NCBI RefSeq assembly: GCF_900142065.1
Contig: NZ_FSRJ01000004.1
Span: forward strand, 558,001-622,000
Length of the DNA: 64,000 nt
Direction: 5' to 3'
Source: Agromyces cerinus subsp. cerinus
GTDB taxonomy: Bacteria > Actinomycetota > Actinomycetes > Actinomycetales > Microbacteriaceae
Shown here one piece after another: positions 1 to 64,000 of this stretch (positions within the stretch are counted from its first letter, which is position 1; each line of letters opens with the position of its first letter). The notes under the pieces were generated by a model. The model searched no databases and was not told the DNA's origin. It worked only from the letters and a program-made list of their open reading frames with translations. Made by a program: the position numbers and the translations under genes.

Positions 1-47
1 TACCCGGGTTCCTGGGTGAATCCGGCGGTGAAATCGTCGATGGTCAC
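1..47 (-). CDS. 5' end of a truncated gene, possibly a class V aminotransferase
   Basis: A reading frame begins with GTG at 47 and runs off the left edge of the window. A purine-rich ribosome binding site (AAGGGGG, complement of 57-63) lies 9 bases upstream. Only fifteen residues are visible (VTIDDFTAGFTQEPGY). The pattern of a short polar start followed by F..EPGY resembles the N-terminus of class V aminotransferase-fold PLP enzymes that I associate with Microbacteriaceae, but that is recall from a very short stretch. It lies about 70 bases downstream of uppS in the same direction, so it may be cotranscribed with it. The existence of a gene start is fairly likely; the family is weakly supported. 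Confidence 0.4.
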   Translation of the reverse strand, partial: MTIDDFTAGFTQEPG

Positions 48-117
48 GTGGTGGTGCCCCCTTCATCGAGGCGGAGTTGGTCGGCGCGCATAGTCTCGCA
101 GACGCGGGTGTCGCGAG

Positions 118-903
118 TCATCCGCCGAATCGGCGATGACGCTTCGTGTAGTCGCGGAGCGCGCGCAGGAAGTCGACCTTGCGGAGGTCGGGGCCGAGCG
201 CCTCGACGAAGTAGAACTCGCTGTGGGCCGACTGCCAGAGCATGAAGTCACTGAGCCGTTGCTCGCCCGAGGTGCGGATGACGAGATCGGGGTCGGGCTG
301 GCCACCCGTGTAGAGGTGCTGGCCGATCAGGTCGGGCGTCAGCCGCTCGGCGAGGTCGTCGAGGCTCCGCCCCTCGGCGTGATGCTCGGCCACGATCGAG
401 CGCATCGCGTCGGTGATCTCCTTGCGGCCGCCGTAGCCGACCGCGAGGTTGACGTGCAGGCCGTGCTTGTCGGCGGTTCGGTGCTCCGCCGCGTCGAGCG
501 CCGCGACGAGCGGCTCGGGCAGGCCGGCATCCGACCCGACGTGCTGCACGCGCCAGTCGCGGTAGTGCGAGAGCTCCTCGGCCAGCTCGGCGATGATCTC
601 GATCAGGTCGGCGAGCTCCGCGGAGGGGCGATTGCCGAGGTTGTCGCTCGAGAGCAGGTACAGCGTGACGGTCTTGATGCCGGCGTCGTCGCACCACTCG
701 AGGAACTCGCGCATCTTCGCCGCCCCGGCACGGTGGCCGTGAGCTGCGGTGTCGTAGCCGAGCTGCTTCGCCCAGCGGCGGTTGCCGTCGATGATCATCG
801 CGACGTGTCGCGGCATGGCCTCGGGGTCGAGCCCGCGCCGGAGTCGGTTCTGGTAGAGGCGGTAGAGGATGCCGCGACCGAGGGGCTGATCGCTCGTCTG
901 CAC
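118..903 (-). CDS. uppS: Isoprenyl transferase (undecaprenyl/decaprenyl diphosphate synthase family)
   Basis: This cis-prenyltransferase condenses isopentenyl diphosphate units into the polyprenyl diphosphate that becomes the lipid carrier for peptidoglycan and other wall polymers. The 261-residue protein has the family signature: IIDGNRRWAK near residues 37-46, with the catalytic Asp at 39, then GHRAGA, then the C-terminal RTSGEQRLSDFML segment with RTSGEQ and the W..SE.YF motif. Length is normal. The GTG start at 903 is supported by a TAGCGT -10 hexamer ending 6 bases upstream, which fits a leaderless transcript. It diverges from trhA. The protein is expected on the cytoplasmic side of the membrane. 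Confidence 0.95.
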   Translation of the reverse strand: MQTSDQPLGRGILYRLYQNRLRRGLDPEAMPRHVAMIIDGNRRWAKQLGYDTAAHGHRAGAAKMREFLEWCDDAGIKTVTLYLLSSDNLGNRPSAELADLIEIIAELAEELSHYRDWRVQHVGSDAGLPEPLVAALDAAEHRTADKHGLHVNLAVGYGGRKEITDAMRSIVAEHHAEGRSLDDLAERLTPDLIGQHLYTGGQPDPDLVIRTSGEQRLSDFMLWQSAHSEFYFVEALGPDLRKVDFLRALRDYTKRHRRFGG

Positions 904-909
904 GGGACT

Positions 910-915
910 ACGCTA
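910..915 (-). promoter_or_regulatory. -10 hexamer of uppS (leaderless)
   Basis: TAGCGT on the minus strand ends 6 bases before the uppS GTG. No convincing -35 is visible. The spacing matches that at 16 other genes in the window. Confidence 0.5.
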
Positions 916-964
916 CCCCTCCGTCGCATCCGCCACTCACAGGCGGCCGTGACCGGCGAGGTCC

Positions 965-970
965 TACGCT
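965..970 (+). promoter_or_regulatory. -10 hexamer of trhA (leaderless)
   Basis: TACGCT ends 6 bases before the ATG at 977, so transcription should start at or next to the start codon. This favours ATG 977 over the in-frame GTG at 971. Confidence 0.5.
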
Positions 971-976
971 GTGAGC

Positions 977-1780
977 ATGACCTCGAAGCGCCGCCGCGCA
1001 TCACACGACGCCGTCGAAGAACTCACCCGCCCTGTCGCGGCGGAGGATCCGGGCGACACCGCCGTCGCGCGCGATGCGCACGGCCCCGATCTGCCGAACA
1101 TCCCGCTGCTCGACGATTCGCTCGCGCACCCCGAAGAGGTCAAGCCCACGTGGCGCGGCTGGATCCACGCCGGCACCTTCCCGGTCACGATCGCGGCGGG
1201 CATCGTGCTCATCGCGCTCGCCGAGGGCGCGCCGGCGAAGTGGGCCTCGGCGGTCTTCGTGGTCTCCTCGATGCTGCTCTTCGGCAACTCGGCGCTCTAC
1301 CACCGCTTCAACTGGAAGCCGAAGACGAAGCTCGTGCTGAAGCGCGTCGACCACGCCAACATCTTCCTGCTGATCGCCGGCACCTACACGCCGCTCGCGG
1401 TGCTCGCCCTGCCGCCCGACAAGGGCTGGCTGCTGCTCGGCGTCGTCTGGGCCGGAGCGCTCGCGGGCATCGGCTTCCGCGTGTTCTGGATCGGCGCGCC
1501 GCGCTGGCTCTACGTCGCGCTCTACCTGCTGCTCGGCTGGGCGGCCGTGATGTACCTCGGCGACCTGCTCGCCGCGAACGCCGCGATGATGGTGCTCGTG
1601 ATCGTCGGCGGCCTGCTCTACACGGGCGGCGCCATCGTCTACGGGCTCAAGAAGCCGAACCCGTGGCCCGGCGTCTTCGGGTTCCACGAGATCTTCCACA
1701 CCTGCACGGTGCTCGCGTTCATGTGCCACTGGACGGCGACGCTGCTCATCGCGATCGCGCCGGTCTACCACGTGGGCTGA
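977..1780 (+). CDS. trhA: Hemolysin III / PAQR family membrane protein
   Basis: This is a seven-helix membrane protein of the TrhA (hemolysin III, YqfA) branch of the PAQR superfamily. Bacterial members are linked to membrane energy or lipid homeostasis; the haemolysin name is historical. The 267-residue protein has a polar N-terminal tail of about 60 residues, then hydrophobic helices and the metal-site pattern of the family: SALYHR after the second helix, KRVDHANIF before the third, and GFHEIFH before the last. All the conserved Ser, Asp and His residues are present. The start is placed at ATG 977 because of the -10 hexamer 6 bases upstream. It is transcribed divergently from uppS and appears monocistronic. 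Confidence 0.88.
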   Translation: MTSKRRRASHDAVEELTRPVAAEDPGDTAVARDAHGPDLPNIPLLDDSLAHPEEVKPTWRGWIHAGTFPVTIAAGIVLIALAEGAPAKWASAVFVVSSMLLFGNSALYHRFNWKPKTKLVLKRVDHANIFLLIAGTYTPLAVLALPPDKGWLLLGVVWAGALAGIGFRVFWIGAPRWLYVALYLLLGWAAVMYLGDLLAANAAMMVLVIVGGLLYTGGAIVYGLKKPNPWPGVFGFHEIFHTCTVLAFMCHWTATLLIAIAPVYHVG

Positions 1781-1831
1781 GGCCGGTCGCCGCTGGTCGG
1801 CGAGCGAGCGCCGCGGCGTCTCGAGACCCGG

Positions 1832-2155
1832 TCAGCGAGCGGATGCCTCGTCGGGCCCCTCATCGGGCCCCTCATCGGTCGCACCGGGCTCGGCGGGCGG
1901 CAGCGTGCCCGAGGCATCCGTCACCTGGCCGTCGGCCTCGGCGATCTCGGCATCGCGCGCCTCGGCCTCGAGCTGCTCGCGCACCTCGATGCGGTAGTTC
2001 GTGCGGCGGATGCGACGCACCATGTCGAGAATCAGCAGCAGCACCGCGACCATGATGAGGAACGTGATGACGAAGCCCCAGACGCCGGGCGTCACCGTGT
2101 TGGGGTCGAACTCCTCGTCTTCCGCCAGGACGGTCAGGGCTGAGACGACGAGCAT
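1832..2155 (-). CDS. Small single-pass membrane protein of unknown function
   Basis: The protein has about 107 residues. After a short acidic N-terminus there is one clear membrane helix (VWGFVITFLIMVAVLLLILD), followed directly by a basic stop-transfer patch (RRIRRTNYR), a charged helical stretch rich in Glu and Ala, and a Pro/Glu/Asp-rich tail with a GPDE repeat (GPDEGPDE). This predicts an outside N-terminus and a cytoplasmic tail. I chose ATG 2155 because AAAGAGAG lies just upstream; an in-frame GTG at 2170 is the alternative. I do not recognise a named family. It diverges from the DUF4307 gene, sharing a symmetric promoter region at 2224-2243. Confidence 0.65.
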   Translation of the reverse strand: MLVVSALTVLAEDEEFDPNTVTPGVWGFVITFLIMVAVLLLILDMVRRIRRTNYRIEVREQLEAEARDAEIAEADGQVTDASGTLPPAEPGATDEGPDEGPDEASAR

Positions 2156-2223
2156 CGGACTCTCTTTCACGCTTGCACTGATTCACGCCTGCACGGGCGG
2201 GCTTCGGCCTGCGCCGGGCGCGT

Positions 2224-2243
2224 TAGGCTTGAATTCCAGCCTA
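2224..2243. promoter_or_regulatory. Symmetric divergent -10 pair TAGGCT-N8-AGCCTA
   Basis: TAGGCT at 2224-2229 reads as a -10 for the DUF4307 gene, and its exact inverted copy at 2238-2243 reads as a -10 toward the membrane-protein gene ending at 1832. The 6-base arms with 8-base spacer could also be a small operator. Confidence 0.4.
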
Positions 2244-2269
2244 GACGATCGACCTCGAAGGAGCCTGCG

Positions 2270-2725
2270 GTGACCGCGCCCCAGAACGCAGCGCCCCAGA
2301 ACACAGCGCCCTCGAACGCAGCGCCCACGGACGGCGTGCTCGACGAGCGATACGGGCGCACCCGCACGCACCGCACCCGCGATCGAGTGCTGCTCATCGG
2401 CGGCGCCATCGCGTTCGCGATCGTGCTCGTGGCGTGGGTCGTCTGGGCGGGCCTCGACGGCCAGAAGCCGCAGATCGAGGTCACCGACACCGGTCATCGG
2501 CTCATGAACGAGAACCGCGCCGTCGAGGTCACCTGGACCCTGTCGGTGCCGCCCGGCAACGAGACCGCGTGCGCCGTGCAGGCCTTCAACGAGGACTTCA
2601 CCGTCGTGGGCTGGAAGATCATCGAGGTTCCGGCGTCCGATCGGCACCTTCGCAGCCTCACCGAGACGGTGCGGGTCGCCCAGGAGGCGAACACCGGTTT
2701 GATTTACGGCTGCTGGCTCACCTAA
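2270..2725 (+). CDS. DUF4307 domain-containing membrane protein
   Basis: The 151-residue protein matches the DUF4307 family found in actinobacteria, whose function is unknown. It has a low-complexity N-terminus with imperfect repeats of AAPQN/APSNA, the DERYGRTR motif before the membrane, one transmembrane helix (about residues 40-62) and an extracellular domain with two cysteines (ETACAV and YGCWL) that could form a disulfide. The GTG start at 2270 has a good ribosome binding site (GAAGGAG, 2258-2264). The upstream neighbour is divergent. greA follows after 88 bases and probably has its own promoter. Confidence 0.8.
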   Translation: MTAPQNAAPQNTAPSNAAPTDGVLDERYGRTRTHRTRDRVLLIGGAIAFAIVLVAWVVWAGLDGQKPQIEVTDTGHRLMNENRAVEVTWTLSVPPGNETACAVQAFNEDFTVVGWKIIEVPASDRHLRSLTETVRVAQEANTGLIYGCWLT

Positions 2726-2765
2726 CATGGGGCATTCGCTCCGACATCCGTCGGGGCGACACGTC

Positions 2766-2771
2766 TATATA
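2766..2771 (+). promoter_or_regulatory. Possible -10 of greA
   Basis: TATATA stands out as an AT-rich hexamer in the GC-rich 88-base gap before greA, 42 bases upstream of its ATG. No clear -35 was found. Confidence 0.3.
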
Positions 2772-2813
2772 CGTCAGTGCGGTCGAGGCTGCACTGGCAC
2801 GGGAGTGTGCATC

Positions 2814-3305
2814 ATGGCGCAGGACGTCACCGCCACCTGGCTCACCCAGGAGGCCTACGACCGCCTGGCAGCGGAACTCGAGCACCTCTCCACCCACGGC
2901 CGCGAAGACATCGCCAAGCGAATCGAGGCCGCGCGCGAGGAGGGCGACCTCAAGGAGAACGGCGGCTACCACGCGGCCAAAGACGAGCAGGGCAAGATGG
3001 AGGCCCGCATCCGTCAGCTGAAGGAGCTGCTCCGCACCGCCGAGGTCGCCGACGCACCGCAGTCGTCGGGCGTCGTCGAGGCCGGCACCGTCATCACCGC
3101 GATCATCGCCGGCGACGAAGAGACGTTCCTCATCGGCAGCCGCGAGATCGCCGGAGACTCCGAGCTCGACGTGTGGAGCACGCAGAGCCCCCTCGGTGCC
3201 GCGATCCTCGGCCTGAAGGTCGGCGAGAAGACCAGCTACACCGCGCCGAACGGTCGCGAGATCGCCGTCGAGATCACGAGCGTCGAGACCTGGGGCGGCC
3301 AGTAG
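2814..3305 (+). CDS. greA: Transcription elongation factor GreA
   Basis: GreA rescues backtracked RNA polymerase by stimulating cleavage of the nascent RNA's 3' end. The 163-residue protein has the N-terminal antiparallel coiled coil, with the tip acidic pair in the EEGDLKENGGYH segment (about residues 42-53), and a C-terminal FKBP-like domain ending in EITSVE. The actinobacterial N-terminus TWLTQEAYDRL is typical. The ATG at 2814 is chosen because the family starts here and GGGAG precedes it; the open frame continues upstream but without similarity. greA ends 3 bases before the converging stop of ilvA. Confidence 0.95.
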   Translation: MAQDVTATWLTQEAYDRLAAELEHLSTHGREDIAKRIEAAREEGDLKENGGYHAAKDEQGKMEARIRQLKELLRTAEVADAPQSSGVVEAGTVITAIIAGDEETFLIGSREIAGDSELDVWSTQSPLGAAILGLKVGEKTSYTAPNGREIAVEITSVETWGGQ

Positions 3306-3308
3306 GCG

Positions 3309-4562
3309 TCAGTCGTTGTCGACGACCGGTTCGTAACCGGCCCGTCGCAGCACCTCGACGACCTCGGCCCGGTGCTCGGGGCCACGGGTCTCGATCGAGA
3401 GCTTGAGCTCGACCTCGGAGATCTGCAACCCCGAGCCGTGCCGCGTGTGCAGCACCTCGATGACGTTCGCATTCGCCTCGGCGAGCAGCTCGGCGATGCG
3501 AGCGAGCTGGCCGGGACGGTCGGGCATGCCGATGCGGAGCGTGAGATAGCGATCGGACGCCGCGAGGCCGTGCGCGATGACCCGCTGCATGAGCAGCGGA
3601 TCGATGTTGCCGCCCGAGAGCATCGCGACGACCGGACCGTCGGAGACGATCTGACCCGTCATGATCGCCGCGACCGAGACCGCACCCGCCGGCTCGACGA
3701 CGAGCTTGGCACGCTCGAGCAGCACGAGGAGCGCCCGTGCGATGTCGTCTTCGGAGACCGTCACGATCTCGTCGATCGCCTCGCGGATGATCTCGAAGTT
3801 CAGTTCGCCGGGGCGGTAGACCGCGATGCCGTCGGCGATCGTGGGCACGACCGGCACGCGCTGCGGAGTGCCCGCCGCGAGCGAGGCGATGTAGGGCGCA
3901 GCGTTCTCGGCCTGCACGCCGACGATGCGGATCGTGCGCCCGAGCTCTGCGGCGCGCTGCTTCGCGGCGCTCGCGATGCCGGCGGCGAGCCCGCCGCCAC
4001 CGATGGGCACCACGATCGTCGCGACGTCGGGGGTCTGCTCGAGGATCTCGAGTCCGAGCGTTCCCTGGCCTGCGATCACATCGGGGTGGTCGAACGGCGG
4101 GATGATGACCGCGCCGGTCTCGTCGGCGAATGCCGCCGCCGCCTCGAGGGTCTCGCCGACCGAGTCGCCGCGGAGCACGACGTCGGCGCCGTAGGCCTTG
4201 GTCGCCTCGAGCTTCGGGAGGGCGACGCCGACCGGCATGAAGATCGTGGCGTGGATGCCGAGCTCACGAGCGGCGAACGCCACACCTTGCGCGTGATTGC
4301 CCGCCGAGGCCGCGACGACGCCGCGAGCACGCTCCGACTCGGTCAGGGCGGCGATGCGGTGATAGGCGCCCCGGAGCTTGTAGGAGCCCGTGCGCTGCAG
4401 GTTCTCGCACTTGAGGTGCACGGGCACGCCGAGCAGCTCGGCGAGGAACCGCGACGACTCCATGGGCGTCTGCCGGGCGACGGCGGAGACGACGCCCCGC
4501 GCACGCTCGAAGTCGGCGAGGCTGGGTCCTGCGATCGTGGTCGTGGTCGACAACTCGTTCAT
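3309..4562 (-). CDS. ilvA: Threonine ammonia-lyase
   Basis: This PLP enzyme deaminates threonine to 2-oxobutanoate, either feeding isoleucine synthesis or in catabolism. The 417-residue protein has the PLP lysine in TGSYKLRGA (Lys 62), the glycine-rich phosphate loop PIGGGGLAAG (about 190-199) and SGGN before the C-terminal regulatory part. A single ACT domain starts near residue 335 (RYLTLRIGMPDRPGQLARIA). The one-ACT form of about 400 residues is the shorter, often catabolic type. Its ATG overlaps the stop of the upstream permease gene by four bases (ATGA), so the two are cotranscribed. Confidence 0.93.
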   Translation of the reverse strand: MNELSTTTTIAGPSLADFERARGVVSAVARQTPMESSRFLAELLGVPVHLKCENLQRTGSYKLRGAYHRIAALTESERARGVVAASAGNHAQGVAFAARELGIHATIFMPVGVALPKLEATKAYGADVVLRGDSVGETLEAAAAFADETGAVIIPPFDHPDVIAGQGTLGLEILEQTPDVATIVVPIGGGGLAAGIASAAKQRAAELGRTIRIVGVQAENAAPYIASLAAGTPQRVPVVPTIADGIAVYRPGELNFEIIREAIDEIVTVSEDDIARALLVLLERAKLVVEPAGAVSVAAIMTGQIVSDGPVVAMLSGGNIDPLLMQRVIAHGLAASDRYLTLRIGMPDRPGQLARIAELLAEANANVIEVLHTRHGSGLQISEVELKLSIETRGPEHRAEVVEVLRRAGYEPVVDND

Positions 4563-5782
4563 TCTCCTCGTTTGTAGCCGGGGCGTTGCGGGACCGTGCG
4601 CCAGAGCGCCGACCGGACCGGCGGTGGCGGACCGGCGTCGTTCTTCCACGCACCGCTCGCGACGGAGAGGATCATGACGTTCACGACCGCGGCGACGGGC
4701 ACCGCGAAGAGCGCGCCGGGGATGCCGGCGACCAGCGAACCGGTCGCGACCGCGACCACGACGCCGAGCGGATGCACCTTGACGGCGGTGCCCATGATGA
4801 GCGGCTGCAGCACGTGGCCCTCGACCTGCTGCACGAGCAGCACGATGCCCAGCATGATCACGGCCTGCCAGAAGCCGAGGTAGACGAGGGCGACGAAGAC
4901 GGCGAGTGCGCCCGTGATGACGGCGCCGACGATCGGGATGAACGAGCCGAGGAAGACGAGGATCGCGATCGGCACGGCGAGCGGCACCCCGAGGAAGAAG
5001 GCTCCGAGGCCGATGCCGATCGCGTCGATCGTCGCGACGAGGATCTGCACCTTCACGAAGTTCTGCAGCGTCGCCCAGCCTGCCTGACCGGCGCCGTCGA
5101 TGGCGGCGCGCCCGCGCCGCGGGAAGATGCCGACGATCCAGTTCCAGATGCCGCGTCCGTCGATGAGGATGAAGAGGGTCGCGAAGAGGGCGAGCAGCAT
5201 GCCTGCGAGGAAGTGGCCGAACGTGGTGGTGACCGAGAGCGCACCGCTCAGGAGCACTCCCGTGTCCTGCTGCACCGACTGGATGAGCTGGTCGGCCCAG
5301 TCGTTCAGTTGCGCCTCGGTGATGTGGAACGGCCCGTTGAGCAGCGAGTCGCGGAAGCGGTCCCACGCGACGAGCGTCTGCGCGGCGAGCTCGTCGGAAC
5401 CGCGCACGATCTGCCAGATGCCGAGGGTGAGGAGCCCTCCGACCACGACGAGCGCGGAGAGCATCGCGGTCAGCACCGAGAGCCACTTCGGCCAGCGGTG
5501 GTTCTGCAGGAAGCCCGAGAACGGCACGAGCAGCGCGCCGATGAGCACCGCCACGAGTATCGGGATGACGATGAGGCGCAGCTGGATGATCAGGAAGACG
5601 ACCACGGCGAGCACGCCGCCGATGAGCAGCAGACGCCAGGACCAGCCGGCGGCCAGGCGCATCCCGAACGGGATGCTGTCGGCGACGTCGCGCGGCGCGG
5701 AGCCCGCCTGCTGCGCGGGCGGCTGCACCTCTGCTGCACCCCGCGACACTCGGCCCCGTTTCCGCCCCGTGGAGTCCGTCAT
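4559..5782 (-). CDS. AI-2E family transporter (UPF0118 permease)
   Basis: The 407-residue integral membrane protein belongs to the AI-2 exporter family (TqsA/YdiK-like), a broad permease family; the substrate of this member is unknown. It has paired N-terminal helices (about residues 50-95), a long soluble stretch, then a C-terminal bundle with the conserved glycine/proline helix FLGSFIPIVGAVITGALAV and the motif QQVEGHVLQPLIMG. The N-terminal 40 residues are polar and basic. A TAGACT hexamer ends 6 bases before the ATG, so the mRNA is probably leaderless. It is the first gene of a two-gene operon with ilvA. Confidence 0.88.
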   Translation of the reverse strand: MTDSTGRKRGRVSRGAAEVQPPAQQAGSAPRDVADSIPFGMRLAAGWSWRLLLIGGVLAVVVFLIIQLRLIVIPILVAVLIGALLVPFSGFLQNHRWPKWLSVLTAMLSALVVVGGLLTLGIWQIVRGSDELAAQTLVAWDRFRDSLLNGPFHITEAQLNDWADQLIQSVQQDTGVLLSGALSVTTTFGHFLAGMLLALFATLFILIDGRGIWNWIVGIFPRRGRAAIDGAGQAGWATLQNFVKVQILVATIDAIGIGLGAFFLGVPLAVPIAILVFLGSFIPIVGAVITGALAVFVALVYLGFWQAVIMLGIVLLVQQVEGHVLQPLIMGTAVKVHPLGVVVAVATGSLVAGIPGALFAVPVAAVVNVMILSVASGAWKNDAGPPPPVRSALWRTVPQRPGYKRGE

Positions 5783-5788
5783 CGCTCC

Positions 5789-5794
5789 AGTCTA
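5789..5794 (-). promoter_or_regulatory. -10 hexamer of the AI-2E permease gene (leaderless)
   Basis: TAGACT on the minus strand ends 6 bases before the ATG at 5782. It would also drive ilvA. Confidence 0.5.
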
Positions 5795-5921
5795 GGCGCG
5801 GCGTATGAACAGGACGGCATGGGCGACGGATGCCGCGCGCCCTCGTCGCATCGTCGGCCTCGTCGTGCTCGCCGCCCCCGTCGCGCTCGGTGTCGGTCGC
5901 TCCCGCTATCGTCGAGGCATC

Positions 5922-7133
5922 ATGGTCGACGTCGTCAGCCCCGCCCTCGCCCGCCGCATCGCACTTGCCGCGCAGGGCTTCGCGCGCCCGTTGCCCGAGG
6001 CGCCGGGCACCCGCGCCGTCAACGGCGTCATCGATCGGCTCGCGCTCCTGCAGATCGACTCCGTCAACGTATTCGAGCGCAGCCACTACCTGCCCGCGTT
6101 CAGTCGGGTCGGCGCCTACGACCGCACCGCGCTCGATCGCATCACCACGGGCCGCCGCGGGCGCATGGTCGAGTACTGGGCGCACCAGGCCGCGTTCATC
6201 CCGCGCGAGCTCTGGCCGCTCTTCGAGTTCCGCCGCGCGGCGTTCCGGGCGAACGGCAGCGACTGGGGCGGGTGGGTCGCCGAAGACGCCCCGCTGGCCG
6301 AGTGGCTGAGGGCGGAGCTCGCCGCGAACGGCCCCATGCGGGCGAGCGAGATCGAGCACGACGCCAACGAACGACGCGGCCCGTGGTGGGGCTGGTCCGA
6401 CGTCAAGCGCACGCTCGAGATGATGTTCCGCACCGGCGACGTCGTGTGCGTCGAGCGGCGCCGCTTCGAGCGCGTCTACGCGCTGCCCGAGCAGGCACTG
6501 CCGAGCGAGCTGCTCGGCACCGCTCCGGCCGAGGCCGACGCCGTGCGCGAGCTCGTGGAGCTGGCGGCATCCGCTCAGGGCATCGCGACCGAAGCCGACC
6601 TCGCCGACTACTGGCGCATGAAGCGCGCCCCCGTGCGGCAGGCGATCACCGAACTCGAGGAGTCCGGGGTGCTGTTGCCGGTCGAGGTCCCCGGGTGGCA
6701 GACCGGGGCGCGGCAGACGCCGGCCTGGCTGCACCGCGATGCCAAGCGGCCGCGACGCATCGAGACGGCCGCGGTGCTCTCGCCGTTCGACCCCGTGGTG
6801 TGGTTCCGGCCGCGCACCGAGCGGCTCTTCGACTTCCACTACCGCATCGAGATCTACACGCCCGAGCCCGAGCGCAAGTTCGGGTACTACTCGCTGCCGG
6901 TGCTCATCGACGATCGGGTGGTCGGCCGCGTCGATCTGAAGAGCGACCGGCAGGCCGGAGTGCTGCGGGTGCAGTCGGCGTGGAGCGAGCCCGGTGCGCC
7001 CGCCGAGACTGCTGCACGGCTCGTGCCGGTGCTGCAGCGCGCGGCGGCCTGGCAAGGGCTCGGCGAGGTGAGCGTCACCGGGCGGGGCGACCTCTCCCCC
7101 GCGCTCGCTGCCGAGCTCCGGGCAGCAGGCTGA
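5922..7133 (+). CDS. Winged-helix DNA glycosylase of the YcaQ/AlkX family
   Basis: The 403-residue protein is a winged-helix repeat protein of the HTH_42 family, related to E. coli YcaQ, a glycosylase that unhooks interstrand crosslinks and removes alkylated bases. The proposed catalytic Gln-x-Asp motif is visible as LLQIDSVNV (Gln 44, Asp 46), followed by ERSHYLPAFSRVG and the EYWAH motif. ATG 5922 matches where the family begins (LARRIALAAQGF); the open frame extends upstream to 5805, but that 39-residue extension has no family character. A TATCGT hexamer lies at 5907-5912. The stop codon sits in the loop of a hairpin. Confidence 0.82.
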   Translation: MVDVVSPALARRIALAAQGFARPLPEAPGTRAVNGVIDRLALLQIDSVNVFERSHYLPAFSRVGAYDRTALDRITTGRRGRMVEYWAHQAAFIPRELWPLFEFRRAAFRANGSDWGGWVAEDAPLAEWLRAELAANGPMRASEIEHDANERRGPWWGWSDVKRTLEMMFRTGDVVCVERRRFERVYALPEQALPSELLGTAPAEADAVRELVELAASAQGIATEADLADYWRMKRAPVRQAITELEESGVLLPVEVPGWQTGARQTPAWLHRDAKRPRRIETAAVLSPFDPVVWFRPRTERLFDFHYRIEIYTPEPERKFGYYSLPVLIDDRVVGRVDLKSDRQAGVLRVQSAWSEPGAPAETAARLVPVLQRAAAWQGLGEVSVTGRGDLSPALAAELRAAG

Positions 7134-7141
7134 GCCTGCTG
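7123..7141 (+). terminator. Hairpin enclosing the stop codon of the YcaQ-like gene
   Basis: CAGCAGGC and GCCTGCTG form an 8-bp stem whose 3-base loop is the TGA stop codon itself. No T-tract follows. It may act as a terminator or 3'-end stabiliser between this gene and the converging htpX. Confidence 0.4.
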
Positions 7142-7191
7142 GGCACCTGAGCCGATCAGCTGAGCTGCCGGTCTCGTGAGCTCTTGAGCGC

Positions 7192-8070
7192 CTAGAAGGC
7201 GCCGCCCATCTCCTCGAGCCGCTTGACGCGGTCGGCGATCGGCGGGTGGGTGGCGAAGAGCTTGTCCATGAGACCGGGCTTCAGCGGGTCGGCGATCCAG
7301 AGGTGGGCCATCGACGAGTTCTGGCGCTGCATGGGCCGGCCATAGGTCTCGAGCTTCAGGAGCGCGCGGGCGAGCGCGTCGGGGTGCCGAGTCGTCATCG
7401 CGCCGGTGGCATCGGCCAGGTACTCGCGCTGACGCGAGACGGCGAGCTGCACGAGGCTCGCCACGAGGGGCGCGATGAGCATCGCGACGAGACCGAAGAT
7501 CATGACGATCGGGTTGCCGTTGTTGTTGCCTCGACCGCCGAAGAAGGCCATGCGCACGAGCATGTCGGAGATGAACCCGACGGCCACGACGAGGCCGAAC
7601 ACGACCATCGAGAGGCGGATGTCGTAGTTGCGCACGTGCCCGAGCTCGTGGGCCATGACGCCCTCGAGCTCGGCGTCGTCCATGATCTCGAGGAGGCCCG
7701 TGGTCGCGGCGACGACGGCGTGCTCGGGGTCACGGCCGGTGGCGAACGCGTTCGGCGCAGGGTCGGAGACGACGAACACACGCGGCATCGGGGTGCCGGT
7801 GGTGATCGAGAGGTTCTCGACGGTGCGCCAGAGCCGCGGGTGGTCGGCCTTCGAGTGCAGCTCGACCGCGCCCGACATCGAGAGCGCCTGACGGTCGGCG
7901 GTGAAGTACTGGAACAGCGCGTAGGCCGTCGCGATCACGAGCGTGACCACCACGATCGTGACGTCTTGGTAGATGACCGCCGCCAGCCAGCCCAACCCGC
8001 CGATGATGGCGAGGAAGAACAGGATGATGAAGACGGTGTTGCGCTTGTTCTTCGCGATCGCGCGGTACAA
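7192..8070 (-). CDS. htpX: Membrane zinc metalloprotease HtpX (M48)
   Basis: HtpX is a membrane-bound M48 protease that degrades misfolded membrane proteins. The 292-residue protein has two N-terminal helices (about 12-34 and 37-55), the zinc motif HELGH at 141-145 with the third ligand Glu expected in REYLADATGA, two further hydrophobic segments after the active site, and the terminal THPPIADRVKRLE motif typical of HtpX. It starts with TTG (8070) after an AAGGG ribosome binding site, nine bases after the lemA stop. lemA-htpX is a common pairing in bacteria, suggesting LemA assists or is processed by the protease. Confidence 0.93.
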   Translation of the reverse strand: MYRAIAKNKRNTVFIILFFLAIIGGLGWLAAVIYQDVTIVVVTLVIATAYALFQYFTADRQALSMSGAVELHSKADHPRLWRTVENLSITTGTPMPRVFVVSDPAPNAFATGRDPEHAVVAATTGLLEIMDDAELEGVMAHELGHVRNYDIRLSMVVFGLVVAVGFISDMLVRMAFFGGRGNNNGNPIVMIFGLVAMLIAPLVASLVQLAVSRQREYLADATGAMTTRHPDALARALLKLETYGRPMQRQNSSMAHLWIADPLKPGLMDKLFATHPPIADRVKRLEEMGGAF

Positions 8071-8079
8071 CGCCGGCCC

Positions 8080-8646
8080 TTAGAACTGCACGCGCGGAGG
8101 TTCGGCGATCGCCGCCGGCTCCGTGACCTCGAAGAAGTCGCGCTCGTGGAAGCCGAGGTTGCGCACGAACAGGGTGTTCGGGAAGACCTTGATCTTCGTG
8201 TTGAGCTCGCGCACGCCGCCGTTGTAGAACCGGCGCGAGGCCTGGATCTTGTCTTCGGTGTCGACGAGCTCGGACTGCAGCTGCAGGAAGTTCTGGCTGG
8301 CCTGCAGCTGGGGGTAGGCCTCGGCGACCGCGAAGATCGACTTCAGCGCCTGCTGCATGTGGTTCTCGGCGGCACCGGCCTCTGCGGGGCCCTGAGCGGT
8401 CAGCGTCTCGGCGCGGGCCCGGGTGACGGACTCGAACACCGACTTCTCGTGTGCCGCGTAGCCCTTGACCGCCTCGATGAGGTTCGGGATCAGGTCGGCA
8501 CGGCGCTTCAGCTGCACCGTGATGTCGCTCCACGCCTCGTCGACACGCACGTTCAGCGTGACGAGGGAGTTGTACGTCGCCCAGAGGTAGATGCCGATGA
8601 TCACCACGAGCGCGACGACGATGATGAGGGGGATGAGCCATTCCAT
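8080..8646 (-). CDS. lemA: LemA family protein
   Basis: The 188-residue protein has an N-terminal membrane anchor (LIPLIIVVALVVIIGIYLW) with a short outside N-terminus, then the helical LemA domain with YNSLVTLNVRVDEAWSDI and, near the middle, YPQLQASQNFLQLQ and the EDKIQASRRFYN motif, both hallmarks of the family. Function of LemA is not settled; it is usually linked to M48 proteases or to two-component and surface processes. The ATG at 8646 has an AGGAG site (complement of 8654-8658). It leads the lemA-htpX operon and diverges from the TetR gene. TACACT at 8693-8698 on the minus strand is a possible -10. Confidence 0.9.
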   Translation of the reverse strand: MEWLIPLIIVVALVVIIGIYLWATYNSLVTLNVRVDEAWSDITVQLKRRADLIPNLIEAVKGYAAHEKSVFESVTRARAETLTAQGPAEAGAAENHMQQALKSIFAVAEAYPQLQASQNFLQLQSELVDTEDKIQASRRFYNGGVRELNTKIKVFPNTLFVRNLGFHERDFFEVTEPAAIAEPPRVQF

Positions 8647-8767
8647 GGCACGGACTCCTAAGCGCTCTGAGCGTGGTTTGCTGTGTGGTTTCAGTGTAAC
8701 GAGCGACCCTTCGCGTGAGCTGTGCTTCCCATGAGACTCGGAGGATCCGGAGGGCGTTCTCCGGGCA

Positions 8768-8773
8768 TAGGCT
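8768..8773 (+). promoter_or_regulatory. -10 hexamer of the TetR-ABC operon (leaderless)
   Basis: TAGGCT ends 6 bases before the GTG at 8780. The position supports the GTG start and a leaderless operon mRNA. Confidence 0.5.
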
Positions 8774-8779
8774 CAGGCT

Positions 8780-9442
8780 GTGACGGAGCACTCGGAACGC
8801 CGTCGGCGAGGCCGCCCCCGCGGAGCGAACGCGGGCGACACTCGGGCGCGCATCCTCGCCGCCGCGACCGCCGAATTCGCCGAGCACGGGTACGAGGCGG
8901 CATCGATGCGGGCGATCGCCCGTCGGGCCGACGTCGACCCGGCGCTGGTGCATCACTACTTCGACGGCAAGCAGGCGCTCGTCGCCGAGGTCGTCGAGGT
9001 GCCGCTGCGTCCCGAGCGGGTCGTCCGCGAGGCGCTCGCCGCCCCGATCGACGAGCTCGGAGGCCGTCTCGTGCGCGCGGTGCTGACGGCGTGGGACTCC
9101 GGAGCCGTTCGCCCGGCTGCGGTGGCGGCACTGCGGTCGGCGATCGGCCAGGGACCCGTCGCCCGCATGCTCCGCGAGTTCCTCCGCCACGAGATCATGC
9201 AGCGCATCGCCACCGCGCTGGGCGACGCCGACGACGCCGAACTCCGTGCCGAGCTCGCGGCCTCCCAGCTCGTGGGCGTCATCATGGTGCGCTACGTGCT
9301 CGAGTTCGAGCCGGTCGCCTCGGTCGACGTCGACGAGCTCGTGAGACGGGTCGGACCGGCCGTGCAATGGCACCTGACCGGGAGTCCGGAATCGCTTGAC
9401 AGCACGGCGCGGTCGGCGAATGATTCAGCACATGATGAATAA
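8780..9442 (+). CDS. TetR family transcriptional regulator
   Basis: The 220-residue protein begins with a basic arm rich in Arg (ERRRRGRPRG), then the TetR helix-turn-helix: ARILAAATAEFAEHGYEAAS, MRAIARRADVDPALVHHYF with the family's HYF...K pattern and DGKQALVAE. The C-terminal two thirds is the usual helical ligand-binding and dimer domain of the type seen in TetR C-terminal family 17 (VRYVLEFEP). Its end overlaps the ABC ATPase start, so it is probably the autoregulated repressor of the exporter that follows. I did not find a convincing palindrome in its upstream region. Confidence 0.88.
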   Translation: MTEHSERRRRGRPRGANAGDTRARILAAATAEFAEHGYEAASMRAIARRADVDPALVHHYFDGKQALVAEVVEVPLRPERVVREALAAPIDELGGRLVRAVLTAWDSGAVRPAAVAALRSAIGQGPVARMLREFLRHEIMQRIATALGDADDAELRAELAASQLVGVIMVRYVLEFEPVASVDVDELVRRVGPAVQWHLTGSPESLDSTARSANDSAHDE

Positions 9443-10244
9443 CTCGGATGCCGCGGGGTCCGCATCCGGCGCATCGTCCGGATCGGCATCCTCCGCCGCG
9501 GTCATCGTGCAGGACCTGACGGTCGTCCGCGGTGGCGTCCCCGCGCTCGATCGGCTCTCGCTCGCCGTGCCGCGCGGCCACCTGATCGGCCTGCTCGGCC
9601 CGAGCGGGAGCGGCAAGACCACCCTGATGCGCGCGATCGTGGGCGTGCAGGTCGTGAAGTCGGGCACGATCGAGGTGCTGGGCCTGCCGGCTGGCAGCCG
9701 GGCCCTCCGCACGCGCATGGGCTACGTCACCCAGCAGGCGAGCGTCTACGACGACCTCTCGGTGCGGCAGAACCTCGCCTACTTCCGGCGCATCATCGGC
9801 GCACCGGCATCCGATATCGACCGTGTCATCGAGCGCACCGACCTCGGCTCGGTCGCCGGCCGGCTCGTCGGCTCGCTCTCGGGCGGCCAGCGCAGCCGGG
9901 TCTCGCTCGCGGCGGCCCTCCTCGGCGATCCCGAGGTGCTCGTGCTCGACGAGCCCACGGTCGGCCTCGACCCGGTGCTCCGCGTGGAGCTCTGGGCGTT
10001 GTTCCGCAGCCTCGCCGACGACGGCGCGACGCTCCTCATCTCGAGCCACGTCATGGACGAGGCGAAGCGGTGCGACCGCCTGCTGCTCCTGCGCGACGGC
10101 GCGCTGCTCGCCGACGACACCGTGCAGGGCCTCCTCCAGGTCACCGGCACCGACGATGTCGAGCAGGCCTTCCTGCGCCTCATCGAGCGCGGCAAGCCCG
10201 ACCTGCGTCCCTCCACCGAGACCGAGTCGGAGGCGGAACGATGA
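9432..10244 (+). CDS. ABC transporter ATP-binding protein (drug-efflux type)
   Basis: The 270-residue ATPase energises the permease encoded next. After a Ser/Ala-rich tail of about 25 residues it has Walker A GPSGSGKT (56-63), the Q-loop in YVTQQASVYDDLSV, the signature LSGGQRSR, Walker B VLVLDEPTVGLDP and the switch His in LISSHVMDEA. The sequence resembles DrrA/YhaQ-type exporters rather than importers, and no binding-protein gene is present. The start is ATG 9432 or 9435, overlapping the TetR gene by about 11 bases; ATG 9420 is also possible. Its stop overlaps the permease start (ATGA). Confidence 0.9.
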   Translation: MMNNSDAAGSASGASSGSASSAAVIVQDLTVVRGGVPALDRLSLAVPRGHLIGLLGPSGSGKTTLMRAIVGVQVVKSGTIEVLGLPAGSRALRTRMGYVTQQASVYDDLSVRQNLAYFRRIIGAPASDIDRVIERTDLGSVAGRLVGSLSGGQRSRVSLAAALLGDPEVLVLDEPTVGLDPVLRVELWALFRSLADDGATLLISSHVMDEAKRCDRLLLLRDGALLADDTVQGLLQVTGTDDVEQAFLRLIERGKPDLRPSTETESEAER

Positions 10245-10975
10245 ACCTCACCCGCACCTTCGCGACCGCCGGCCGTGTGCTCGGCCAGATCCGACACGAC
10301 CCCCGCACCGTCGCCCTGCTCCTCGTGGTGCCGAGCCTGCTCATCGGCCTCGTCGCCTGGATCTTCGTCGACACCGACCTGTTCACCGACATCGGCCCCG
10401 CGATGATCGCCCTCTTCCCGTTCATCGTGATGTTCCTCGTCACGAGCATCTCGACCCTGCGGGAGCGCCGCAGCGGCACCCTCGAGCGGCTGCTGTCGAT
10501 GCCGATGGGCAAGGGCGACTTCATCCTCGGCTACGCCCTCGCGTTCGGCCTGCTCGCCGTGTTCCAGACGGCGATCGCCGTCTCGTTCGCCGTCTGGGTC
10601 TGCGGGCTCGAGATCGAGGGCTCGATCTGGCTGCTCTTCGCCGTGGCGGTCGCCGACGCCCTGCTCGGCACCGCGCTCGGCCTCCTCGCGAGCGCCTTCG
10701 CGCGCTCCGAGTTCCAGGTCGTGCAGTTCATGCCGCTCATCGTCTTCCCGCAGATCCTGCTCGGCGGCATCTTCATCCCCCGCGACCAGTTGCCCCCCGC
10801 GCTCGAGGCGATCAGCGAGTGGCTGCCGCTGAGTTTCGCGATCGATGCCCTGCAGGCCGTCGCCGCCGATTCGGAGAGCGCCGAGTGGATCACCGCGAAG
10901 ATCCTGGTCATCGTCGCGTGGATCGTCGGCTCGATCGTGCTCGGTTCGATCACGCTGCGTCGCCGCACGCCCTGA
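10241..10975 (+). CDS. ABC-2 type transporter permease
   Basis: The 244-residue protein has six predicted membrane helices arranged as in ABC-2 permeases. The first follows an N-terminal amphipathic stretch, and the cytoplasmic loop STLRERRSGTLERLLSMP carries the family's E(R/K)..GTLE motif that contacts the ATPase. The segment QILLGGIFIPRDQLPPAL before the last helices is the conserved ABC-2 signature. With the upstream TetR and ATPase it forms a three-gene self-regulated exporter module; the exported compound cannot be read from the sequence. The operon ends at a strong hairpin. Confidence 0.9.
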   Translation: MNLTRTFATAGRVLGQIRHDPRTVALLLVVPSLLIGLVAWIFVDTDLFTDIGPAMIALFPFIVMFLVTSISTLRERRSGTLERLLSMPMGKGDFILGYALAFGLLAVFQTAIAVSFAVWVCGLEIEGSIWLLFAVAVADALLGTALGLLASAFARSEFQVVQFMPLIVFPQILLGGIFIPRDQLPPALEAISEWLPLSFAIDALQAVAADSESAEWITAKILVIVAWIVGSIVLGSITLRRRTP

Positions 10976-11017
10976 CGCGCTCACGCACACACACACGCAC
11001 GCGCGCGAGGCACGACG

Positions 11018-11055
11018 GACGAGGGGCGGATGCCGCGTGGTATCCGCCCCTCGTC
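11018..11055. terminator. Bidirectional terminator hairpin
   Basis: A perfect 14-bp stem (GACGAGGGGCGGAT pairing with 11042-11055) closes a 10-base loop between the converging permease and flavoprotein genes. There is no T-run on either side, as is usual in high-GC actinobacteria. Confidence 0.8.
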
Positions 11056-11066
11056 GGTTCAGCAGG

Positions 11067-12380
11067 CTACGTGCCGAGCACCCGGTCGAGGTACGGGTTC
11101 GCGAAGCGTCGCTCGGGGTCGAGCTCGTCGCGCACGCGCAGGAAGTCGTCGAAGCGCGGGTACACCTCGCGCAGCGACTCGGCGTCGCGCGAGTGCATCT
11201 TGCCCCAGTGCGGGCGCCCTCCGTACCCTCGCATGATCGCCTCGACCGCGGCGAAGTACTCGGTCGGGTCTTCACGGAAGTAGCGGTGCACGGCGATGTA
11301 GCCCGACTCGCGGCCGTGGGCGGTCGAGAGCCAGTTGTCATCGGATGCCGCGGCGCGCACCTCGATCGGGAAGCTGATGCGCCAGCCCTTCCGCTCGATG
11401 AGCTCGCGCACCTCGCGCATGGCGGCGGGCACCGCCTCGAGCGGCACCGCGTACTCCATCTCGCGGAACCGCACCGTGCGGTTCGTGATGTAGACCTTCG
11501 GCGAGAAATCGGCGAAGTCGCGGTCGCCCGTGAGCTTCTCGACCTGGCGCGCGAAGACCGGAACGACTCCGGGGGCGACCGTGCCGAGTGCGCAGACGCC
11601 GCGGTAGGCGCCGTTCGCGAGCAGCTCGTCGTCGACCCAGCGCGAGAGGCGCCCGAGCGGGCGCCGCGGTGCGTCGCCCGGCAGGCGGGTGTTCGTCTTC
11701 GTCAGGGCCGCCTCGGTGTGGGGGAACCAGTAGAACTCGAAGTGGTCGGCGGCGCGCACGCGCTCCTCCCACCCGTCGAGCACCTCGCCGAGCGGTTCGG
11801 GCTTCTCGACCGCGTGCAGCACGTACCGCGGCACGAGCTGCAGCGTCACGTCGACGAGCACGCCGAGCGCACCGAGGCCGAGGCGCACGGCCGGCAGCAG
11901 TTCGGGGCGCTCGGTCTCGCTCACGGTGATGAGCTCGCCCGTGCCGGTCACGAGGCGGGCGGCGACGATCTGCGTCGCGAGGCCGCCGAAGGCGAGGCCG
12001 GTGCCGTGCGTGCCGGTCGAGGTCGCACCCGAGATGGTCTGCCGGTCGATGTCGCCCATGTTCGCGAGCGCGAGCCCATAGGGAGCGAGCAGCTCGGGCA
12101 GTTCGTGCAGCCGGGTGCCGGCGCCGAGGGTGACCCGGCCCGTCGCGACATCCGCGTCGATGACTCCCGAGACGCCGGTCATGTCGAGCTGCACGCCCGG
12201 CGCGACGGCGATGCCGGTGAAGCTGTGGCCCGAGCCGACGGGCTTGATGGGCAGGCCGGATGCCGCAGCCGACGCGACCGCCCGCTGCACCGCCTCGGCC
12301 GTGGCGGGACGCTCCACGCGAAGGGGCCGCACCGACTCCGTGCGACCCCAGTTGCGCCAAGTGGCTCCAGTCGCGGTCAC
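11067..12380 (-). CDS. FAD-linked oxidase of the D-arabinono-1,4-lactone oxidase family
   Basis: The 437-residue protein has the PCMH/VAO FAD fold: SVRPLRVERPATAEAVQ at the N-terminus, the loop PVGSGHSFTGI whose His is the usual covalent FAD attachment site in aldonolactone and alditol oxidases, then the C-terminal ALO domain with GRPHWGKMH, the HWGK motif of gulono/arabinonolactone oxidases. Such enzymes oxidise sugar lactones or alditols with oxygen and release hydrogen peroxide; the exact substrate here is unknown. The GTG start at 12380 has an AGGAG site 5-9 bases upstream. The downstream neighbour on the same strand, a PLP aldolase, is a separate transcription unit lying upstream of it. 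Confidence 0.85.
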   Translation of the reverse strand: MTATGATWRNWGRTESVRPLRVERPATAEAVQRAVASAAASGLPIKPVGSGHSFTGIAVAPGVQLDMTGVSGVIDADVATGRVTLGAGTRLHELPELLAPYGLALANMGDIDRQTISGATSTGTHGTGLAFGGLATQIVAARLVTGTGELITVSETERPELLPAVRLGLGALGVLVDVTLQLVPRYVLHAVEKPEPLGEVLDGWEERVRAADHFEFYWFPHTEAALTKTNTRLPGDAPRRPLGRLSRWVDDELLANGAYRGVCALGTVAPGVVPVFARQVEKLTGDRDFADFSPKVYITNRTVRFREMEYAVPLEAVPAAMREVRELIERKGWRISFPIEVRAAASDDNWLSTAHGRESGYIAVHRYFREDPTEYFAAVEAIMRGYGGRPHWGKMHSRDAESLREVYPRFDDFLRVRDELDPERRFANPYLDRVLGT

Positions 12381-12450
12381 AGGGACTCCTCATCTCGTGC
12401 ACGAGTCGAATCGCGACCCGTACTCACCTGCCAAACGGCTCCCGCAACGG

Positions 12451-13698
12451 TCACAGGAACGCCTTCCCTTCTCCCCGATACGTCGGGATGGTGTCGACGA
12501 CTTCGCCCGCATCGACCACGGCGAACTCGTTCAGGTGCTCGGCCAGCTCGCCCGACTTCGTGTGACGCAGCCACACGCGGTCGCCGACCTTCATGCGACG
12601 TGCCGCCGGGCCGCTCACGGGGGTCTGCACCTCGCCGGCCATCTCCCGCGGTTCCATCACGAGGCCTTCGGGCCACACGATCTTCGGCAGTCGGTCGGCG
12701 GAGGGCGGGCCGGAGGCGACCCAGCCGCCGCCGAGGATCGTCGCGTGGTCGCGGCTCGGGCGGCGCACGATGTCGAGGGCCCATGCTGCGGCGGGCGCCG
12801 GGGTGAAGTGCTGGTAGCCGTCGAAGAGGTGACCGCCGAAGATGCCGGAGCCGGCCGCGATCTCGGTCACCGAGGTGTCGGCATGGGTCGCCTCGAGCGA
12901 ACCCGTGCCGCCGCCGTTGACGAACTCCAGTTCCACGATCTCGCGCACGGCGGCCACGGCACGGCCGCGACGCTCGCGCAGCTCGGGCATCGAGCGCGAC
13001 TGCATCCAGCGGTTCACGGCACCGTCGACCGGGCGACCGGCGGGCTGGTTCACGACGCCGGCGATCTGCGCCTCGTAGGCCATCATGCCGACGAGCTCGA
13101 AGCCGGGGCGCTTCACGATGTACGCGGCGAGCGCCGCGGCGTCTTCGGGGGCGTGCACGGGCGAACGGCGCACACCGAGGTGACCGAGGAGCGGTGCGTT
13201 CCACGAGGCGTCGAGCTCGAGGCACACGCGGATCGACTCGCGCTTGCCCGGCGGCAGCACCGCGTCGACGAGGTCGAGCTGCGCCGGAGAGTCGACCATG
13301 AGCGTCACCCGCTTGGCGAGCTCGGGGTCGCTCGCGAGCCGGCGGATGGCCGCGCGTTCGGCGGTCGGGTAGCCGACCACGACGTCGTCGACGGTCTCGG
13401 CGAGCCAGAGCGCCTCGGCGAGCGTGTACGCGAGCACGCCGTGGTAGCCCGGCATGGCGAGCAGCGCCTCGACGATGCCGCGCACGCGCAGCGACTTCGA
13501 GGCCACGCGGATCGGCGTGCCGTGCGCCCGGCGCAGCATGTCGAGCGCGTTGTGCCGCAGCGCCCCGAGGTGGAGTGCTCCGACGGGGGCGTCGAGGTGG
13601 GCGGTGGCGGCGGTCAGCGACGGCCAGTACTTGTCGGGGTGCAGCCAGTCGGAGGCATCCGATGCCGGCGTGCCGGTCTTGCGCAGGTCGATCGTCAT
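12451..13698 (-). CDS. PLP-dependent amino acid deaminase/aldolase (D-threonine aldolase/DSD1 type)
   Basis: The 415-residue protein is an alanine-racemase-fold PLP enzyme. TPIRVASKSLRV places the Schiff-base lysine at residue 68, near the start of the barrel as in D-threonine aldolase and D-serine dehydratase. The middle contains MMAYEAQIAGV and FVNGGGTGS, the phosphate-binding glycine stretch, and the C-terminal beta domain contains VGDRVWLRHTKSGE with HTKSGELAEH, the usual metal-site region. It would cleave or deaminate a D-beta-hydroxy amino acid; the substrate is not determined. It is the third gene of a TetR-MFS-aldolase operon; its ATG shares one base with the MFS stop (TGATG). Confidence 0.82.
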   Translation of the reverse strand: MTIDLRKTGTPASDASDWLHPDKYWPSLTAATAHLDAPVGALHLGALRHNALDMLRRAHGTPIRVASKSLRVRGIVEALLAMPGYHGVLAYTLAEALWLAETVDDVVVGYPTAERAAIRRLASDPELAKRVTLMVDSPAQLDLVDAVLPPGKRESIRVCLELDASWNAPLLGHLGVRRSPVHAPEDAAALAAYIVKRPGFELVGMMAYEAQIAGVVNQPAGRPVDGAVNRWMQSRSMPELRERRGRAVAAVREIVELEFVNGGGTGSLEATHADTSVTEIAAGSGIFGGHLFDGYQHFTPAPAAAWALDIVRRPSRDHATILGGGWVASGPPSADRLPKIVWPEGLVMEPREMAGEVQTPVSGPAARRMKVGDRVWLRHTKSGELAEHLNEFAVVDAGEVVDTIPTYRGEGKAFL

Positions 13699-14978
13699 CA
13701 GCGCACGCTCCGAACCCGCGCGACGGCGAACGCACCGGCGAACGAGAACGCGGCGCCGAGCAGGAAGACGAGCATGAACGAGCCCGACACGACCACGGCA
13801 GCGGCGCCGATCATCGGGGCGATCGCCTGAGGCACGGCCGAGGCGATGTTCATGATGCCGAGGTCCTTGCCGCGGGAGGCGGCGTCGGGCAGCACCTGCG
13901 TCGCGAGCGCCTGGTCGACCGAGAGGAAGCAGCCGTAGCCGAGGCCGAGGAGGCCCGCACCGATCATCGCGACGGTGAGGTCGGGGAAGAGACCGAGCAT
14001 GAGCGCCGCGACGCCCTGGAGCCCAGACGCGATGAAGACGAACAGCTTGCGGCGGCCGAGCTTGTCGGAGAGCTTTCCGAGGATGAGCGAGGCGAGGATC
14101 ACGAACACCATGTAGATGAGCGTGAGCACGATGAGGTCGTCCTCGGCGTTCTCGTCCTTCAGCTGGAACATCAGGAAGTAGAGCAGCAGGCTCGTGCCGA
14201 GCGCGTTGCCGACCGAGACGAGCACGCGGCTCAGCAGGGTCCAGCCGAAGTCGGGGTGCTTGCGCGGGCTGATCCAGAACCCGCTGAGGATGCCCTTGGC
14301 CGTGACCCGCACCCGCTCGGTCGGTGCGAGCGGCTGGTCGGCCCGGAAGAGGAACGGCACGGCGAGCACGACGAGGATCACCGCGAGCAGGATGTAGCCG
14401 AGCGAGGCGTCGGTGACGAGCTCGGTCACGAGCACGAGTCCGACGATGATGCCGACCGCCTGCGGCGCCGACATCCAGCCGGAGACGAAGCCGCGCTGGT
14501 TGACGGGCACCTGGTCGGAGATCGTCGCGGTGAGCGCGGCGGTCATGATGCAGAAGCCGACGGATGCCGCGACCCACGTCGCCCCGATCGCCCAGATCTC
14601 GGTCTGCTGCCCGAGCGTGACGAGCGAGAGACCGAAGACGACGGCGCCGATCGCGATCCACGGGCGGCGGCGGCCGAAGCGCGACGTCGTGCGGTCGGAG
14701 AGCGCACCCGTGAGCGGGTAGGCGATGATCGTCGCGACGGCGGCGATGCCCGAGATGATGCCGAACGCGACGACGCTGTCGACCCAGTTGTCGGGCTTGA
14801 GCTGCGCATCGATCTGCGCCGGCAGGAGCAGCTGCACCGGGGTGAGCTGCGCCATCCAGATGCCCAGCCAGACCGTCGCGAACGAAGCGATCCAGCCGGC
14901 GGAGACGCGGCGGACCGGCTCGCCGAGCGCGGCGGTGGTGGGGTGCGCCGCGTTGGGCGCGGAATCGAGGCTCGTCAT
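13698..14978 (-). CDS. MFS transporter
   Basis: The 426-residue protein has twelve predicted membrane helices. Between helices 2 and 3 it carries the major-facilitator loop variant GALSDRTTSRFGRRRPWI, and the equivalent GKLSDKLGRRKL appears in the second half. The RFGRRRPW form is typical of the GPH/SLC45-like sugar:cation symporter branch, so a sugar or amino-acid derivative is as likely a substrate as a drug. It is sandwiched with four-base and one-base overlaps between a TetR regulator and a PLP aldolase, suggesting uptake (or export) of the compound that the aldolase handles. Confidence 0.85.
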   Translation of the reverse strand: MTSLDSAPNAAHPTTAALGEPVRRVSAGWIASFATVWLGIWMAQLTPVQLLLPAQIDAQLKPDNWVDSVVAFGIISGIAAVATIIAYPLTGALSDRTTSRFGRRRPWIAIGAVVFGLSLVTLGQQTEIWAIGATWVAASVGFCIMTAALTATISDQVPVNQRGFVSGWMSAPQAVGIIVGLVLVTELVTDASLGYILLAVILVVLAVPFLFRADQPLAPTERVRVTAKGILSGFWISPRKHPDFGWTLLSRVLVSVGNALGTSLLLYFLMFQLKDENAEDDLIVLTLIYMVFVILASLILGKLSDKLGRRKLFVFIASGLQGVAALMLGLFPDLTVAMIGAGLLGLGYGCFLSVDQALATQVLPDAASRGKDLGIMNIASAVPQAIAPMIGAAAVVVSGSFMLVFLLGAAFSFAGAFAVARVRSVR

Positions 14979-15571
14979 CGGGGCTCGGCCATTCTCGAAA
15001 GGGCGTCGGCGGCCGCGTGCGCGACCGACCGTGCGACGTCGTCGTCGCGGGTGACGAGCCACGTGAGGGTGAGCCCGTCGGTGAAGGCGATGAGGACCCG
15101 TGCGACCTGCTCGACGGGTGTGGTCCAGGAGACGCCCGCGAGTTCGGCCGCGGCCGAGAGCGACCTCGCGCCGAGCTCGGTGTACCGGTCGTACTGGGCG
15201 ATGGCGAGCGGATGCCGTTCGGGCGAGCGCAGCGCGTACTGGGTGAGTTCGAGCATCGCCTGCTCGTGCTCGGGATCGCCGCGGAGGTGGTCGAAGTAGC
15301 GCAGCAGCCCCGCCTCGAGCATGTCGCGGATGTCGTGCCCCTGCAGGTCGTCGGGCAGCACCGCCTCCTGCTCGCGGGCGACGACCGTCGTGATGAGCTC
15401 GTCGATGAGCTCGTCGCGCGAGTCGAACGCGTAGTGGAAGCTCGCCAGCGACATGCCGGCCTCGGCGACGATCGCCCGGGTCGTTGCTTGCGCGATTCCG
15501 CGCTGGGACACCACGCGGAGTGCCGCCTGTACGAGCGCGGCACGCCGTTCTGAAGCGGGGATGCGGGCCAT
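14975..15571 (-). CDS. TetR family transcriptional regulator of the MFS-aldolase operon
   Basis: The 198-residue protein shows the N-terminal TetR fold: ERRAALVQAALRVVSQRGI, ATTRAIVAEAGMSLASFHYAF with the FHY(A/Y)F turn and DSRDELIDEL, followed by a helical ligand-binding domain. The ATG at 15571 has an AAGGAG site. It is the first gene of the operon and overlaps the MFS gene by four bases. A perfect 16-bp palindrome lies 33-48 bases upstream of its start, in the region shared with divergent ppx, and is the obvious autoregulatory operator. BetI-like regulators of this class often sense small amines or amino-acid derivatives. Confidence 0.9.
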   Translation of the reverse strand: MARIPASERRAALVQAALRVVSQRGIAQATTRAIVAEAGMSLASFHYAFDSRDELIDELITTVVAREQEAVLPDDLQGHDIRDMLEAGLLRYFDHLRGDPEHEQAMLELTQYALRSPERHPLAIAQYDRYTELGARSLSAAAELAGVSWTTPVEQVARVLIAFTDGLTLTWLVTRDDDVARSVAHAAADALSRMAEPR

Positions 15572-15603
15572 GCGACTCCTTTCGACACCGTCGACGACTG
15601 AAG

Positions 15604-15619
15604 TGGGACGATCGTCCCA
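15604..15619. promoter_or_regulatory. Perfect 16-bp palindrome, probable TetR operator
   Basis: TGGGACGATCGTCCCA is fully self-complementary. It sits in the 86-base gap between the divergent TetR and ppx genes, 33 bases from the TetR start and 39 bases from ppx. The size and symmetry are those of a TetR-dimer site. Confidence 0.75.
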
Positions 15620-15645
15620 GTCGCATCAGTATGCACGAAAACCGT

Positions 15646-15651
15646 TACGCT
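15646..15651 (+). promoter_or_regulatory. -10 hexamer of ppx (leaderless)
   Basis: TACGCT ends 6 bases before ATG 15658, favouring this start over the in-frame ATG at 15631. Confidence 0.5.
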
Positions 15652-15657
15652 CGCAGC

Positions 15658-16584
15658 ATGCGCCTCGGAGTCCTCGACGTCGGTTCCAACACGGTGCACC
15701 TGCTGGTCGTCGAAGCGCACCCTGGCGCACGCCCCATACCGACAGCCTCGCACAAGTCCGTGCTGCGCCTCATGCGCTACCTCGAGCCCGACGGCGCCAT
15801 CAGCTCCGAGGGCGTCGCCGCCATCCTCACGGCGGTCGGCGGAGCGGCATCCGCTGCTGGCGAGGCCGGCATCGAGGAGCTGCTCGCGTTCGCGACCTCG
15901 GCCATCCGCGAGGCGGCGAACGGCGAGGCCGTGCTCGATCTCGTCGAGCGCGAGACCGGCGTGCGCCTGCAGGTGCTCTCGGGTGACGACGAGTCGCGAC
16001 TCACCTACCTCGCCGTGCGGCGCTGGTACGGCTGGTCGGCCGGGCGTCTGCTGCTCTTCGACATCGGCGGCGGTTCGCTGGAGCTCGCGCAGGGCATCGA
16101 CGAGGTGCCGGATGTCGCGCGGTCGCTCCCCCTCGGCGCCGGGCGCTCGACGATCTCGTTCCTGCCCGACGACCCGCCCTCGCCCGAACAGGTCGCGCGG
16201 CTCCGCGCCCACGCGCGCGAGGTGCTCGCCGAGGCCGTCGAACCGTTCAAGGCCCTGCCGTCGCCGAACCACGTGGTCGGCTCCTCGAAGACCATCCGCT
16301 CGCTCGCCCGTCTGGCCGGCAGCATCGAAGACGGATTCGGCGACACCGAGCGCAGCATCCTGACCCGCGACGGCCTCGACGACTGGACGCCCCGGCTCGC
16401 GCGCATCCCCGCAGACGCCAGGCCCGCCCTGCCCGGCATCACCGCCGACCGCACCTTCCAGATCGTGGCCGGTGCCGTCGTGCTCTCGGAGACGATGCGC
16501 GCCTTCGGCGTCGACGAGCTCGAGGTGTCGCCGTGGGCGCTCCGCGAGGGACTCATCCTCCGCCGCCTCGATCGACTCACCTGA
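15658..16584 (+). CDS. ppx: Ppx/GppA family phosphatase (exopolyphosphatase-like)
   Basis: This 308-residue protein belongs to the ASKHA-fold exopolyphosphatase/pppGpp phosphohydrolase family. The first phosphate loop is LGVLDVGSNTVHLLVVE at the N-terminus and the second is LLFDIGGGSLELAQG (about residues 130-144). The catalytic Glu region SAIREAANGE lies between them. It is the short, two-domain actinobacterial form (about 300 residues), lacking the C-terminal HD-like domains of E. coli Ppx. It releases phosphate from polyphosphate or (p)ppGpp; which one cannot be told from sequence. The start follows a leaderless-type promoter. It converges on the glycosyltransferase gene with a 6-base gap. 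Confidence 0.88.
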   Translation: MRLGVLDVGSNTVHLLVVEAHPGARPIPTASHKSVLRLMRYLEPDGAISSEGVAAILTAVGGAASAAGEAGIEELLAFATSAIREAANGEAVLDLVERETGVRLQVLSGDDESRLTYLAVRRWYGWSAGRLLLFDIGGGSLELAQGIDEVPDVARSLPLGAGRSTISFLPDDPPSPEQVARLRAHAREVLAEAVEPFKALPSPNHVVGSSKTIRSLARLAGSIEDGFGDTERSILTRDGLDDWTPRLARIPADARPALPGITADRTFQIVAGAVVLSETMRAFGVDELEVSPWALREGLILRRLDRLT

Positions 16585-16590
16585 CGCGGG

Positions 16591-17997
16591 TCATGGCCTG
16601 GGCTGCGCCTGCCCCTCGACGTTCGTCCGTCCCGAGCCGTCTGATGCGAGGGGGTCGGCCGGGTCCGGCAGTCGGGGCCCGATCGCTTCGCGCGCGGTCT
16701 TCGCCCAGTTCGTGCGGCCCGTCCAGTGCCGAGCGAGCGCAGTGAGGAAGACCGGGAACACGATCCACGTGTAGACGGCGTAGGGCACCGTCTCGACGAG
16801 GGCGAGCAGGAGGCCGCGGATGCCACGACCCCGCAGGGAGAGCGTGATGAAGCCCGGACCGAAGCCGAGCGTGAGGAACAGCAGGAAGATCGTCAACGAT
16901 GCCGGGACGACCGGTACCTGAAGCACGACGGCGAGCACGATCGTTGCGAAGAAGTCGAGCCCGGCGATCGAGATGAGCACCGGCGTGAGCAGGTAGTGCA
17001 CGGCGTCGATCCTGGCGATCGGCCCCTGCTCGAGGCGCGCCGACCCGCCGATCAGCCCGAGCGCCTGCCAGCCGCCCTGCGCCCAGCGCACGCGCTGCCG
17101 GTAGAGCCGTCGAATCGCGGGAACCCCCTGCTGGTCGATGGCGGCGCCGTTCTCCTGCCCTCCGCGCCAACCGGCCTGCAGGAGCCGCACTCCGAGGTCC
17201 TGGTCCTCCGTGAGCCGGTCGCGCCATGGCCCGTCGTCGACCGCGATCGACGTGAGCGCCGAGAGCCGGTTGAACTGACCGTTGCCGCCCATGTTGGCCG
17301 TCCCCCACGACGCGCGACCGGCCTGGTAGACGAGCCCGAACGACGAGAACTCGACGTCCTGCGCCCAGGTCAGGAACCGGTTCGCATTGTAGATGCGCAC
17401 GAGCACCTGCACCCCGGCCGTGCGCGGGTCGGCGAAATGCCAGGCGACCCGGGCGGGCGCATGCCGCTCGAGGCGGCCGTCGGCGTCGATGATGCCGACG
17501 ATCACCCGATCGTCGGCGATCCCGCTGAAGCCGGGCTCGGTCAACAGCTCGTCGCGGATGTGCCGGTACGCCTCGTTGAGCGCCGCGGCCTTGCCGCGTC
17601 GCGCGTTCGGCGCAGTTCGGGTCAGCACGCGGAGGCGAGGGTCGTCGATGCCGCGCAGGATCTCACCCGTACGGTCGGTCGATCCGTCGTCGACGACCAG
17701 GACGACCGCGCGATGCGCTTCGGCGTCGAGGAGTCGCGCGACACTGTCGGCGATCGTCACCTCTTCATCGAGTGCCGGCACCACGAAGACCCAGAGGAAG
17801 TCGTCTTCGCCCGGCGCACCTTCGAGGATCGGGCGCCGACGGCCCCGCCGGTAACGGAACCCGGCGACCGCGAGGCTGGCGATGGAGACGAAGGAGATCA
17901 CCGTCAGGGTCAGCGCGATCCAGAAGAGCACCTGGAAGGCGACGGGCACTCCGGCGAACAGCTCGCTCCAGACGATCGGCTCAAGCACTCGCAACAC
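16591..17997 (-). CDS. Processive membrane glycosyltransferase (GT2 synthase)
   Basis: The protein has about 468 residues. One N-terminal helix (about 19-46) precedes a cytoplasmic GT2 domain with all four processive-synthase motifs: VVDDGSTDRT (101-110), the DxD motif as DADGR (171-175), TEDQDLG (263-269) and QRVRW (301-305). Four or so C-terminal helices follow. D, DxD, TED and QxxRW together mark hyaluronan, chitin, poly-GlcNAc and cellulose synthases, which polymerise a nucleotide sugar and push the chain through the membrane. GTG 17997 (or 17988) overlaps the end of the upstream UDP-GlcNAc 2-epimerase gene, so the two are translationally coupled. A ManNAc-containing product is inference. 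Confidence 0.85.
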   Translation of the reverse strand: MLRVLEPIVWSELFAGVPVAFQVLFWIALTLTVISFVSIASLAVAGFRYRRGRRRPILEGAPGEDDFLWVFVVPALDEEVTIADSVARLLDAEAHRAVVLVVDDGSTDRTGEILRGIDDPRLRVLTRTAPNARRGKAAALNEAYRHIRDELLTEPGFSGIADDRVIVGIIDADGRLERHAPARVAWHFADPRTAGVQVLVRIYNANRFLTWAQDVEFSSFGLVYQAGRASWGTANMGGNGQFNRLSALTSIAVDDGPWRDRLTEDQDLGVRLLQAGWRGGQENGAAIDQQGVPAIRRLYRQRVRWAQGGWQALGLIGGSARLEQGPIARIDAVHYLLTPVLISIAGLDFFATIVLAVVLQVPVVPASLTIFLLFLTLGFGPGFITLSLRGRGIRGLLLALVETVPYAVYTWIVFPVFLTALARHWTGRTNWAKTAREAIGPRLPDPADPLASDGSGRTNVEGQAQPRP

Positions 17998-19309
17998 CGC
18001 CGAGGCCGTCGGCGATGCCGTCTCGGTATGCCTGGCCGAGCTCGTCGGCCGGATCCTCGAGGTATCCCGCCGCGCGCAGCACCCCGATCCGGTCGATGCC
18101 GGCGCCGAACTGCTGCGGAGCCCGACGGCCGAACACGACGTGCTCGGTGAGGGCGCGGATCCGCTCGGCCGCGTGCCCGTCTCCGTACGGGTTGGAGCGT
18201 GCGGAGCGCCGCGCATACGCCCTCGGGTCGTCGAGCAGGCGCGATGCGCTGGAGACGATGAGCTCGGGGTCGGAGCCCACGAGTTCGACGGTGCCGGCCT
18301 CGACGCCCTCCTGTCGCTCCGTGGTCTCCCGCAGCACCAGCACGGGCTTTCCGAGCGCCGGTGCCTCCTCCTGGATGCCGCCCGAATCGCTGATGACGAA
18401 TGCGGCGCGACCGAGCAGGCGGGAGAACCCGGCGTAGCCCATCGACGCCACCAGCGATGCATTCGCGTGCGGCGCCAGGTGGCGGCGCAGCACCTCCTGC
18501 ACCGCTGGATTCGGATGCAGCGGCACGACGAATCGCACGTCGGGATACGCTTCAGCGAGTGTCGCGACCGCGCCCGCGATGCGCTCGAGCGGATCGCCCC
18601 AGTTCTCCCGCCGGTGCGCGGTCACCACCACGACGCGCGTCGTGATGTCGTATTCGAGATCGTCGAGCCCCGCCACTCCGTAGGGCACGTCGAGCGACGC
18701 GGCGAAGAACAGCGCGTCGATCGCGGTGTTGCCGCTGACGAAGATGCGCCCCTCGTCGATCCCCTCGAGGATCAGGTTCTGCTCGTTCCGGAAGGTCGGG
18801 GCGAGGTGGAGCGCGGCGATGCGCGAGATGAGCTGGCGGTTCAACTCCTCGGGAAACGGCGAGAGCGTGTCATCCGTGCGCAGCCCCGCCTCGACGTGCA
18901 CGACGGGCACTCTGGTGTGGAACGCCGCCAACGCCGCTGCCGCCGCACTGGACGTGTCGCCGTGCACGAAGCACGCGATCGGAAACCCGTCGGGCGGTGC
19001 ACCGTAGTTCGTCTCGCGGGTCGGACCGAACTGCTCGAAGACCCGGCTCATGCCGCCGAGCACATCGGCGAAGAGCTGGTTGAGGCTGCGTCCCGCCGCC
19101 GCCGTCTCGAAGGTGACGTCGGGTTCGATGCCACCCAGGGCGAGCACATCCGCGACGAGCGCGGCGTGCTGCCCCGTCGACACGACGAACGCGCTGAAGC
19201 GGCTGCTCTCACGGAAGGCGCGGATGACCGGCAGCATCTTGATCGCCTCGGGTCGTGTGCCGACGACGAAGACGGCGACGAGCGGGCCCTGTGCGGTGTT
19301 CTCCCCCAT
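17981..19309 (-). CDS. wecB: UDP-N-acetylglucosamine 2-epimerase (non-hydrolysing)
   Basis: This enzyme interconverts UDP-GlcNAc and UDP-ManNAc. The 442-residue protein starts with VVGTRPEAIKMLPVI (GTRPEAIK at 17-24), continues with HGDTSSA, HVEAGLRTDD, PEELNR, TAHRREN and SDSGGIQEEAP, all the family's catalytic and UDP-binding motifs. At 442 residues it is 60-70 longer than typical WecB, with an extra C-terminal stretch after the substrate domain (from about residue 380). The start at ATG 19309 is supported by a TACGGT hexamer 6 bases upstream. It overlaps the processive glycosyltransferase gene, implying that UDP-ManNAc is delivered to that synthase. Confidence 0.92.
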   Translation of the reverse strand: MGENTAQGPLVAVFVVGTRPEAIKMLPVIRAFRESSRFSAFVVSTGQHAALVADVLALGGIEPDVTFETAAAGRSLNQLFADVLGGMSRVFEQFGPTRETNYGAPPDGFPIACFVHGDTSSAAAAALAAFHTRVPVVHVEAGLRTDDTLSPFPEELNRQLISRIAALHLAPTFRNEQNLILEGIDEGRIFVSGNTAIDALFFAASLDVPYGVAGLDDLEYDITTRVVVVTAHRRENWGDPLERIAGAVATLAEAYPDVRFVVPLHPNPAVQEVLRRHLAPHANASLVASMGYAGFSRLLGRAAFVISDSGGIQEEAPALGKPVLVLRETTERQEGVEAGTVELVGSDPELIVSSASRLLDDPRAYARRSARSNPYGDGHAAERIRALTEHVVFGRRAPQQFGAGIDRIGVLRAAGYLEDPADELGQAYRDGIADGLGGVASA

Positions 19310-19315
19310 CCGCCC

Positions 19316-19321
19316 ACCGTA
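19316..19321 (-). promoter_or_regulatory. -10 hexamer of wecB (leaderless)
   Basis: TACGGT on the minus strand ends 6 bases before the ATG at 19309 and would drive the epimerase-synthase operon. Confidence 0.5.
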
Positions 19322-19490
19322 GGACACGAGCAGCGACGAGTGGTGGAGGCACTCGCCGTCGATGGGTGGGAGGGGATTCTCGGATCGATCAGGATTGGAG
19401 AAGCGCTGAGCCGCGGCATCCGCATAGCCTGAGATCGACGACCCGCCCGATGCGGCGGCACCGATGAGAACCCCTGAAGGGAGCATGACG

Positions 19491-19928
19491 ATGGCAACGG
19501 ACACGTCCGGAGGGCTCAGCAAGGAAGAACGCGACGCCGTCAAGCAGCGCGCCAAGGAGCTGCGCGAGCAGGAGAAGGCCGGCAAGAACCGCGCGGCCGG
19601 TGACAAGGCGGTGCTCGAGGCGATCGCCGAGATGGAGCCCGCGGACAAGTCGCTCGCCGAAGGGCTCTACAAGGTCGTCACCGCGGTCGCGCCCGACCTC
19701 GTGCCCAAGACCTACTACGGCATGCCCGGCTTCGCGAACGCCGAGGGCAAGATCGTCGTCTTCATCCAGGCGGCCGCGAAGTTCAAGACCCGGTACGCGA
19801 CCATCGGCTTCGAGGACCGGGCGAACCTCGACGACGGCGACCTGTGGCCCATCGGCTTCGCCGTGCGCAACTGGACGCCGGCAGTCGAGGCGAAGCTCAC
19901 GGAACTCGTGCGCAAGGCAGTGAGCTGA
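19491..19928 (+). CDS. DUF1801 (YdhG-like) family protein
   Basis: The 145-residue protein has a highly charged N-terminal helix (KEERDAVKQRAKELREQEKA), then the DUF1801 core with KTYYGMPGFAN, KIVVFIQAAAKFKTRYATIGF and DDGDLWPIGFAV. The fold is a small alpha/beta domain related to YdhG; a function in iron or stress handling has been proposed for relatives but is not established. ATG 19491 is preferred because GAAGGGAG lies 7 bases upstream; ATG 19485 is too close to the site. The gene stands alone, facing away from wecB across a 180-base gap that shows no other clear feature. Confidence 0.8.
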   Translation: MATDTSGGLSKEERDAVKQRAKELREQEKAGKNRAAGDKAVLEAIAEMEPADKSLAEGLYKVVTAVAPDLVPKTYYGMPGFANAEGKIVVFIQAAAKFKTRYATIGFEDRANLDDGDLWPIGFAVRNWTPAVEAKLTELVRKAVS

Positions 19929-20002
19929 CCGCCGCCGTCTGATGCCCGCGGCGCGGGGCGGCAGGCGGCGCACGCCGCGGTCGAACGGGCGCACCTCGTC
20001 GG

Positions 20003-20076
20003 TGCTCCCGCTGGGATTCGAACCCAGACTGAGGCGAGTTTAAGTCGCCTGCCTCTGCCGGTTGGGCTACGGGAGC
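20003..20076 (-). tRNA. tRNA with anticodon UAA (Leu by anticodon), class I shape
   Basis: A 74-base cloverleaf reads on the minus strand: 7-bp acceptor stem GCTCCCG/CGGGAGC, anticodon stem GGCGA/TCGCC around the loop CTTAAAC (anticodon TAA), T stem CTGGG/CCCAG around TTCGAAT, discriminator A followed by encoded CC. The variable loop is only five bases (TCAGT), whereas bacterial leucine tRNAs carry a long variable arm. The D stem has three pairs plus a C-A mismatch, and position 21 reads G instead of A. The anticodon predicts TTA-leucine, but the body is not that of a leucine tRNA. The 5' end abuts a 13-bp hairpin. Confidence 0.85.
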
Positions 20077-20104
20077 GCGGCGCCGCCCGAAGGGCGGCGC
20101 CGCG
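20076..20104 (-). terminator. 13-bp GC hairpin between ndh and the tRNA
   Basis: CGCGGCGCCGCCC and 20092-20104 pair perfectly around a GAA loop. It lies just past the ndh stop and could terminate ndh, but it touches the first base of the tRNA, leaving no room for a separate tRNA promoter. Confidence 0.6.
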
Positions 20105-20129
20105 TCACAGCATAGTCAGGGAGTCGTCG

Positions 20130-21536
20130 CTACTTGGCGGCGACGGCCTCTTTCTTGACCGGCTTGTCGGCCTTCGCCGCGGGCTCGGCAGCCGGAACCG
20201 GCGCCTCGACCGCCGGCGGCTTCGGACGCGCGGCGAACAGCTCGAACTGGGCGCGCGGCTGCTGCACGGCGCTCAGCGAGACGATGTCGCGGCCGAGCCA
20301 GAAGTTGTTCCACCAGCCCCAGAAGACGCGGAACTTTCGCTCCCAGCTGGGCATGGCCAGGCCGTGGTAGCCGCGGTGCGCGAACCAGGCCGGCAGGCCC
20401 TTGATCGCGATCTTGCCCGACTGGAAGACGCCCGAGCCGATGCCGAGACCGGCGACGGCACCCAGGTTCTTGTGGAAGTACTGCTTCGGCTCCTCGCCGC
20501 GGAGGACCGCGACGACGTTCTTCGCGAGCAGCTTGCCCTGACGCACGGCGTGCTGGGCGTTCGGCACGCAGTAGCCGCCGACGCCGCCGCCGGTGAGGTC
20601 GGGGACGGCAGCGATGTCGCCGGCGGCCCAGGCATCGGCCACGAAGTCCTCGTCGTCGCCGACGCGGAGGTCGGCACGGGTCTTGATGCGGCCGCGCTCT
20701 TCGACGGGCAGGTCGCTCGACCGCACGATGGCGGGGTTCGCCATGACGCCGGCGGTCCAGACGATGAGGTCGGTCTCGAAGCTCTCGCCCGTCGACAGCT
20801 CGATGACGCCGTCGACCGCGCTCGTGAGCTGCGTGTCGAGGTGGATCTCGGCACCGCGCTGGGCGAGGTGCTTGATGACCCAGTGGCTCGTCTCGAGGGA
20901 GACCTCGGGCATGATGCGCCCCATGGCCTCGATGAGGTGGAAGTGCGTCTCATCGAAGGTGAGCTGCGGGTAGTACTCGAGCAGCGAGCTCGCGAAGGAG
21001 CGGAGCTCGGCGAACACCTCGATGCCCGCGAAGCCGCCGCCGACGACGACGAACGTGAGCAGTCGCTCGCGCTCGGGACCGGGAGGAAGGTTCGAGGCCT
21101 TGTCGAAGTTCGTGAGCACGCGGTCGCGGATCGCGACGGCCTCTTCGACCGACTTGAGGCCGATCGCGTTGTCGGCGATGCCCGGGATCGGGAAGGTGCG
21201 CGAGACCGCGCCGCCCGTGACGATGACGACGTCGTAGTCGAACTGCCACGGCTCACCGAGCTCGGGCGTGATCGTCGCGGTCTTCGCCGCGTGATCGATG
21301 CGCGTGACCTTCGCGGTCACCACGTTGGTCTTCTTCAGGTGACGACGCTGCGCGACCACGGAGTGGCGCGGCTCGATCGACCCTGCCGCAACCTCGGGCA
21401 GGAACGGCTGGTACGTCATGTACGGCAGCGGGTCGACGATCGTCACCTCGGCCTCGCCGGCACGCAGCCACTTCTCGAGCTTCCACGCCGTGTAGAACCC
21501 CGCATAGCCACCGCCGACGATGAGAATCTTGGGCAC
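20130..21536 (-). CDS. ndh: Type II NADH dehydrogenase (NAD(P)/FAD-dependent oxidoreductase)
   Basis: NDH-2 passes electrons from NADH to menaquinone without pumping protons, on the inner face of the membrane. The 468-residue protein has the FAD dinucleotide fold ILIVGGGYAGFYTAW at residues 4-18, the NADH fold TFVVVGGGFAGIEVF near 167-181, the quinone-site region YCVPNAQHAVRQGK and the ATG-like DAWAAGDIAAVPD. A C-terminal amphipathic segment (FRVFWGWWNNFWLGRD) should anchor it to the membrane. It ends in a lysine/alanine-rich low-complexity tail. The ATG at 21536 has an AGGAG site. It is transcribed alone or with the downstream tRNA. Confidence 0.92.
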   Translation of the reverse strand: MPKILIVGGGYAGFYTAWKLEKWLRAGEAEVTIVDPLPYMTYQPFLPEVAAGSIEPRHSVVAQRRHLKKTNVVTAKVTRIDHAAKTATITPELGEPWQFDYDVVIVTGGAVSRTFPIPGIADNAIGLKSVEEAVAIRDRVLTNFDKASNLPPGPERERLLTFVVVGGGFAGIEVFAELRSFASSLLEYYPQLTFDETHFHLIEAMGRIMPEVSLETSHWVIKHLAQRGAEIHLDTQLTSAVDGVIELSTGESFETDLIVWTAGVMANPAIVRSSDLPVEERGRIKTRADLRVGDDEDFVADAWAAGDIAAVPDLTGGGVGGYCVPNAQHAVRQGKLLAKNVVAVLRGEEPKQYFHKNLGAVAGLGIGSGVFQSGKIAIKGLPAWFAHRGYHGLAMPSWERKFRVFWGWWNNFWLGRDIVSLSAVQQPRAQFELFAARPKPPAVEAPVPAAEPAAKADKPVKKEAVAAK

Positions 21537-21585
21537 GGTGAATGGACTCCTCAGTTTTGGAACGTGCGGGCTGATTTGCGTGCGA

Positions 21586-22917
21586 TCACTGCTCGCGAAT
21601 GCGGACAGTCCGCCTGGTATGCCGAGTGGCGCCGATGCCCAACAGCGCTGCTAGCGTACCAAACCCTGCGACGAGTGAGAGCGGCACCGTGATGTAGGCG
21701 AGCGTCCACTGCGTCGGAAGCAGGGTCATCGCGCCGTCGGAGCGTGGCAGTGGCGGGTCGGCCATGGGCACGATCGGCTGATCGGCCTCGCTGTCGTCGG
21801 GGGTCTGGACCTCGGCCCGTCGGTGCAGGGTGATCCACTCCGACAGGCTGCCGAGCGGATTCTCGTCGACCTTCGGCACGTCCGAATCGAGCGCGGCGAC
21901 CGGATCGATCAGGCCGTACCCGTACAGGGCGCTCGGAACCGCCTGCCCGTTGGGGTCGGCGGTCGCGATGAGCCGGTTGATGACGTTCGCGGCATCGAGG
22001 TCGGGGTACTCGGAGCGGATCAGCGCGACGAGGCCGGTCACGATGGGCGCGGCCCCGCTCGTGCCGTCCCACTGCACGTGGCTGCCGTCGGGCAGCACGC
22101 CGACGAGGTCTTCGCTCGGCGCGGCCACGGCGATCGAGATGCCCTGGGAGCTCGCGTCGAGGCTCGCGTTCTTGTCCTTGTCGACGCCGGCCACGGTGAG
22201 CACGCCGGGAATCGTCGCGGGCGCCCCGACCTGGCTCGTGCCGCTGCCCCGGTTGCCCGCGGCCGCGACGATGACGACGTCGTGGTCGAAGGCGTACATG
22301 AACGCGTCGTCCCAGCTCTCGGGCCAGTCGGGGGTGTTGCGGGTCAGCGACATGTTGATGACGTCGGCGCCGTTGTCGACCGCCCAGCGCACCGCTTCGG
22401 CGATCTGGTCGTCGTTCGACTTCGCCGCCCCGGTGTCCTGACCGAACGCGACCGAGACGGTGAGCAGGTCGGCCTCGGGTGCGGTGCCGATCACGCCGCT
22501 GCCCTCCCCCGTGCCGCGACCGCCGAGGAGGCCGGCGACCATCGTGCCGTGGGTGTCGTCGTCTCCGACGGGCGTCTGGCCGTCGGGTGTGCCGAGGCCC
22601 GAGACATCCGTGCCGCCGACGACCGCGCCGCGGAGTTCGGCGACGTTGCCGTTCACGCCCGTGTCGATGACCGCGACCGTGACGCCCTCGCCCTTGGTGG
22701 TGTTCCAGGCGGTCGTGAAGCCGTAGTCGGCGAGCCAGTACTCGTAGTCGCGCACGAGGTCGGCGTGGGCCGCGCCGGCTCCGGTGACGGTGAGCATCGT
22801 CGCCGCTGCGAGCGTCGCGGTGGCGCGCACGAGGAGTGCCAGCGGCCGGCGGGCGCGCCCGGGCCGCCCGGAACGCGCGGGGCGTTCGGAGCGGTTCAGG
22901 CGCGTCGACGGCTTCAC
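21586..22917 (-). CDS. Membrane-anchored S8 serine protease (mycosin-like subtilase)
   Basis: The 443-residue protein has an export signal (basic residues 1-25, hydrophobic stretch about 26-50, cleavage near AHA-DLV), then a subtilisin domain with the full triad: Asp 85 in VAVIDTGVNG, His 123 in DDTHGTMVAG, Ser 287 in DGTSGAAP, and oxyanion Asn 222 in AAAGNRG. A proline/acidic linker leads to a single C-terminal helix (about 412-437) and a basic tail. This architecture is that of mycosins from type VII secretion, but no ESX gene is nearby. The GTG start overlaps the DUF501 stop by four bases (GTGA), placing it in the eno-ftsB-DUF501 operon. Confidence 0.88.
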   Translation of the reverse strand: MKPSTRLNRSERPARSGRPGRARRPLALLVRATATLAAATMLTVTGAGAAHADLVRDYEYWLADYGFTTAWNTTKGEGVTVAVIDTGVNGNVAELRGAVVGGTDVSGLGTPDGQTPVGDDDTHGTMVAGLLGGRGTGEGSGVIGTAPEADLLTVSVAFGQDTGAAKSNDDQIAEAVRWAVDNGADVINMSLTRNTPDWPESWDDAFMYAFDHDVVIVAAAGNRGSGTSQVGAPATIPGVLTVAGVDKDKNASLDASSQGISIAVAAPSEDLVGVLPDGSHVQWDGTSGAAPIVTGLVALIRSEYPDLDAANVINRLIATADPNGQAVPSALYGYGLIDPVAALDSDVPKVDENPLGSLSEWITLHRRAEVQTPDDSEADQPIVPMADPPLPRSDGAMTLLPTQWTLAYITVPLSLVAGFGTLAALLGIGATRHTRRTVRIREQ

Positions 22918-23489
22918 CCGAGGGATCCTTCCGAAGCGCCGTGCGGCGCGTCGCCCGCTGCGGATGCGGGCGCCTCGTCGACGCCATAGTCGGGGCAACG
23001 GCAGACGTCGGGCGACCAGGTCGAGCGTTCGAGCGCGATGTCGCCCATCGGATTCGCCCCGGGTCCCGCGGCGAGCGTGTGCGCCACGAGGGCGTGCAGG
23101 CACTTCACCCGCGTGGGCATGCCGCCCGCGGAGATTCCGGCGAGCTCGGGCACGACGGCGATCGACTCGCGGTCGGCGAGGTAGTCGCGGTGGGCGCGGC
23201 CGTACGCCTCGGCGACCTCGGCGTCGGCGGCCAACAGTTCGGTGCACTCCACCATGAGCTGCGCGGCCTCGAGGAACGACATCGCGGCGGTCGCCGCCGG
23301 GTGCGAGAGGTAGTAGAACGTCGGGAAGGGCGTGCCGTCGGAGAGCCGCGGCGCCGTGGCGACGACCGTCGGCGCGCCGCACACGCAGCGTGCCGCGATG
23401 CCCACCACGTCACGGGCCGGGCGACCGAGCTGGGCCGAGACGATGCGCACGTCGCGCTCGCTCACCGGTTCGAATGGCGGGCGGGTCAT
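22914..23489 (-). CDS. DUF501 domain-containing protein
   Basis: The 191-residue protein matches the DUF501 family, which sits next to ftsB and eno in most actinobacteria. Visible features are VSAQLGRPARDVVGIAARC, a CVCGAP motif (C-x-C), PFPTFYYLSHP, the GGMPTRVKCLHALVAH segment and, at the end, CRCPDYGVDE with two further cysteines. The conserved cysteines and histidines suggest a metal site, but no activity is known to me. It overlaps the ftsB stop (ATGA) and the protease start (GTGA), so it is cotranscribed with both. The last 30 residues are low complexity. Confidence 0.88.
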   Translation of the reverse strand: MTRPPFEPVSERDVRIVSAQLGRPARDVVGIAARCVCGAPTVVATAPRLSDGTPFPTFYYLSHPAATAAMSFLEAAQLMVECTELLAADAEVAEAYGRAHRDYLADRESIAVVPELAGISAGGMPTRVKCLHALVAHTLAAGPGANPMGDIALERSTWSPDVCRCPDYGVDEAPASAAGDAPHGASEGSLG

Positions 23490-24283
23490 CGGGTCTCCTC
23501 GGCTGCGGGATCTGCGGGCGGTGTCGTGGGGGTCGGAGCGGGATCCGCGGGGGGCGCGGCGTCGGGCGCGAGCCCGGCGGTCAGCACCGAGCCGAGCAGG
23601 GTGGTCATCCAGTCACCCTTCGATTCGGTCACTTCGGCTGAGACCTCGGTCGTGGCATCCGCCTTCGCCGCTGCCGTTCGGTCGTCGATGACGAGGTAGC
23701 TCACCTCGCCCGGCATCACGTAGTACAGGCGCTCGCGCGCCTGGGTCACGATGAACGTGTCGTCGTTCCAGCGCTCGCGTTCATCGCGCAGGCGCTGCAC
23801 CTCCTCCTCCTGGGCGGAGACGGCGGCGCGGAGCTCGGCGATCTGCTGCCGCTGCTGTGCGAACGCCGTGATCGTCGGCGCGAGCACCACGACGGCGAGC
23901 ACGAGCACTCCCATCATGATGAGGGAGAAACCTGAGAATCGGATGCCGCTGAGCCAACCTGCGCCGGATGCGGCGCCCTGCCCGGCCGGGGCCCGCCCTG
24001 CGGCGGACTTCGCGGAGCTCTTCGGCTTCGCCGAGGCTGACTGCTTCGCCGAACCGGCCTGCTTCGAAGCCGTCGACTTGGCGGATGCCGTCGACTTCGC
24101 GGAAGCCGTCGACTTCGCGGAAGCCGTCGACTTCGCGGATGCCGTCGACTTCGCGCTCGAGGCCTTCGAGGTCGAAGTCGAACCCGTGCCGGCCGATGCC
24201 GAGCCGCGCTTCGCCGGCGGCTTCGGGGTCGGCACCGTCGGGCGCCTCGGGGTGCGGCCGGAACGACCGGTGTCGTCGCGCAT
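23486..24283 (-). CDS. ftsB: FtsB/DivIC septum formation initiator
   Basis: FtsB-type proteins bridge the divisome and its peptidoglycan synthase. The 265-residue protein has a long cytoplasmic N-terminal tail rich in Ser, Ala and Lys, containing five exact SAKSTA hexapeptides (residues 43-72), one membrane helix (about 116-140), an extracytoplasmic coiled coil (RQQIAELRAAVSAQEEEVQR) and the DivIC motif ARERLYYVMPGEVSYLVID. The tail is much longer than in model FtsB and its repeats are an evident expansion. A Pro/Ala-rich tail follows. ATG 24283 has GAGGAGGGG upstream. The order eno-ftsB-DUF501 is conserved in actinobacteria. Confidence 0.9.
   Translation of the reverse strand: MRDDTGRSGRTPRRPTVPTPKPPAKRGSASAGTGSTSTSKASSAKSTASAKSTASAKSTASAKSTASAKSTASKQAGSAKQSASAKPKSSAKSAAGRAPAGQGAASGAGWLSGIRFSGFSLIMMGVLVLAVVVLAPTITAFAQQRQQIAELRAAVSAQEEEVQRLRDERERWNDDTFIVTQARERLYYVMPGEVSYLVIDDRTAAAKADATTEVSAEVTESKGDWMTTLLGSVLTAGLAPDAAPPADPAPTPTTPPADPAAEETR
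24069..24158. repeat. Five 18-bp tandem repeats inside ftsB
   Basis: Five adjacent copies of an 18-base unit (forward GCCGTCGACTTCGCGGAA with single-base variants in copies 1, 4 and 5) encode SAKSTA five times on the minus strand. Near-identical copies suggest recent slippage. Confidence 0.95.
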
Positions 24284-24317
24284 CGCCCCTCCTCGTCATC
24301 GCACCCGGAAACGCGAC

Positions 24318-24347
24318 GACGGGGGCGGCCACTCGGCCGCCCCCGTC
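24318..24347 (-). terminator. Terminator hairpin downstream of eno
   Basis: GACGGGGGCGGCC pairs with 24335-24347 in a perfect 13-bp stem with an ACTC loop, 14 bases past the eno stop. It separates eno from ftsB. Confidence 0.75.
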
Positions 24348-24361
24348 ACGCGTGATGCTGT

Positions 24362-25708
<1,347 letters not shown>

Positions 25709-25765
25709 GAGGTCGAGGATGTCTCGTGCTTGCGGCGTGCACCGCCCGTCCGGAGGCACGTCTGA

Positions 25766-25850
25766 TGCACCGCGCGATCGGAGATCTGCACGATCACGGA
25801 GCGTCTCGGGTGCGGGCACCCCGAGGCGCGCAGATCTCCGGTGCGGTGCA
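25766..25850. repeat. Intergenic inverted repeat built on GGAGATCTGC, downstream of hisS
   Basis: Left arm 25766-25789 and right arm 25830-25850 share TGCACCGC and GGAGATCTGC in inverted order, with a 3-base length difference. A smaller hairpin (CTCGGGTGC against GCACCCCGAG) sits in the 40-base loop. The left half also matches the repeat unit found at 30521. It begins ten bases past the hisS stop and may act as its terminator. Confidence 0.75.
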
Positions 25851-25859
25851 GGGGCGGCG

Positions 25860-27146
25860 TCAGCCGAGGTCGCGGAACGCGAGCGACGCGGCATCCGTCG
25901 TCTCGGCGCCAACCGGCGCGAACGCGTCGAAGCCGTCGGCGGTCACGCGGTCGAGCAGCGCCCGCAGGTTCTTGACGCGGCGCTCGAGACGCACGCGCGA
26001 ACCGGATGCCACGAGCTCGCGCTTCAGCTCGAGCAGGCGAGCGGCCGGGACATCCGCGTCGTAGACGAGCACGACCGCGCGCGGGCGCTCCTCGTCGCGC
26101 ACGGCGAGCAGGTCGACGATGCGCTCGAAGCCGATCGAGAAGCCGCACGCGGGCACCTCCTGGCCGAGGAAGCGCCCGATCATGCCGTCGTAGCGGCCGC
26201 CGCCGCCGAGCGAATAGCCGTAGTCGGGGTGGGCGATCTCGAAGATCGTGCCCGTGTAGTAGCCCATTCCGCGCACGAGGGTCGGGTCGAACTCGATGGC
26301 CGCGTCGGGCAGGGCCGCGCGCAGCGCGAGCAGGTCGGCGTATGCCTCGCCGTCGAGCCACGAGGGCGGGGGCACACTCTGCCCGGTCGGCGACGCCTGG
26401 CGATCCGCGAGGTGCCAGTCGGCGTTCGTGAGCGCCTCGAGCTCGGCCGCGACATCCGCATCGCCCGTGACGATGCCGAGCTCGGCGAGCTCGGCCGCCA
26501 CTCCCCCGGTGCCGATCTTGTCGAGCTTGTCGATCGTGATGAGCGCGCGTTCGCGGAGCTCGTCGGGCACGCCCCACGAGCCGAGGATGCCCGCGAGGAT
26601 GCGCCGGTCGTTCAGGCGGATCGTGCAGCCCGAGAGGCCGAGCGCGTCGAGCGTCGCGACCGTCGCCGTGAGCAGTTCGAGCTCGGCGAGCGCGCCCGCC
26701 TCGCCGATGATGTCGATGTCGCACTGCACGAACTGCCGGTAACGGCCCTTCTGCGGGCGCTCGGCGCGCCACACCGGCGCGATCTGGATCGAGCGGAACA
26801 CGGGCGGCAGGGCGGCTCGGTGCGTCGCGTAGAACCGGGCGAGCGGCACCGTGAGGTCGTAGCGCAGGCCGAGGTCGGCGAGCGAGAGGGCGTCGCCGGA
26901 TGCCGCGGCGCGCGCGAGGTCGTCGCCGGTGAGGCCGCGCTTCATGACGGCGAAGGCGAGCTTCTCGTTGTCACCGCCGAGCCCCGCGTGCAGGCGGCTC
27001 GAGTCCTCCATCACGGGCGTCTCGATCTCGTCGAAGCCGTGCGCCGCATACACCCCGCGGATCACGCCGAGGGCGTGCTCGCGACGGGCCTTCTCGGCCG
27101 GGAGGAAGTCGCGCATGCCGCGCGGAGGGGTGACGGAGGCAGCCAT
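25860..27146 (-). CDS. hisS: Histidine--tRNA ligase
   Basis: HisRS charges tRNA-His. The 428-residue class II synthetase has motif 1 around PPRGMRDFLPAEK, motif 2 around RSIQIAPVWRAERPQKGRYR with QCDIDIIG, the histidine-A motif LVRGMGYYTGTIFEI, and motif 3 in PACGFSIGFERI, followed by the anticodon-binding domain. The start is ATG 27146 (MAASVTPPRG), because GGAAG lies about ten bases upstream; ATG 27155 is the alternative. It is a single-gene unit: a 102-base gap without clear signals separates it from the NTF2-like gene, and an inverted repeat follows the stop. Confidence 0.96.
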   Translation of the reverse strand: MAASVTPPRGMRDFLPAEKARREHALGVIRGVYAAHGFDEIETPVMEDSSRLHAGLGGDNEKLAFAVMKRGLTGDDLARAAASGDALSLADLGLRYDLTVPLARFYATHRAALPPVFRSIQIAPVWRAERPQKGRYRQFVQCDIDIIGEAGALAELELLTATVATLDALGLSGCTIRLNDRRILAGILGSWGVPDELRERALITIDKLDKIGTGGVAAELAELGIVTGDADVAAELEALTNADWHLADRQASPTGQSVPPPSWLDGEAYADLLALRAALPDAAIEFDPTLVRGMGYYTGTIFEIAHPDYGYSLGGGGRYDGMIGRFLGQEVPACGFSIGFERIVDLLAVRDEERPRAVVLVYDADVPAARLLELKRELVASGSRVRLERRVKNLRALLDRVTADGFDAFAPVGAETTDAASLAFRDLG

Positions 27147-27248
27147 GCCGACCATTCTTCCAGCACGCGGCCGTCGTTCGCTGCGCGCCGCCGACGGGGG
27201 CGACCCGCCCGCGACGAGCGCGGCACGGGCGGACCGAGTGCAGCCGTC

Positions 27249-27689
27249 TCAGCCCGCGTCGAGCTCGATCCCCTTGGCCGCCGCAGCCCGTCGCAGCGCG
27301 TCCGCCTCGTCGATGCCGACCGCGACGTAGATGCGGAGTCCATCTGCGTCGTCGCGCACGAGGTACTCGACGTCGCTCGTCACGATGAGCTCGTCGTCCG
27401 CATCGAGGTGGCTCCAGCGCACCCGCACCAGGGAGATGACGTCGGTGAGCGAGCTCACTGCCCGCAGCTCGGGCACGATCGAGGCGAACCCGAGCCGCCG
27501 GTGCAGCGGATACGACGACGAGAGCCCGGTCGCCATGTCGGCCCGGCTCTCGAGCGCGCCGGCGAAGTCGTCGGAGATCACCATGCCGGGCAGCCCCCAG
27601 AACCGTGCGGTGGCCTCGGCGTCGAAGTCGCGCTGCGCCTCGGCGTACCGGTCGAAGAACTCCTCGAGCCGCCAGTCCTCGATGCCCAT
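27249..27689 (-). CDS. NTF2/SnoaL-like protein (DUF6841-type)
   Basis: The 146-residue protein starts with an amphipathic helix (LEEFFDRYAEAQRDFDAEAT), then ARFWGLPGMVISDDFAG and alternating strands ending in VEYLVRDDADGLRIYVAVGI. This helix-then-sheet order, with F.D.YAEA at the start and a GLPG segment, fits the NTF2-like fold and in particular the DUF6841 family; that family name is from memory. Such proteins bind small ligands or act as uncharacterised cone-fold enzymes. The ATG at 27689 follows a TAGCGT hexamer by 7 bases (leaderless). It lies downstream of mazG in the same direction but has its own promoter. Confidence 0.65.
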   Translation of the reverse strand: MGIEDWRLEEFFDRYAEAQRDFDAEATARFWGLPGMVISDDFAGALESRADMATGLSSSYPLHRRLGFASIVPELRAVSSLTDVISLVRVRWSHLDADDELIVTSDVEYLVRDDADGLRIYVAVGIDEADALRRAAAAKGIELDAG

Positions 27690-27696
27690 GAGTCAG

Positions 27697-27702
27697 ACGC
27701 TA
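27697..27702 (-). promoter_or_regulatory. -10 hexamer of the NTF2-like gene (leaderless)
   Basis: TAGCGT on the minus strand ends 7 bases before the ATG at 27689, inside the gap after the mazG stop. Confidence 0.45.
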
Positions 27703-27742
27703 CGCCCGCGCCGGGGCATCCGCGAGGCATCACATCGGCGCG

Positions 27743-28408
27743 TCAGTCGGCGCGAGAAGCGGCGCGCGACTCTTCGGCGGCGCGCACCTCGTCTTCGAGG
27801 CCGCGAACGGCGGTGCGCAGTGCGCGCTCCGCATCGAGCCCCTGCGATCGAGCGGATGCCACGAGCCCGAGCAGCACACGGCCGAGCTCGTCCTCCGTGG
27901 CGGGAGCGACCTGCGCCGAGGCATCCGTCACGCCGACCTTCTCGGCCTTGCCGAGCACCTTCTGCGCGAGCGCGAGCGCCGGCATGCCCCGCGGGATGCC
28001 GTCGAGCACGCTCGTGCGGTGCGGCTTCTCGTCGGCCTTCAGCTCGTCCCAGAAGGCGACGACGTCGGCAGCCGTCTCGGCTTCGCGATCGCCGAAGACA
28101 TGCGGATGACGCGACACCATCTTGGCGGTCATGTGTCGGGCCACGTCGTCGATGTCGAAGCGCTCGCCGTCGGTGTGGGCGGCGAGATCTGCGTGGAAGA
28201 GCACCTGGTAGAGCACGTCGCCGAGCTCTTCGATCATCTCCTCGCGATTGCCCGACTCGATCGCGTCGATGAGCTCCCAGCTCTCCTCGACGAGGTACTG
28301 CACGAGGCTCTCGTGGGTCTGATCCGCGTCCCACGGGCAGCCGCCCGGGGCCCGGAGCAGGGCCACCGTGTCGATGAGTTCGTCGAGTCCGGGGTGCGCT
28401 GCGCTCAT
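27743..28408 (-). CDS. mazG: Nucleoside triphosphate pyrophosphohydrolase MazG
   Basis: MazG hydrolyses (d)NTPs to monophosphates, cleaning the nucleotide pool. The 221-residue protein has one full MazG domain: LRAPGGCPWDADQTHESL, the metal site VEESWELIDAI and EELGDVLYQVLFHADLA (E..E and E..D pairs), and a second region HVFGDREAETAADV typical of the link to the C-terminal domain. Compared with E. coli MazG (263 residues) the second domain is reduced, as in other actinobacteria. The ATG at 28408 follows TAGGCT by 6 bases. It converges with nothing; lysE follows upstream on the same strand. Confidence 0.93.
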   Translation of the reverse strand: MSAAHPGLDELIDTVALLRAPGGCPWDADQTHESLVQYLVEESWELIDAIESGNREEMIEELGDVLYQVLFHADLAAHTDGERFDIDDVARHMTAKMVSRHPHVFGDREAETAADVVAFWDELKADEKPHRTSVLDGIPRGMPALALAQKVLGKAEKVGVTDASAQVAPATEDELGRVLLGLVASARSQGLDAERALRTAVRGLEDEVRAAEESRAASRAD

Positions 28409-28414
28409 ACCGGC

Positions 28415-28420
28415 AGCCTA
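28415..28420 (-). promoter_or_regulatory. -10 hexamer of mazG (leaderless)
   Basis: TAGGCT on the minus strand ends 6 bases before the ATG at 28408. Confidence 0.5.
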
Positions 28421-28479
28421 GGTGCAGGCCGTCACGCGCGCGCCCGTGCGCGTCGACGATGCACGTTGCCCGAAGGCGC

Positions 28480-29142
28480 TCAGTGCACGACGGCGAGCAG
28501 CACGCCCACGGCGATGAACAGCGTGCCGAAGACACCGTTCAGCACGCGCTGGCCGCGCACCGAGCGGGTGAACCGCCGCAGGCTGTGGGCAGCCACCGCG
28601 AAGAAGCCCCACATCACGATCACGTCGACGACCACGACGGTCAGGCCGACGATCAGGTACTGCGGCAGGAGCGGCAGCTCCGGGCGGATGAACTGCGGCA
28701 GGAACGCGAGGAAGAAGACGATGGCCTTGGGGTTCAGGAGGTTCACCCAGAGACCCCTTCGGAACATCGACCAGCGCGACTCGGCGCCGGCGTTCGGCGC
28801 CGGCCGCGCGTCATCCGTCTCGTCCTCGTGATCGTCGTCGGCGGCGGCCGGCTGCTGCGGCTTCGCGAGCAGTTGCCGGATGCCGAGGTACACGAGGTAG
28901 GCGGCGCCCGCGTAGCGGATGATCTCGAAGGCGACGGGCGACCCGGCGACGAGCACTCCGAGACCGGCGGCGACGATCAGGATGTGCACGACGAGGGCGG
29001 CCTGCTGGCCGAGGATGCCCCAGATCGAGCGCCGGAACCCCACGTTCAGGGAGTTGCCCATCGTGTTGATCGCGCCCGCGCCCGGGGTGAAGCTGATGAC
29101 GAAGCAGGCGGCGAGGAGCGTCGCCCAGAGCGAGAGTTGCAC
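28480..29142 (-). CDS. LysE family translocator
   Basis: The 220-residue membrane protein belongs to the LysE/RhtB amino-acid exporter family. It has the N-terminal helix with the family motif FVISFTPGAGAINTMGNSL, the second-helix AYLVYLGIRQLL, and FRRGLWVNLLNPKAIVFFLAFLPQF after an acidic cytoplasmic loop (DDDHEDETDD). The loop of about 30 residues rich in Asp/Glu/Ala is longer than usual. The start is placed at GTG 29142 because a TACGCT hexamer ends 6 bases upstream and the membrane segment begins immediately. It faces nhaA across 165 bases. The exported amino acid is unknown. Confidence 0.88.
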   Translation of the reverse strand: MQLSLWATLLAACFVISFTPGAGAINTMGNSLNVGFRRSIWGILGQQAALVVHILIVAAGLGVLVAGSPVAFEIIRYAGAAYLVYLGIRQLLAKPQQPAAADDDHEDETDDARPAPNAGAESRWSMFRRGLWVNLLNPKAIVFFLAFLPQFIRPELPLLPQYLIVGLTVVVVDVIVMWGFFAVAAHSLRRFTRSVRGQRVLNGVFGTLFIAVGVLLAVVH

Positions 29143-29148
29143 TGCACC

Positions 29149-29154
29149 AGCGTA
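29149..29154 (-). promoter_or_regulatory. -10 hexamer of lysE (leaderless)
   Basis: TACGCT on the minus strand ends 6 bases before GTG 29142; it settles the start codon of this gene. Confidence 0.5.
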
Positions 29155-29188
29155 GGCGCGGCGATCGGCCCCGACCGTCGGCCGCACG

Positions 29189-29194
29189 TAGACT
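29189..29194 (+). promoter_or_regulatory. Likely -10 of nhaA
   Basis: TAGACT lies 113 bases before the nhaA ATG. Transcription from about 29201 would begin just at the structured leader. Confidence 0.45.
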
Positions 29195-29200
29195 GCCCTG

Positions 29201-29307
29201 AGGAGTGCCGGGAAGTCTGGTCGGCCGACGGGAGACCGTCGTCATCGTCCCGCCTTGTCGTGCGCGCTTCTCATGCAGCTCGTGCACGTGACTTCCTGGA
29301 GTCCGAT
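29201..29307 (+). promoter_or_regulatory. Structured 5' leader of nhaA, candidate cation riboswitch
   Basis: The roughly 107-base leader holds GCCGGGAAGTCTGGTCGGC (29208-29226), then CGACGG-GAGA-CCGTCG, a 6-bp stem closed by a GNRA tetraloop (29226-29241). GACTTCC at 29290-29296, directly before the GGAG ribosome binding site (29298-29301), is exactly complementary to GGAAGTC at 29211-29217; alternatively GACT (29290-29293) pairs with AGTC (29300-29303), covering the site. Two exclusive pairings of this kind are what a translational switch needs. Upstream of a Na+/H+ antiporter the obvious comparison is with the nhaA-I and nhaA-II motifs (reported lithium/sodium sensors). I cannot align to those models by hand. 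Confidence 0.55.
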
Positions 29308-30507
29308 ATGAACTTCCTCCGCTCCGAGCGCTGGGCCGCCGCCCTCCTCCTCATCGCCGCCGTGCTCGGCCTCCTGGTCGCGAACCTCTCGTTCGGGCCG
29401 GCGCTCATCGAGCTCAAGAACGCGCACATCGACCTGCCGTGGCTCGGCCTCGACCTGTCGGCCGGCCACTGGATCAGCGACGGGCTGCTCGCGATCTTCT
29501 TCTTCATCGTCGCGGTCGAGCTGAAGCGCGAGCTCGTCATCGGCGAGCTCAACAGCCTGTCGAAGGCCCTACTGCCGGCGATCGCCGCGGTCGGCGGGGT
29601 CGTCGTGCCCGCCCTCATCTTCTTCGCCTTCACGGCCGGCACCGACACGGTCGACGGATGGCCCATCCCCACGGCGACCGACATCGCCTTCGCCCTCGGG
29701 GTGCTCGCCATGTTCGGCACCTGGATCCCGACGCGCGTGCGGGTGTTCCTGCTCGCCCTGGCCGTGCTCGACGACCTCATCGCGATCCTGATCATCGCCT
29801 TCTTCTTCACCGCCGACGCGAACCTCGCGTCGATCGGCTTCGCCGGCATCGCGATCGCACTGTTCGGCGCGGTCAGCCGCATGATGAAGCCCCGCTCGGC
29901 GTGGATCCTCTCACGCAAGCCGCAGTGGCCGATCGTGCTCGTGCTGGTCGTGCTCGGCGCACTCGCGTGGTACTTCGTCTACCAGTCGGGCGTGCACGCG
30001 ACGATCGCGGGCGTCGCCCTCGGCCTCGTCATGGCACGTCGGCCCGGCGGCCGGGCCGTGCACGCGCTCGAGCCGTGGTCGAACGGGGTGATCCTGCCGC
30101 TGTTCGCGTTCTCGGCTGCGATGGTCGCCGTGCCGCAGGTGCAGCCGAGCGAACTCGACCCGGCGTTCTGGGGCATCCTCATCGGACTTCCGGTCGGCAA
30201 GATCATCGGCATCATGGTGGCGGGCGGCCTCGGCGCGCTCGTGGTGCGGCGCCGCGCCGGGATTCCGCTCACCCTCGGCGACCTGTTCGTCGTCGGCGCG
30301 CTCGGCGGCATCGGCTTCACCGTGTCGCTGCTCATGAACGAACTCGCGTTCGTCGGGCTGCCCGAGGTCGCCGATGAGGGCACGCTCGCCGTGCTGCTCG
30401 GCTCGGGGGTCGCGATCGTCGTCTCTGCGATCGTCGTGAGCCTGCGCTCGCGCCACTACAAGCGGCACGGCGGTCACGCCGGCGTCGGCGGCGCGTTCTC
30501 GCGCTGA
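29308..30507 (+). CDS. nhaA: Na+/H+ antiporter NhaA
   Basis: NhaA exchanges internal Na+ or Li+ for external protons. The 399-residue membrane protein has about 12 helices and the key motifs: FFIVAVELKRELVIGEL, PIPTATDIAFALGVLAMFG, the paired aspartates of the ion site in ALAVLDDLIAILIIA, and the C-terminal GGIGFTVSLLMNELAF. Compared with E. coli NhaA the C-terminal tail is short and basic. The ATG at 29308 is preceded by GGAG six bases upstream, within a leader that can fold in alternative ways. A repeat element follows the stop codon. Expression is probably tied to cation level. Confidence 0.95.
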   Translation: MNFLRSERWAAALLLIAAVLGLLVANLSFGPALIELKNAHIDLPWLGLDLSAGHWISDGLLAIFFFIVAVELKRELVIGELNSLSKALLPAIAAVGGVVVPALIFFAFTAGTDTVDGWPIPTATDIAFALGVLAMFGTWIPTRVRVFLLALAVLDDLIAILIIAFFFTADANLASIGFAGIAIALFGAVSRMMKPRSAWILSRKPQWPIVLVLVVLGALAWYFVYQSGVHATIAGVALGLVMARRPGGRAVHALEPWSNGVILPLFAFSAAMVAVPQVQPSELDPAFWGILIGLPVGKIIGIMVAGGLGALVVRRRAGIPLTLGDLFVVGALGGIGFTVSLLMNELAFVGLPEVADEGTLAVLLGSGVAIVVSAIVVSLRSRHYKRHGGHAGVGGAFSR

Positions 30508-30520
30508 GGGGCACCGCGGC

Positions 30521-30602
30521 TTCGGAGATCTGCGCGATTTCGGAGATCTGCGCGATTTCGGGCCCGCCCGCCGGCTCGGCTCCGAACGTGCGCAGGTCAC
30601 CG
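30521..30602. repeat. Intergenic direct repeats of TTCGGAGATCTGCGCGAT downstream of nhaA
   Basis: Two exact 18-base copies lie back to back (30521-30538 and 30539-30556), followed by a partial third TTCGG. A degenerate inverted copy (GCGCAGGTCACCG) ends at 30602, so the unit can fold back. The 25-base stretch from 30521 matches 25777-25801 at about 21 positions. It starts 14 bases after the nhaA stop. Confidence 0.75.
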
Positions 30603-30639
30603 CTCCTGTGGCGAGTGGCCGATGGACCAGACTGGACGG

Positions 30640-30936
30640 ATGAGCGACAGCACGCCCGCCGCCCGGTTCCTTCGCGCCGAACTGCGGGAGACTCGGCGCC
30701 GGGGACTCGGCAAGGCGTGGCACGCCGTGCTGCTCCTCGCGGGCGAGGCCACCGGGCTCGGTGGGCCGTCGATCGCCGACCTCGTGGTCGTGCGAACGAG
30801 CACCGATGCTCCGGTGATCCGCACGCGGGCCGGGTCGCTCGACGAGGCCGATGCCCTGCTGCGTGCGATCAACGCCGACCTCGAAACGATGTCGGTCGAG
30901 GAGTTCCTCGCCGAGTGGGGTCACCTGAAGGTCTAG
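30640..30936 (+). CDS. Conserved-looking small hypothetical protein
   Basis: The 98-residue protein starts MSDSTPAARFLRAELRETR with an Arg-rich amphipathic helix, then an alternating region IADLVVVRTSTDAPVIRTRAG, and ends with DEADALLRAINADLETMSVEEFLAEWG. No membrane segment or metal motif is visible. I do not recognise the family; the periodic hydrophobic pattern and codon use match the neighbours, so it is probably real. The start at ATG 30640 has CAGACT ending 6 bases upstream, a weak version of the leaderless pattern. Its stop overlaps the converging mfd stop by four bases. Confidence 0.6.
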   Translation: MSDSTPAARFLRAELRETRRRGLGKAWHAVLLLAGEATGLGGPSIADLVVVRTSTDAPVIRTRAGSLDEADALLRAINADLETMSVEEFLAEWGHLKV

Positions 30937-33900
30937 CCGGCTGCCCCGTCGACGATCGCGGCACTGCCGGCGCCCGCGGCATCCGTCGCCGGCGCCTCGG
31001 GGATCGGGAAGATCGCCGTGATGAGCCGTGACACCCAGTCGATGAGGTCGCCGTCGCTCGGCAGTTCGCCGTTCGTGACGGGGAACGGCACGAGGATCAC
31101 GTCGTTCTGGGCGAAGTGCTTGGCGCCCGGGTACATGCGCTCGAGCCGCACGCGCCGCGAGTCGGGGATGTTCGCGGGCGCGATGCGCAGCTTCGAACCG
31201 GTCGCGATGACGTCGGAGAGCCCGGCGCGCTGCGCCTCGCGGCGGAGCCTCGAGATCGCCACGAGGTGCTTGACCTGCTCGGGCGGCTCGCCGTAGCGGT
31301 CGACGAGCTCGTCGACGACCTGGTCGATCTGGCCCTCCTTCGCGGCCGGTCCGCTCGCGGCCGAGAGCTTCTGGTAGGCCTCGAGGCGCAGCCGCTCGGA
31401 GTCGACGTAGTCCTCGGGGATGTGCGCGTCGACGGGCAGTTCGAGCCGCAGCTCGGTCTGGCCGGTCGCGACGTCACCGCGGAACGCGGAGACCGCCTCG
31501 CCGATCATGCGCAGATAGAGGTCGAAGCCGACGCCGGCGATGTGGCCGGCCTGCTCGGCGCCGAGCAGGTTGCCCGCACCGCGGATCTCGAGGTCCTTCA
31601 GGGCGACCTGCATGCCGCTGCCGAGCTCGTTGTTCGCCGCGATCGTCGAGAGCCGGTCGTGCGCGGTCTCGGAGAGCGGCTTCGCCGGGTCGTAGAGGAA
31701 GTAGCCGTAGGCGCGCTCGCGGCCTCGACCCACGCGGCCTCGCAGCTGGTGCAGCTGGCTGAGCCCGTACTTGTCGGCCCGGTCGATGATGATCGTGTTC
31801 GCGTTCGTGATGTCGAGGCCGGTCTCGATGATGGTCGTCGAGACGAGCACGTCGAACTTGCGCTCCCAGAAGTCGTTGACGATCTGCTCGAGCACGTGCT
31901 CGTTCAGCTGGCCGTGCGCGACGGCGATGCGAGCCTCGGGCACGAGCTCGGCGAGCTGCGCTGCGACCCGGTTGATCGACGAGACCCGGTTGTGCACGAA
32001 GAAGACCTGCCCCTCGCGGAGCATCTCGCGCCGGATGGCGGCGGCCACCTGCTGGTCGGAGTAGGGCCCGACGAACGTGAGGATCGGGTGGCGGTCTTCG
32101 GGCGGCGTCGCGAGCGTCGACATCTCGCGGATGCCGGTGACGGCCATCTCGAGCGAGCGGGGAATGGGCGTCGCGCTCATCGCGAGGATGTCGACGTTGG
32201 TCTTCAGCTTCTTCAGCGCGTCCTTGTGCTCGACGCCGAATCGCTGCTCTTCGTCGATGATGACGAGTCCGACGTCTTTGAACGTCACCTTCTCGGTGAG
32301 GATGCGGTGCGTGCCGATCACCATGTCGACGGTGCCGTCGGCGAGCCCGGCGATCGTGTCGCGGGCCTCCTTGTCGGTCTGGAACCGGCTGAGGGCGCGC
32401 ACGTGCACGGGGAAGCCCGCGTACCGCTCGTTGAACGTCTCGAGGTGCTGCTTCACAAGGAGTGTCGTCGGCACGAGCATCGCGACCTGCTTGCCCTCTT
32501 GGATCGCCTTGAACGCGGCGCGCACGGCGACCTCGGTCTTGCCGAAGCCGACGTCGCCGGCGAGCAGGCGGTCCATGGGGATCGACCGCTCCATGTCGGC
32601 CTTGACCTCGTCGATCGTCTGCAACTGGTCGGGCGTCTCGGTGAACGGGAACGCCTCTTCGAGTTCGTGCTGCCACGGGGTGTCGGGCCCGAACGCGTGC
32701 CCCTTCGACGCCATGCGCGCCGAGTAGAGCTTCACGAGCGAGACGGCGATGTCGCGCACGGCCTTGCGGGCCTTGCCCTTGGCCTGCGCCCAGTCGCTGC
32801 CGCCCATCTTCGAGAGCGACGGCGCCTCGCCGCCGACGTAGCGCGAGAGCAGGTCGAGCTGGTCGGTCGGCACGAAGAGCCGGTCGCCCGCATGCCCGCG
32901 CTTCGAAGGCGCGTACTCGATGACGAGGTACTCGCGCACCGCGGTGGGTTGCTGCTGGATGCCCGCGGTGCGGCTCGGCCCGGTCGGCCGTGCGCCCGTG
33001 GCGACCTCGCGCTGCACCATCTCGATGAACTTGCCGATGCCGTGCGTCTGGTGCACGACGAAGTCGCCCGCCTTCAGCTGCAGCGGGTCGACGACATTGC
33101 GGCGACGGCTCGCGAGCTTCTTGCCCTGACGCGCGTCGTAGCCTGCCGCTCGCCCGTAGAACTCGGACTCCGCGAGGAGGCCAAGCTTGACCTCGGGCAC
33201 CTCGTAGCCGTGCGCGGCGTCGGCCTGCACGAGGTAGGCGACCCCGGCCTCGAGCTCGGCCGGCACCTCGTCGACGAGCCTGGCCGCGAGGCCCGCCTCC
33301 GCGAGCACGTCGCGTGCGCGCTCGACGAGACCGTGGCCGGCGGATGCCACGACGAGCGCCCACCCGTCGCGCAGGCGCTCCGCGGCGTGATCGACGGCGC
33401 CGGCGACGTTTCCCTGGAAGCTCGGCATCGCGTTCGACGCGACGCGCACCGTTGCGGAGGAGCTGGTCAGGTGCGATTCGGCCTCCCCGCCGGCCGCCGC
33501 GACGACCTCGGCGGCGTCGCCCATGTCGAAGCCCGAGAAGTTCCACCACACGCGCTGCGGGTCGGGTTCACCGGGAGCGCTGAACAGCACGGCATCCCGA
33601 AGCCGGCGCACCGTCAGGAAGTCGCCGGCGGCGAGGTCGATCGGCGCGGCGGCACCGACCGTCGCGGCGTTCCAGGCGGCGGCGAGGAACTCGCGGTTCG
33701 TCTCGCCGAGGTTGACCGCGCGCCCGGCCACGCGCTCGGGCTCGAGCACCGCGACGGCGGCGCCCAGAGGCAGGTAGTGCGCGAGCGGCACGAGTCGTTC
33801 GAGCAGGGCGGGTGCGAGCGACTCCATGCCCTCGACGGGGATGCCCTCGGAGACCTTCTCGAGCAGCCCGGCGAGGCTCGGGAACTCGTGCACCATCTCA

Positions 33901-34649
33901 CGGGCGCGCTGCCGCACCGGCTCGGTGAGCAGCAGCTCGCGGCTCGGCGGCAGCGACACGCGCTCGACGACCTCGGGCAGCGACCTCTGGTCGGCGACCG
34001 AGAACGCGCGCAGCTCCTCGACCTCGTCGCCGAAGAACTCGACGCGCACCGGGTGGTCTGCCGTGGGCGGGAACACGTCGAGGATGCCGCCGCGCACCGC
34101 GAACTCGCCGCGGCGGGCGACCATGTCGACGCGTGCATACGCGAGATCGACGAGTCGCACCGCGAGCTCGGCGAGGTTGTAGCCGCGCCCGCCGGCGACG
34201 AGCTCGACGGGTTCGAGCGACGCGAGGTTGTCGGCGAGCGGCTGCAGCGCGGCGCGCACCGAGGCGACCACGACGAGCGGATGCCGCGAGCCGGCCTCGG
34301 CCCAATCGTGCATGCGCCGCAGGGCATGGAGCCGGCGGCCGACGGTCTCGGCCGAGGGGCTCAGCCGCTCGTGGGGCAGCGTCTCCCATGCCGGGAACTC
34401 GATGAGCTCGGCGTCGGGCAGGTAGGGCGCGAGCGAGGCGCGCAGCGACTCGCCCTCACGGCTCGTCGCGGTGATGGCGAGCAGCGCGGGCGGCAGGCCG
34501 GCATCGGCTCGCCGCTGCAGCAGGCCGGCGATCAGCGGGGCATCGAGGCCTGCGGGGGCCGAGAAGTCTGCGTTCCGCTGGGCTTCGGCGAGTGCCGCTT
34601 CGATGGTTTCGGCACGCGAAAGCGCCGTGAGAAAGCCCTGGAGGTTCAC
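30933..34649 (-). CDS. mfd: Transcription-repair coupling factor Mfd
   Basis: Mfd is a DNA translocase that removes stalled RNA polymerase and recruits UvrA to lesions. The 1238-residue protein shows the UvrB-like N-terminal part, the RNA-polymerase interaction domain around FVPTDQLDLLSRYVGG, the motor with Walker A LAGDVGFGKTEVAVRAAF (about residue 690-705) and the DEEQ box VIIDEEQRFGVEHKD (about 795-810), SATPIPRSLEMAV, the TRG motif region GRVGRGRERAYGYFLY, and a C-terminal regulatory domain. Length is normal. GTG 34649 follows TAGACT by 6 bases (leaderless). It converges with the small gene at 30640 and diverges from rnhA. Confidence 0.97.
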   Translation of the reverse strand: MNLQGFLTALSRAETIEAALAEAQRNADFSAPAGLDAPLIAGLLQRRADAGLPPALLAITATSREGESLRASLAPYLPDAELIEFPAWETLPHERLSPSAETVGRRLHALRRMHDWAEAGSRHPLVVVASVRAALQPLADNLASLEPVELVAGGRGYNLAELAVRLVDLAYARVDMVARRGEFAVRGGILDVFPPTADHPVRVEFFGDEVEELRAFSVADQRSLPEVVERVSLPPSRELLLTEPVRQRAREMVHEFPSLAGLLEKVSEGIPVEGMESLAPALLERLVPLAHYLPLGAAVAVLEPERVAGRAVNLGETNREFLAAAWNAATVGAAAPIDLAAGDFLTVRRLRDAVLFSAPGEPDPQRVWWNFSGFDMGDAAEVVAAAGGEAESHLTSSSATVRVASNAMPSFQGNVAGAVDHAAERLRDGWALVVASAGHGLVERARDVLAEAGLAARLVDEVPAELEAGVAYLVQADAAHGYEVPEVKLGLLAESEFYGRAAGYDARQGKKLASRRRNVVDPLQLKAGDFVVHQTHGIGKFIEMVQREVATGARPTGPSRTAGIQQQPTAVREYLVIEYAPSKRGHAGDRLFVPTDQLDLLSRYVGGEAPSLSKMGGSDWAQAKGKARKAVRDIAVSLVKLYSARMASKGHAFGPDTPWQHELEEAFPFTETPDQLQTIDEVKADMERSIPMDRLLAGDVGFGKTEVAVRAAFKAIQEGKQVAMLVPTTLLVKQHLETFNERYAGFPVHVRALSRFQTDKEARDTIAGLADGTVDMVIGTHRILTEKVTFKDVGLVIIDEEQRFGVEHKDALKKLKTNVDILAMSATPIPRSLEMAVTGIREMSTLATPPEDRHPILTFVGPYSDQQVAAAIRREMLREGQVFFVHNRVSSINRVAAQLAELVPEARIAVAHGQLNEHVLEQIVNDFWERKFDVLVSTTIIETGLDITNANTIIIDRADKYGLSQLHQLRGRVGRGRERAYGYFLYDPAKPLSETAHDRLSTIAANNELGSGMQVALKDLEIRGAGNLLGAEQAGHIAGVGFDLYLRMIGEAVSAFRGDVATGQTELRLELPVDAHIPEDYVDSERLRLEAYQKLSAASGPAAKEGQIDQVVDELVDRYGEPPEQVKHLVAISRLRREAQRAGLSDVIATGSKLRIAPANIPDSRRVRLERMYPGAKHFAQNDVILVPFPVTNGELPSDGDLIDWVSRLITAIFPIPEAPATDAAGAGSAAIVDGAAG

Positions 34650-34655
34650 CCGTCG

Positions 34656-34661
34656 AGTCTA
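34656..34661 (-). promoter_or_regulatory. -10 hexamer of mfd (leaderless)
   Basis: TAGACT on the minus strand ends 6 bases before GTG 34649. Confidence 0.5.
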
Positions 34662-34711
34662 CGCGGCGCGTGCGACACCTCTCCCGCGGGAATCAAGGAC
34701 GCGGAGTGCGT

Positions 34712-34766
34712 CGGTGCCGGCCGATACGGAATCGGCCGACTCGGGGCGACGGTGCCGGCCGATACG
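34712..34766. promoter_or_regulatory. Duplicated promoter-like element upstream of rnhA
   Basis: CGGTGCCGGCCGATACG occurs twice exactly (34712-34728 and 34750-34766), 38 bases apart. Each copy ends in GATACG, a plausible -10 core (GATACGAT in the second). Between them CGGCCGAT and ATCGGCCG (34718-34725, 34731-34738) form a perfect inverted repeat with a 5-base spacer. The gap separates divergent mfd and rnhA. Confidence 0.5.
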
Positions 34767-34803
34767 ATGGGCGCCGCAGACGAAACGCCAGGAGGCCTCC
34801 GCA

Positions 34804-35547
34804 ATGATCACCGCCGCCGCCGACGGATCGGCCCTCGGAAACCCCGGCCCGGCAGGCTGGGCCTGGTATGTCGACGACTCCTGCTGGGCAGCCGGCGGTT
34901 GGAAGCACGCGACCAACAACCAGGGCGAGCTGAAGGCGGTGCTCGAGCTCTTCCGCGCCACGGCGCACCTCGATGACGAGCTGCTCGTGCAGTGCGACAG
35001 CCAGTACGTGATCAACTCGGTGACGAAGTGGATGCCCGGCTGGAAGCGCAAGGGCTGGCGCAAGGCCGACGGCAAGGCCGTCATGAACGTCGAACTGCTG
35101 CAGGAGATCGACGAGGCGATCGCCGGCCGCCGATACCGCTTCGAGTGGGTCAAGGGCCACATCGGCCACCCGCTCAACGAAGCGGCCGATACCCGTGCCC
35201 GCGCGGTCGCCGAGGCCTACCAGCGCGGCCGCGAGATCCCTGCGGGTCCGGGCTGGAGCAGCGAGTGCGACGACGACTCGGCCGCGAAGGCTCCGAACTC
35301 GCGCCCCGCCGGCTCGATCGAGTCCGAAGACCTGCCCGACCCGATCGACCTCGGAGCACCGGAGCTCGAACTCGCCCGGCCCGAGATCGAGCCCGAACTC
35401 GACGACGCCCTGTTCAGCCTCGACGAAGAGCCAGAGGCATGGCACAGCGTCAGGCTCGAGCTCTCCACAGAGGAGATCGATCGGCTGCGCGTGCGCGCTC
35501 AGGCCGAAGGGCTCTCGCCCGAGGAGTTCCTCCGCCGGCTGATCTGA
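34804..35547 (+). CDS. rnhA: Ribonuclease HI with an added C-terminal domain
   Basis: RNase HI cuts the RNA strand of RNA-DNA hybrids. The 247-residue protein has the four catalytic carboxylates in order: Asp in AADGSALGNPGPAGW, Glu in NNQGELKAVLE, Asp in VQCDSQYVINS and Asp in NEAADTRARA; the basic protrusion WMPGWKRKGWRK is present. The catalytic domain ends near residue 145. About 65 residues of acidic, Pro-rich linker follow, and the last 34 (SVRLELSTEEIDRLRVRAQA onward, ending EEFLRRLI) read as strand-helix-helix like a ribbon-helix-helix DNA-binding unit. ATG 34804 has AGGAGG upstream. Confidence 0.88.
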   Translation: MITAAADGSALGNPGPAGWAWYVDDSCWAAGGWKHATNNQGELKAVLELFRATAHLDDELLVQCDSQYVINSVTKWMPGWKRKGWRKADGKAVMNVELLQEIDEAIAGRRYRFEWVKGHIGHPLNEAADTRARAVAEAYQRGREIPAGPGWSSECDDDSAAKAPNSRPAGSIESEDLPDPIDLGAPELELARPEIEPELDDALFSLDEEPEAWHSVRLELSTEEIDRLRVRAQAEGLSPEEFLRRLI

Positions 35548-35575
35548 TCGCACGGCCGGCGCCGGCCCGGTGCGA
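35548..35575. terminator. Bidirectional terminator between rnhA and pth
   Basis: TCGCAC-GGCCG and CGGCC-cg-GTGCGA pair around a GCGC loop, with a two-base bulge on one side. It begins right after the rnhA stop, in the gap between converging genes. Confidence 0.65.
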
Positions 35576-35608
35576 GCGTGCCGCGCTGCGCGCAACCTCG
35601 GCGCGCGC

Positions 35609-36241
35609 TCAGTTCGGCGCGTGGAACTTCTGCTGCGCCGCCACGAGGCCGTCGCTCGCGACCGCCTCGACGGCGTCGGCGGCATCCGACAGCAGGTTCG
35701 GCAGGGTCTGGCGCTCGGTGCCTGAGAAGTCCTTGAGCACGAAGTCGGCCGGGTCCTGACGTCCGGGCGGGCGGCCGACGCCGACGCGCACGCGCAGGAA
35801 CGGCGCGGCATCCGTCGCCTTCTGGATGTCGCGGAGCCCGTTGTGCCCGCCGTGCCCGCCGCCCTGCTTCAGCCGGACGGTGTCGAACGGCAGGTCGAGC
35901 TCGTCGTGCACGACGATGAGCTGCTCGGGGCTCAGCGAGTAGAACTTCAGGAGGGCCGAGACCGGTCCGCCCGAGGTGTTCATGTAGCTGTTGGGCTTGG
36001 CGATCACGAGCTTCGGTCCGCCGGGGCGGAGGAATCCCTCGGCCACGCGCGACGGCGTCTTGTGGCTCTTGAAGGGCGCTCCGATGCGCGCAGCGAGCTC
36101 GTCGGCGACCATCTGGCCGACATTGTGCCGGTTGCCGGCGTATTGGGCCCCGGGGTTGCCGAGGCCGACCACGAGCCAGGTGTTCTGGGGCATGGCGTCG
36201 TCGTCCTTCCGGCGCGGGCGCAGCAGGTCGAGGATTCCCAT
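35609..36241 (-). CDS. pth: Peptidyl-tRNA hydrolase
   Basis: Pth releases peptides from prematurely dropped peptidyl-tRNAs. The 210-residue protein has the core motifs VVGLGNPGAQYAGNRHNVGQ with the catalytic His, KPNSYMNTSGGPV, VVHDELDLPF and KQGGGHGGHNGLRDI. A 16-residue N-terminal extension (GILDLLRPRRKDDD) precedes the usual start. I keep ATG 36241 because GGAGG lies 6-7 bases upstream; ATG 36193 would give the classical N-terminus. It follows rplY on the same strand, with a hairpin in the 99-base gap. rplY-pth is the standard bacterial order. Confidence 0.94.
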   Translation of the reverse strand: MGILDLLRPRRKDDDAMPQNTWLVVGLGNPGAQYAGNRHNVGQMVADELAARIGAPFKSHKTPSRVAEGFLRPGGPKLVIAKPNSYMNTSGGPVSALLKFYSLSPEQLIVVHDELDLPFDTVRLKQGGGHGGHNGLRDIQKATDAAPFLRVRVGVGRPPGRQDPADFVLKDFSGTERQTLPNLLSDAADAVEAVASDGLVAAQQKFHAPN

Positions 36242-36268
36242 CGAGCCTCCGAGCGAGTGTGGAACGGG

Positions 36269-36323
36269 CGAGGCCCCGCGCCCCGCAGTCCGAGCGTACC
36301 CGGATGCGGGAGGCGGGGCCTCG
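36269..36323 (-). terminator. Hairpin between rplY and pth
   Basis: CGAGGCCCCGC at 36269-36279 pairs exactly with GCGGGGCCTCG at 36313-36323 across a 33-base loop. It may end or attenuate rplY transcription before pth. Confidence 0.55.
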
Positions 36324-36340
36324 TCGCGGTGGTTCGAGTG

Positions 36341-36973
36341 CTACTCGGCAGCCTCTTCGGCAGCGGCTTCGGCCGCTTCCTCGGTCGCTTCGCCCTCGGC
36401 TGCGGCCTCAGCGGCCTCCTCGCCGAGGTCGACCTTCTGCGGCGTGTGCACGTTGATGACGAGCGCCTCGGGGTCGGTCAGCAGCGTCGCACCCTTGGGC
36501 AGCACGACGGCGCCGGCGAGGATCTGGGTGCCCTCTTCGAGGCCCTCGACGCTCACGACGACGTTCTCGGGGATGTGCGTCGCCTCGACCTCGAGCGACA
36601 GCGTGTGCTGGTCGACGTCGGCGATCGTGCCGGGGGCGCTCTCACCCTCGACGTGCACGGGAACCTCGACCTGGACCTTCTCGCCCTTCTTGATGACGAT
36701 GAGGTCGAGGTGCTCGATGACCTGGTGCACCGGGTCCTTCTGCACGTCCTTGACCAGGGCGAGCTGGCTCTTGCCCTCGATCTGCAGGTCGAGCACGGCG
36801 TTGGCCTTGCGCAGGATCAGGCCGATCTGGTGCGCGGGCAGCGCGATGTGGCGCGGCTCGGTGCCGTGGCCGTAGACGACGGCGGGGATCTTGCCGGTGG
36901 CGCGCAGCTTGCGGGCAGCGCCCTTGCCGAACGACTCTCGGGTGTCTGCGACGACCTTGTTGTCTTCGTCCAT
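36341..36973 (-). CDS. rplY: 50S ribosomal protein L25/general stress protein Ctc
   Basis: This 5S-rRNA-binding ribosomal protein has 210 residues: the L25 domain at the N-terminus (ESFGKGAARKLRATGKIPAVVYG, with VIEHLDLIVI following) and the TL5-like beta domain (EVPVHVEGESAPG, LSLEVEATHIPENVVVSVEG) of the Ctc form. The final 35 residues are an Ala/Glu-rich acidic tail (AAEAAAEGEATEEAAEAAAE) without predicted fold. ATG 36973 has AAGGAG upstream. It is transcribed from the 336-base gap before gnd and leads to pth. Confidence 0.95.
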   Translation of the reverse strand: MDEDNKVVADTRESFGKGAARKLRATGKIPAVVYGHGTEPRHIALPAHQIGLILRKANAVLDLQIEGKSQLALVKDVQKDPVHQVIEHLDLIVIKKGEKVQVEVPVHVEGESAPGTIADVDQHTLSLEVEATHIPENVVVSVEGLEEGTQILAGAVVLPKGATLLTDPEALVINVHTPQKVDLGEEAAEAAAEGEATEEAAEAAAEEAAE

Positions 36974-37309
36974 GATGTCTCTCCTTGCGGGCTCGCGGCC
37001 CAGATCGTGGTCTGTTGTTTTCGACTCGAACGCGCGCAGTCGGACTGCGCAGAAGCGTGAGGAAAAGCCGTGGAGCCTGCTCCTACCGCGTCGATCACGG
37101 ACACCCGTCGCGCCCGCTCACGCGGACGAACCCGGGCCTCCCTCGCCGAAGTTCACGGCCAGTGCACCAGAGGTGCAGATGACCGACCATGAAGTCTACC
37201 AGCCCCGCCGGCGCGCGTCGCCCGAGACCTCTCAGCAACGCCGCGCAACGGTGAGCCTCGCTCACAGTACGCTGGAGTCGATCCCAAGAAACTCACGAGG
37301 AGAGTGTTC
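36974..37309. other. Divergent intergenic region between rplY and gnd
   Basis: This 336-base gap holds no gene I can support. TAGACT at 37193-37198 on the minus strand is a possible -10 for rplY, giving a leader of over 200 bases that contains a GCGCAG/CTGCGC hairpin near 37036-37053. TACGCT at 37268-37273 is a good -10 for gnd. GAGGAG near 37296-37302 is the gnd ribosome binding site. Confidence 0.4.
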
Positions 37310-38770
37310 GTGCCTGCATCAGCATCAGCAAACATCGGCGTCGTCGGACTCGCGGTCATGGGGTCCAACCTCGCCCGCAACCTCGCGAGCCGTGAGGGCA
37401 ACACCGTCGCGGTGTTCAACCGCTCCCCCGAGCGCACCCGCACGCTGACGACCGAACACCCCGAGGCCGGATTCGTCGCCTCCGAGAGCTACGACGACTT
37501 CGTCGCCTCGCTCGCCAAGCCCCGCACAGCGATCATCATGGTGCAGGCGGGCAAGGGCACCGACGCGGTCATCTCCGAGCTCGTCGCCCGCTTCGAGCCG
37601 GGCGACATCATCGTCGACGGCGGCAACGCGAACTTCCACGACACGATCCGCCGTGAAGGCGAGATCGCTCCCACCGGCATCCACTTCGTCGGCACCGGCA
37701 TCTCGGGCGGCGAAGAGGGCGCGCTGAACGGCCCCTCGATCATGCCCGGCGGCTCCGCCGAGTCCTACGAGACGCTCGGCCCGATCCTCGCCTCGATCGC
37801 GGCGGTCGCCGAGGGCGAGCCGTGCGTCACCCACGTCGGCACCGACGGTGCGGGCCACTTCGTCAAGATGGTGCACAACGGCATCGAGTACGCCGACATG
37901 CAGCTCATCGCCGAGGCCTACGACCTCATCCGCCAGGGCACGGGCAAGTCCCCCGCCGAGATCGCCGACATCTTCGCCGAGTGGAACACCGGCGAGCTCG
38001 AGAGCTACCTCATCGAGATCACGGCAGAGGTGCTGCGCCAGACGGACGCGGCGACCGGCGAGCCGCTCGTCGACGTCATCCTCGACGAGGCGGGCGCCAA
38101 GGGCACCGGCGCATGGACCGTGCAGAACGCCCTCGACCTCGGCGTGCCGACCTCGGGCATCGCCGAGGCGGTCTTCGCGCGCAGCCTCTCCTCGAAGCGC
38201 GCGCAGCGCGAAGCGGCATCCGACCTGCCCGGCCCGGCCGAGGCCTGGACGGTCGCCGACGGCGACGCCGACTCGTTCATCGAAGACGTGCGCCTCGCGC
38301 TCTACGCGTCGAAGATCATCGCCTACTCGCAGGGCTTCGACGAGATCATCGCCGGCGCCGAGCAGTACGGCTGGGACGTCAAGAAGGGCGACATCGCGAA
38401 GATCTGGCGCGCCGGATGCATCATCCGCGCCCGGTTCCTGAACCGCATCGCCGACGCCTACGCCGACGACCCCGCGCTCGTCGCGCTCGTCGTCGCCCCG
38501 TACTTCCGCGATGCCGTCGCGGGTGCGCAGGAGGCCTGGCGCCGGGTCGTCGCGATCGCGGCGCAGTCCGGCATCCCGACGCCCGCGTTCTCGTCGTCGC
38601 TCGCCTACTACGACGGCCTGCGCGCACAGCGCCTGCCGGCCGCCCTCATCCAGGGCCAGCGCGACTTCTTCGGCGCGCACACCTACAAGCGGGTCGACCG
38701 GCCGGGCGTCTTCCACACGCTCTGGTCGGGCGACCGGTCCGAGATCGAGACCACGCCCTCCTCGCACTGA
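37310..38770 (+). CDS. gnd: 6-phosphogluconate dehydrogenase (NADP+-dependent, decarboxylating)
   Basis: Gnd oxidatively decarboxylates 6-phosphogluconate to ribulose 5-phosphate, yielding NADPH. The 486-residue protein begins with the NADP fold IGVVGLAVMGSNLARNLA, then IIVDGGNANFHDT, the substrate motif GTGISGGEEGALNGPSIMPGG, the catalytic Lys/Asn in GHFVKMVHNGIEYADMQ, GTGAWTVQNAL and the C-terminal FFGAHTYKRVDRPG loop. It is the long dimeric form. GTG 37310 is chosen over GTG 37304 because GAGGAG sits 7 bases upstream of it. The three small membrane-protein genes that follow are in the same direction. Confidence 0.96.
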   Translation: MPASASANIGVVGLAVMGSNLARNLASREGNTVAVFNRSPERTRTLTTEHPEAGFVASESYDDFVASLAKPRTAIIMVQAGKGTDAVISELVARFEPGDIIVDGGNANFHDTIRREGEIAPTGIHFVGTGISGGEEGALNGPSIMPGGSAESYETLGPILASIAAVAEGEPCVTHVGTDGAGHFVKMVHNGIEYADMQLIAEAYDLIRQGTGKSPAEIADIFAEWNTGELESYLIEITAEVLRQTDAATGEPLVDVILDEAGAKGTGAWTVQNALDLGVPTSGIAEAVFARSLSSKRAQREAASDLPGPAEAWTVADGDADSFIEDVRLALYASKIIAYSQGFDEIIAGAEQYGWDVKKGDIAKIWRAGCIIRARFLNRIADAYADDPALVALVVAPYFRDAVAGAQEAWRRVVAIAAQSGIPTPAFSSSLAYYDGLRAQRLPAALIQGQRDFFGAHTYKRVDRPGVFHTLWSGDRSEIETTPSSH

Positions 38771-38813
38771 GGCCCCGGCGCACCGACACCGAGCACGGAA
38801 CAGGCGGGTGAGC

Positions 38814-39167
38814 ATGCGCGACCCGAAATGGCGCGGCGAGGGCGAGGAACCCGACTACCGGTTCACCCTCGCCAACGAACGCACCTTCCTCGCGTGGATC
38901 CGCACGGCGCTCGCGCTCCTCGCGGGCGGCGTGCTGCTGCACCAGTTCGCGACGGAGCTCGATCCGCGACTCGTCGTGACGCTGCTCTCGACAGGGCTCG
39001 GCGTGGTCGCTGCCGTGCTCAGCGTCGTGTCGTACACGCGCTGGCGCGCCAACGAGATCGCGATCCGGAACGGCCGTCCCCTCCCGTTCAGCTGGGTGCT
39101 GCCCGCACTCGCTGCGGTGTGCCTCCTGACGAGCGCCGTGCTCGTGGTGCTGCTCCTCGTGGCCTGA
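38814..39167 (+). CDS. DUF202 (YidH-like) membrane protein
   Basis: The 117-residue protein has the DUF202 signature LANERTFLAWIRTALALLAGG at the first helix and two more helices (about 54-72 and 92-114) separated by the basic loop YTRWRANEIAIRNGRPLP. The family is of unknown function. It lies 43 bases after gnd and 18 bases before a second, divergent DUF202 paralogue, so the three small genes here probably form one transcript. ATG 38814 is preferred; GTG 38808 is possible. Confidence 0.85.
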   Translation: MRDPKWRGEGEEPDYRFTLANERTFLAWIRTALALLAGGVLLHQFATELDPRLVVTLLSTGLGVVAAVLSVVSYTRWRANEIAIRNGRPLPFSWVLPALAAVCLLTSAVLVVLLLVA

Positions 39168-39185
39168 TGACGATGAACGACTGAC

Positions 39186-39524
39186 ATGGCCGCGTACAGC
39201 GTTCCCGCGACCGGTGACCCCGGGCTCCAGCCCGAGCGCACCGCGCTCGCGTGGAGTCGCACGGCACTCGCGCTCGCGGTCAACGCGCTGCTCTCGATGC
39301 GGGCGGGGTTCGTGGCGGGGCAGCCGCTGCTCGTCGCCGTCGGCGTCGTGCTGTTCGCGGCATCCGGCGCCGCTGTCGCGATCGGCACGGTGCGACGCCG
39401 CCAGCTCGCCGGGCAGCGGCTTGTCATCACGCCGCCGCGCGGCGCGCTCGTGGGCGTCGCGGCCGCGACCCTGCTCGCGAGCGTCGGCGGCATCGCCTCG
39501 ATCTTCGTCGAGGGCGCAGTATGA
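39186..39524 (+). CDS. Second DUF202-type membrane protein
   Basis: The 112-residue protein repeats the DUF202 layout: GLQPERTALAWSRTALALAVNALL (PERT.LAW.RTA) at the first helix, a second helix around LLVAVGVVLFAASGAAVAIG and a third at VGVAAATLLASVGGIASIF. It is more diverged from the family consensus than its upstream neighbour. A DUF202 pair of one YidH-like and one YidG-like protein is a known arrangement and suggests a heteromeric membrane complex. It overlaps the following gene by four bases (ATGA). Confidence 0.82.
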   Translation: MAAYSVPATGDPGLQPERTALAWSRTALALAVNALLSMRAGFVAGQPLLVAVGVVLFAASGAAVAIGTVRRRQLAGQRLVITPPRGALVGVAAATLLASVGGIASIFVEGAV

Positions 39525-39889
39525 GCGAACCGCATCCCGAACTGCAGGGTGCCGACGACGACGACTCCCACGGCCCCGTCTTCGGCGAACGTCGGCGGCG
39601 AGCCATCCGCATCACGGTGCTCGTGGCGCTCTGCGCCATGCTCCTGCCCGTCGTGCTCTCGGTATTCGGCACCGCCCAGTCGGCGGCGCAGCGCTCGTGC
39701 GCGGTCTACACGGCCCAGTTCGACTCGGATGCCGCGGGCGCCCGCGTCTCGTTCGACCTCTTCGCCCGCGGCGGGCCGGGCTGGCAGTGCTTCTCGGTCG
39801 GCGAGAACGGAACGGAGACCCTCATCGCCGAGCTGGGGCTGCTGCCCGGAGCACCCCGCCCGATCGACCCCGACGAACGCGACGCCTGA
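39521..39889 (+). CDS. Single-pass membrane protein, unknown
   Basis: The 122-residue protein has an acidic N-terminal tail (GADDDDSHGP), a basic patch (GERRRRAIR), one membrane helix (ITVLVALCAMLLPVVLSVFG) and an outside domain of about 70 residues with two cysteines (QRSCAVYTAQ and GWQCFSVG) that could bond, then ENGTETLIAELGLLPGAP. The topology is inside-to-outside. I do not recognise a family. Its translation is coupled by a four-base overlap to the second DUF202 gene, which suggests it is a partner of that membrane pair. Confidence 0.7.
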   Translation: MSEPHPELQGADDDDSHGPVFGERRRRAIRITVLVALCAMLLPVVLSVFGTAQSAAQRSCAVYTAQFDSDAAGARVSFDLFARGGPGWQCFSVGENGTETLIAELGLLPGAPRPIDPDERDA

Positions 39890-39943
39890 GGCGATCGGCC
39901 GTCGCACGCGTGCGCGATGGCGCCGGACCCGCGACGCAAGGTA

Positions 39944-39957
39944 TCTTGATATCAAGA
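39944..39957. promoter_or_regulatory. MarR-type operator upstream of the VOC gene
   Basis: TCTTGATATCAAGA is a perfect 14-base palindrome 17 bases before the VOC start codon. TTGATATCAA-type boxes are typical MarR-family sites. The position, just before the ribosome binding site, fits repression. Confidence 0.6.
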
Positions 39958-39974
39958 GACTTTGGAGGCGCGAA

Positions 39975-40328
39975 ATGCTGCACCACGTCCAACTCGCCTG
40001 TCCCCCGGGCCGCGAAGCCGAGCTGCGCGACTTCTACGCCGGCGTGCTCGGGTTCACCGAGCTCGAGAAGCCCCCGGTGCTCGCCGGTCGAGGCGGGTGC
40101 TGGTTCCGCGGCCACGGCATCGAACTGCACCTGGGCGTCGACCCCGACTTCCGCCCGGCGACGAAGGCGCACCCCGGACTCCTCGTCACCGATCTCGACG
40201 ACTGGGCCGACCGGCTGCGCAACGCGGGGTACCCCGCGCGGTTCGACGACGACTTCCCTGGCATGCGTCGCTTCTACAGCGAGGACTGCCACGGCAACCG
40301 GCTCGAGTTCCTCGAACCGGTCGGCTGA
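39975..40328 (+). CDS. VOC (glyoxalase/bleomycin-resistance fold) family protein
   Basis: The 117-residue protein is a single vicinal-oxygen-chelate module pair: MLHHVQLACPPG with the first metal-type His, LRDFYAGVLGFTELEKP, the strand IELHLGVDPDF, and the terminal GMRRFYSEDCHGNRLEFLEP, where the final Glu of NRLEFLE is the usual metal ligand. The group contains glyoxalases, dioxygenases and antibiotic-sequestering proteins; the substrate cannot be told. ATG 39975 has GGAGG upstream. A palindromic MarR-type box precedes it, so expression is probably induced by a small aromatic or electrophilic ligand. Confidence 0.85.
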   Translation: MLHHVQLACPPGREAELRDFYAGVLGFTELEKPPVLAGRGGCWFRGHGIELHLGVDPDFRPATKAHPGLLVTDLDDWADRLRNAGYPARFDDDFPGMRRFYSEDCHGNRLEFLEPVG

Positions 40329-40350
40329 GGGCTGCGGCCGCTCGCCCGGC

Positions 40351-40845
40351 TCACTCCTCGGGCAGGAAGACCCGCTTGTACTTCCGGCCGTCGGCGAGTT
40401 CGACCGTCTCGGCGCGGAGCAGGCCGCGCGTGACCCGCTGGTAGATCGCCTGCGGCGTCACGCCGAGCTTCGCCGCGGCCTCGGAGACCGAGCGGCCGGG
40501 CAGCTCGGTCGGCACGCTCGACGGCCGTTCGCGCTTGCGCTTGCGGCTCGCCTCGTGCCGCGCCTCGATCTCGGCGTCGTCGCCCGCCCAGCGGTACTTC
40601 GCCGCCGAGGCGCTGAGGCCCGCGGCATCCGCGATCTCGTCCCAGGTGCGCCCGGCGTCGAGCGCCTCGCGCACCGCCGAAAGCGATGCCGGGTCGGCCT
40701 CGAGCGCGGCGACGAGCGAGCGGATGCCGCGGAGCCGCTCGAGCGGCGAGGCATCCGTCTCGTCGTCAGCGGCGTCCCCGTGCAGCGCGTCGAGGCCGAC
40801 GAGTTCGGCGAGCGCGCGGGCGGTCTCGGCTGAGAGGAACGACAC
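40351..40845 (-). CDS. Helix-turn-helix protein, unknown
   Basis: The 164-residue protein has three recognisable parts. The first 60 residues are helical and acidic (FLSAETARALAELVGLDALH, RGIRSLVAALEADP). The centre reads AGRTWDEIADAAGLSASAAKYRW, a helix-turn-helix followed by a very basic stretch (RHEASRKRKRERPSS). The C-terminal part has a second one, GRSVSEAAAKLGVTPQAIYQRVTRG, ending in a short wing (DGRKYKRVFLP). Two DNA-binding units in one chain suggest a regulator or DNA-structuring protein. It starts with GTG nine bases after fadD and is cotranscribed with it. Confidence 0.65.
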   Translation of the reverse strand: MSFLSAETARALAELVGLDALHGDAADDETDASPLERLRGIRSLVAALEADPASLSAVREALDAGRTWDEIADAAGLSASAAKYRWAGDDAEIEARHEASRKRKRERPSSVPTELPGRSVSEAAAKLGVTPQAIYQRVTRGLLRAETVELADGRKYKRVFLPEE

Positions 40846-40854
40846 GGTGCCGAC

Positions 40855-42555
40855 TCAGCCGTTCAGCAGGCCGTTGCGCACCTCGCGGCGCAGCACCTTG
40901 CCGATGAGCGACTTCGGCAGTTCGTCGGCCTGCACGATTCGCTTGGGCACCTTGTAGGGCGTGAGTCCGTCGCGCACGAAGTCGCGCAGCGCCGCCTCGT
41001 CGAGGGTGGCGCCGTCGCGCAGCACGACCACCGCGACGACCTGCTCGCCCGAGTGCTCGTCGGGCAGGCCCACGACTGCGGCCTCCTCGACGTCGGCATG
41101 GGCGCGCAGCGCCTGCTCGACCTCGCTCGGTGCGACGTTGAAGCCGCCCGTGATGATGAGCTCCTTGATGCGGTCGACGATGCTCACGAAGCCCTCGTCG
41201 TCGATCGAGACGATGTCGCCGGTGCGGTACCAGTCGGCGCCGCCGTCGGTCGCGGGCACGAAGACCGCCTCGGTCTCTTCGGGCTTCTTCCAGTAGCCCG
41301 AGAACACCTGCGGGCCGCGCACGATGAGTTCGCCCTCGGCGCCCGTCGCCACGTCGGTGTCGGGTGACTCGGGATCGACGACGCGCACCTCGGTCGACGG
41401 CAGCGGCAGGCCGACCGTGCCGGCCTTGCGGTTCGGTGCGACCGGGTTCGCCATGAGCACGGGCGAGCACTCCGAGAGGCCGTAGCCCTCGACGAGGTAC
41501 CCGCCGGTCTGGGCCTCCCATGGCTCCACGACGGCGGCCGAGAGCGGCATGGCCCCCGAGATCGCGATGCGGATGCCGTCGAGCGAGACGCCCTCGGCGA
41601 CCGCGGCCTTGGTGAGCCGGTCGTAGATGGGCGGCACGGCGGGAAGGAACGTCGGCGGATGCCGCTTCACGACCTTCAGCACGAGATCGGGATCGAACTT
41701 CGGGAACAGCACGAGCCGGGCGCCCATGCTCATCGCGAAGGTGAGGCAGAGCGTGAGCCCGTACGCGTGGAACATCGGCAGCACCGCGTAGACGACCGAG
41801 GTGCCGCGTTCGATCTCGGGCACCCAGGCGCGCGCCTGGGCGGCGTTCGCGACGAGGTTGCCGTGCGTGAGCGTGGCGCCCTTCGGGCTGCCGGTCGTGC
41901 CGCTCGTGTACTGGATCACGGCCACGTCGGAGACCTCGGGGCCGATGATGCGCTCCTCGATCGGCTCGGCGCCGACGATCTTCTCCCACGGTGTCGTGCC
42001 GCGCACCGCTGCGGTGAGGGCGGCGCGGGACTCGCGGGCCTTCGCGATCGGCAGGCGCAGCATCGCACGCATCGAGAAGGGCATGGCCCGGGTCACGTCG
42101 ACCGAGATGATCGTCTGCACCGCGACATCCGGCGGGAACTCCTGGATGGTCTCGACGACGTTGTTCCAGGCGATGACGACGCGAGCGCCGTGGTCTTCGA
42201 ACTGGTGCCGGAGTTCACGCGGCGTGTAGAGCGGGTTGTGCTCGACGACGATCGCGCCCAGCCGCAGCACCGCGTAGAACGCGACGATGTGCTGGGGGCA
42301 GTTCGGCAGCACGAGGGCGACCGGGTCGCCCTTCTGCACGCCGAGGAGCCGCAGCCCCTCTGCCGCGCGCTCGATCTGCTCGCCGAGCTCGCCGTAGCTC
42401 GTGGTGCGGCCGAAGAACTCGAGCGCGACGTTGTCGGGGTACGTCTCGGCCGACGCGCGGATCAGGTCGGCGAGCGAGCCCGACTCGGCCGGAAGGTCGG
42501 TCGGCACCCCCGCGGCGTAGCTCGAGAGCCAGGGGCGCGGTGTCGTGATCGCCAT
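40855..42555 (-). CDS. fadD: Long-chain-fatty-acid--CoA ligase
   Basis: This ANL-superfamily enzyme activates fatty acids to acyl-CoA via an acyl-adenylate. The 566-residue protein has the P-loop YTSGTTGSPKGATLTHGNL, the aromatic/adenine motif VEGYGLSECSPV, the hinge DWYRTGDIVSIDDEGFVSIVDRIKE (in segments DWYRTGD and VDRIKELII) and the catalytic C-terminal lysine in LPKSLIGKVLRRE. Substrate chain length is not readable. A start at ATG 42555 is 8 bases from the prs stop. It lies in a glmU-prs-fadD-HTH run with short gaps; a weak -10-like ATAGGC is also present before it. Confidence 0.93.
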   Translation of the reverse strand: MAITTPRPWLSSYAAGVPTDLPAESGSLADLIRASAETYPDNVALEFFGRTTSYGELGEQIERAAEGLRLLGVQKGDPVALVLPNCPQHIVAFYAVLRLGAIVVEHNPLYTPRELRHQFEDHGARVVIAWNNVVETIQEFPPDVAVQTIISVDVTRAMPFSMRAMLRLPIAKARESRAALTAAVRGTTPWEKIVGAEPIEERIIGPEVSDVAVIQYTSGTTGSPKGATLTHGNLVANAAQARAWVPEIERGTSVVYAVLPMFHAYGLTLCLTFAMSMGARLVLFPKFDPDLVLKVVKRHPPTFLPAVPPIYDRLTKAAVAEGVSLDGIRIAISGAMPLSAAVVEPWEAQTGGYLVEGYGLSECSPVLMANPVAPNRKAGTVGLPLPSTEVRVVDPESPDTDVATGAEGELIVRGPQVFSGYWKKPEETEAVFVPATDGGADWYRTGDIVSIDDEGFVSIVDRIKELIITGGFNVAPSEVEQALRAHADVEEAAVVGLPDEHSGEQVVAVVVLRDGATLDEAALRDFVRDGLTPYKVPKRIVQADELPKSLIGKVLRREVRNGLLNG

Positions 42556-42563
42556 CGTCCGGC

Positions 42564-43541
42564 CTATGCCGCGCCGTCGAACATGCTCGTGACCGAGCCG
42601 TCTTCGAAGACCTCGTGGATGGCCCGGGCGAGCAGCGGGGCGATGGGCAGCACCGTGAGGCGGTCCCAGCGCTTCTCTTCGGGGATCGGCAGCGTGTCGG
42701 TGACCACGACGCGGTCGATGACGTCGGACTGCAGGATCTCGGTCGCGGGGTCGGAGAAGACCGCGTGCGTCGCCGCGACGACGACGCCGATGGCGCCGTT
42801 GGCCTTCAGCGCCTCCGCGGCCTTCACGATCGTGCGCCCCGTGTCGATGAGGTCGTCGACGAGGAGGCAGACGCGGCCGCTCACGTCACCGACGATCTCG
42901 TGCACCGAGACCTGGTTCGGCACGAGCGGGTCGCGCCGCTTGTGGATGATCGCGAGGGGTGCGCCGAGCTTGTCGCTCCAGATGTCGGCGACGCGCACGC
43001 GGCCCATGTCGGGCGAGACGACGGCGAGCGTCGACGGGTCGAGGGAGTTCTTGAACTCCTCGAGCAGCACGGGCATCGCGAAGAGGTGGTCGACGGGGCC
43101 GTCGAAGAAGCCCTGGATCTGCGCGGCGTGCAGATCGATGGACATGATGCGGTCGGCACCGGCGGCCTTGAAGAGGTCGGCGACGAGGCGTGCCGAGATC
43201 GGCTCTCGGCCGCGGCCCTTCTTGTCTTGCCTGGCGTAGGGATAGAACGGCGCCACGACCGTGATGCGCTTGGCCGACGCGCGCTTCAGCGCGTCGATCA
43301 TGATGAGCTGCTCCATGAGCCACTCGTTGATGGGCGAGGTGTGCGACTGGATCACGAATGCGTCGGAGCCGCGCACGCTCTCGTCGTAGCGGGCGTAGAT
43401 CTCGCCGTTGGCGAAGGTGCGCGCATCGGTCGGCACGAGATCGGCGCCGAGCTCGGCGGCGATCTCATTGGCCAGCGACGGGTGCGCCCGCCCCGACACG
43501 AGTACGAGGCGTTTCGAACCGGTGGTCTCGATTCCCGACAT
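42564..43541 (-). CDS. prs: Ribose-phosphate diphosphokinase (PRPP synthetase)
   Basis: Prs makes phosphoribosyl pyrophosphate from ribose 5-phosphate and ATP, for nucleotides, His, Trp and, in actinobacteria, arabinan precursors. The 325-residue protein has LVLVSGRAHPSLANEIAAEL, the flexible loop FYPYARQDKKGRGREPISAR, the metal/substrate site DRIMSIDLHAAQIQGFF and the PRPP loop CLLVDDLIDTGRTIVKA. The start is taken as ATG 43541 (MSGIETTGSKRLVLVSG), where the family begins; a GTG-type frame extends seven codons further. It follows glmU after 38 bases, the classical glmU-prs pair. Confidence 0.96.
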   Translation of the reverse strand: MSGIETTGSKRLVLVSGRAHPSLANEIAAELGADLVPTDARTFANGEIYARYDESVRGSDAFVIQSHTSPINEWLMEQLIMIDALKRASAKRITVVAPFYPYARQDKKGRGREPISARLVADLFKAAGADRIMSIDLHAAQIQGFFDGPVDHLFAMPVLLEEFKNSLDPSTLAVVSPDMGRVRVADIWSDKLGAPLAIIHKRRDPLVPNQVSVHEIVGDVSGRVCLLVDDLIDTGRTIVKAAEALKANGAIGVVVAATHAVFSDPATEILQSDVIDRVVVTDTLPIPEEKRWDRLTVLPIAPLLARAIHEVFEDGSVTSMFDGAA

Positions 43542-43579
43542 GTCTCGGTGTGTCCTCTCCACCCGCCTCAGCCGGTGCG

Positions 43580-45022
43580 TCAGTCGGCAGCGGGGCCCGC
43601 GGCATCGGCGGCGGCAGCTGCCTCAGCAGCCGCGGAACCGGCTCGATGCGTCTGGACCCATCCCTCGATATTGCGTTGCGGCGCCACATTCACGGCGAGT
43701 GCTCCGGCGGGGACTTCCTTGCGGACGACCGTGCCGGCGCCCGTGTAGACGCCGTCCCCAATCCTAACGGGCGCGACGAAGACGCCGTGCGAGCCGGTGC
43801 GCACATGCGAGCCGATCTCGGTGCGGTGCTTGTTCACGCCGTCGTAGTTGGCCGTGATCGAGCCTGCGCCGACGTTCGAGTGCTCGCCGATCGTGGTGTC
43901 GCCGATGTAACTGAGGTGCGGCACCTTGCTGCCTTCGCCGATGTTCGCGTTCTTCGTCTCGACGAAGGCGCCGATCTTGCCGTCGGCGCCGAGCACCGTG
44001 CCCGGGCGGAGGAACGAGAACGGTCCGACCGTCGCCCCGGCGCCGACCACCGCGAGGGTGGCGTCGGTGCGCTTGACCTCGGCGTTCTCGCCGATCTCGC
44101 AATCGATGAGCGTCGTGTCGGGGCCGACGATCGCGCCGGTGGCGATGAAGGTCGCGCCCTTCAGCTGCGTGCCGGGGCGGATCGTGACGTCGGGCTCGAT
44201 GCGCACGGCGAGGTCGATCCAGGTCGTCGCGGGGTCTTCGATCGTGACGCCGTTCAGCTGCCAGCCCCGCACGATGAGCGCGTTCAGGCGAGCTGCGGTC
44301 TCGGAGAGCTGCGCACGGTCGTTGATGCCCGCGACGAGCCACGGCTCGGACACGGGAACGGCCTCGACCTCGGAGCCGGCGGCACGCAGCAGGCCGATCA
44401 CGTCGGTGAGATACTTCTCGCCCTGCGCGTTGTCGGTCGTCAGGTTCGCGAGCTGGTCGCGGAGCGCCGCTGCACCGAACGCGTAGATGCCCGCGTTGAT
44501 CTCGGCGATGGCGCGCTCGTCGTCGCTCGCGTCCTTCTGCTCGACGATGCGGTCGAAGAGCCCCGCCGCGTCGCGCACGACGCGGCCGTAGCCGGTGGGG
44601 TCGTCGTAGACGGCCGAGAGCACGGATGCCTCGGCGGCATCCGCCCGGTGCTGCTCGAGGAAGGCGGCCAGCGTGTCGGCGTTCAGGAGCGGCACGTCGC
44701 CGTTGAGCACGAGCACCTCGCCGTCGAAACCGTCGGGGAGCGCGGCGAGCGCCTGCTCCACCGCACGGCCGGTGCCCGGGATCTCGTCTTGATCGACGAT
44801 GATCGTGCCCGGCAGCTCGCGTTCGACCACCGTGGCGACGAGGTCGCGCTCGTGGCGCACGACGGCGACGACGTGCACGGCGTCGAGCGCCCGCGCGGTG
44901 GCGAGCACGTGCGCGACGATCGGGGCCCCGGCGAGCGGGTGCAGCAGCTTGGGCACCGCGGACTTCATGCGCGTGCCCTGGCCCGCGGCGAGGACGATGA
45001 TGGCGAGGTTCTGGTCAGTCAT
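43580..45022 (-). CDS. glmU: Bifunctional UDP-GlcNAc pyrophosphorylase/GlcN-1-P acetyltransferase
   Basis: GlmU makes UDP-GlcNAc, the precursor of peptidoglycan. The 480-residue protein has the uridyltransferase domain with the nucleotide loop VLAAGQGTRMKSAVPKLLHP (residues 12-31), LNGDVPLL and AEINAGIYAF, then a left-handed beta helix of hexapeptide repeats with NFVE-type VETKNANIGEGSK, HLSYIGDTTIGEHSNVGAG and the catalytic ANYDGVNKHRTEIG. It ends in an Ala-rich low-complexity tail. tRNA-Gln lies 54 bases upstream on the same strand. Its product also feeds wecB (17981-19309). Confidence 0.97.
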   Translation of the reverse strand: MTDQNLAIIVLAAGQGTRMKSAVPKLLHPLAGAPIVAHVLATARALDAVHVVAVVRHERDLVATVVERELPGTIIVDQDEIPGTGRAVEQALAALPDGFDGEVLVLNGDVPLLNADTLAAFLEQHRADAAEASVLSAVYDDPTGYGRVVRDAAGLFDRIVEQKDASDDERAIAEINAGIYAFGAAALRDQLANLTTDNAQGEKYLTDVIGLLRAAGSEVEAVPVSEPWLVAGINDRAQLSETAARLNALIVRGWQLNGVTIEDPATTWIDLAVRIEPDVTIRPGTQLKGATFIATGAIVGPDTTLIDCEIGENAEVKRTDATLAVVGAGATVGPFSFLRPGTVLGADGKIGAFVETKNANIGEGSKVPHLSYIGDTTIGEHSNVGAGSITANYDGVNKHRTEIGSHVRTGSHGVFVAPVRIGDGVYTGAGTVVRKEVPAGALAVNVAPQRNIEGWVQTHRAGSAAAEAAAAADAAGPAAD

Positions 45023-45076
45023 TCGCGCGTATTCCTAACGGTGCGGTCTGTGGGATCGATCGGGCGGCCGTTCCGG

Positions 45077-45148
45077 CTCCGCCACCAGGATTCGAACCTG
45101 GACCGAACAGCTCCAAAGGCTGCCGTGCTGCCGTTACACTATGGCGGA
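45077..45148 (-). tRNA. tRNA-Gln (anticodon TTG)
   Basis: A 72-base cloverleaf on the minus strand has acceptor stem TCCGCCA/TGGCGGA, anticodon stem GCAGC/GCTGT around CTTTGGA (anticodon TTG), T stem CCAGG/CCTGG with loop TTCGAAT, discriminator G and an encoded CC. Placement just upstream of glmU is typical for actinobacteria. Confidence 0.93.
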
Positions 45149-45268
45149 TCGCTCGCGGCCTCGCCCGCGCGCGACAACCAGTCTGCCATGACCCGGCCGC
45201 GGCTCCTGAGCCGGCCGGCGCGTCGAGGCATCCGACGACATCTGCGACGACGCTCGCCCCGGTCACGG

Positions 45269-45274
45269 GATAAT
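45269..45274 (+). promoter_or_regulatory. -10 hexamer of the MarR gene (leaderless)
   Basis: GATAAT, close to the classical TATAAT, ends 6 bases before ATG 45281. Confidence 0.5.
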
Positions 45275-45280
45275 GACGGA

Positions 45281-45772
45281 ATGACCGATGCTGACGAGGT
45301 CGACCGGATCGTCGACGACTGGGAACGCGAGCGCCCCGACCTCGATTTCTCGCCGCTGCAGGTGCTCTCGCGCGTGGCGCGGCTCTCGAAGCACCTCGAC
45401 CGCGCGCGCCGGCAGGCGTTCACCCGGTCGGAGCTCGAGTCGTCGGAGTTCGATGTGCTCTCCGCGCTCCGCCGCGCTGGCGCCCCCTACCGACTCTCCC
45501 CCAAGCAACTCCTGCAGCAGACGCTCGTCTCGAGCGGCACGATGACGAACCGCATCGACCGGCTCGTCGAGCGTGGGCTCGTGAACCGGCAGACCGACCC
45601 GAACGACGGGCGCGGCATCCTCGTCGAGATGACCGCGGCAGGGCTCACCCGGGTCGACGCGGCGATCACGCGTCTCGTCGACGCCGAGACCGAGCTGCTC
45701 CGCAGCCTCCCGACCGCGGAGCAGAAACGGCTCGCCGGGCTGCTGCGCAAGCTCAGCCTCGGGTTCGACTGA
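45281..45772 (+). CDS. MarR family transcriptional regulator
   Basis: The 163-residue protein has the MarR winged helix: an N-terminal dimer helix (FSPLQVLSRVARLSKHLDRA), SSEFDVLSALRRAG, the recognition region LSPKQLLQQTLVSSGTMTNRIDRL and the wing VERGLVNRQTDPNDGRGILVEMT with the DPNDGRG(I/V) motif. The C-terminal helix completes the dimer. The start follows a GATAAT hexamer by 6 bases. It is monocistronic and converges on metI. No efflux or enzyme gene is adjacent, so its targets are elsewhere; the MarR-type box at 39944 is a candidate. Confidence 0.88.
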   Translation: MTDADEVDRIVDDWERERPDLDFSPLQVLSRVARLSKHLDRARRQAFTRSELESSEFDVLSALRRAGAPYRLSPKQLLQQTLVSSGTMTNRIDRLVERGLVNRQTDPNDGRGILVEMTAAGLTRVDAAITRLVDAETELLRSLPTAEQKRLAGLLRKLSLGFD

Positions 45773-45782
45773 GCGGGTACAA

Positions 45783-46442
45783 CTAGCGCCGCATGACCTT
45801 GCGGGCGAGCCAGTTCCCGAGGAACTGCAGGCTCTGCACGAAGATCACGATGATCAGCAGCGCCGCCCACGTGATGGCCGGCTCGTACTGCCGATACCCG
45901 TAGACGAGCGCGAAGTTTCCCAGACCGCCGCCGCCGATGAAGCCCGCCATCGCCGTCATGTCGACGATCGCCACGAGCACGAAGGTGTAGCCGAGGATGA
46001 GCGGACCGAGCGCCTCGGGGATCACGACGGTGCGGAGGATGCGCAGCGGCCCGGCGCCCATCGCCTTCGCCGCCTCGACGACGCCGGGCGAGACCGTGAC
46101 GAGGTTCTGCTCGACGATCCGCGCGATCGCGAACGACGAGGCGATCGACAGCGAGAAGATGAGTGCGTCGTTGCCGATTCCGGTGCCGATCACGTAGCGG
46201 GCGAACGGCTGCACCGCGGCGATGAAGATGATGAACGGGATCGGCCGGAAGAAGTTGATGACCACGTTCACGATGTTGAAGACCGCTCGGTTGGACAGCA
46301 GGCTTCCGGGTCGCGTGGAGTAGAGCACCACGCCGAGCAGAAGCCCGAAGAACCCGCCGATGACGAGCGTGGCCGCGACCATGTAGAGCGTCTCGGCCGC
46401 GGCGACCCAGAACTCGGAGCCGAGTTCGAACAGGCGATCCAT
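45783..46442 (-). CDS. metI: Methionine ABC transporter permease
   Basis: The 219-residue protein is the membrane channel of a MetNIQ-type importer. It has five helices, the EAA-type loop contacting the ATPase (VVEAAKAMGAGPLRILRTVV) and the family segments RPIPFIIFIAAVQPFARYVIGT and FIGGGGLGNFALVYGYRQY. The start is ATG 46442, which shares one base with the metN stop and has GGAGG upstream; a GTG one codon earlier is the alternative. It is the last gene of metQ-metN-metI and converges on the MarR gene with a 10-base gap. Confidence 0.93.
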   Translation of the reverse strand: MDRLFELGSEFWVAAAETLYMVAATLVIGGFFGLLLGVVLYSTRPGSLLSNRAVFNIVNVVINFFRPIPFIIFIAAVQPFARYVIGTGIGNDALIFSLSIASSFAIARIVEQNLVTVSPGVVEAAKAMGAGPLRILRTVVIPEALGPLILGYTFVLVAIVDMTAMAGFIGGGGLGNFALVYGYRQYEPAITWAALLIIVIFVQSLQFLGNWLARKVMRR

Positions 46443-47470
46443 CACGACACCTCCGTCACGTCGACGCGGGAGGAAATCTCGGCGAGCACCGCGTCGACCG
46501 CGGCATCCGCGCCCCTGATCGCGAGCGTGAGGTGACCGAACGCCCGGCCCTGGATGTCGTTGATGCCGCCGTAGACGAGCTCGAACTCGACGCCGGCGGT
46601 CGCGAGCGCGACGAAGACCGCGGCTTGCGAGGCGTCGCCGTCGCGGAACGAGATCGTCACGATGCGGCCATCGTGGCGTTCCCGCAGCACGGCGAGCTCC
46701 GTCCGTGACGGAATGCCCTTGACCACGGTCCCGACGAAGCGCTGCGACGACGGGTTCTGCGGATTCGAGAACACGTCGAACACGTCGCCGTGCTCGATCA
46801 CGCGGCCGCCGTCCATGACCGCGACCTTCGTGGCGATCGACTGGATGACGTCCATCTCGTGGGTGATGACGATGATGGTGACCCCGAACTCGCGGTTCAC
46901 GCGTTTCAGGAGCGCGAGCACCTCCTGCGTCGTCTCGGGGTCGAGCGCACTCGTCGCCTCGTCGGCGAGCAGCAGCCGCGGCGAGGTCGCGAGCGCACGG
47001 GCGATGCCGACACGCTGTTTCTGCCCGCCCGAGAGCTGGTCGGGGTAGTTCTTCGCCTTGTCGGTGAGGCCGACGAATTCGAGCAATTCGGCGACGCGGG
47101 CCGCGATCTCGCTCTTCGAGGCGCCCGCGACGGTGAGCGGGTAGGCGATGTTGGCCCAGACCGTCTTCGAGTTGAAGAGGTTGAACTGCTGGAAGATCAT
47201 GCCGATGCCGAGCCGGATGCCGCGGAGCTCGCGTTCGGGCATGGTCGTGATCTCGCGACCGTCGACCTCGATCGAGCCGGAGGTGGCGGGTTCGAGCGCG
47301 TTCACGAGCCGCACGAGCGTGGATTTGCCGGCGCCCGAGTAGCCGATGATGCCGTACACGTCACCGGGTTCGACCTCGAGGGTCACGCCGTCGATCGCGA
47401 CGACGGGCGGGGCGCCCTTCTCGGGTGCCGGGTACGTCTTGGTGACGTTGCGCAGGGCGACGAGCGCCAT
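46442..47470 (-). CDS. metN: Methionine ABC transporter ATP-binding protein
   Basis: The 342-residue ATPase drives D/L-methionine import. Walker A is GYSGAGKS (43-50), the signature is QLSGGQKQRVGIARAL, Walker B is RLLLADEATSALDPETT and the switch region is VIVITHEMDVI. From about residue 265 a C-terminal NIL (C2) domain follows (RIVTISFRDGDASQAAVFVAL), which in E. coli MetN binds methionine and inhibits transport. The start is ATG 47470, after AAGGAG; the frame is open a few codons upstream. Confidence 0.94.
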   Translation of the reverse strand: MALVALRNVTKTYPAPEKGAPPVVAIDGVTLEVEPGDVYGIIGYSGAGKSTLVRLVNALEPATSGSIEVDGREITTMPERELRGIRLGIGMIFQQFNLFNSKTVWANIAYPLTVAGASKSEIAARVAELLEFVGLTDKAKNYPDQLSGGQKQRVGIARALATSPRLLLADEATSALDPETTQEVLALLKRVNREFGVTIIVITHEMDVIQSIATKVAVMDGGRVIEHGDVFDVFSNPQNPSSQRFVGTVVKGIPSRTELAVLRERHDGRIVTISFRDGDASQAAVFVALATAGVEFELVYGGINDIQGRAFGHLTLAIRGADAAVDAVLAEISSRVDVTEVS

Positions 47471-47588
47471 GGTGTTCTCCTTCAACGCCGAACCGGGCGA
47501 CGGGCACCGGTCTCGGTGCCCGCCGCCCGTCAGCGGGTGGTCGATCGCATGAGTTGACCCGGATCGCTCCGGTCGGAACTCGGGGAGA

Positions 47589-48503
47589 TCAGCCCTCGAA
47601 CGACTCGGTGTCGGTCTCGACCTTGGCGAGCGACTTCTCGAGATCGGCGACGGAGGTCTGCACCGGGACGCCGGTGCCCCCTGAAGCCTCGAGGAGGCCG
47701 GCCTGCACCTCGGGGTCGGTCTGGAAGATCTCGACGAGCTTCAGGTAGGTCGCGTTGTCCTTGTCTTCGGCGCGGGTCGCGAAGATGTTGACGTAGGGCA
47801 GCGCGTTCGGGTCGGTGGGGTCGTCCTGGGCGATCGCGTCCTCGAAGCTGAGGCCGGCGTCGGCGACGTAGTCGTTGTTGATGACGGCCGCGGCCACGTC
47901 GGGCAGCGACGTGGGCGTGAGCGAGGCCTCGAGCGCAGTGACCTTGACCTTCGACGCCGACTCGTCGACGTCGGCGAGGTCGGAGAAGATCGTGCCGCCG
48001 CTCTTCAGCTCGATGAGGCCGGCCGACTGCAGCACGAGCAGCGCCCGCGCCTGGTTCGAGGCGTCGTTCGGCACGGCGACGGTCTCGCCCTTGGGGATGT
48101 CCTTCACCGAGTCGTACTTGGTGGAGTAGAGCCCGAGCGGGTAGATCGCGGTCGAGCCGATGGGCGCGAGGTCTTCACCGGCCGACACGTTGTAGTCGGC
48201 GAGGTAGACGATGTGCTGGAACTGGTTCAGGTCGAGCTCGCCCTCGGTCGTCGCCGGGTTCGGCTGGGCGTAGTCCGAGAAGTCGACGAGCTCGATCTCG
48301 ATGCCCGCGTCGGCTGCGGCCTCTTCGAAGGCGGCCCACTGCGCATCGCCCTTGCCGACGACGCCGATCTTGACGACCTCGTTCGCTGCGTCGCCCTCGC
48401 CGGCGGCCGGAGCGGCGCAGGAGGCGAGGCCGAAGACGAGCGGCACTGCGGCGAGTGCGGCGATGAGCTTGGTCCGACGTGAGGACAGGTGCTGACGTGA
48501 CAT
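47589..48503 (-). CDS. metQ: Methionine-binding lipoprotein (NlpA/MetQ family)
   Basis: The 304-residue lipoprotein is the substrate receptor of the MetNI importer. The N-terminus is a lipoprotein signal (basic SSRRTK, hydrophobic core, lipobox LASC with Cys 29). The mature part has the family motifs VVKIGVVGKGDAQW, LDLNQFQHIVYL, IYPLGLYSTKYDSVKDIPKG and VAVPNDASNQARAL. The start ATG 48503 has GAAAGGGA upstream. It leads the operon, with 118 bases to metN. The 184-base region upstream holds no SAM-riboswitch core that I can see, but carries GTCACAG twice around 48659-48676. Confidence 0.93.
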   Translation of the reverse strand: MSRQHLSSRRTKLIAALAAVPLVFGLASCAAPAAGEGDAANEVVKIGVVGKGDAQWAAFEEAAADAGIEIELVDFSDYAQPNPATTEGELDLNQFQHIVYLADYNVSAGEDLAPIGSTAIYPLGLYSTKYDSVKDIPKGETVAVPNDASNQARALLVLQSAGLIELKSGGTIFSDLADVDESASKVKVTALEASLTPTSLPDVAAAVINNDYVADAGLSFEDAIAQDDPTDPNALPYVNIFATRAEDKDNATYLKLVEIFQTDPEVQAGLLEASGGTGVPVQTSVADLEKSLAKVETDTESFEG

Positions 48504-48687
48504 GGTGGTTCCCTTTCGCTGTGGAGCACGCGATCGGGTGCTGTTGGCGTGGAGCAGGCATGGCTCCGCCACACGTGGTTGACGGTGGGGGCTTCGATGC
48601 CGCGATCGCGGGTGCACCACCAACGCTAAGCGAAGATTCTTTGCCTGCTCGACGCCAGGGTCACAGTGCGTCACAGCATCTGCGAGA

Positions 48688-50538
48688 TTACGACTCCAAC
48701 GACTCGGATACTTCGAGCCAGCGGGTTTCGAGGTCGGCGACGGATGCCTCGAGCTCGCGCAGCGAGTCGCCGAGCGCCGTCAGGCCGACGTAGTCGCCCT
48801 GGTCGTGCACCGCGAGCTTCTCGTGCAGCGCCGCGATCTGGACCGACAGCTTTTCGAGCTTGCGGTCGATCGAGGCGAGCTCCTTCTCGGCATTGCGTCG
48901 GTCGGCGCCCGCGAGCGAGGCCGCAGCTCCCCCGGTCGACGACTTCGCGGCTGCAGCGGGCTGCGGAGTCGTCGACGCACCCGGTGCCGCAGTGGCCGCG
49001 GCATCCGATGCCCTGCGCAGTTCGAGGTACTGCTCGACGCCGCGCGGGAGATCGCGCAGGTGCCCGTCGAGGATCGCGAACTGGCGGTCGGTGACGCGCT
49101 CGATGAGGTACCGGTCGTGCGAGACGACGAGCAGGGTGCCGGGCCACGAGTCGAGCAGGTCCTCGATGGCGGCGAGCATGTCGGTGTCGAGGTCGTTCGT
49201 CGGCTCGTCGAGGATGAGCACGTTCGGTTCCTGCAGCAGGATGAGCAGGAGCTGCAGGCGGCGCTTCTGACCGCCCGAGAGGTTCTTCACGGGGGTCGAC
49301 AGCTGCGCGGTCGTGAAGCCGAGTCGCTCGAGCAGCTGCCCGGGCGTCATCTCCTTGTCGCCGACCTGGTAGCTCGATCGCTGCTCGGCGACGACCGCGG
49401 AGACCCGCGAGTCGGCCCACTCGGTCAGCTCGTTCAGCTCCTGGCTGAGCGTCGCGATGCGCACCGTCTTGCCGCGCTTGACGCGGCCGCTCGTCGGTTC
49501 GACGGCACCCGTCACGAGCCCGAGCAGCGTCGACTTGCCGGCGCCGTTGACGCCGAGGATGCCGGTGCGCTCGCCGGGCGCGATGCGCCATTCGACGTCG
49601 TGCAGCACCGTGCGCGTCGCCGGCTCGCCCGTCACGGGGTCGGTCATGGGGAACTGCACCGACACGTCGATGAGGTCCACGACGTCCTTGCCGAGGCGCG
49701 AGACCGCGAGCCGGTCGAGCTCGACCTTGTTGCGGATCGGCGGCTCGTTGGCGATGAGCTCGTTCGCCGCGTCGATGCGGAACTTGGGCTTCGAGGTGCG
49801 CGCGGGCGGGCCGCGGCGCAGCCACGCCAGTTCTTTGCGCATGAGGTTCTGGCGCTTCGCCTCGGATGCCGCGGCGGAGCGGTCGCGCTCGACGCGCTGC
49901 AGCACGTAAGCCGCGTAGCCGCCTTCGAAGGGCTCGACGATGCCGTCGTGCACCTCCCACGTGGCGGTGCAGACCTCGTCGAGGAACCAGCGGTCGTGGG
50001 TCACGACGACGAGCGCGCCGGAGTCGGCGGGCCAGCGGCGCTTGAGATGCCCGGCGAGCCAGGCGATGCCCTCGACGTCGAGGTGGTTCGTGGGCTCGTC
50101 GAGGAAGACGACGTCCCAGTCGCCGACGAGCAGGGCCGCGAGACCGACGCGGCGGCGCTGTCCGCCCGAGAGGCTCGCGATCTGGCCGTGCCACGGCACA
50201 TCGCCGAGCAGGCCCGCGATGACGTCGCGCACCTTCGCGTCGCCCGCCCAGACGTGCTCTTCGATGCCGCCCACGACGAACTCGGCGACGGTCTTGCCGG
50301 GATCGACGACATCGGACTGGTCGAGCGTGCCGATGCGGATGCCGCGTCGGTGCGTCACTCGCCCGCCATCGGCCGTGAGCCGGCCGTCGAGGAGCTTCAG
50401 CAGCGTGGACTTGCCGTCGCCGTTGCGGCCGACGACGCCGATGCGGTCGCCCTCGTCGATGCCGAGGGTCACCTCGTCGAAGACGACGCGCGTCGGGAAT
50501 TCGAGGTGCAGGCGCTCGGCGCCCAGAAGATGTGCCAT
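48688..50538 (-). CDS. ABC-F family ATPase (Uup/Ttd-type translation or DNA-linked)
   Basis: The 616-residue protein has two ABC domains and no membrane part. Domain 1: Walker A GVVGRNGDGKST, signature SLSGGQRRRVGLAALL, Walker B VVFLDEPTNHLD. Domain 2: GILGVNGAGKST, NLSGGQKRRLQLLLIL and NVLILDEPTNDLD. A linker with many charged residues separates them, and a C-terminal coiled coil (KELASIDRKLEKLSVQIAAL) follows an Ala/Pro-rich stretch, as in Uup. ABC-F proteins act on ribosomes or, for Uup, on DNA structures. A TAGGCT hexamer lies 9 bases before the ATG. It is separated from metQ by 184 bases and follows ispE. Confidence 0.9.
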   Translation of the reverse strand: MAHLLGAERLHLEFPTRVVFDEVTLGIDEGDRIGVVGRNGDGKSTLLKLLDGRLTADGGRVTHRRGIRIGTLDQSDVVDPGKTVAEFVVGGIEEHVWAGDAKVRDVIAGLLGDVPWHGQIASLSGGQRRRVGLAALLVGDWDVVFLDEPTNHLDVEGIAWLAGHLKRRWPADSGALVVVTHDRWFLDEVCTATWEVHDGIVEPFEGGYAAYVLQRVERDRSAAASEAKRQNLMRKELAWLRRGPPARTSKPKFRIDAANELIANEPPIRNKVELDRLAVSRLGKDVVDLIDVSVQFPMTDPVTGEPATRTVLHDVEWRIAPGERTGILGVNGAGKSTLLGLVTGAVEPTSGRVKRGKTVRIATLSQELNELTEWADSRVSAVVAEQRSSYQVGDKEMTPGQLLERLGFTTAQLSTPVKNLSGGQKRRLQLLLILLQEPNVLILDEPTNDLDTDMLAAIEDLLDSWPGTLLVVSHDRYLIERVTDRQFAILDGHLRDLPRGVEQYLELRRASDAAATAAPGASTTPQPAAAAKSSTGGAAASLAGADRRNAEKELASIDRKLEKLSVQIAALHEKLAVHDQGDYVGLTALGDSLRELEASVADLETRWLEVSESLES

Positions 50539-50564
50539 GTCCCCCCGAGCCTACTTGCAGTTGC

Positions 50565-51494
50565 TCAGCCCGAGATGATGCGCGCCCCGTGCACCGCCCC
50601 GTGCACGTGCACGGCGTGCAGGCGCGCTGCCGAGAGGGCGACCTGCAGTTCGAGCGCGGAGTCGGTGTCGCCGACGAGGAACGCGACCGTCGGGCCCGAC
50701 CCTGAGACGAGGCCGGCGAGCGCGCCGTGCGCGGTGCCGAGCTCGAGGATGCCGCCGAGCCCCGGAGCGAGGCTGAGTGCCGCCGCCTCGAGGTCGTTGT
50801 GCAGCGATTCCGCGAGGCGATGGGCATCGCCGGCCCGAAGCGCCTGCAGCACCGCGGCGTCGACGATCGGCGGCTCGTCGGAGACGAGTCCGAGTCGCGA
50901 CGCCCGCTGGCGGTCGAGTTCCTGGTAGACGGCGGGCGTCGACAGCCCGAACTCGGCGACCGCGAGCACCCAGTGGAACGATCCGGTCGCGAGCGCCGGG
51001 CTCAGCTGGTCGCCGCGCCCCGTGCCGATCGCCGTGCCGCCCGAGAGCGCGAAGGGCACGTCGGCGCCGAGCTTGGCGGCGAGCGCGTGCAGCTCCTCCT
51101 TCGCGAGGGCCGTGCCCCAGAGGGCGTCGCATGCGACGAGCGTCGCCGCGGCATCCGCGGAGCCGCCGCCCATGCCGCCCGCGATCGGCACGTGCTTGTC
51201 GATCTCGAGGTGCACGCCGCCGGGCACGCCCGCGGTGCGCGCGAGCAGCTTCGCGGCCTTGATGGCGAGGTTCGAGCGATCGGTCGGAAGCCCGGAGGTG
51301 TCGATGCTGCCGCCGAACGCCACGCTGAACTCGTCGGCGGGCCAGGCGCGCACGTCTTCGTACAGCGAGACGGCCTGGTACGCCGTGGCGACGTCGTGAT
51401 AGCCGTCGGGCTGCACACCGCCGACCCGCATGAAGAGGTTGATCTTGCCGGGTGCCCGAACGTGCACTGCCTCGTCGGTCGCCGCGATCGTCAT
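50565..51494 (-). CDS. ispE: 4-diphosphocytidyl-2-C-methyl-D-erythritol kinase
   Basis: IspE is the GHMP kinase of the MEP isoprenoid pathway, whose products feed UppS (118-903). The 309-residue protein has [21 protein letters not shown], the phosphate loop [15 protein letters not shown] and the third motif [12 protein letters not shown]. Its length is normal. The ATG at 51494 follows TAGCGT by 6 bases, and that hexamer overlaps the stop of the preceding DUF4287 gene. It thus has its own leaderless promoter inside the rsmA-ispE run. Confidence 0.95.
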
Positions 51495-51500
51495 GGTTCC

Positions 51501-51506
51501 ACGCTA
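51501..51506 (-). promoter_or_regulatory. -10 hexamer of ispE (leaderless)
   Basis: TAGCGT on the minus strand ends 6 bases before ATG 51494 and overlaps the stop codon of the DUF4287 gene. Confidence 0.5.
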
Positions 51507-52106
51507 ACCGACCGCATCGACGGTCACGTCGCCCAGCCAGCTGCGCAGGGTCTGCTTCGCACCCGCGAGGTCGTCGCCGTGCGCCATGCGCCCGCGCACG
51601 AGACCGATCGAGGTCTTGCCTGCACCACGCGCCGACGCCGAGGCGAGCAGGAACTCGCCGCCGTCGAGCGGGAAGCGAGCGGTCGGGTACTTCGCCCCGA
51701 GGTTCAGTGCGAGCGGCTCGACACCGGTCTGTGCGGTGACCACCGCCGCGAGTGCGCGCAGCGCCGGCTCCACGTCGCCGGCGATCGTGCGCGTGACGCT
51801 CACCTCGAAGGTGCCGTCCTGCCGCTGGCCGGGCAACCGGATGCCGCGTGCCTGCTCGTACCCGACGGTGACGCCCTGCGCCCACCACGAGTCGACCCCG
51901 TGCTCGGTCACGAGCCAGCTCGCGATCGCCTGGTGCTTCCACCCCGTGGCGCCGGCTTCGTCGAGCAGCGCGAACCACTCGTCACGCGACCGGCCCGTTG
52001 CGTCGAGCACCGCGCCGTCGCCGATGCCGTCGGCGTTGCCGCCGACGCCCCGGCTCCCCGTGCCGTGCGTGCGCGTGTCCTGCTTCCCCGTGTCCTGCTC
52101 CCCCAC
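51504..52106 (-). CDS. DUF4287-like protein, uncharacterised
   Basis: After a Gly/Asp/Thr-rich low-complexity head of about 35 residues the 200-residue protein shows EWFALLDEAGATGWKHQAIASWL, HGVDSWWAQGVTVGYEQARG, the pattern of DUF4287-type domains. The second half (EPLALNLGAKYPTARFPLDG, SASARGAGKTSIGLVRGRM) resembles the C-terminal part of similar proteins with an SRPBCC-like fold. Function is unknown. The start is GTG 52106, because TAGCGT ends 7 bases upstream; an in-frame GTG at 52115 lies inside that promoter. It is inserted between ispE and rsmA, which are adjacent in most actinobacteria. Confidence 0.7.
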   Translation of the reverse strand: MGEQDTGKQDTRTHGTGSRGVGGNADGIGDGAVLDATGRSRDEWFALLDEAGATGWKHQAIASWLVTEHGVDSWWAQGVTVGYEQARGIRLPGQRQDGTFEVSVTRTIAGDVEPALRALAAVVTAQTGVEPLALNLGAKYPTARFPLDGGEFLLASASARGAGKTSIGLVRGRMAHGDDLAGAKQTLRSWLGDVTVDAVG

Positions 52107-52113
52107 GGCACCC

Positions 52114-52119
52114 ACGCTA
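52114..52119 (-). promoter_or_regulatory. -10 hexamer of the DUF4287 gene (leaderless)
   Basis: TAGCGT on the minus strand ends 7 bases before GTG 52106, in the 21-base gap after the rsmA stop. Confidence 0.45.
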
Positions 52120-52127
52120 GCGCGTGA

Positions 52128-53000
52128 TCAGGCCGCGCGGGCGATGCGGAGGAAGTCGGCGACCGTGAGTTGCTCGCCGCGCTCCTGCGGGTCCACTCCT
52201 GCTGCCTCGAGCACTGCGGTCGCCTGAGCCGAACCGCCGCCGAGCACCGTCGAGAGCGACTGGCGCAGCATCTTGCGCCGCTGCTGGAAGGCGGCGTCGA
52301 CCAGGGCGAACGTGGCGACACGCTCGGCCTCGGTGCCGGGGGCATCCGTTCGCTCGAAGCCGACGAGCACGGAGTCGACGTTCGGCACCGGCCAGAAGAC
52401 CATGCGCGAGACCTGTCCGGCGGTGCGCCAGTCGCCGTACCAGGCGGCCTTGACGCTCGGGGCGCCGTAGACCTTCGAGCCGGGTTCGGCGGCGAGCCGG
52501 TACCCGACCTCGGCCTGCACCATCACGATGCCCGACTGCAGCGAGTCGAAGTGCTCGAGCAGGTGCAGCAGCACCGGCACCGAGATGTTGTACGGCAGGT
52601 TCGCGACCAGTCGCACCGGTTCGCCGGGCAGTTCGGTGACCCGCAGGGCGTCTTCGGTCACGACCGTGAGCGAGGTGCCGGGCTGCATGATGCCGGCGGT
52701 ATGCGGCAACTGGGCGGCGAGCCGCTTGTCGATCTCGACGGCGATGACGGATGCCCCGGCCTCGAGCAGTCCGAGGGTCAGCGAGCCGAGGCCCGGCCCG
52801 ATCTCGAGCACCGTCTCGCCCGACTGCACGCCCGCGGTCTGCACGATACGGCGTACGGTGTTCGCGTCGTGCACGAAGTTCTGGCCGAGCTTCTTCGTCG
52901 GCGTGACGTCGAGGAGCTCGGCGAGATCGCGGATCTCCGCCGGCCCGAGGAGGCGCGGCGCCGTCTCGGCGCCCTCTGCCGCATGCCGATGCGCGTTCAC
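52128..53000 (-). CDS. rsmA: 16S rRNA dimethyladenosine transferase
   Basis: RsmA (KsgA) dimethylates two adjacent adenines near the 3' end of 16S rRNA as a late check on 30S assembly. The 290-residue protein has the SAM site [19 protein letters not shown], the acidic ribose ligand in [11 protein letters not shown], the target-base motif [11 protein letters not shown] and the specific N-terminal [17 protein letters not shown] 53000 overlaps the tatD stop by four bases (GTGA). In many actinobacteria an rpf gene sits between tatD and rsmA; here the two are directly joined. Confidence 0.95.
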
Positions 53001-53905
53001 GCCTTCGCCCCCGTCACGGGCTCATCCTGCCACGAGCCGTACACCGCCACGGTGTTCGCCGCGAGCTGTTCGCAGAACTCGGCGAGGTCGACCCCCAGCA
53101 CCTCGGCCATGAATCGCACCGTGTGCGGCACGAGGTACGGCGCGTTCGGGCGGCCGCGGAGCGGCACGGGCGTGAGGTACGGGGCATCCGTCTCGACGAG
53201 GATGCGGTCGCGCGGCGCGACCCGCAGCGCCTCGCGGAGGTTCTCGGCGTTCTTGAACGTCACGTTGCCGGCGAACGAGAGGTACCAGCCCTCGTCGGCG
53301 GCGAGTCGGGCGAGCTCCTCGCCGCCCGAGAAGCAGTGGAACACCGTGCGCTCGGGCGCCCCGACCCTGCGCAGGGTCGCGACGACGTCGTCGTGCGCGT
53401 CGCGATCGTGGATCTGCAGGGCGAGGCCGTGCCGCTTCGCGATGTCGATGTGGGCCTCGAAGGAGCGGAACTGCGCGCCGCGCCCGTCTTCGCCGGTGCG
53501 GAAGAAGTCGAGCCCGGTCTCGCCGATCGCCCGCACCCGCGGGCGGGCGGCGAGCTCGTCGATCACGGCGAGCGCTTCGTCGAGCGTTCCGGATGCCTCG
53601 AGCTCGGGCGCCTCGTTCGGGTGCAGCGCGACCGCGGCGAGGAGCCGCGGCTCGAGCGCGGCCACCTCGGCCGACCAGCGCGACGTCGCGACATCCGTGC
53701 CGACCTGCACTGCCCCGGCGATGCCGACGGATGCCGCCCGCTCGAGGTGCTCGTGCACGTCCAGCGGCAGCGCGCCGTCGGCGATCTCGAGGTGCGTGTG
53801 GTTGTCGTAGACGGCCACGGGCAGCGGCTCGGGCGCCGGCGGGTACTCGGCGGCACGACCGCCGTCGGAGCGGGTGCGGAGGTGTGCGGGCGAGGGGTCG
53901 CTCAC
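52997..53905 (-). CDS. tatD: TatD family metal-dependent hydrolase (DNase)
   Basis: The 302-residue TIM-barrel hydrolase has the metal ligands in [12 protein letters not shown], the bridging Glu in [13 protein letters not shown], His in [18 protein letters not shown] and the terminal Asp in [11 protein letters not shown]. TatD proteins act as 3'-5' exonucleases on single-stranded or damaged DNA. An Arg/Ser/Pro-rich head of about 40 residues precedes the barrel. GTG 53905 is the first start after the metG stop (25 bases away). It is followed by rsmA with a four-base overlap. Confidence 0.92.
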
Positions 53906-53930
53906 GCCGCCGCTGCTTCGAACCGCATCG

Positions 53931-55490
<1,560 letters not shown>

Positions 55491-55496
55491 TCCCCA

Positions 55497-55502
55497 ATCC
55501 TA
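55497..55502 (-). promoter_or_regulatory. -10 hexamer of metG (leaderless)
   Basis: TAGGAT on the minus strand ends 6 bases before ATG 55490. Its first three bases are the stop codon (TAG) of the oxidoreductase gene upstream. Confidence 0.5.
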
Positions 55503-56612
55503 CGGGCGAGCGGATGTCCCGGAGTCCCGGTTACGCCGCCGGCGGCGAACGCTCCCGTCGAGGATGGCGGGGGGAACCGCCTCCTCCACCTCCATGTGCT
55601 GGTGCGGGGTCGCCACGCCGAGCGTCACGTCCTGCTCCTTGATCGCGGGCTCGTGCACCTTCTGCCCCGGGTAGTCGACGATGCGCATGCCGAGCACGAT
55701 CTTGCCGGGCGCCTCGCGCCGGTCGAGCGCCCGATAGGCGTCGGCGACGGATTCGAGCGGGAAGACGTCGGCGATCGGCAGCCGTGCGCGTCGCGCGGCC
55801 ACGAGGGCGGCGACGCGACCGAGTGCCACGACGTCGCCGGCGTAGAGCTTGACCGCCTCTTCATCCTCTACGGCGTCCCAGTCGAGCACGGTGAGGATCC
55901 GCGATCGCGGCACTCCGAGCGCGATCGCCGCATCGGTCTCCCCGCCGAGGAAGTCGAGGAAGCCGGTGATCGGTCCCGGAGCGACCGGCCGCACGCGCTC
56001 GGCGAGGTCGGGCCCGTACTCGACGGGCAGCACCCCGAACTGCCGCAGGAAGTCGAACCGCGTCTCGATGCTCGTGCCGATCACGGTGGCTCCCCGCATG
56101 CGGGCGAACTGGGCGGCGAGGCATCCGACCCCGCCCGCTGCCGCAGTGATGACGACGGTGTCGGAGGGCGTCAGCGCGAGCCCCTCGACGGCCGTCCACG
56201 CGGTCGTGCCCGCGACGTACAGCGAGCCCGCCACCTCCCAGGTGAGCTCGGGCGGCTTCGTCAGCAACTGCGCCTCGGGCACGACGACATGGGTCGCGTG
56301 GGCGCCTCGATCGACGAACCCCATGACCTCGTCGCCGTGCGAGAACGACGAGACGCCGGGGCCGGCCGCGGCGACGACCCCCGCGAGGTCCCGGCCCTGC
56401 AGCGAGGGGAAGCTCACGGGCCAGCGCTCGGGGTGGTCGCCGCGCCGGATCGCGCTCTCGACCGGGTTCAGCCCGGTCGCGAACACCGCGACGAGCACCT
56501 CGCCCGCTCCGGGCACCGGCATCGGCTCTTCGACGACCTCGAGCACCTCGGGTCCGCCATGCTCGGAGAACCGGACGACGTGAGCCAGGTCGTGGGTCGG
56601 ATCGTGAGTCAT
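55500..56612 (-). CDS. Zinc-less MDR oxidoreductase (quinone-reductase type)
   Basis: The 370-residue protein has the GroES-like N-terminal fold (PVPGAGEVLVAVFATGLNPV, RRGDHPERWP), GRDLAGVVAAAGPGVSSF, and the NADPH fold VVITAAAGGVGCLAAQFARM. The catalytic zinc cysteines of alcohol dehydrogenases are missing, as in quinone reductases. A Arg-rich tail (SVRRRRRNRDSG) of about 15 residues extends the C-terminus. ATG 56612 has GGAGG nine bases upstream. It is separate from rsmI. An inverted repeat CTGCCGGCAG lies at 56657-56666 upstream and might be a regulator site. Confidence 0.88.
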   Translation of the reverse strand: MTHDPTHDLAHVVRFSEHGGPEVLEVVEEPMPVPGAGEVLVAVFATGLNPVESAIRRGDHPERWPVSFPSLQGRDLAGVVAAAGPGVSSFSHGDEVMGFVDRGAHATHVVVPEAQLLTKPPELTWEVAGSLYVAGTTAWTAVEGLALTPSDTVVITAAAGGVGCLAAQFARMRGATVIGTSIETRFDFLRQFGVLPVEYGPDLAERVRPVAPGPITGFLDFLGGETDAAIALGVPRSRILTVLDWDAVEDEEAVKLYAGDVVALGRVAALVAARRARLPIADVFPLESVADAYRALDRREAPGKIVLGMRIVDYPGQKVHEPAIKEQDVTLGVATPHQHMEVEEAVPPAILDGSVRRRRRNRDSGTSARP

Positions 56613-56722
56613 CTCGCACACCTCCACCGCTCTACGGATAGTGCCATTCTCCGCCTGCCGGCAGGATTCCGACAGGGCTGGACACGGTGCGCCCGCTGCC
56701 GGTAGGCGGTCGGTCGCGCTAC

Positions 56723-56759
56723 CCGCGTCAGCCTCGCGTTCGCGCCGCGTCAGCCTCGC
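56723..56759. repeat. 22-bp tandem duplication at the end of rsmI
   Basis: CCGCGTCAGCCTCGC occurs at 56723-56737 and again at 56745-56759, period 22. The second copy contains the rsmI stop codon, so the 3' end of the gene has been duplicated downstream. Confidence 0.8.
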
Positions 56760-57574
56760 TTGCGCGCCTGCAGTGCCGCCTCGTAGAGATCGCGCGTGCT
56801 CAGCCCGCTCTCCGCGGCGACGAGGGCCGCGGCATCCTTCAACCGGGTGCCGGATGCCGCGAGCTCGAGCACTCGCGCGAGCGCGTTCTCGGGGTTCGCC
56901 TCCTGTGCGGCGGCGCCGCCGACCACGACCACGATCTCGCCGCGCACCCCGCCCTCGGCCCACGTCGCGAGTTCGCCGAGCGGGCCGCGACGCACCTCCT
57001 CGTACATCTTCGTGAGTTCGCGGCAGACGGCTGCCGGCCGGTCGGCGCCGAACGCCTCGGCGAGCGCGGCGAGGCTCGCGGCGAGCCGTGACGGCCCCTC
57101 GAAGAACAGCAGCGTGCGGCGGTCGCCCGCGAGCTCTGCCAGGCGACGGCTGCGCTCCCCCGCCTTGCGCGGCAGGAAGCCCTCGAAGGCGAACCGGTCG
57201 GTCGGCAGCCCGGAGACGGCGAGCGCGGTGATCACGGCCGACGGCCCGGGCAGTGCGGTGACCTCGACACCTGCGTCCGCCGCCGCCGCGACGAGCGGGA
57301 ATCCGGGGTCGGACACGGTCGGCATGCCGGCGTCGCTCAGCACCAGCAGGTCGGTGTCGCGGGCGAGTTCGACGAGCTCCGCCGCCTTCTGCCGCTCGTT
57401 GTGCTCGTGCAGGGCGATGAGCTTCGGACGATTCTCGATGCCGAGGCCGGCGAGCAGTCGCTGCGTCACCCGGGTGTCCTCCGACGCGATGACGGTCGCC
57501 GACTCGAGGGCGTCGCGAAGTCGGGCCGACGCGTCGCCGAGATTGCCGATGGGCGTCGCCGCGAGGATGATCAT
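56750..57574 (-). CDS. rsmI: 16S rRNA (cytidine-2'-O)-methyltransferase
   Basis: RsmI methylates the ribose of C1402 in the decoding centre. The 274-residue tetrapyrrole-methylase-fold protein has LAATPIGNLGDAS, VIASEDTRVTQRLL, LVLSDAGMPTVSDPG, LPGPSAVITALAVSGLP and FEGFLPRKAGER, and ends with a helical extension. The ATG at 57574 is most consistent with family starts; ATG 57586 is in frame. The divergent gene 52 bases away is the protein O-mannosyltransferase, a pairing conserved across actinobacteria. Confidence 0.95.
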   Translation of the reverse strand: MIILAATPIGNLGDASARLRDALESATVIASEDTRVTQRLLAGLGIENRPKLIALHEHNERQKAAELVELARDTDLLVLSDAGMPTVSDPGFPLVAAAADAGVEVTALPGPSAVITALAVSGLPTDRFAFEGFLPRKAGERSRRLAELAGDRRTLLFFEGPSRLAASLAALAEAFGADRPAAVCRELTKMYEEVRRGPLGELATWAEGGVRGEIVVVVGGAAAQEANPENALARVLELAASGTRLKDAAALVAAESGLSTRDLYEAALQARKRG

Positions 57575-57613
57575 GGTCTCAAGCATGACACCCGCCGCTC
57601 GGTCGGACTCGTT

Positions 57614-57619
57614 TAGGGT
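57614..57619 (+). promoter_or_regulatory. -10 hexamer of the O-mannosyltransferase gene (leaderless)
   Basis: TAGGGT ends 7 bases before ATG 57627, in the 52-base divergent gap with rsmI. Confidence 0.45.
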
Positions 57620-57626
57620 TGGGCGC

Positions 57627-59219
57627 ATGGGAGTGGAGCCGGATCCGGTCGAGGAGCGCCGGGGCACCCGGCTCGACCAGTGGTGGGCCCGGGTGCTCTC
57701 GACGCCCCGCCGCCGAACGCTCTGGTACTGGGGCGGCCCGATCCTCGTCACGCTCATCGCCGCCGTGCTGCGGTTCTGGAATCTCGGCCACCCGCAGGCG
57801 ATCGTCTTCGACGAGACCTATTACGTGAAGGACGCGTGGACGCTCCTCCACAACGGCTACGAGTCGACCTGGCCCGAGGGCGCCGACGCCGACTTCGCGG
57901 CCGGCGACACCGACGTCTTCAACGATGCCGCCACGTACGTCGTGCACCCTCCGCTCGGCAAGTGGATGATCTCGCTCGGCATGGCAGCGTTCGGCGCCGG
58001 CGACGCCTTCTGGTGGCGCGCTTCGACCGCGCTCGCGGGCACGATCGCGGTCTTCCTGATCACGGTCATCGCCCGCCGCCTCTTCGCCTCGACGATCCTC
58101 GCCGTCATCGCCGGCCTGCTGTTCGCGATCGACGGCAACGCGATCGTGATGTCGCGCGTCGCCCTGCTCGACAACTGGGTCATGTTCTTCACGCTGCTCG
58201 GCTTCTGGTTCGTGCTGCTCGACCGCGACCGATCGGCCCGCATGTTGGAGGAGCGGCTCGACGCCGCACGCGACTGGGGGCTCGAGCCGCACTACGGGCC
58301 GGCGCTCTGGGCCCGCCCCTGGGTGATCGCCGCAGGTGCCGCGTTCGGCGCGGCGACGGCGGTGAAGTGGTCGGGCCTCTGGTTCCTCGCCGCGTTCGGC
58401 ATCTACCTCGTCGTCGTCGACGCCGTCGCCCGCCGTCGCGCCGGAGTGCCGTTCTGGCTGACCGGATCGATCCTGAAGCAGGGGCCGGTCACGTTCCTGC
58501 TCCTCGTGCCCGTCGCCGCAGTCGTCTACCTCGCATCGTGGACGGGCTGGCTCGTGACCGACGGCGGCTACTACCGGCACTGGGCCGAAGAGGCGGGCAA
58601 CGCCGCGACCGGGGCGTTCTCCTGGGTTCCGCTCGCCCTGCAGAGCCTCTGGCACTATCACGAGGCCGCCTACGGCTACCACGTCGGTGTGCACAGCCCC
58701 CATCCGTGGCAGTCGAATCCGCTCACCTGGCTCTTCATGATCCGCCCGACGAACATGTACTTCTCCTCGGGCGACGACGGTGCTGCCGGCTGCGGTGCCG
58801 ACGAGTGCTGGTCGTCGATCATCGAGATCGGCAACCCGCTCATCTGGTGGGCCGCAGCTGCGGCGTGCTTCTACCTCGTCTACCGGCTCGTGCGGTATCG
58901 CGAATGGCAGGTCGGACTGATCCTGGTGGGGCTCGCTGCGGGCTACCTGCCGTGGCTCGGCTACCTGAACCGCACGGTGTTCCAGTTCTATTCGATCGCG
59001 TTCGAGCCGTACATGCTGCTCGCGCTCGTCTTCGTGATCGGGCTCGTGCTCGGAGGCCGTGACGATCCGCGCTGGCGACGCGAGCGCGGCATCGCCGTCG
59101 TCGTCGTCTTCCTCGTGTTCGTGCTGGCCGTCTCGGCGTTCTTCTTCCCGATCTGGTCGGGCATGCCCCTCCCGCCGACGTTCCGGCAACTGCACTTCTG
59201 GCTGCCGAGCTGGGGCTGA
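57627..59219 (+). CDS. pmt: Protein O-mannosyltransferase (phospholipid carrier-dependent, GT39)
   Basis: This integral membrane enzyme transfers mannose from polyprenyl phosphate to Ser/Thr of secreted proteins as they leave the cell. The 530-residue protein has about ten helices. The first external loop carries the catalytic Asp-Glu: IVFDETYYVKDAW. Then HPPLGKWMISLGM, MSRVALLDNWVMFF and the second-loop motifs HYHEAAYGYHVG and HPWQSNPLTWLF follow. The C-terminal half ends FPIWSGMPLPP. Its lipid donor derives from the UppS pathway. It faces rsmI and starts without a leader. Confidence 0.93.
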   Translation: MGVEPDPVEERRGTRLDQWWARVLSTPRRRTLWYWGGPILVTLIAAVLRFWNLGHPQAIVFDETYYVKDAWTLLHNGYESTWPEGADADFAAGDTDVFNDAATYVVHPPLGKWMISLGMAAFGAGDAFWWRASTALAGTIAVFLITVIARRLFASTILAVIAGLLFAIDGNAIVMSRVALLDNWVMFFTLLGFWFVLLDRDRSARMLEERLDAARDWGLEPHYGPALWARPWVIAAGAAFGAATAVKWSGLWFLAAFGIYLVVVDAVARRRAGVPFWLTGSILKQGPVTFLLLVPVAAVVYLASWTGWLVTDGGYYRHWAEEAGNAATGAFSWVPLALQSLWHYHEAAYGYHVGVHSPHPWQSNPLTWLFMIRPTNMYFSSGDDGAAGCGADECWSSIIEIGNPLIWWAAAAACFYLVYRLVRYREWQVGLILVGLAAGYLPWLGYLNRTVFQFYSIAFEPYMLLALVFVIGLVLGGRDDPRWRRERGIAVVVVFLVFVLAVSAFFFPIWSGMPLPPTFRQLHFWLPSWG

Positions 59220-59225
59220 CTCGTC

Positions 59226-60362
59226 TCACTCGCGGAGCGGTCGGAAGAACTCCCGCATGGCCGTGGCGACGAGCTCGGGTGATTGCTTGACCGTGAAGTG
59301 CCCGCCGCTCGGCAGTTGCTGCCAGGCGCGGATGTCGCGGTAGGTGCGAGCGGCCCAGCTCTGCGGGAACCCGCGTTCGCCGTACTGCACGGCCACGCCC
59401 ACCGGCACCTCGACGAGCGGCATCGGCGCGGTGTCGAATCGGTCGTCGAAATACGCGCGGAACGACGTGCCGATGCTCCGCGTCGCCCAGTAGAGGGTGA
59501 TCGTCGTGAGCACGTCGTCGTCGCTCCACGCCGCCCGGTACGCGTCGTCGCCGCCGCTCCAGGTGCGGAACTTCTCGACCAGCCATGCGGCGAGGCCCGC
59601 CGGCGAATCGTTCAGCGCCGCGGCGAGCGTGTCGGGCTTCGTCGACTGCAGCTCGCTGTAGGCGGACTCCCCGAGCCACTTCGCATCGAGCCGGGCGCGG
59701 AACCCGATCTCCTCCTCGGTGGGATCGTCGCGCCGCTCGGCCGAGGGGAACGCGGCATGCGTCGCGAAGAGGCCGAGCACCGACTCCGGGTGCAGCGCCG
59801 CCGTCCAGTCGCTGATCCAGGTGCCCACGTCTTCGCCGTAGCTCGCATAGCGCTCGTAACCGAGCACGTCGTGCATGAGCGCGTGCCACCGCTCGGCGAT
59901 CTCGTTCGCCACGAAGCGCGCTTCGCCCGGCGCCTCTGAGAATCCGAAGCCCGGCAATGACGGGACGACCACGTCGAACGCGTCGCCCGGCCCGCCGCCG
60001 TGGCCCTCGGGGTCGACGAGGTACGGCACGATCGGCAGCATCTCGGCGAACGTGTACGGCCAGCCGTGGCTGAGGATGATCGGCACCGGCGCGGGGTGCC
60101 GGCGCTCCGCCCGGATCCAGGCGAAGTGCACGCGGCCGCCGCCGATGTCGGCGGTGAACTGCGGCACGGCGTTCAGCCGACGCTCGATCGAGCGCCAGTC
60201 GAACGCGTCGCCCCAGTAGGCGAGCAGGCGTTCGAGTTCGGCGGGATCGGTGCCGGCCGACCACTGGGCTCCCGGCGTCGGCCGGGGCAGCCGGCGGCGG
60301 GCGATGCGATGACGAAGGTCGACGAGCACGTCGTCGGCGAGGTCGACCGTGAACGGCTCCAT
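59226..60362 (-). CDS. Epoxide hydrolase family alpha/beta hydrolase
   Basis: The 378-residue protein belongs to the microsomal-type epoxide hydrolases. The N-terminal EHN lid (VDLADDVLVDLRHRIARRRL) is followed by PIILSHGWPYTFAEMLPIV with the oxyanion HGWP, the nucleophile elbow region GEDVGTWISDW and, at the end, the active-site His region LPSGGHFTVKQSPE. The Asp of EDVG-type GED is the nucleophile. The mEH form is about 380 residues, as here. ATG 60362 follows TAACGT by 6 bases. It converges on the O-mannosyltransferase and diverges from YeiH. Confidence 0.87.
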   Translation of the reverse strand: MEPFTVDLADDVLVDLRHRIARRRLPRPTPGAQWSAGTDPAELERLLAYWGDAFDWRSIERRLNAVPQFTADIGGGRVHFAWIRAERRHPAPVPIILSHGWPYTFAEMLPIVPYLVDPEGHGGGPGDAFDVVVPSLPGFGFSEAPGEARFVANEIAERWHALMHDVLGYERYASYGEDVGTWISDWTAALHPESVLGLFATHAAFPSAERRDDPTEEEIGFRARLDAKWLGESAYSELQSTKPDTLAAALNDSPAGLAAWLVEKFRTWSGGDDAYRAAWSDDDVLTTITLYWATRSIGTSFRAYFDDRFDTAPMPLVEVPVGVAVQYGERGFPQSWAARTYRDIRAWQQLPSGGHFTVKQSPELVATAMREFFRPLRE

Positions 60363-60368
60363 GCGGCG

Positions 60369-60374
60369 ACGTTA
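60369..60374 (-). promoter_or_regulatory. -10 hexamer of the epoxide hydrolase gene (leaderless)
   Basis: TAACGT on the minus strand ends 6 bases before ATG 60362. Confidence 0.5.
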
Positions 60375-60461
60375 CCGCCGACCCCCGACGACACGCCGCG
60401 GGCGCCGACCGCACGGGCGCCGGTGACCGGCGTCGAACAGCCGTCGGGCGTCGGCGTCGGC

Positions 60462-60467
60462 TAGCGT
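60462..60467 (+). promoter_or_regulatory. -10 hexamer of the YeiH gene (leaderless)
   Basis: TAGCGT ends 6 bases before GTG 60474 and supports that start. Confidence 0.5.
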
Positions 60468-60473
60468 TGTGAG

Positions 60474-61454
60474 GTGCGTCGCCTGCTGCCCGGTCTTCTC
60501 GTCGCGGCATCCGCTGCCCTCGTCGCCTGGCTCTGCCATCTCGCCTTCCCCGCGATGCCGCTCCTGACCGCAGCGGTCGCGCTCGGCATCGTCGTCGGGC
60601 AGATCCCCGCGCTTCGGCCCGCACTCGCCGGCCCGCTCTCGCCCGGCATGAAGGTCGCCGCCCGTCGACTGCTCCGCATCGGCATCGTGCTGCTCGGACT
60701 GAAGCTCAGCCTCGTCGACATCGCGTCGCTCGGCTGGGTCACGATCGCGACGACGGTCGCAGTGGTCCTCCTCACCTTCGTCGGCACGATCGGCCTCGGC
60801 CGGGCGCTCGGGCTGCCCGGCCACCAACCGCTCCTCGTCGCGAGCGGCTTCTCGATCTGCGGCGCCTCCGCGATCGGTGCGATGGGCGCCGCCGTGCGGG
60901 CCCGCGACGAGGAGCAGGCCGTGCCGGTCGCCCTCGTCACGCTGTGCGGCACCCTCGCGATCGCGGTGCTGCCGGCCCTGTGGCATCCGCTCGGCCTCTC
61001 GAACGTGCAGTTCGGACACTGGGTCGGGGCGGGCGTGCACGACGTCGGCCAGGTCGTCGCGACCGCGCAGATCGCCGGCACCGCGGCGCTCGCGGTCGCC
61101 ATCGTCGTCAAGCTCACCCGAGTGCTCATGCTCGCCCCGATGGTCGCGATCACGGTCGCCGTCGAACGGCGGCGGTCGGTCGAGGCCGAGGGACCCCGCC
61201 CTGCGATCGTGCCGCTTTTCGTGGCCGGCTTCCTCGCCGCCGTGCTGCTGAACACCTTCGTGCCGCTGCCCGAGTGGGTGCTGTCGGGTGCCGACATCGT
61301 GCAGACCGCGCTGCTCGCGGTGGCGCTCTTCGCGCTCGGCGCCTCCATCCGCCTCGGCGAGCTCGCGAGCACGGGATGGCGGGCGCTCGTCGTGGGCCTC
61401 ACGTCGTGGGTGCTCGTCGCTGGGCTCGCCTACGGCGCGGTGCTGCTCGGCTGA
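60474..61454 (+). CDS. YeiH family putative sulfate exporter
   Basis: The 326-residue membrane protein belongs to the YeiH/UPF0324 family, with about ten helices. Characteristic stretches are RRLLRIGIVLLGLKLSLVDI, SGFSICGASAIGAMGAAVRA (the SICG(A/G)SA loop of the family), GHWVGAGVHDVGQVVA and ALFALGASIRLGELA. Members are predicted sulfonate or sulfate exporters, by association with sulfur genes; none is nearby here. The GTG start at 60474 is supported by the -10 hexamer 6 bases upstream. Its 3' end overlaps the converging oxidoreductase gene by 25 bases. Confidence 0.9.
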   Translation: MRRLLPGLLVAASAALVAWLCHLAFPAMPLLTAAVALGIVVGQIPALRPALAGPLSPGMKVAARRLLRIGIVLLGLKLSLVDIASLGWVTIATTVAVVLLTFVGTIGLGRALGLPGHQPLLVASGFSICGASAIGAMGAAVRARDEEQAVPVALVTLCGTLAIAVLPALWHPLGLSNVQFGHWVGAGVHDVGQVVATAQIAGTAALAVAIVVKLTRVLMLAPMVAITVAVERRRSVEAEGPRPAIVPLFVAGFLAAVLLNTFVPLPEWVLSGADIVQTALLAVALFALGASIRLGELASTGWRALVVGLTSWVLVAGLAYGAVLLG

Positions 61455-62434
61455 TCTCCCGCACCGGCGCGCACCGCGATGACGACCTTGCCGCGCACCT
61501 CGCCCGACTCCAGCATGTCGACCGCGGCGGCCGCCTGTTCGAGCGGGAACATCCGGTCGACGACGGGGCGCAGCTCGCCGGCGTCGATGCGCCGTGCCAG
61601 CTCGGCGAGATCGTCGCCGTTGCGCACCGCCGCGAGCGGGCGGAGTCGCTGCGAGACGAACGGCGAGGTGACGGATGCCGCGGCCATCCGCCCCATCGGC
61701 CCGAACACGGCGCCGCCTCGACCCGACGACAGCACGAGGGTGCCCCGTGGCGTGAGCGAGCGGCGCACGCGACCGAGCGGGTGGTCGGCGACGAGGTCGA
61801 AGACGACGTCGTAGCGACCGGCGTTCGCGGTGAAGTCCTCGGCCGTGTAGTCGATCACGTGGTCGGCGCCGATCGCCCGCACGTGTTCGGCCTTCGCACC
61901 GCGGCCGACCCCGGTCACCTCGGCGCCCATGGCCTTCGCGAGCTGCACGGCGAATCCGCCGACGCCGCCCGAGGCGCCGTTGACGAGCACGTGCTGTCCG
62001 GTCTCCAAGCCCGCAAGACGCAGGCCCTGCAGCGCCGTGGTGCCCGAGACGACGACGGCCGCGGCGTGCACCGCGTCGACCGAGGCCGGCCGGCCGGCGA
62101 CGAACCGCTCGGGCACCGCGACGAACTCGGCGAAGCCGCCCTGGTCCGATTCCGCGAAGACGGCGTCGCCGACCCCGAACCGCGTGACGGCGGAGCCGAC
62201 CGCGACGACTTCGCCCGCGACATCCCGGCCGATGATCGGCCGCTTCGGTCGACGGAGGCCGAAGGCGAGGCGCACCGCACGCGGCTCGCCGCGCATGAGC
62301 AGCACGTCGCCCATGCTGACGGCGACCGCCTCGACGCGGATGAGCACCTCGTCGGCGCCGGGCTCCGGCGCGTCGACCTCGGCGAGCGCGAGTTCGTCGG
62401 GGCCGCCGTAGCGGTGCTGCACGATCGCCCTCAT
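61430..62434 (-). CDS. NAD(P)-dependent MDR oxidoreductase (quinone-reductase type), copy 1
   Basis: The 334-residue protein has the GroES-like fold (GGPDELALAEVDAPEPGADE, RRPKRPIIGRDVAGEVVAVG), the cofactor loop VLVNGASGGVGGFAVQLAKA, VIDYTAEDFT and a C-terminal GKVVIAVR strand. Catalytic-zinc cysteines are absent. It shares the layout of its upstream neighbour with about 40% identity by eye, so the two may have arisen by duplication. ATG 62434 overlaps the neighbour's stop by four bases. It ends inside the converging YeiH gene. Confidence 0.88.
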   Translation of the reverse strand: MRAIVQHRYGGPDELALAEVDAPEPGADEVLIRVEAVAVSMGDVLLMRGEPRAVRLAFGLRRPKRPIIGRDVAGEVVAVGSAVTRFGVGDAVFAESDQGGFAEFVAVPERFVAGRPASVDAVHAAAVVVSGTTALQGLRLAGLETGQHVLVNGASGGVGGFAVQLAKAMGAEVTGVGRGAKAEHVRAIGADHVIDYTAEDFTANAGRYDVVFDLVADHPLGRVRRSLTPRGTLVLSSGRGGAVFGPMGRMAAASVTSPFVSQRLRPLAAVRNGDDLAELARRIDAGELRPVVDRMFPLEQAAAAVDMLESGEVRGKVVIAVRAGAGDQPSSTAP

Positions 62435-63465
62435 GCCGCGGCCGGCTTCGTCGAGGGAGCGGACGCCGATGACCCCGGCGACACGGCCGGCGACACCGCG
62501 ACCACGACGCTGCCGGCCTTGTGCCCGGTGTCGACGCGGCGATGCGCGTCGGCGATGTCGTCGAAGGCGACGACACGATCGACGACCGGCACGAACTCCC
62601 GTGCCTCGATGAGCTCGACCAGCAGGGCGAGCTCCGCCGCCTTGATCCGGATGTCGCGGAGCCCCGTGAAGGCGATCGCCGCCCGACGCCCGCCGCTGAA
62701 CCAGCGCGTGAGCGGCCACTGCACCATGATGGCGGCCGACGGCACCGTCGTGAGGTAGATGCCGTGCGGTGCGAGCGCGCGGCGTGCGGCACCGAACGAG
62801 CGCTTGCCGACCGCGTCGAAGATCACGTCGTAGGCCCCGCGGGCCTCGGTGAAGTCCTCGCGCGTGTAGTCGATCACGCGGTCGGCCCCGAGCGAGGCGA
62901 CGAGCGGTGCGTTCGCGGCGCTGCACACGCCGACGACCGTCGCACCGAAGTGCTTCGCGAGCTGCACCGCGCCCGATCCCACGGTGCCGGATGCCCCGTT
63001 GACGAGCACGACCTGGCCGGGGGCCACCTGCGCGAGGTCGCGGAGGAAGGGCAGCGCGGTGAGGAACCCGTCGACCGTCGCGACAGCCCCGGCGGCGTCG
63101 AGCTTCCCGGGGATGTGCGCGATCGGCGCATCCTCGGCGATCACGACCAGTTCGGCGTGCGCACCCATCGCCGGCGCCAGGGTGCCGAAGACCCGGTCGC
63201 CCGGCGCGAACCGGCTCACGTCGTCGCCGATGCGTTCGACCACACCCGCGAAGTCGGAGCCGAGCACCGGGTGCTTCGGCTTCGTGAGACCGAAGAAGAG
63301 CCGGGCGAAGCGCGGGGTGCCGCTGCGCCCGGCGCTGTCGGAGGGGCCGACGGTGCTCGCCTCGACCCGCACGAGCACCTCGCTCGCACCGATCGTGGGG
63401 TCTGCGGCCTCCTGCAGGTGCACCACCTCGGGCGGGCCGTACCGTTCGTGGACTGCGATTCTCAT
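62431..63465 (-). CDS. NAD(P)-dependent MDR oxidoreductase (quinone-reductase type), copy 2
   Basis: The 344-residue protein shows YGPPEVVHLQEAADPTIGAS, LTKPKHPVLGSDFAGVVERIG, the dinucleotide loop VLVNGASGTVGSGAVQLAKH and VIDYTREDFTEARGAYDVIFD. Like its partner it lacks the zinc cysteines and should reduce quinones, enones or aldehydes with NADPH. It overlaps the XRE regulator gene by four bases upstream and the first oxidoreductase by four bases downstream, so all are one operon. The C-terminal 12 residues are Ser/Ala/Pro-rich. Confidence 0.88.
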   Translation of the reverse strand: MRIAVHERYGPPEVVHLQEAADPTIGASEVLVRVEASTVGPSDSAGRSGTPRFARLFFGLTKPKHPVLGSDFAGVVERIGDDVSRFAPGDRVFGTLAPAMGAHAELVVIAEDAPIAHIPGKLDAAGAVATVDGFLTALPFLRDLAQVAPGQVVLVNGASGTVGSGAVQLAKHFGATVVGVCSAANAPLVASLGADRVIDYTREDFTEARGAYDVIFDAVGKRSFGAARRALAPHGIYLTTVPSAAIMVQWPLTRWFSGGRRAAIAFTGLRDIRIKAAELALLVELIEAREFVPVVDRVVAFDDIADAHRRVDTGHKAGSVVVAVSPAVSPGSSASAPSTKPAAA

Positions 63466-63713
63466 GATGCCGATTCCTCCGAGTCCGTTGCCGCGTCGTG
63501 ATCGGGATACTGGAAGACGTCGTCGAGCGGCACCCCGAAGATCCGCGCGAGCTGGAATGCCATCTCGAGCGAGGGCGAGTAGCGCCCCTGTTCGATCGCG
63601 ATGACGGTCTGCCGGGTCACGCCGAGACGCTTCGCGAGCTCGGCCTGGGTCATCTCGCCGGCTCGGAACCGCAGGGAGCGGATGTCGTTCGTGACCCTCG
63701 TCGGCTTCACCAC
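63462..63713 (-). CDS. XRE family helix-turn-helix regulator
   Basis: The 83-residue protein is almost entirely one XRE domain: IRSLRFRAGEMTQAELAKRL, GVTRQTVIAIEQGRYSPSLE, MAFQLARIFGVPLDDVFQYP. This short form with EQGRYSPSLE is the YozG/Rv-like class that controls a membrane-protein partner gene. The gene overlaps the membrane protein gene upstream by seven bases and the oxidoreductase downstream by four. It probably autoregulates the four-gene operon; no operator is in view because the promoter lies beyond the window edge. Confidence 0.9.
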   Translation of the reverse strand: MVKPTRVTNDIRSLRFRAGEMTQAELAKRLGVTRQTVIAIEQGRYSPSLEMAFQLARIFGVPLDDVFQYPDHDAATDSEESAS

Positions 63714-64000
63714 GTCGGCACTCCCCTGCGGTACGCGACGAGTTTCGTGATGCTCGAGACGACGGCGGAGAGCACGAAGCAGAGGTAGACGGTGTTCGCG
63801 ATCCAGAAGCCGTCGGCGTCGAACATCGCGAGCACGAGTGCGCCGAGGGCGCCGATCACGACGAACGAGCTGCCGACGCGCTCGCCCAGCCGGTCGATCT
63901 CCTTGTCGCGGATGTCGCCGCGCGTGCTCTCGCTCGGCGAGAGGATCTCGACGAGGATGCGCCCGATGATCGAGGCGACGATCGCGCCGCCGATCACCCA
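63707..64000 (-). CDS. Small membrane protein (5' end beyond the window)
   Basis: At least 97 residues are visible. One hydrophobic segment (GGAIVASIIGRILVEIL) is followed by the charged loop SESTRGDIRDKEIDRLGERVG and two more helices (FVVIGALGALVLAMF and IANTVYLCFVLSAVVSSI). The order resembles the DUF2178-type proteins that accompany short XRE regulators. A GTG at 63997 could be the start, but the frame stays open to the last base with a Trp codon before it, so the gene is more likely truncated by the window edge. Confidence 0.7.
   Translation of the reverse strand, partial: WVIGGAIVASIIGRILVEILSPSESTRGDIRDKEIDRLGERVGSSFVVIGALGALVLAMFDADGFWIANTVYLCFVLSAVVSSITKLVAYRRGVPTW

Follow-up and report, generated by a model that had tools for sequence, protein, structure and literature searches.

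The leader of nhaA in the window (the whole stretch of 64,000 nucleotides that was analysed) carries a copy of a short conserved element that can be read as a candidate riboswitch class, probably sensing Na+, in which folding of its stem, P1, would correspond to the gene being on. On the comparison of sequences, this reading is given a probability of roughly 0.6. Conservation, placement, the association with genes, compensation in P1, the non-canonical covariation and the alternative partners are seen in the sequences themselves, whereas we infer where transcription starts, in which direction the switch works, that a ligand binds directly and which ligand it is. The conserved core is the 25-mer at 29202-29226 and not the GAGA hairpin beside it, and the window leader is one copy of a wider element. 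Beyond what a first, sequence-only reading of this leader had described, the element is spread over the phylum and into the Chloroflexota, stands before many cation-transport genes, has pairing partners that are specific to lineages and, in some copies, forms part of a terminator. The broader claim that this is a new Na+ riboswitch class of ~25 nt counted from the first transcribed base, present Actinomycetota-wide and in part of the Chloroflexota and controlling much of their Na+/H+ antiport, is more tentative and is put at somewhat short of even odds. The parts of the locus are the following.

29189..29194, + strand: predicted -10 box TAGACT, from the sequence, 18 nt before the GCCG of P1
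~29202, + strand: predicted mRNA 5' end, from the likely position of the -10 box
29202..29226, + strand: conserved core motif GGNGNGCCGGGAAGNCUGGUCGGCN, a 25-mer matching model R1 at 41.7 bits (E 3.6e-7)
29206, + strand: position -1, in non-canonical covariation with position 20 (29226); U.C in the window copy
29207..29210, + strand: P1 5' strand GCCG, from compensatory changes
29211..29221, + strand: loop GGAAGNCUGGU, 11 nt, nearly invariant in the comparison of copies
29222..29225, + strand: P1 3' strand CGGC, from compensatory changes
29226..29241, + strand: P2 hairpin CGACGG-GAGA-CCGTCG, 6-bp stem and GAGA loop, found in most genus leaders with variable sequence
29290..29299, + strand: anti-motif GACTTCCTGG; its possible pairing with 29208-29217 covers the first GG of the ribosome binding site
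29298..29301, + strand: Shine-Dalgarno (SD) site GGAG, from the sequence; 6 nt separate GGAG from the ATG
29308..30507, + strand: nhaA, Na+/H+ antiporter (PF06965, E 8.8e-101), with its ATG at 29308

The divergent neighbour of nhaA encodes a LysE-type translocator, and directly 3' of nhaA CGGAGATCTGCGCGATTT is repeated head to tail (window 30523-30558). For the leader, the sequence-only reading had proposed that mutually exclusive pairings lie beside the ribosome binding site of a Na+/H+ antiporter gene, and the sequence comparisons lend support to this layout. GGAAGTC (29211-29217) and GACTTCC (29290-29296) are indeed exact complements; with one G.U pair allowed, CCGGGAAGTC (29208-29217) and GACTTCCTGG (29290-29299) form a 10-bp helix that takes in the GG of the GGAG site. 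When the RNA is folded from its predicted start at 29202, the minimum-energy structure contains this 10-bp helix and also pairs GGA (29202-29204) with UCC (29302-29304). A 7-bp exact complement arises by chance in 5% of shuffles within the last 30 nt and in 9% within the whole remaining leader, and the corresponding figures for the 10-bp helix are 2.4% and 3.8%. By itself, the pairing in the window is modestly beyond chance; its conservation goes far beyond chance. The fold of the window leader, with z-scores of -0.8 to -1.6, is not significant alone, which would suit a local coincidence in which a G+C-rich leader folds by chance, an explanation refuted by the comparative evidence (conservation, the nhaA set, covariation and terminators).

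The 6-bp stem with its GAGA loop, also pointed out in that reading, is present at 29226-29241 and was followed within the genus only, where covariation is seen in most leaders (pair columns 30-37: GC 9, CG 5, UG 2, AU 1, other 1, gap 3). These counts come from alignment A2, comprising 21 of the 28 genus leaders (omitted were L047, L051, L055, L058, L062, L063 and L064), and a P2-like hairpin is absent by eye in L051, L058 and L063. A further hairpin between GACT (29290-29293) and AGTC (29300-29303) exists as described, but nothing in the analysis supports a role for it. The pairing partners recur in related nhaA leaders; GACTTCC was found again in seven of the 27 genus loci listed, in addition to the window. 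A transcription start downstream of 29217, which had been named as evidence against the switch, is not indicated, since the likely -10 box TAGACT puts the predicted start near 29202; a consensus scan for sigma-70 -35/-10 pairs called none at this box.

Membership in the families with which the leader had been compared at the outset was not borne out. The covariance models of nhaA-I (Li+-I, RF03057), nhaA-II (Li+-II, RF03038), Na+-I (DUF1646) and the cobalamin riboswitch gave no match in 29050-29400 even at E<=10, where cmscan returned only snoZ6 (E 0.66) and gntR-DTE (E 8.7), both below cut-offs. At gathering level, Rfam 15 yielded tRNAs only in the window, and likewise in 34 distinct relatives' loci. 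By covariance model, the element falls outside the known nhaA and sodium classes, and the suggestion that it could be a distinct class gains weight, with no Rfam 15 family matching. The accessible parts of PMC9646797, PMC9337991, PMC11109978, PMC3765725 and PMC8632094 contain no description of the motif. In the open literature, searching by exact sequence gave a single paper, on mouse mast cells, and a looser sequence search gave unrelated titles among the 20 listed of 325, so that an earlier description may still lie in subscription papers, preprints or supplementary alignments.

About a quarter of the Actinomycetota genomes sampled (79 of 296) contain the 19-mer GCCGGGAAGTCTGGTCGGC with no more than one mismatch, the reversed-pattern control being found in one genome. 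When two mismatches are allowed, every one of the 60 genus genomes has a match, some of these matches possibly being due to chance, and a wider pattern matches 264 of 394 class genomes (control in 21 genomes). A scan of named genomes gave at least 119 DNA stretches with the motif, and among the 80 matches listed 77 are from Actinomycetota, two from Chloroflexi MAGs and one from Mesorhizobium. The Mesorhizobium match (L126), which lacks both a promoter box and an assigned gene and resembles coding sequence by eye, was judged to be chance. Because selection on the motif was to be avoided, sampling was also anchored on the NhaA protein, with a set chosen by Pfam profile from 99 genomes of the order, 81 of which gave a match (115 rows). 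Scores were obtained for 109 of the 115 rows, omitting the window's own row, the partial row L396 and four second or C-terminal fragments; the motif precedes 56 of these 109 nhaA genes (scores 18-21 of 21, in 51 genomes), and the remaining 53 upstream regions score at most 15, with a reverse-strand maximum of 16. Model R1 was built from 44 chosen 25-mers (alignment A1) out of 81 distinct ones, among others without L395 (which lacks GGNG), L343 (with a GGGACG loop and mispaired CGGG), L185 and L052. The next-best R1 score in the window is 16.1 bits, leaving one strong match only. R1 matches occur in 12 of 151 Chloroflexota genomes, the seed genome included, and the motif is conserved across two phyla, Actinomycetota and Chloroflexota.

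Some stretches carry divergent motif copies, one per strand, ~130-150 bases apart in L086, L135 and L145 and ~800 bases apart in L095. Another stretch (L177) holds three copies, one of them before a gene with a SpoIIE domain, which suggests a wider signalling regulon in that organism.

The placement of the motif relative to the promoter is nearly constant. GGNG upstream of P1 is 98-99% conserved in 265 copies (267 less two dropped for short or duplicate upstream sequence), though it was absent from the search pattern, and it is kept in 55 of the 56 copies of the protein-anchored nhaA set. A TAnnnT box starts at -20 to -17 relative to P1 in 179 of the 265 copies, compared with 5 of 265 in a control window. 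This fixed distance indicates that the transcript probably starts at the first G of GGNG, and the motif is by prediction probably a 5'-terminal mRNA element; the chosen start codon follows the motif at a median of 41 nt. In two loci with Mrp-type genes (L012 and L013), only ~9 and 20 nt separate the motif from the apparent start codon, loop position 12 has G in place of U, and an SD site is not clearly visible by eye.

Such constant spacing to the -10 box, together with the dyad shape of GCCGggaAGNCTggtCGGC, could also be expected of an imperfect DNA operator at +1 bound by a dimeric repressor, and the changes seen in P1 preserve the dyad as well. This operator is strongly disfavoured and considered very improbable. 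An antisense TAnnnT near the matching offset is found in 1 of 265 copies, terminators are made from the motif, and complementary words lie beside the SD site. Position -1 and position 20 avoid the symmetric Watson-Crick combinations, which argues against a symmetric operator, and the copies do not present symmetric half-sites indifferent to RNA structure.

The reading as a folded RNA draws on compensatory change. A search of 394 genomes for P1 variants with an altered 5' strand, in which the 3' strand was almost unconstrained (its last base not being G), returned 13 matches, and all seven with a promoter box carry the compensating change (L400, L401, L402, L405, L406, L409 and L411), this split having been made by inspection after the sequences were seen. 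The uncompensated variants (L403, L404, L407, L408, L410 and L412) are without a -10 box and were judged to be chance; two of them, L407 and L408, adjoin repeated palindromes of the type ACCGTCCGGACGGTACAGT, operator-like in look. In A1, where the 100% pairing of P1 applies to the chosen rows only, both-sided changes occur in 6 cells, compared with 0.5 expected from shuffles. U.G and C.A wobble pairs are isosteric, and it is these two that dominate at -1/20 among the 265 copies (U.G 106, C.A 65, U.C 28, A.A 20, U.A 13, A.G 12, C.C 5, C.G 4, others 12). After thinning to 231 copies, U.G and C.A together reach 155 against 88 expected and Watson-Crick combinations 14 against 83, with p = 5e-30 for the 2x2 table, which is not a strict probability as the copies are related. 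The protein-anchored set (n=56) behaves similarly, with 31 against 17 expected for U.G plus C.A and 2 against 17 for Watson-Crick combinations, and the type at -1/20 differs even between copies of one stretch (L086, L089, L135 and L177). Pairing of the variable base of GGNG with the 3' flank gave a weak signal only, which came from position 20. Judged from these comparisons, the motif is one that acts at the RNA level.

Two further candidates were rejected. The reading of the motif as an upstream ORF (VPGSLVG) was discarded, since the base at position -1 often destroys the start codon and any of the four bases can stand at position 10. For a trans sRNA target, a 16-mer search of the organism's own genome returned one exact place and five at 2 mismatches, so that no second near-complete complementary locus is evident.

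The genes that follow the motif were typed in 267 copies by similarity to Pfam-typed representatives. NhaA is the most frequent (151), followed by CPA (19), Mrp-like (11), an APC-type permease (7, two of its three representatives being without a Pfam match), CBS (7), ABC ATPase, CitMHS/ArsB, DUF2254 and alpha/beta hydrolase (5 each), NhaB (4), PPDK, STAS and NfeD (3 each), P-type ATPase and Crp-like (2 each), and H-PPase, TrkH, Na/Ca exchanger, TrkA and Usp (one each), with no gene assigned in 30 of the 267. A cation transport gene follows 194 of 265 copies (~73%), or 168 of 239 outside the genus loci, and genes without an obvious sodium link (STAS, ABC, alpha/beta hydrolase, PPDK) are also among the followers. 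Ten of the fourteen Chloroflexota matches could be typed, as six CPA exchangers, one partial CPA, two NhaA and one CitMHS. The gene set centres on sodium and cation transport, and what is found before it is a conserved structured RNA in the 5' leaders of functionally related genes, as expected of a riboswitch. The motif would join NhaA, Mrp, CPA, Trk, locally NhaB and others into one candidate regulon.

The same RNA switch could, in principle, respond to Li+, H+ (alkaline pH) or K+ instead of Na+. NhaA and Mrp serve pH homeostasis, a role that would fit such a ligand, and the C.A pair at -1/20 could be protonated. In addition, NhaB, the gene that points to Na+, follows the motif in the window's genus only, where all four copies (L038, L039, L046 and L053) have the same leader type with nhaB replacing nhaA; and the known nhaA riboswitches, according to the accessible part of PMC9646797, sense Li+. 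However, those Li+ motifs are described there as never accompanying nhaB, so the four nhaB copies, though confined to that one genus, favour Na+, and the wider gene set resembles that given for the Na+-I class in the accessible part of PMC9337991. Another ion is rated unlikely, while deserving some weight, and Na+ is preferred as the ligand.

Evidence for a competing structure comes from terminators and from the SD region. A T tract lies within 130 nt in 18 of 344 distinct copies, and in nine of these 18 the arm before the T tract forms 7-11 bp with the motif; shuffled arms would give about 2 at >=7 bp and about 0.1 at >=10 bp. All nine motif-armed intrinsic terminators are in the Chloroflexota set, with the motif as the 5' arm; they come from few lineages, five of the nine being nearly identical. 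The arms are GGAGUGCCGGG and CCCGGCACUCC in L424 and L428 and, with one G.U pair, in L423, L425 and L427; similar arms occur in L422, L421 and L420, and GCGCCGG/CCGGCGC in L073. L426 pairs the other half of the motif (GACUGGU with ACCAGUC, before UUUCUCUUU) and is missing from the terminator scan because the scan was anchored on a later T tract. The fold z-scores are -3.0 to -4.2 for three representative terminator leaders and -2.0 for L426.

In Actinomycetota-dominated data, the 5-mers enriched just before the SD site include CGACC, CCAGG, ACCAG, CCGAC and GACCA, overlapping words that merge into GCCGACCAGG, which is complementary to CCUGGUCGGC in the 3' half of the motif; the enrichment there extends to CTGCC, CCGGA and TCGTC. 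CGA[CT]C occurs near the SD site in 26 of 41 motif-bearing nhaA leaders and in 2 of 32 motif-less ones (p = 4e-7), the near-SD word and duplex analyses covering 73 of the 109 nhaA regions (for the rest, no start with an SD was found, or the SD lay inside the motif), and in 54 of 143 thinned copies compared with 21 in shuffles. Predicted pairing between the motif and the SD region amounts to 5.8 nt against 2.9 in shuffled spacers and peaks about -11 to +2 of the SD site, at 1.6 to 2.2 times shuffled spacers, in models of pairing and accessibility that take in 129 of the 231 thinned copies (those with a recognised SD and a leader of 38-130 nt). Close to the SD site, total duplex energy equals that of shuffles (-13.56 vs -13.45), and specific words alone differ. 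Some leaders of the window's genus instead use GACTTCC, the complement of the 5' half of the motif, as the partner. The same competition seems, from these words and arms, to be built differently in different lineages.

The proposed mechanism begins with the first ~25 nt of the nhaA mRNA, which would form an aptamer-like hairpin made of GGNG, the non-canonical closing pair, P1 and the 11-nt loop. With the hairpin folded, the gene would be on; with the hairpin unfolded, one half of the motif would pair downstream, in Actinomycetota with a partner beside and over the start of the SD site, blocking translation, and in some Chloroflexota with a partner that completes an intrinsic terminator, stopping transcription. 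A ligand, most likely Na+ and possibly Li+, H+ (pH) or K+, would stabilise the folded hairpin and so induce Na+/H+ antiporters and related cation transporters. It is chiefly the terminator copies that speak for this on/off direction. An expression platform exclusive with the conserved fold can be recognised in the sequences, whereas the SD-accessibility model ran contrary: with P1 imposed, mean accessibility falls from 0.443 to 0.351 (n=129 leaders), rising by >0.1 in 14% and falling by >0.1 in 47%, and this drop exceeds that in shuffled spacers (-0.09 vs -0.03, p 9e-5), the opposite of what an on-switch predicts.

P1 has only 4 Watson-Crick pairs and a predicted probability of ~0.01 in equilibrium folds, and the isolated 25-mer folds preferentially into another hairpin, so P1 must be held by a ligand, by tertiary contacts or by a protein. 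This intrinsic weakness of P1 gives room to the main rival, in which a conserved actinobacterial and chloroflexotal protein binds the RNA hairpin and prevents the terminator or the SD-blocking pairing, as proteins of the LicT/SacY family do on RAT hairpins; a small hairpin with a nearly invariant loop and a terminator overlap would suit such a protein. On the other side, no common regulator gene follows the copies (Crp-like in 2 of 267), and the genes concerned suggest a general ion signal. On this analysis, a protein-bound hairpin appears rather improbable, and a ligand-binding RNA that probably senses Na+ is the reading retained.

If that reading is true, the class would hinge on the non-canonical U.G/C.A pair, and the motif would be a minimal RNA for the study of monovalent ion recognition, offering a direct, cheap test of sodium sensing in these bacteria. 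To our knowledge, an aptamer of ~25 nt would rank among the smallest, and few Na+ sensors of gene expression are known.

The motif can be compared with several known systems. LicT/SacY antiterminators bind RAT hairpins in sugar operons; like these, the motif is a short hairpin mutually exclusive with an intrinsic terminator, but it has cation transport genes and mostly SD-adjacent partners. The dauA motif, a three-stem junction before STAS genes in Streptomyces, and nqrA-II, a proposed Na+-related candidate of Pasteurellaceae, are both described in the accessible part of PMC11109978. Three copies of the present motif also precede STAS genes, and nqrA-II has four stems where the motif has one; both are set apart from the motif by those descriptions only. 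Li+-I and Li+-II stand, like the motif, before nhaA, and the accessible part of PMC9646797 reports for a tested example that expression of a translational fusion goes up under Li+; they never accompany nhaB there, whereas the motif precedes nhaB in four copies of one genus. The Na+-I class, with 308 examples and transcription termination assays in the accessible part of PMC9337991, where many further Na+-sensing factors are expected, is, like the motif, a leader RNA found ahead of Na+/H+ antiporters and other genes linked to sodium, and the motif's set of Mrp, CPA, Na/Ca exchanger and PPase resembles that of Na+-I. Unlike Na+-I, the motif consists of one 4-bp stem in ~25 nt and occurs in Actinomycetota and Chloroflexota, and, if the proposed reading is true, its distribution would far exceed that of Na+-I.
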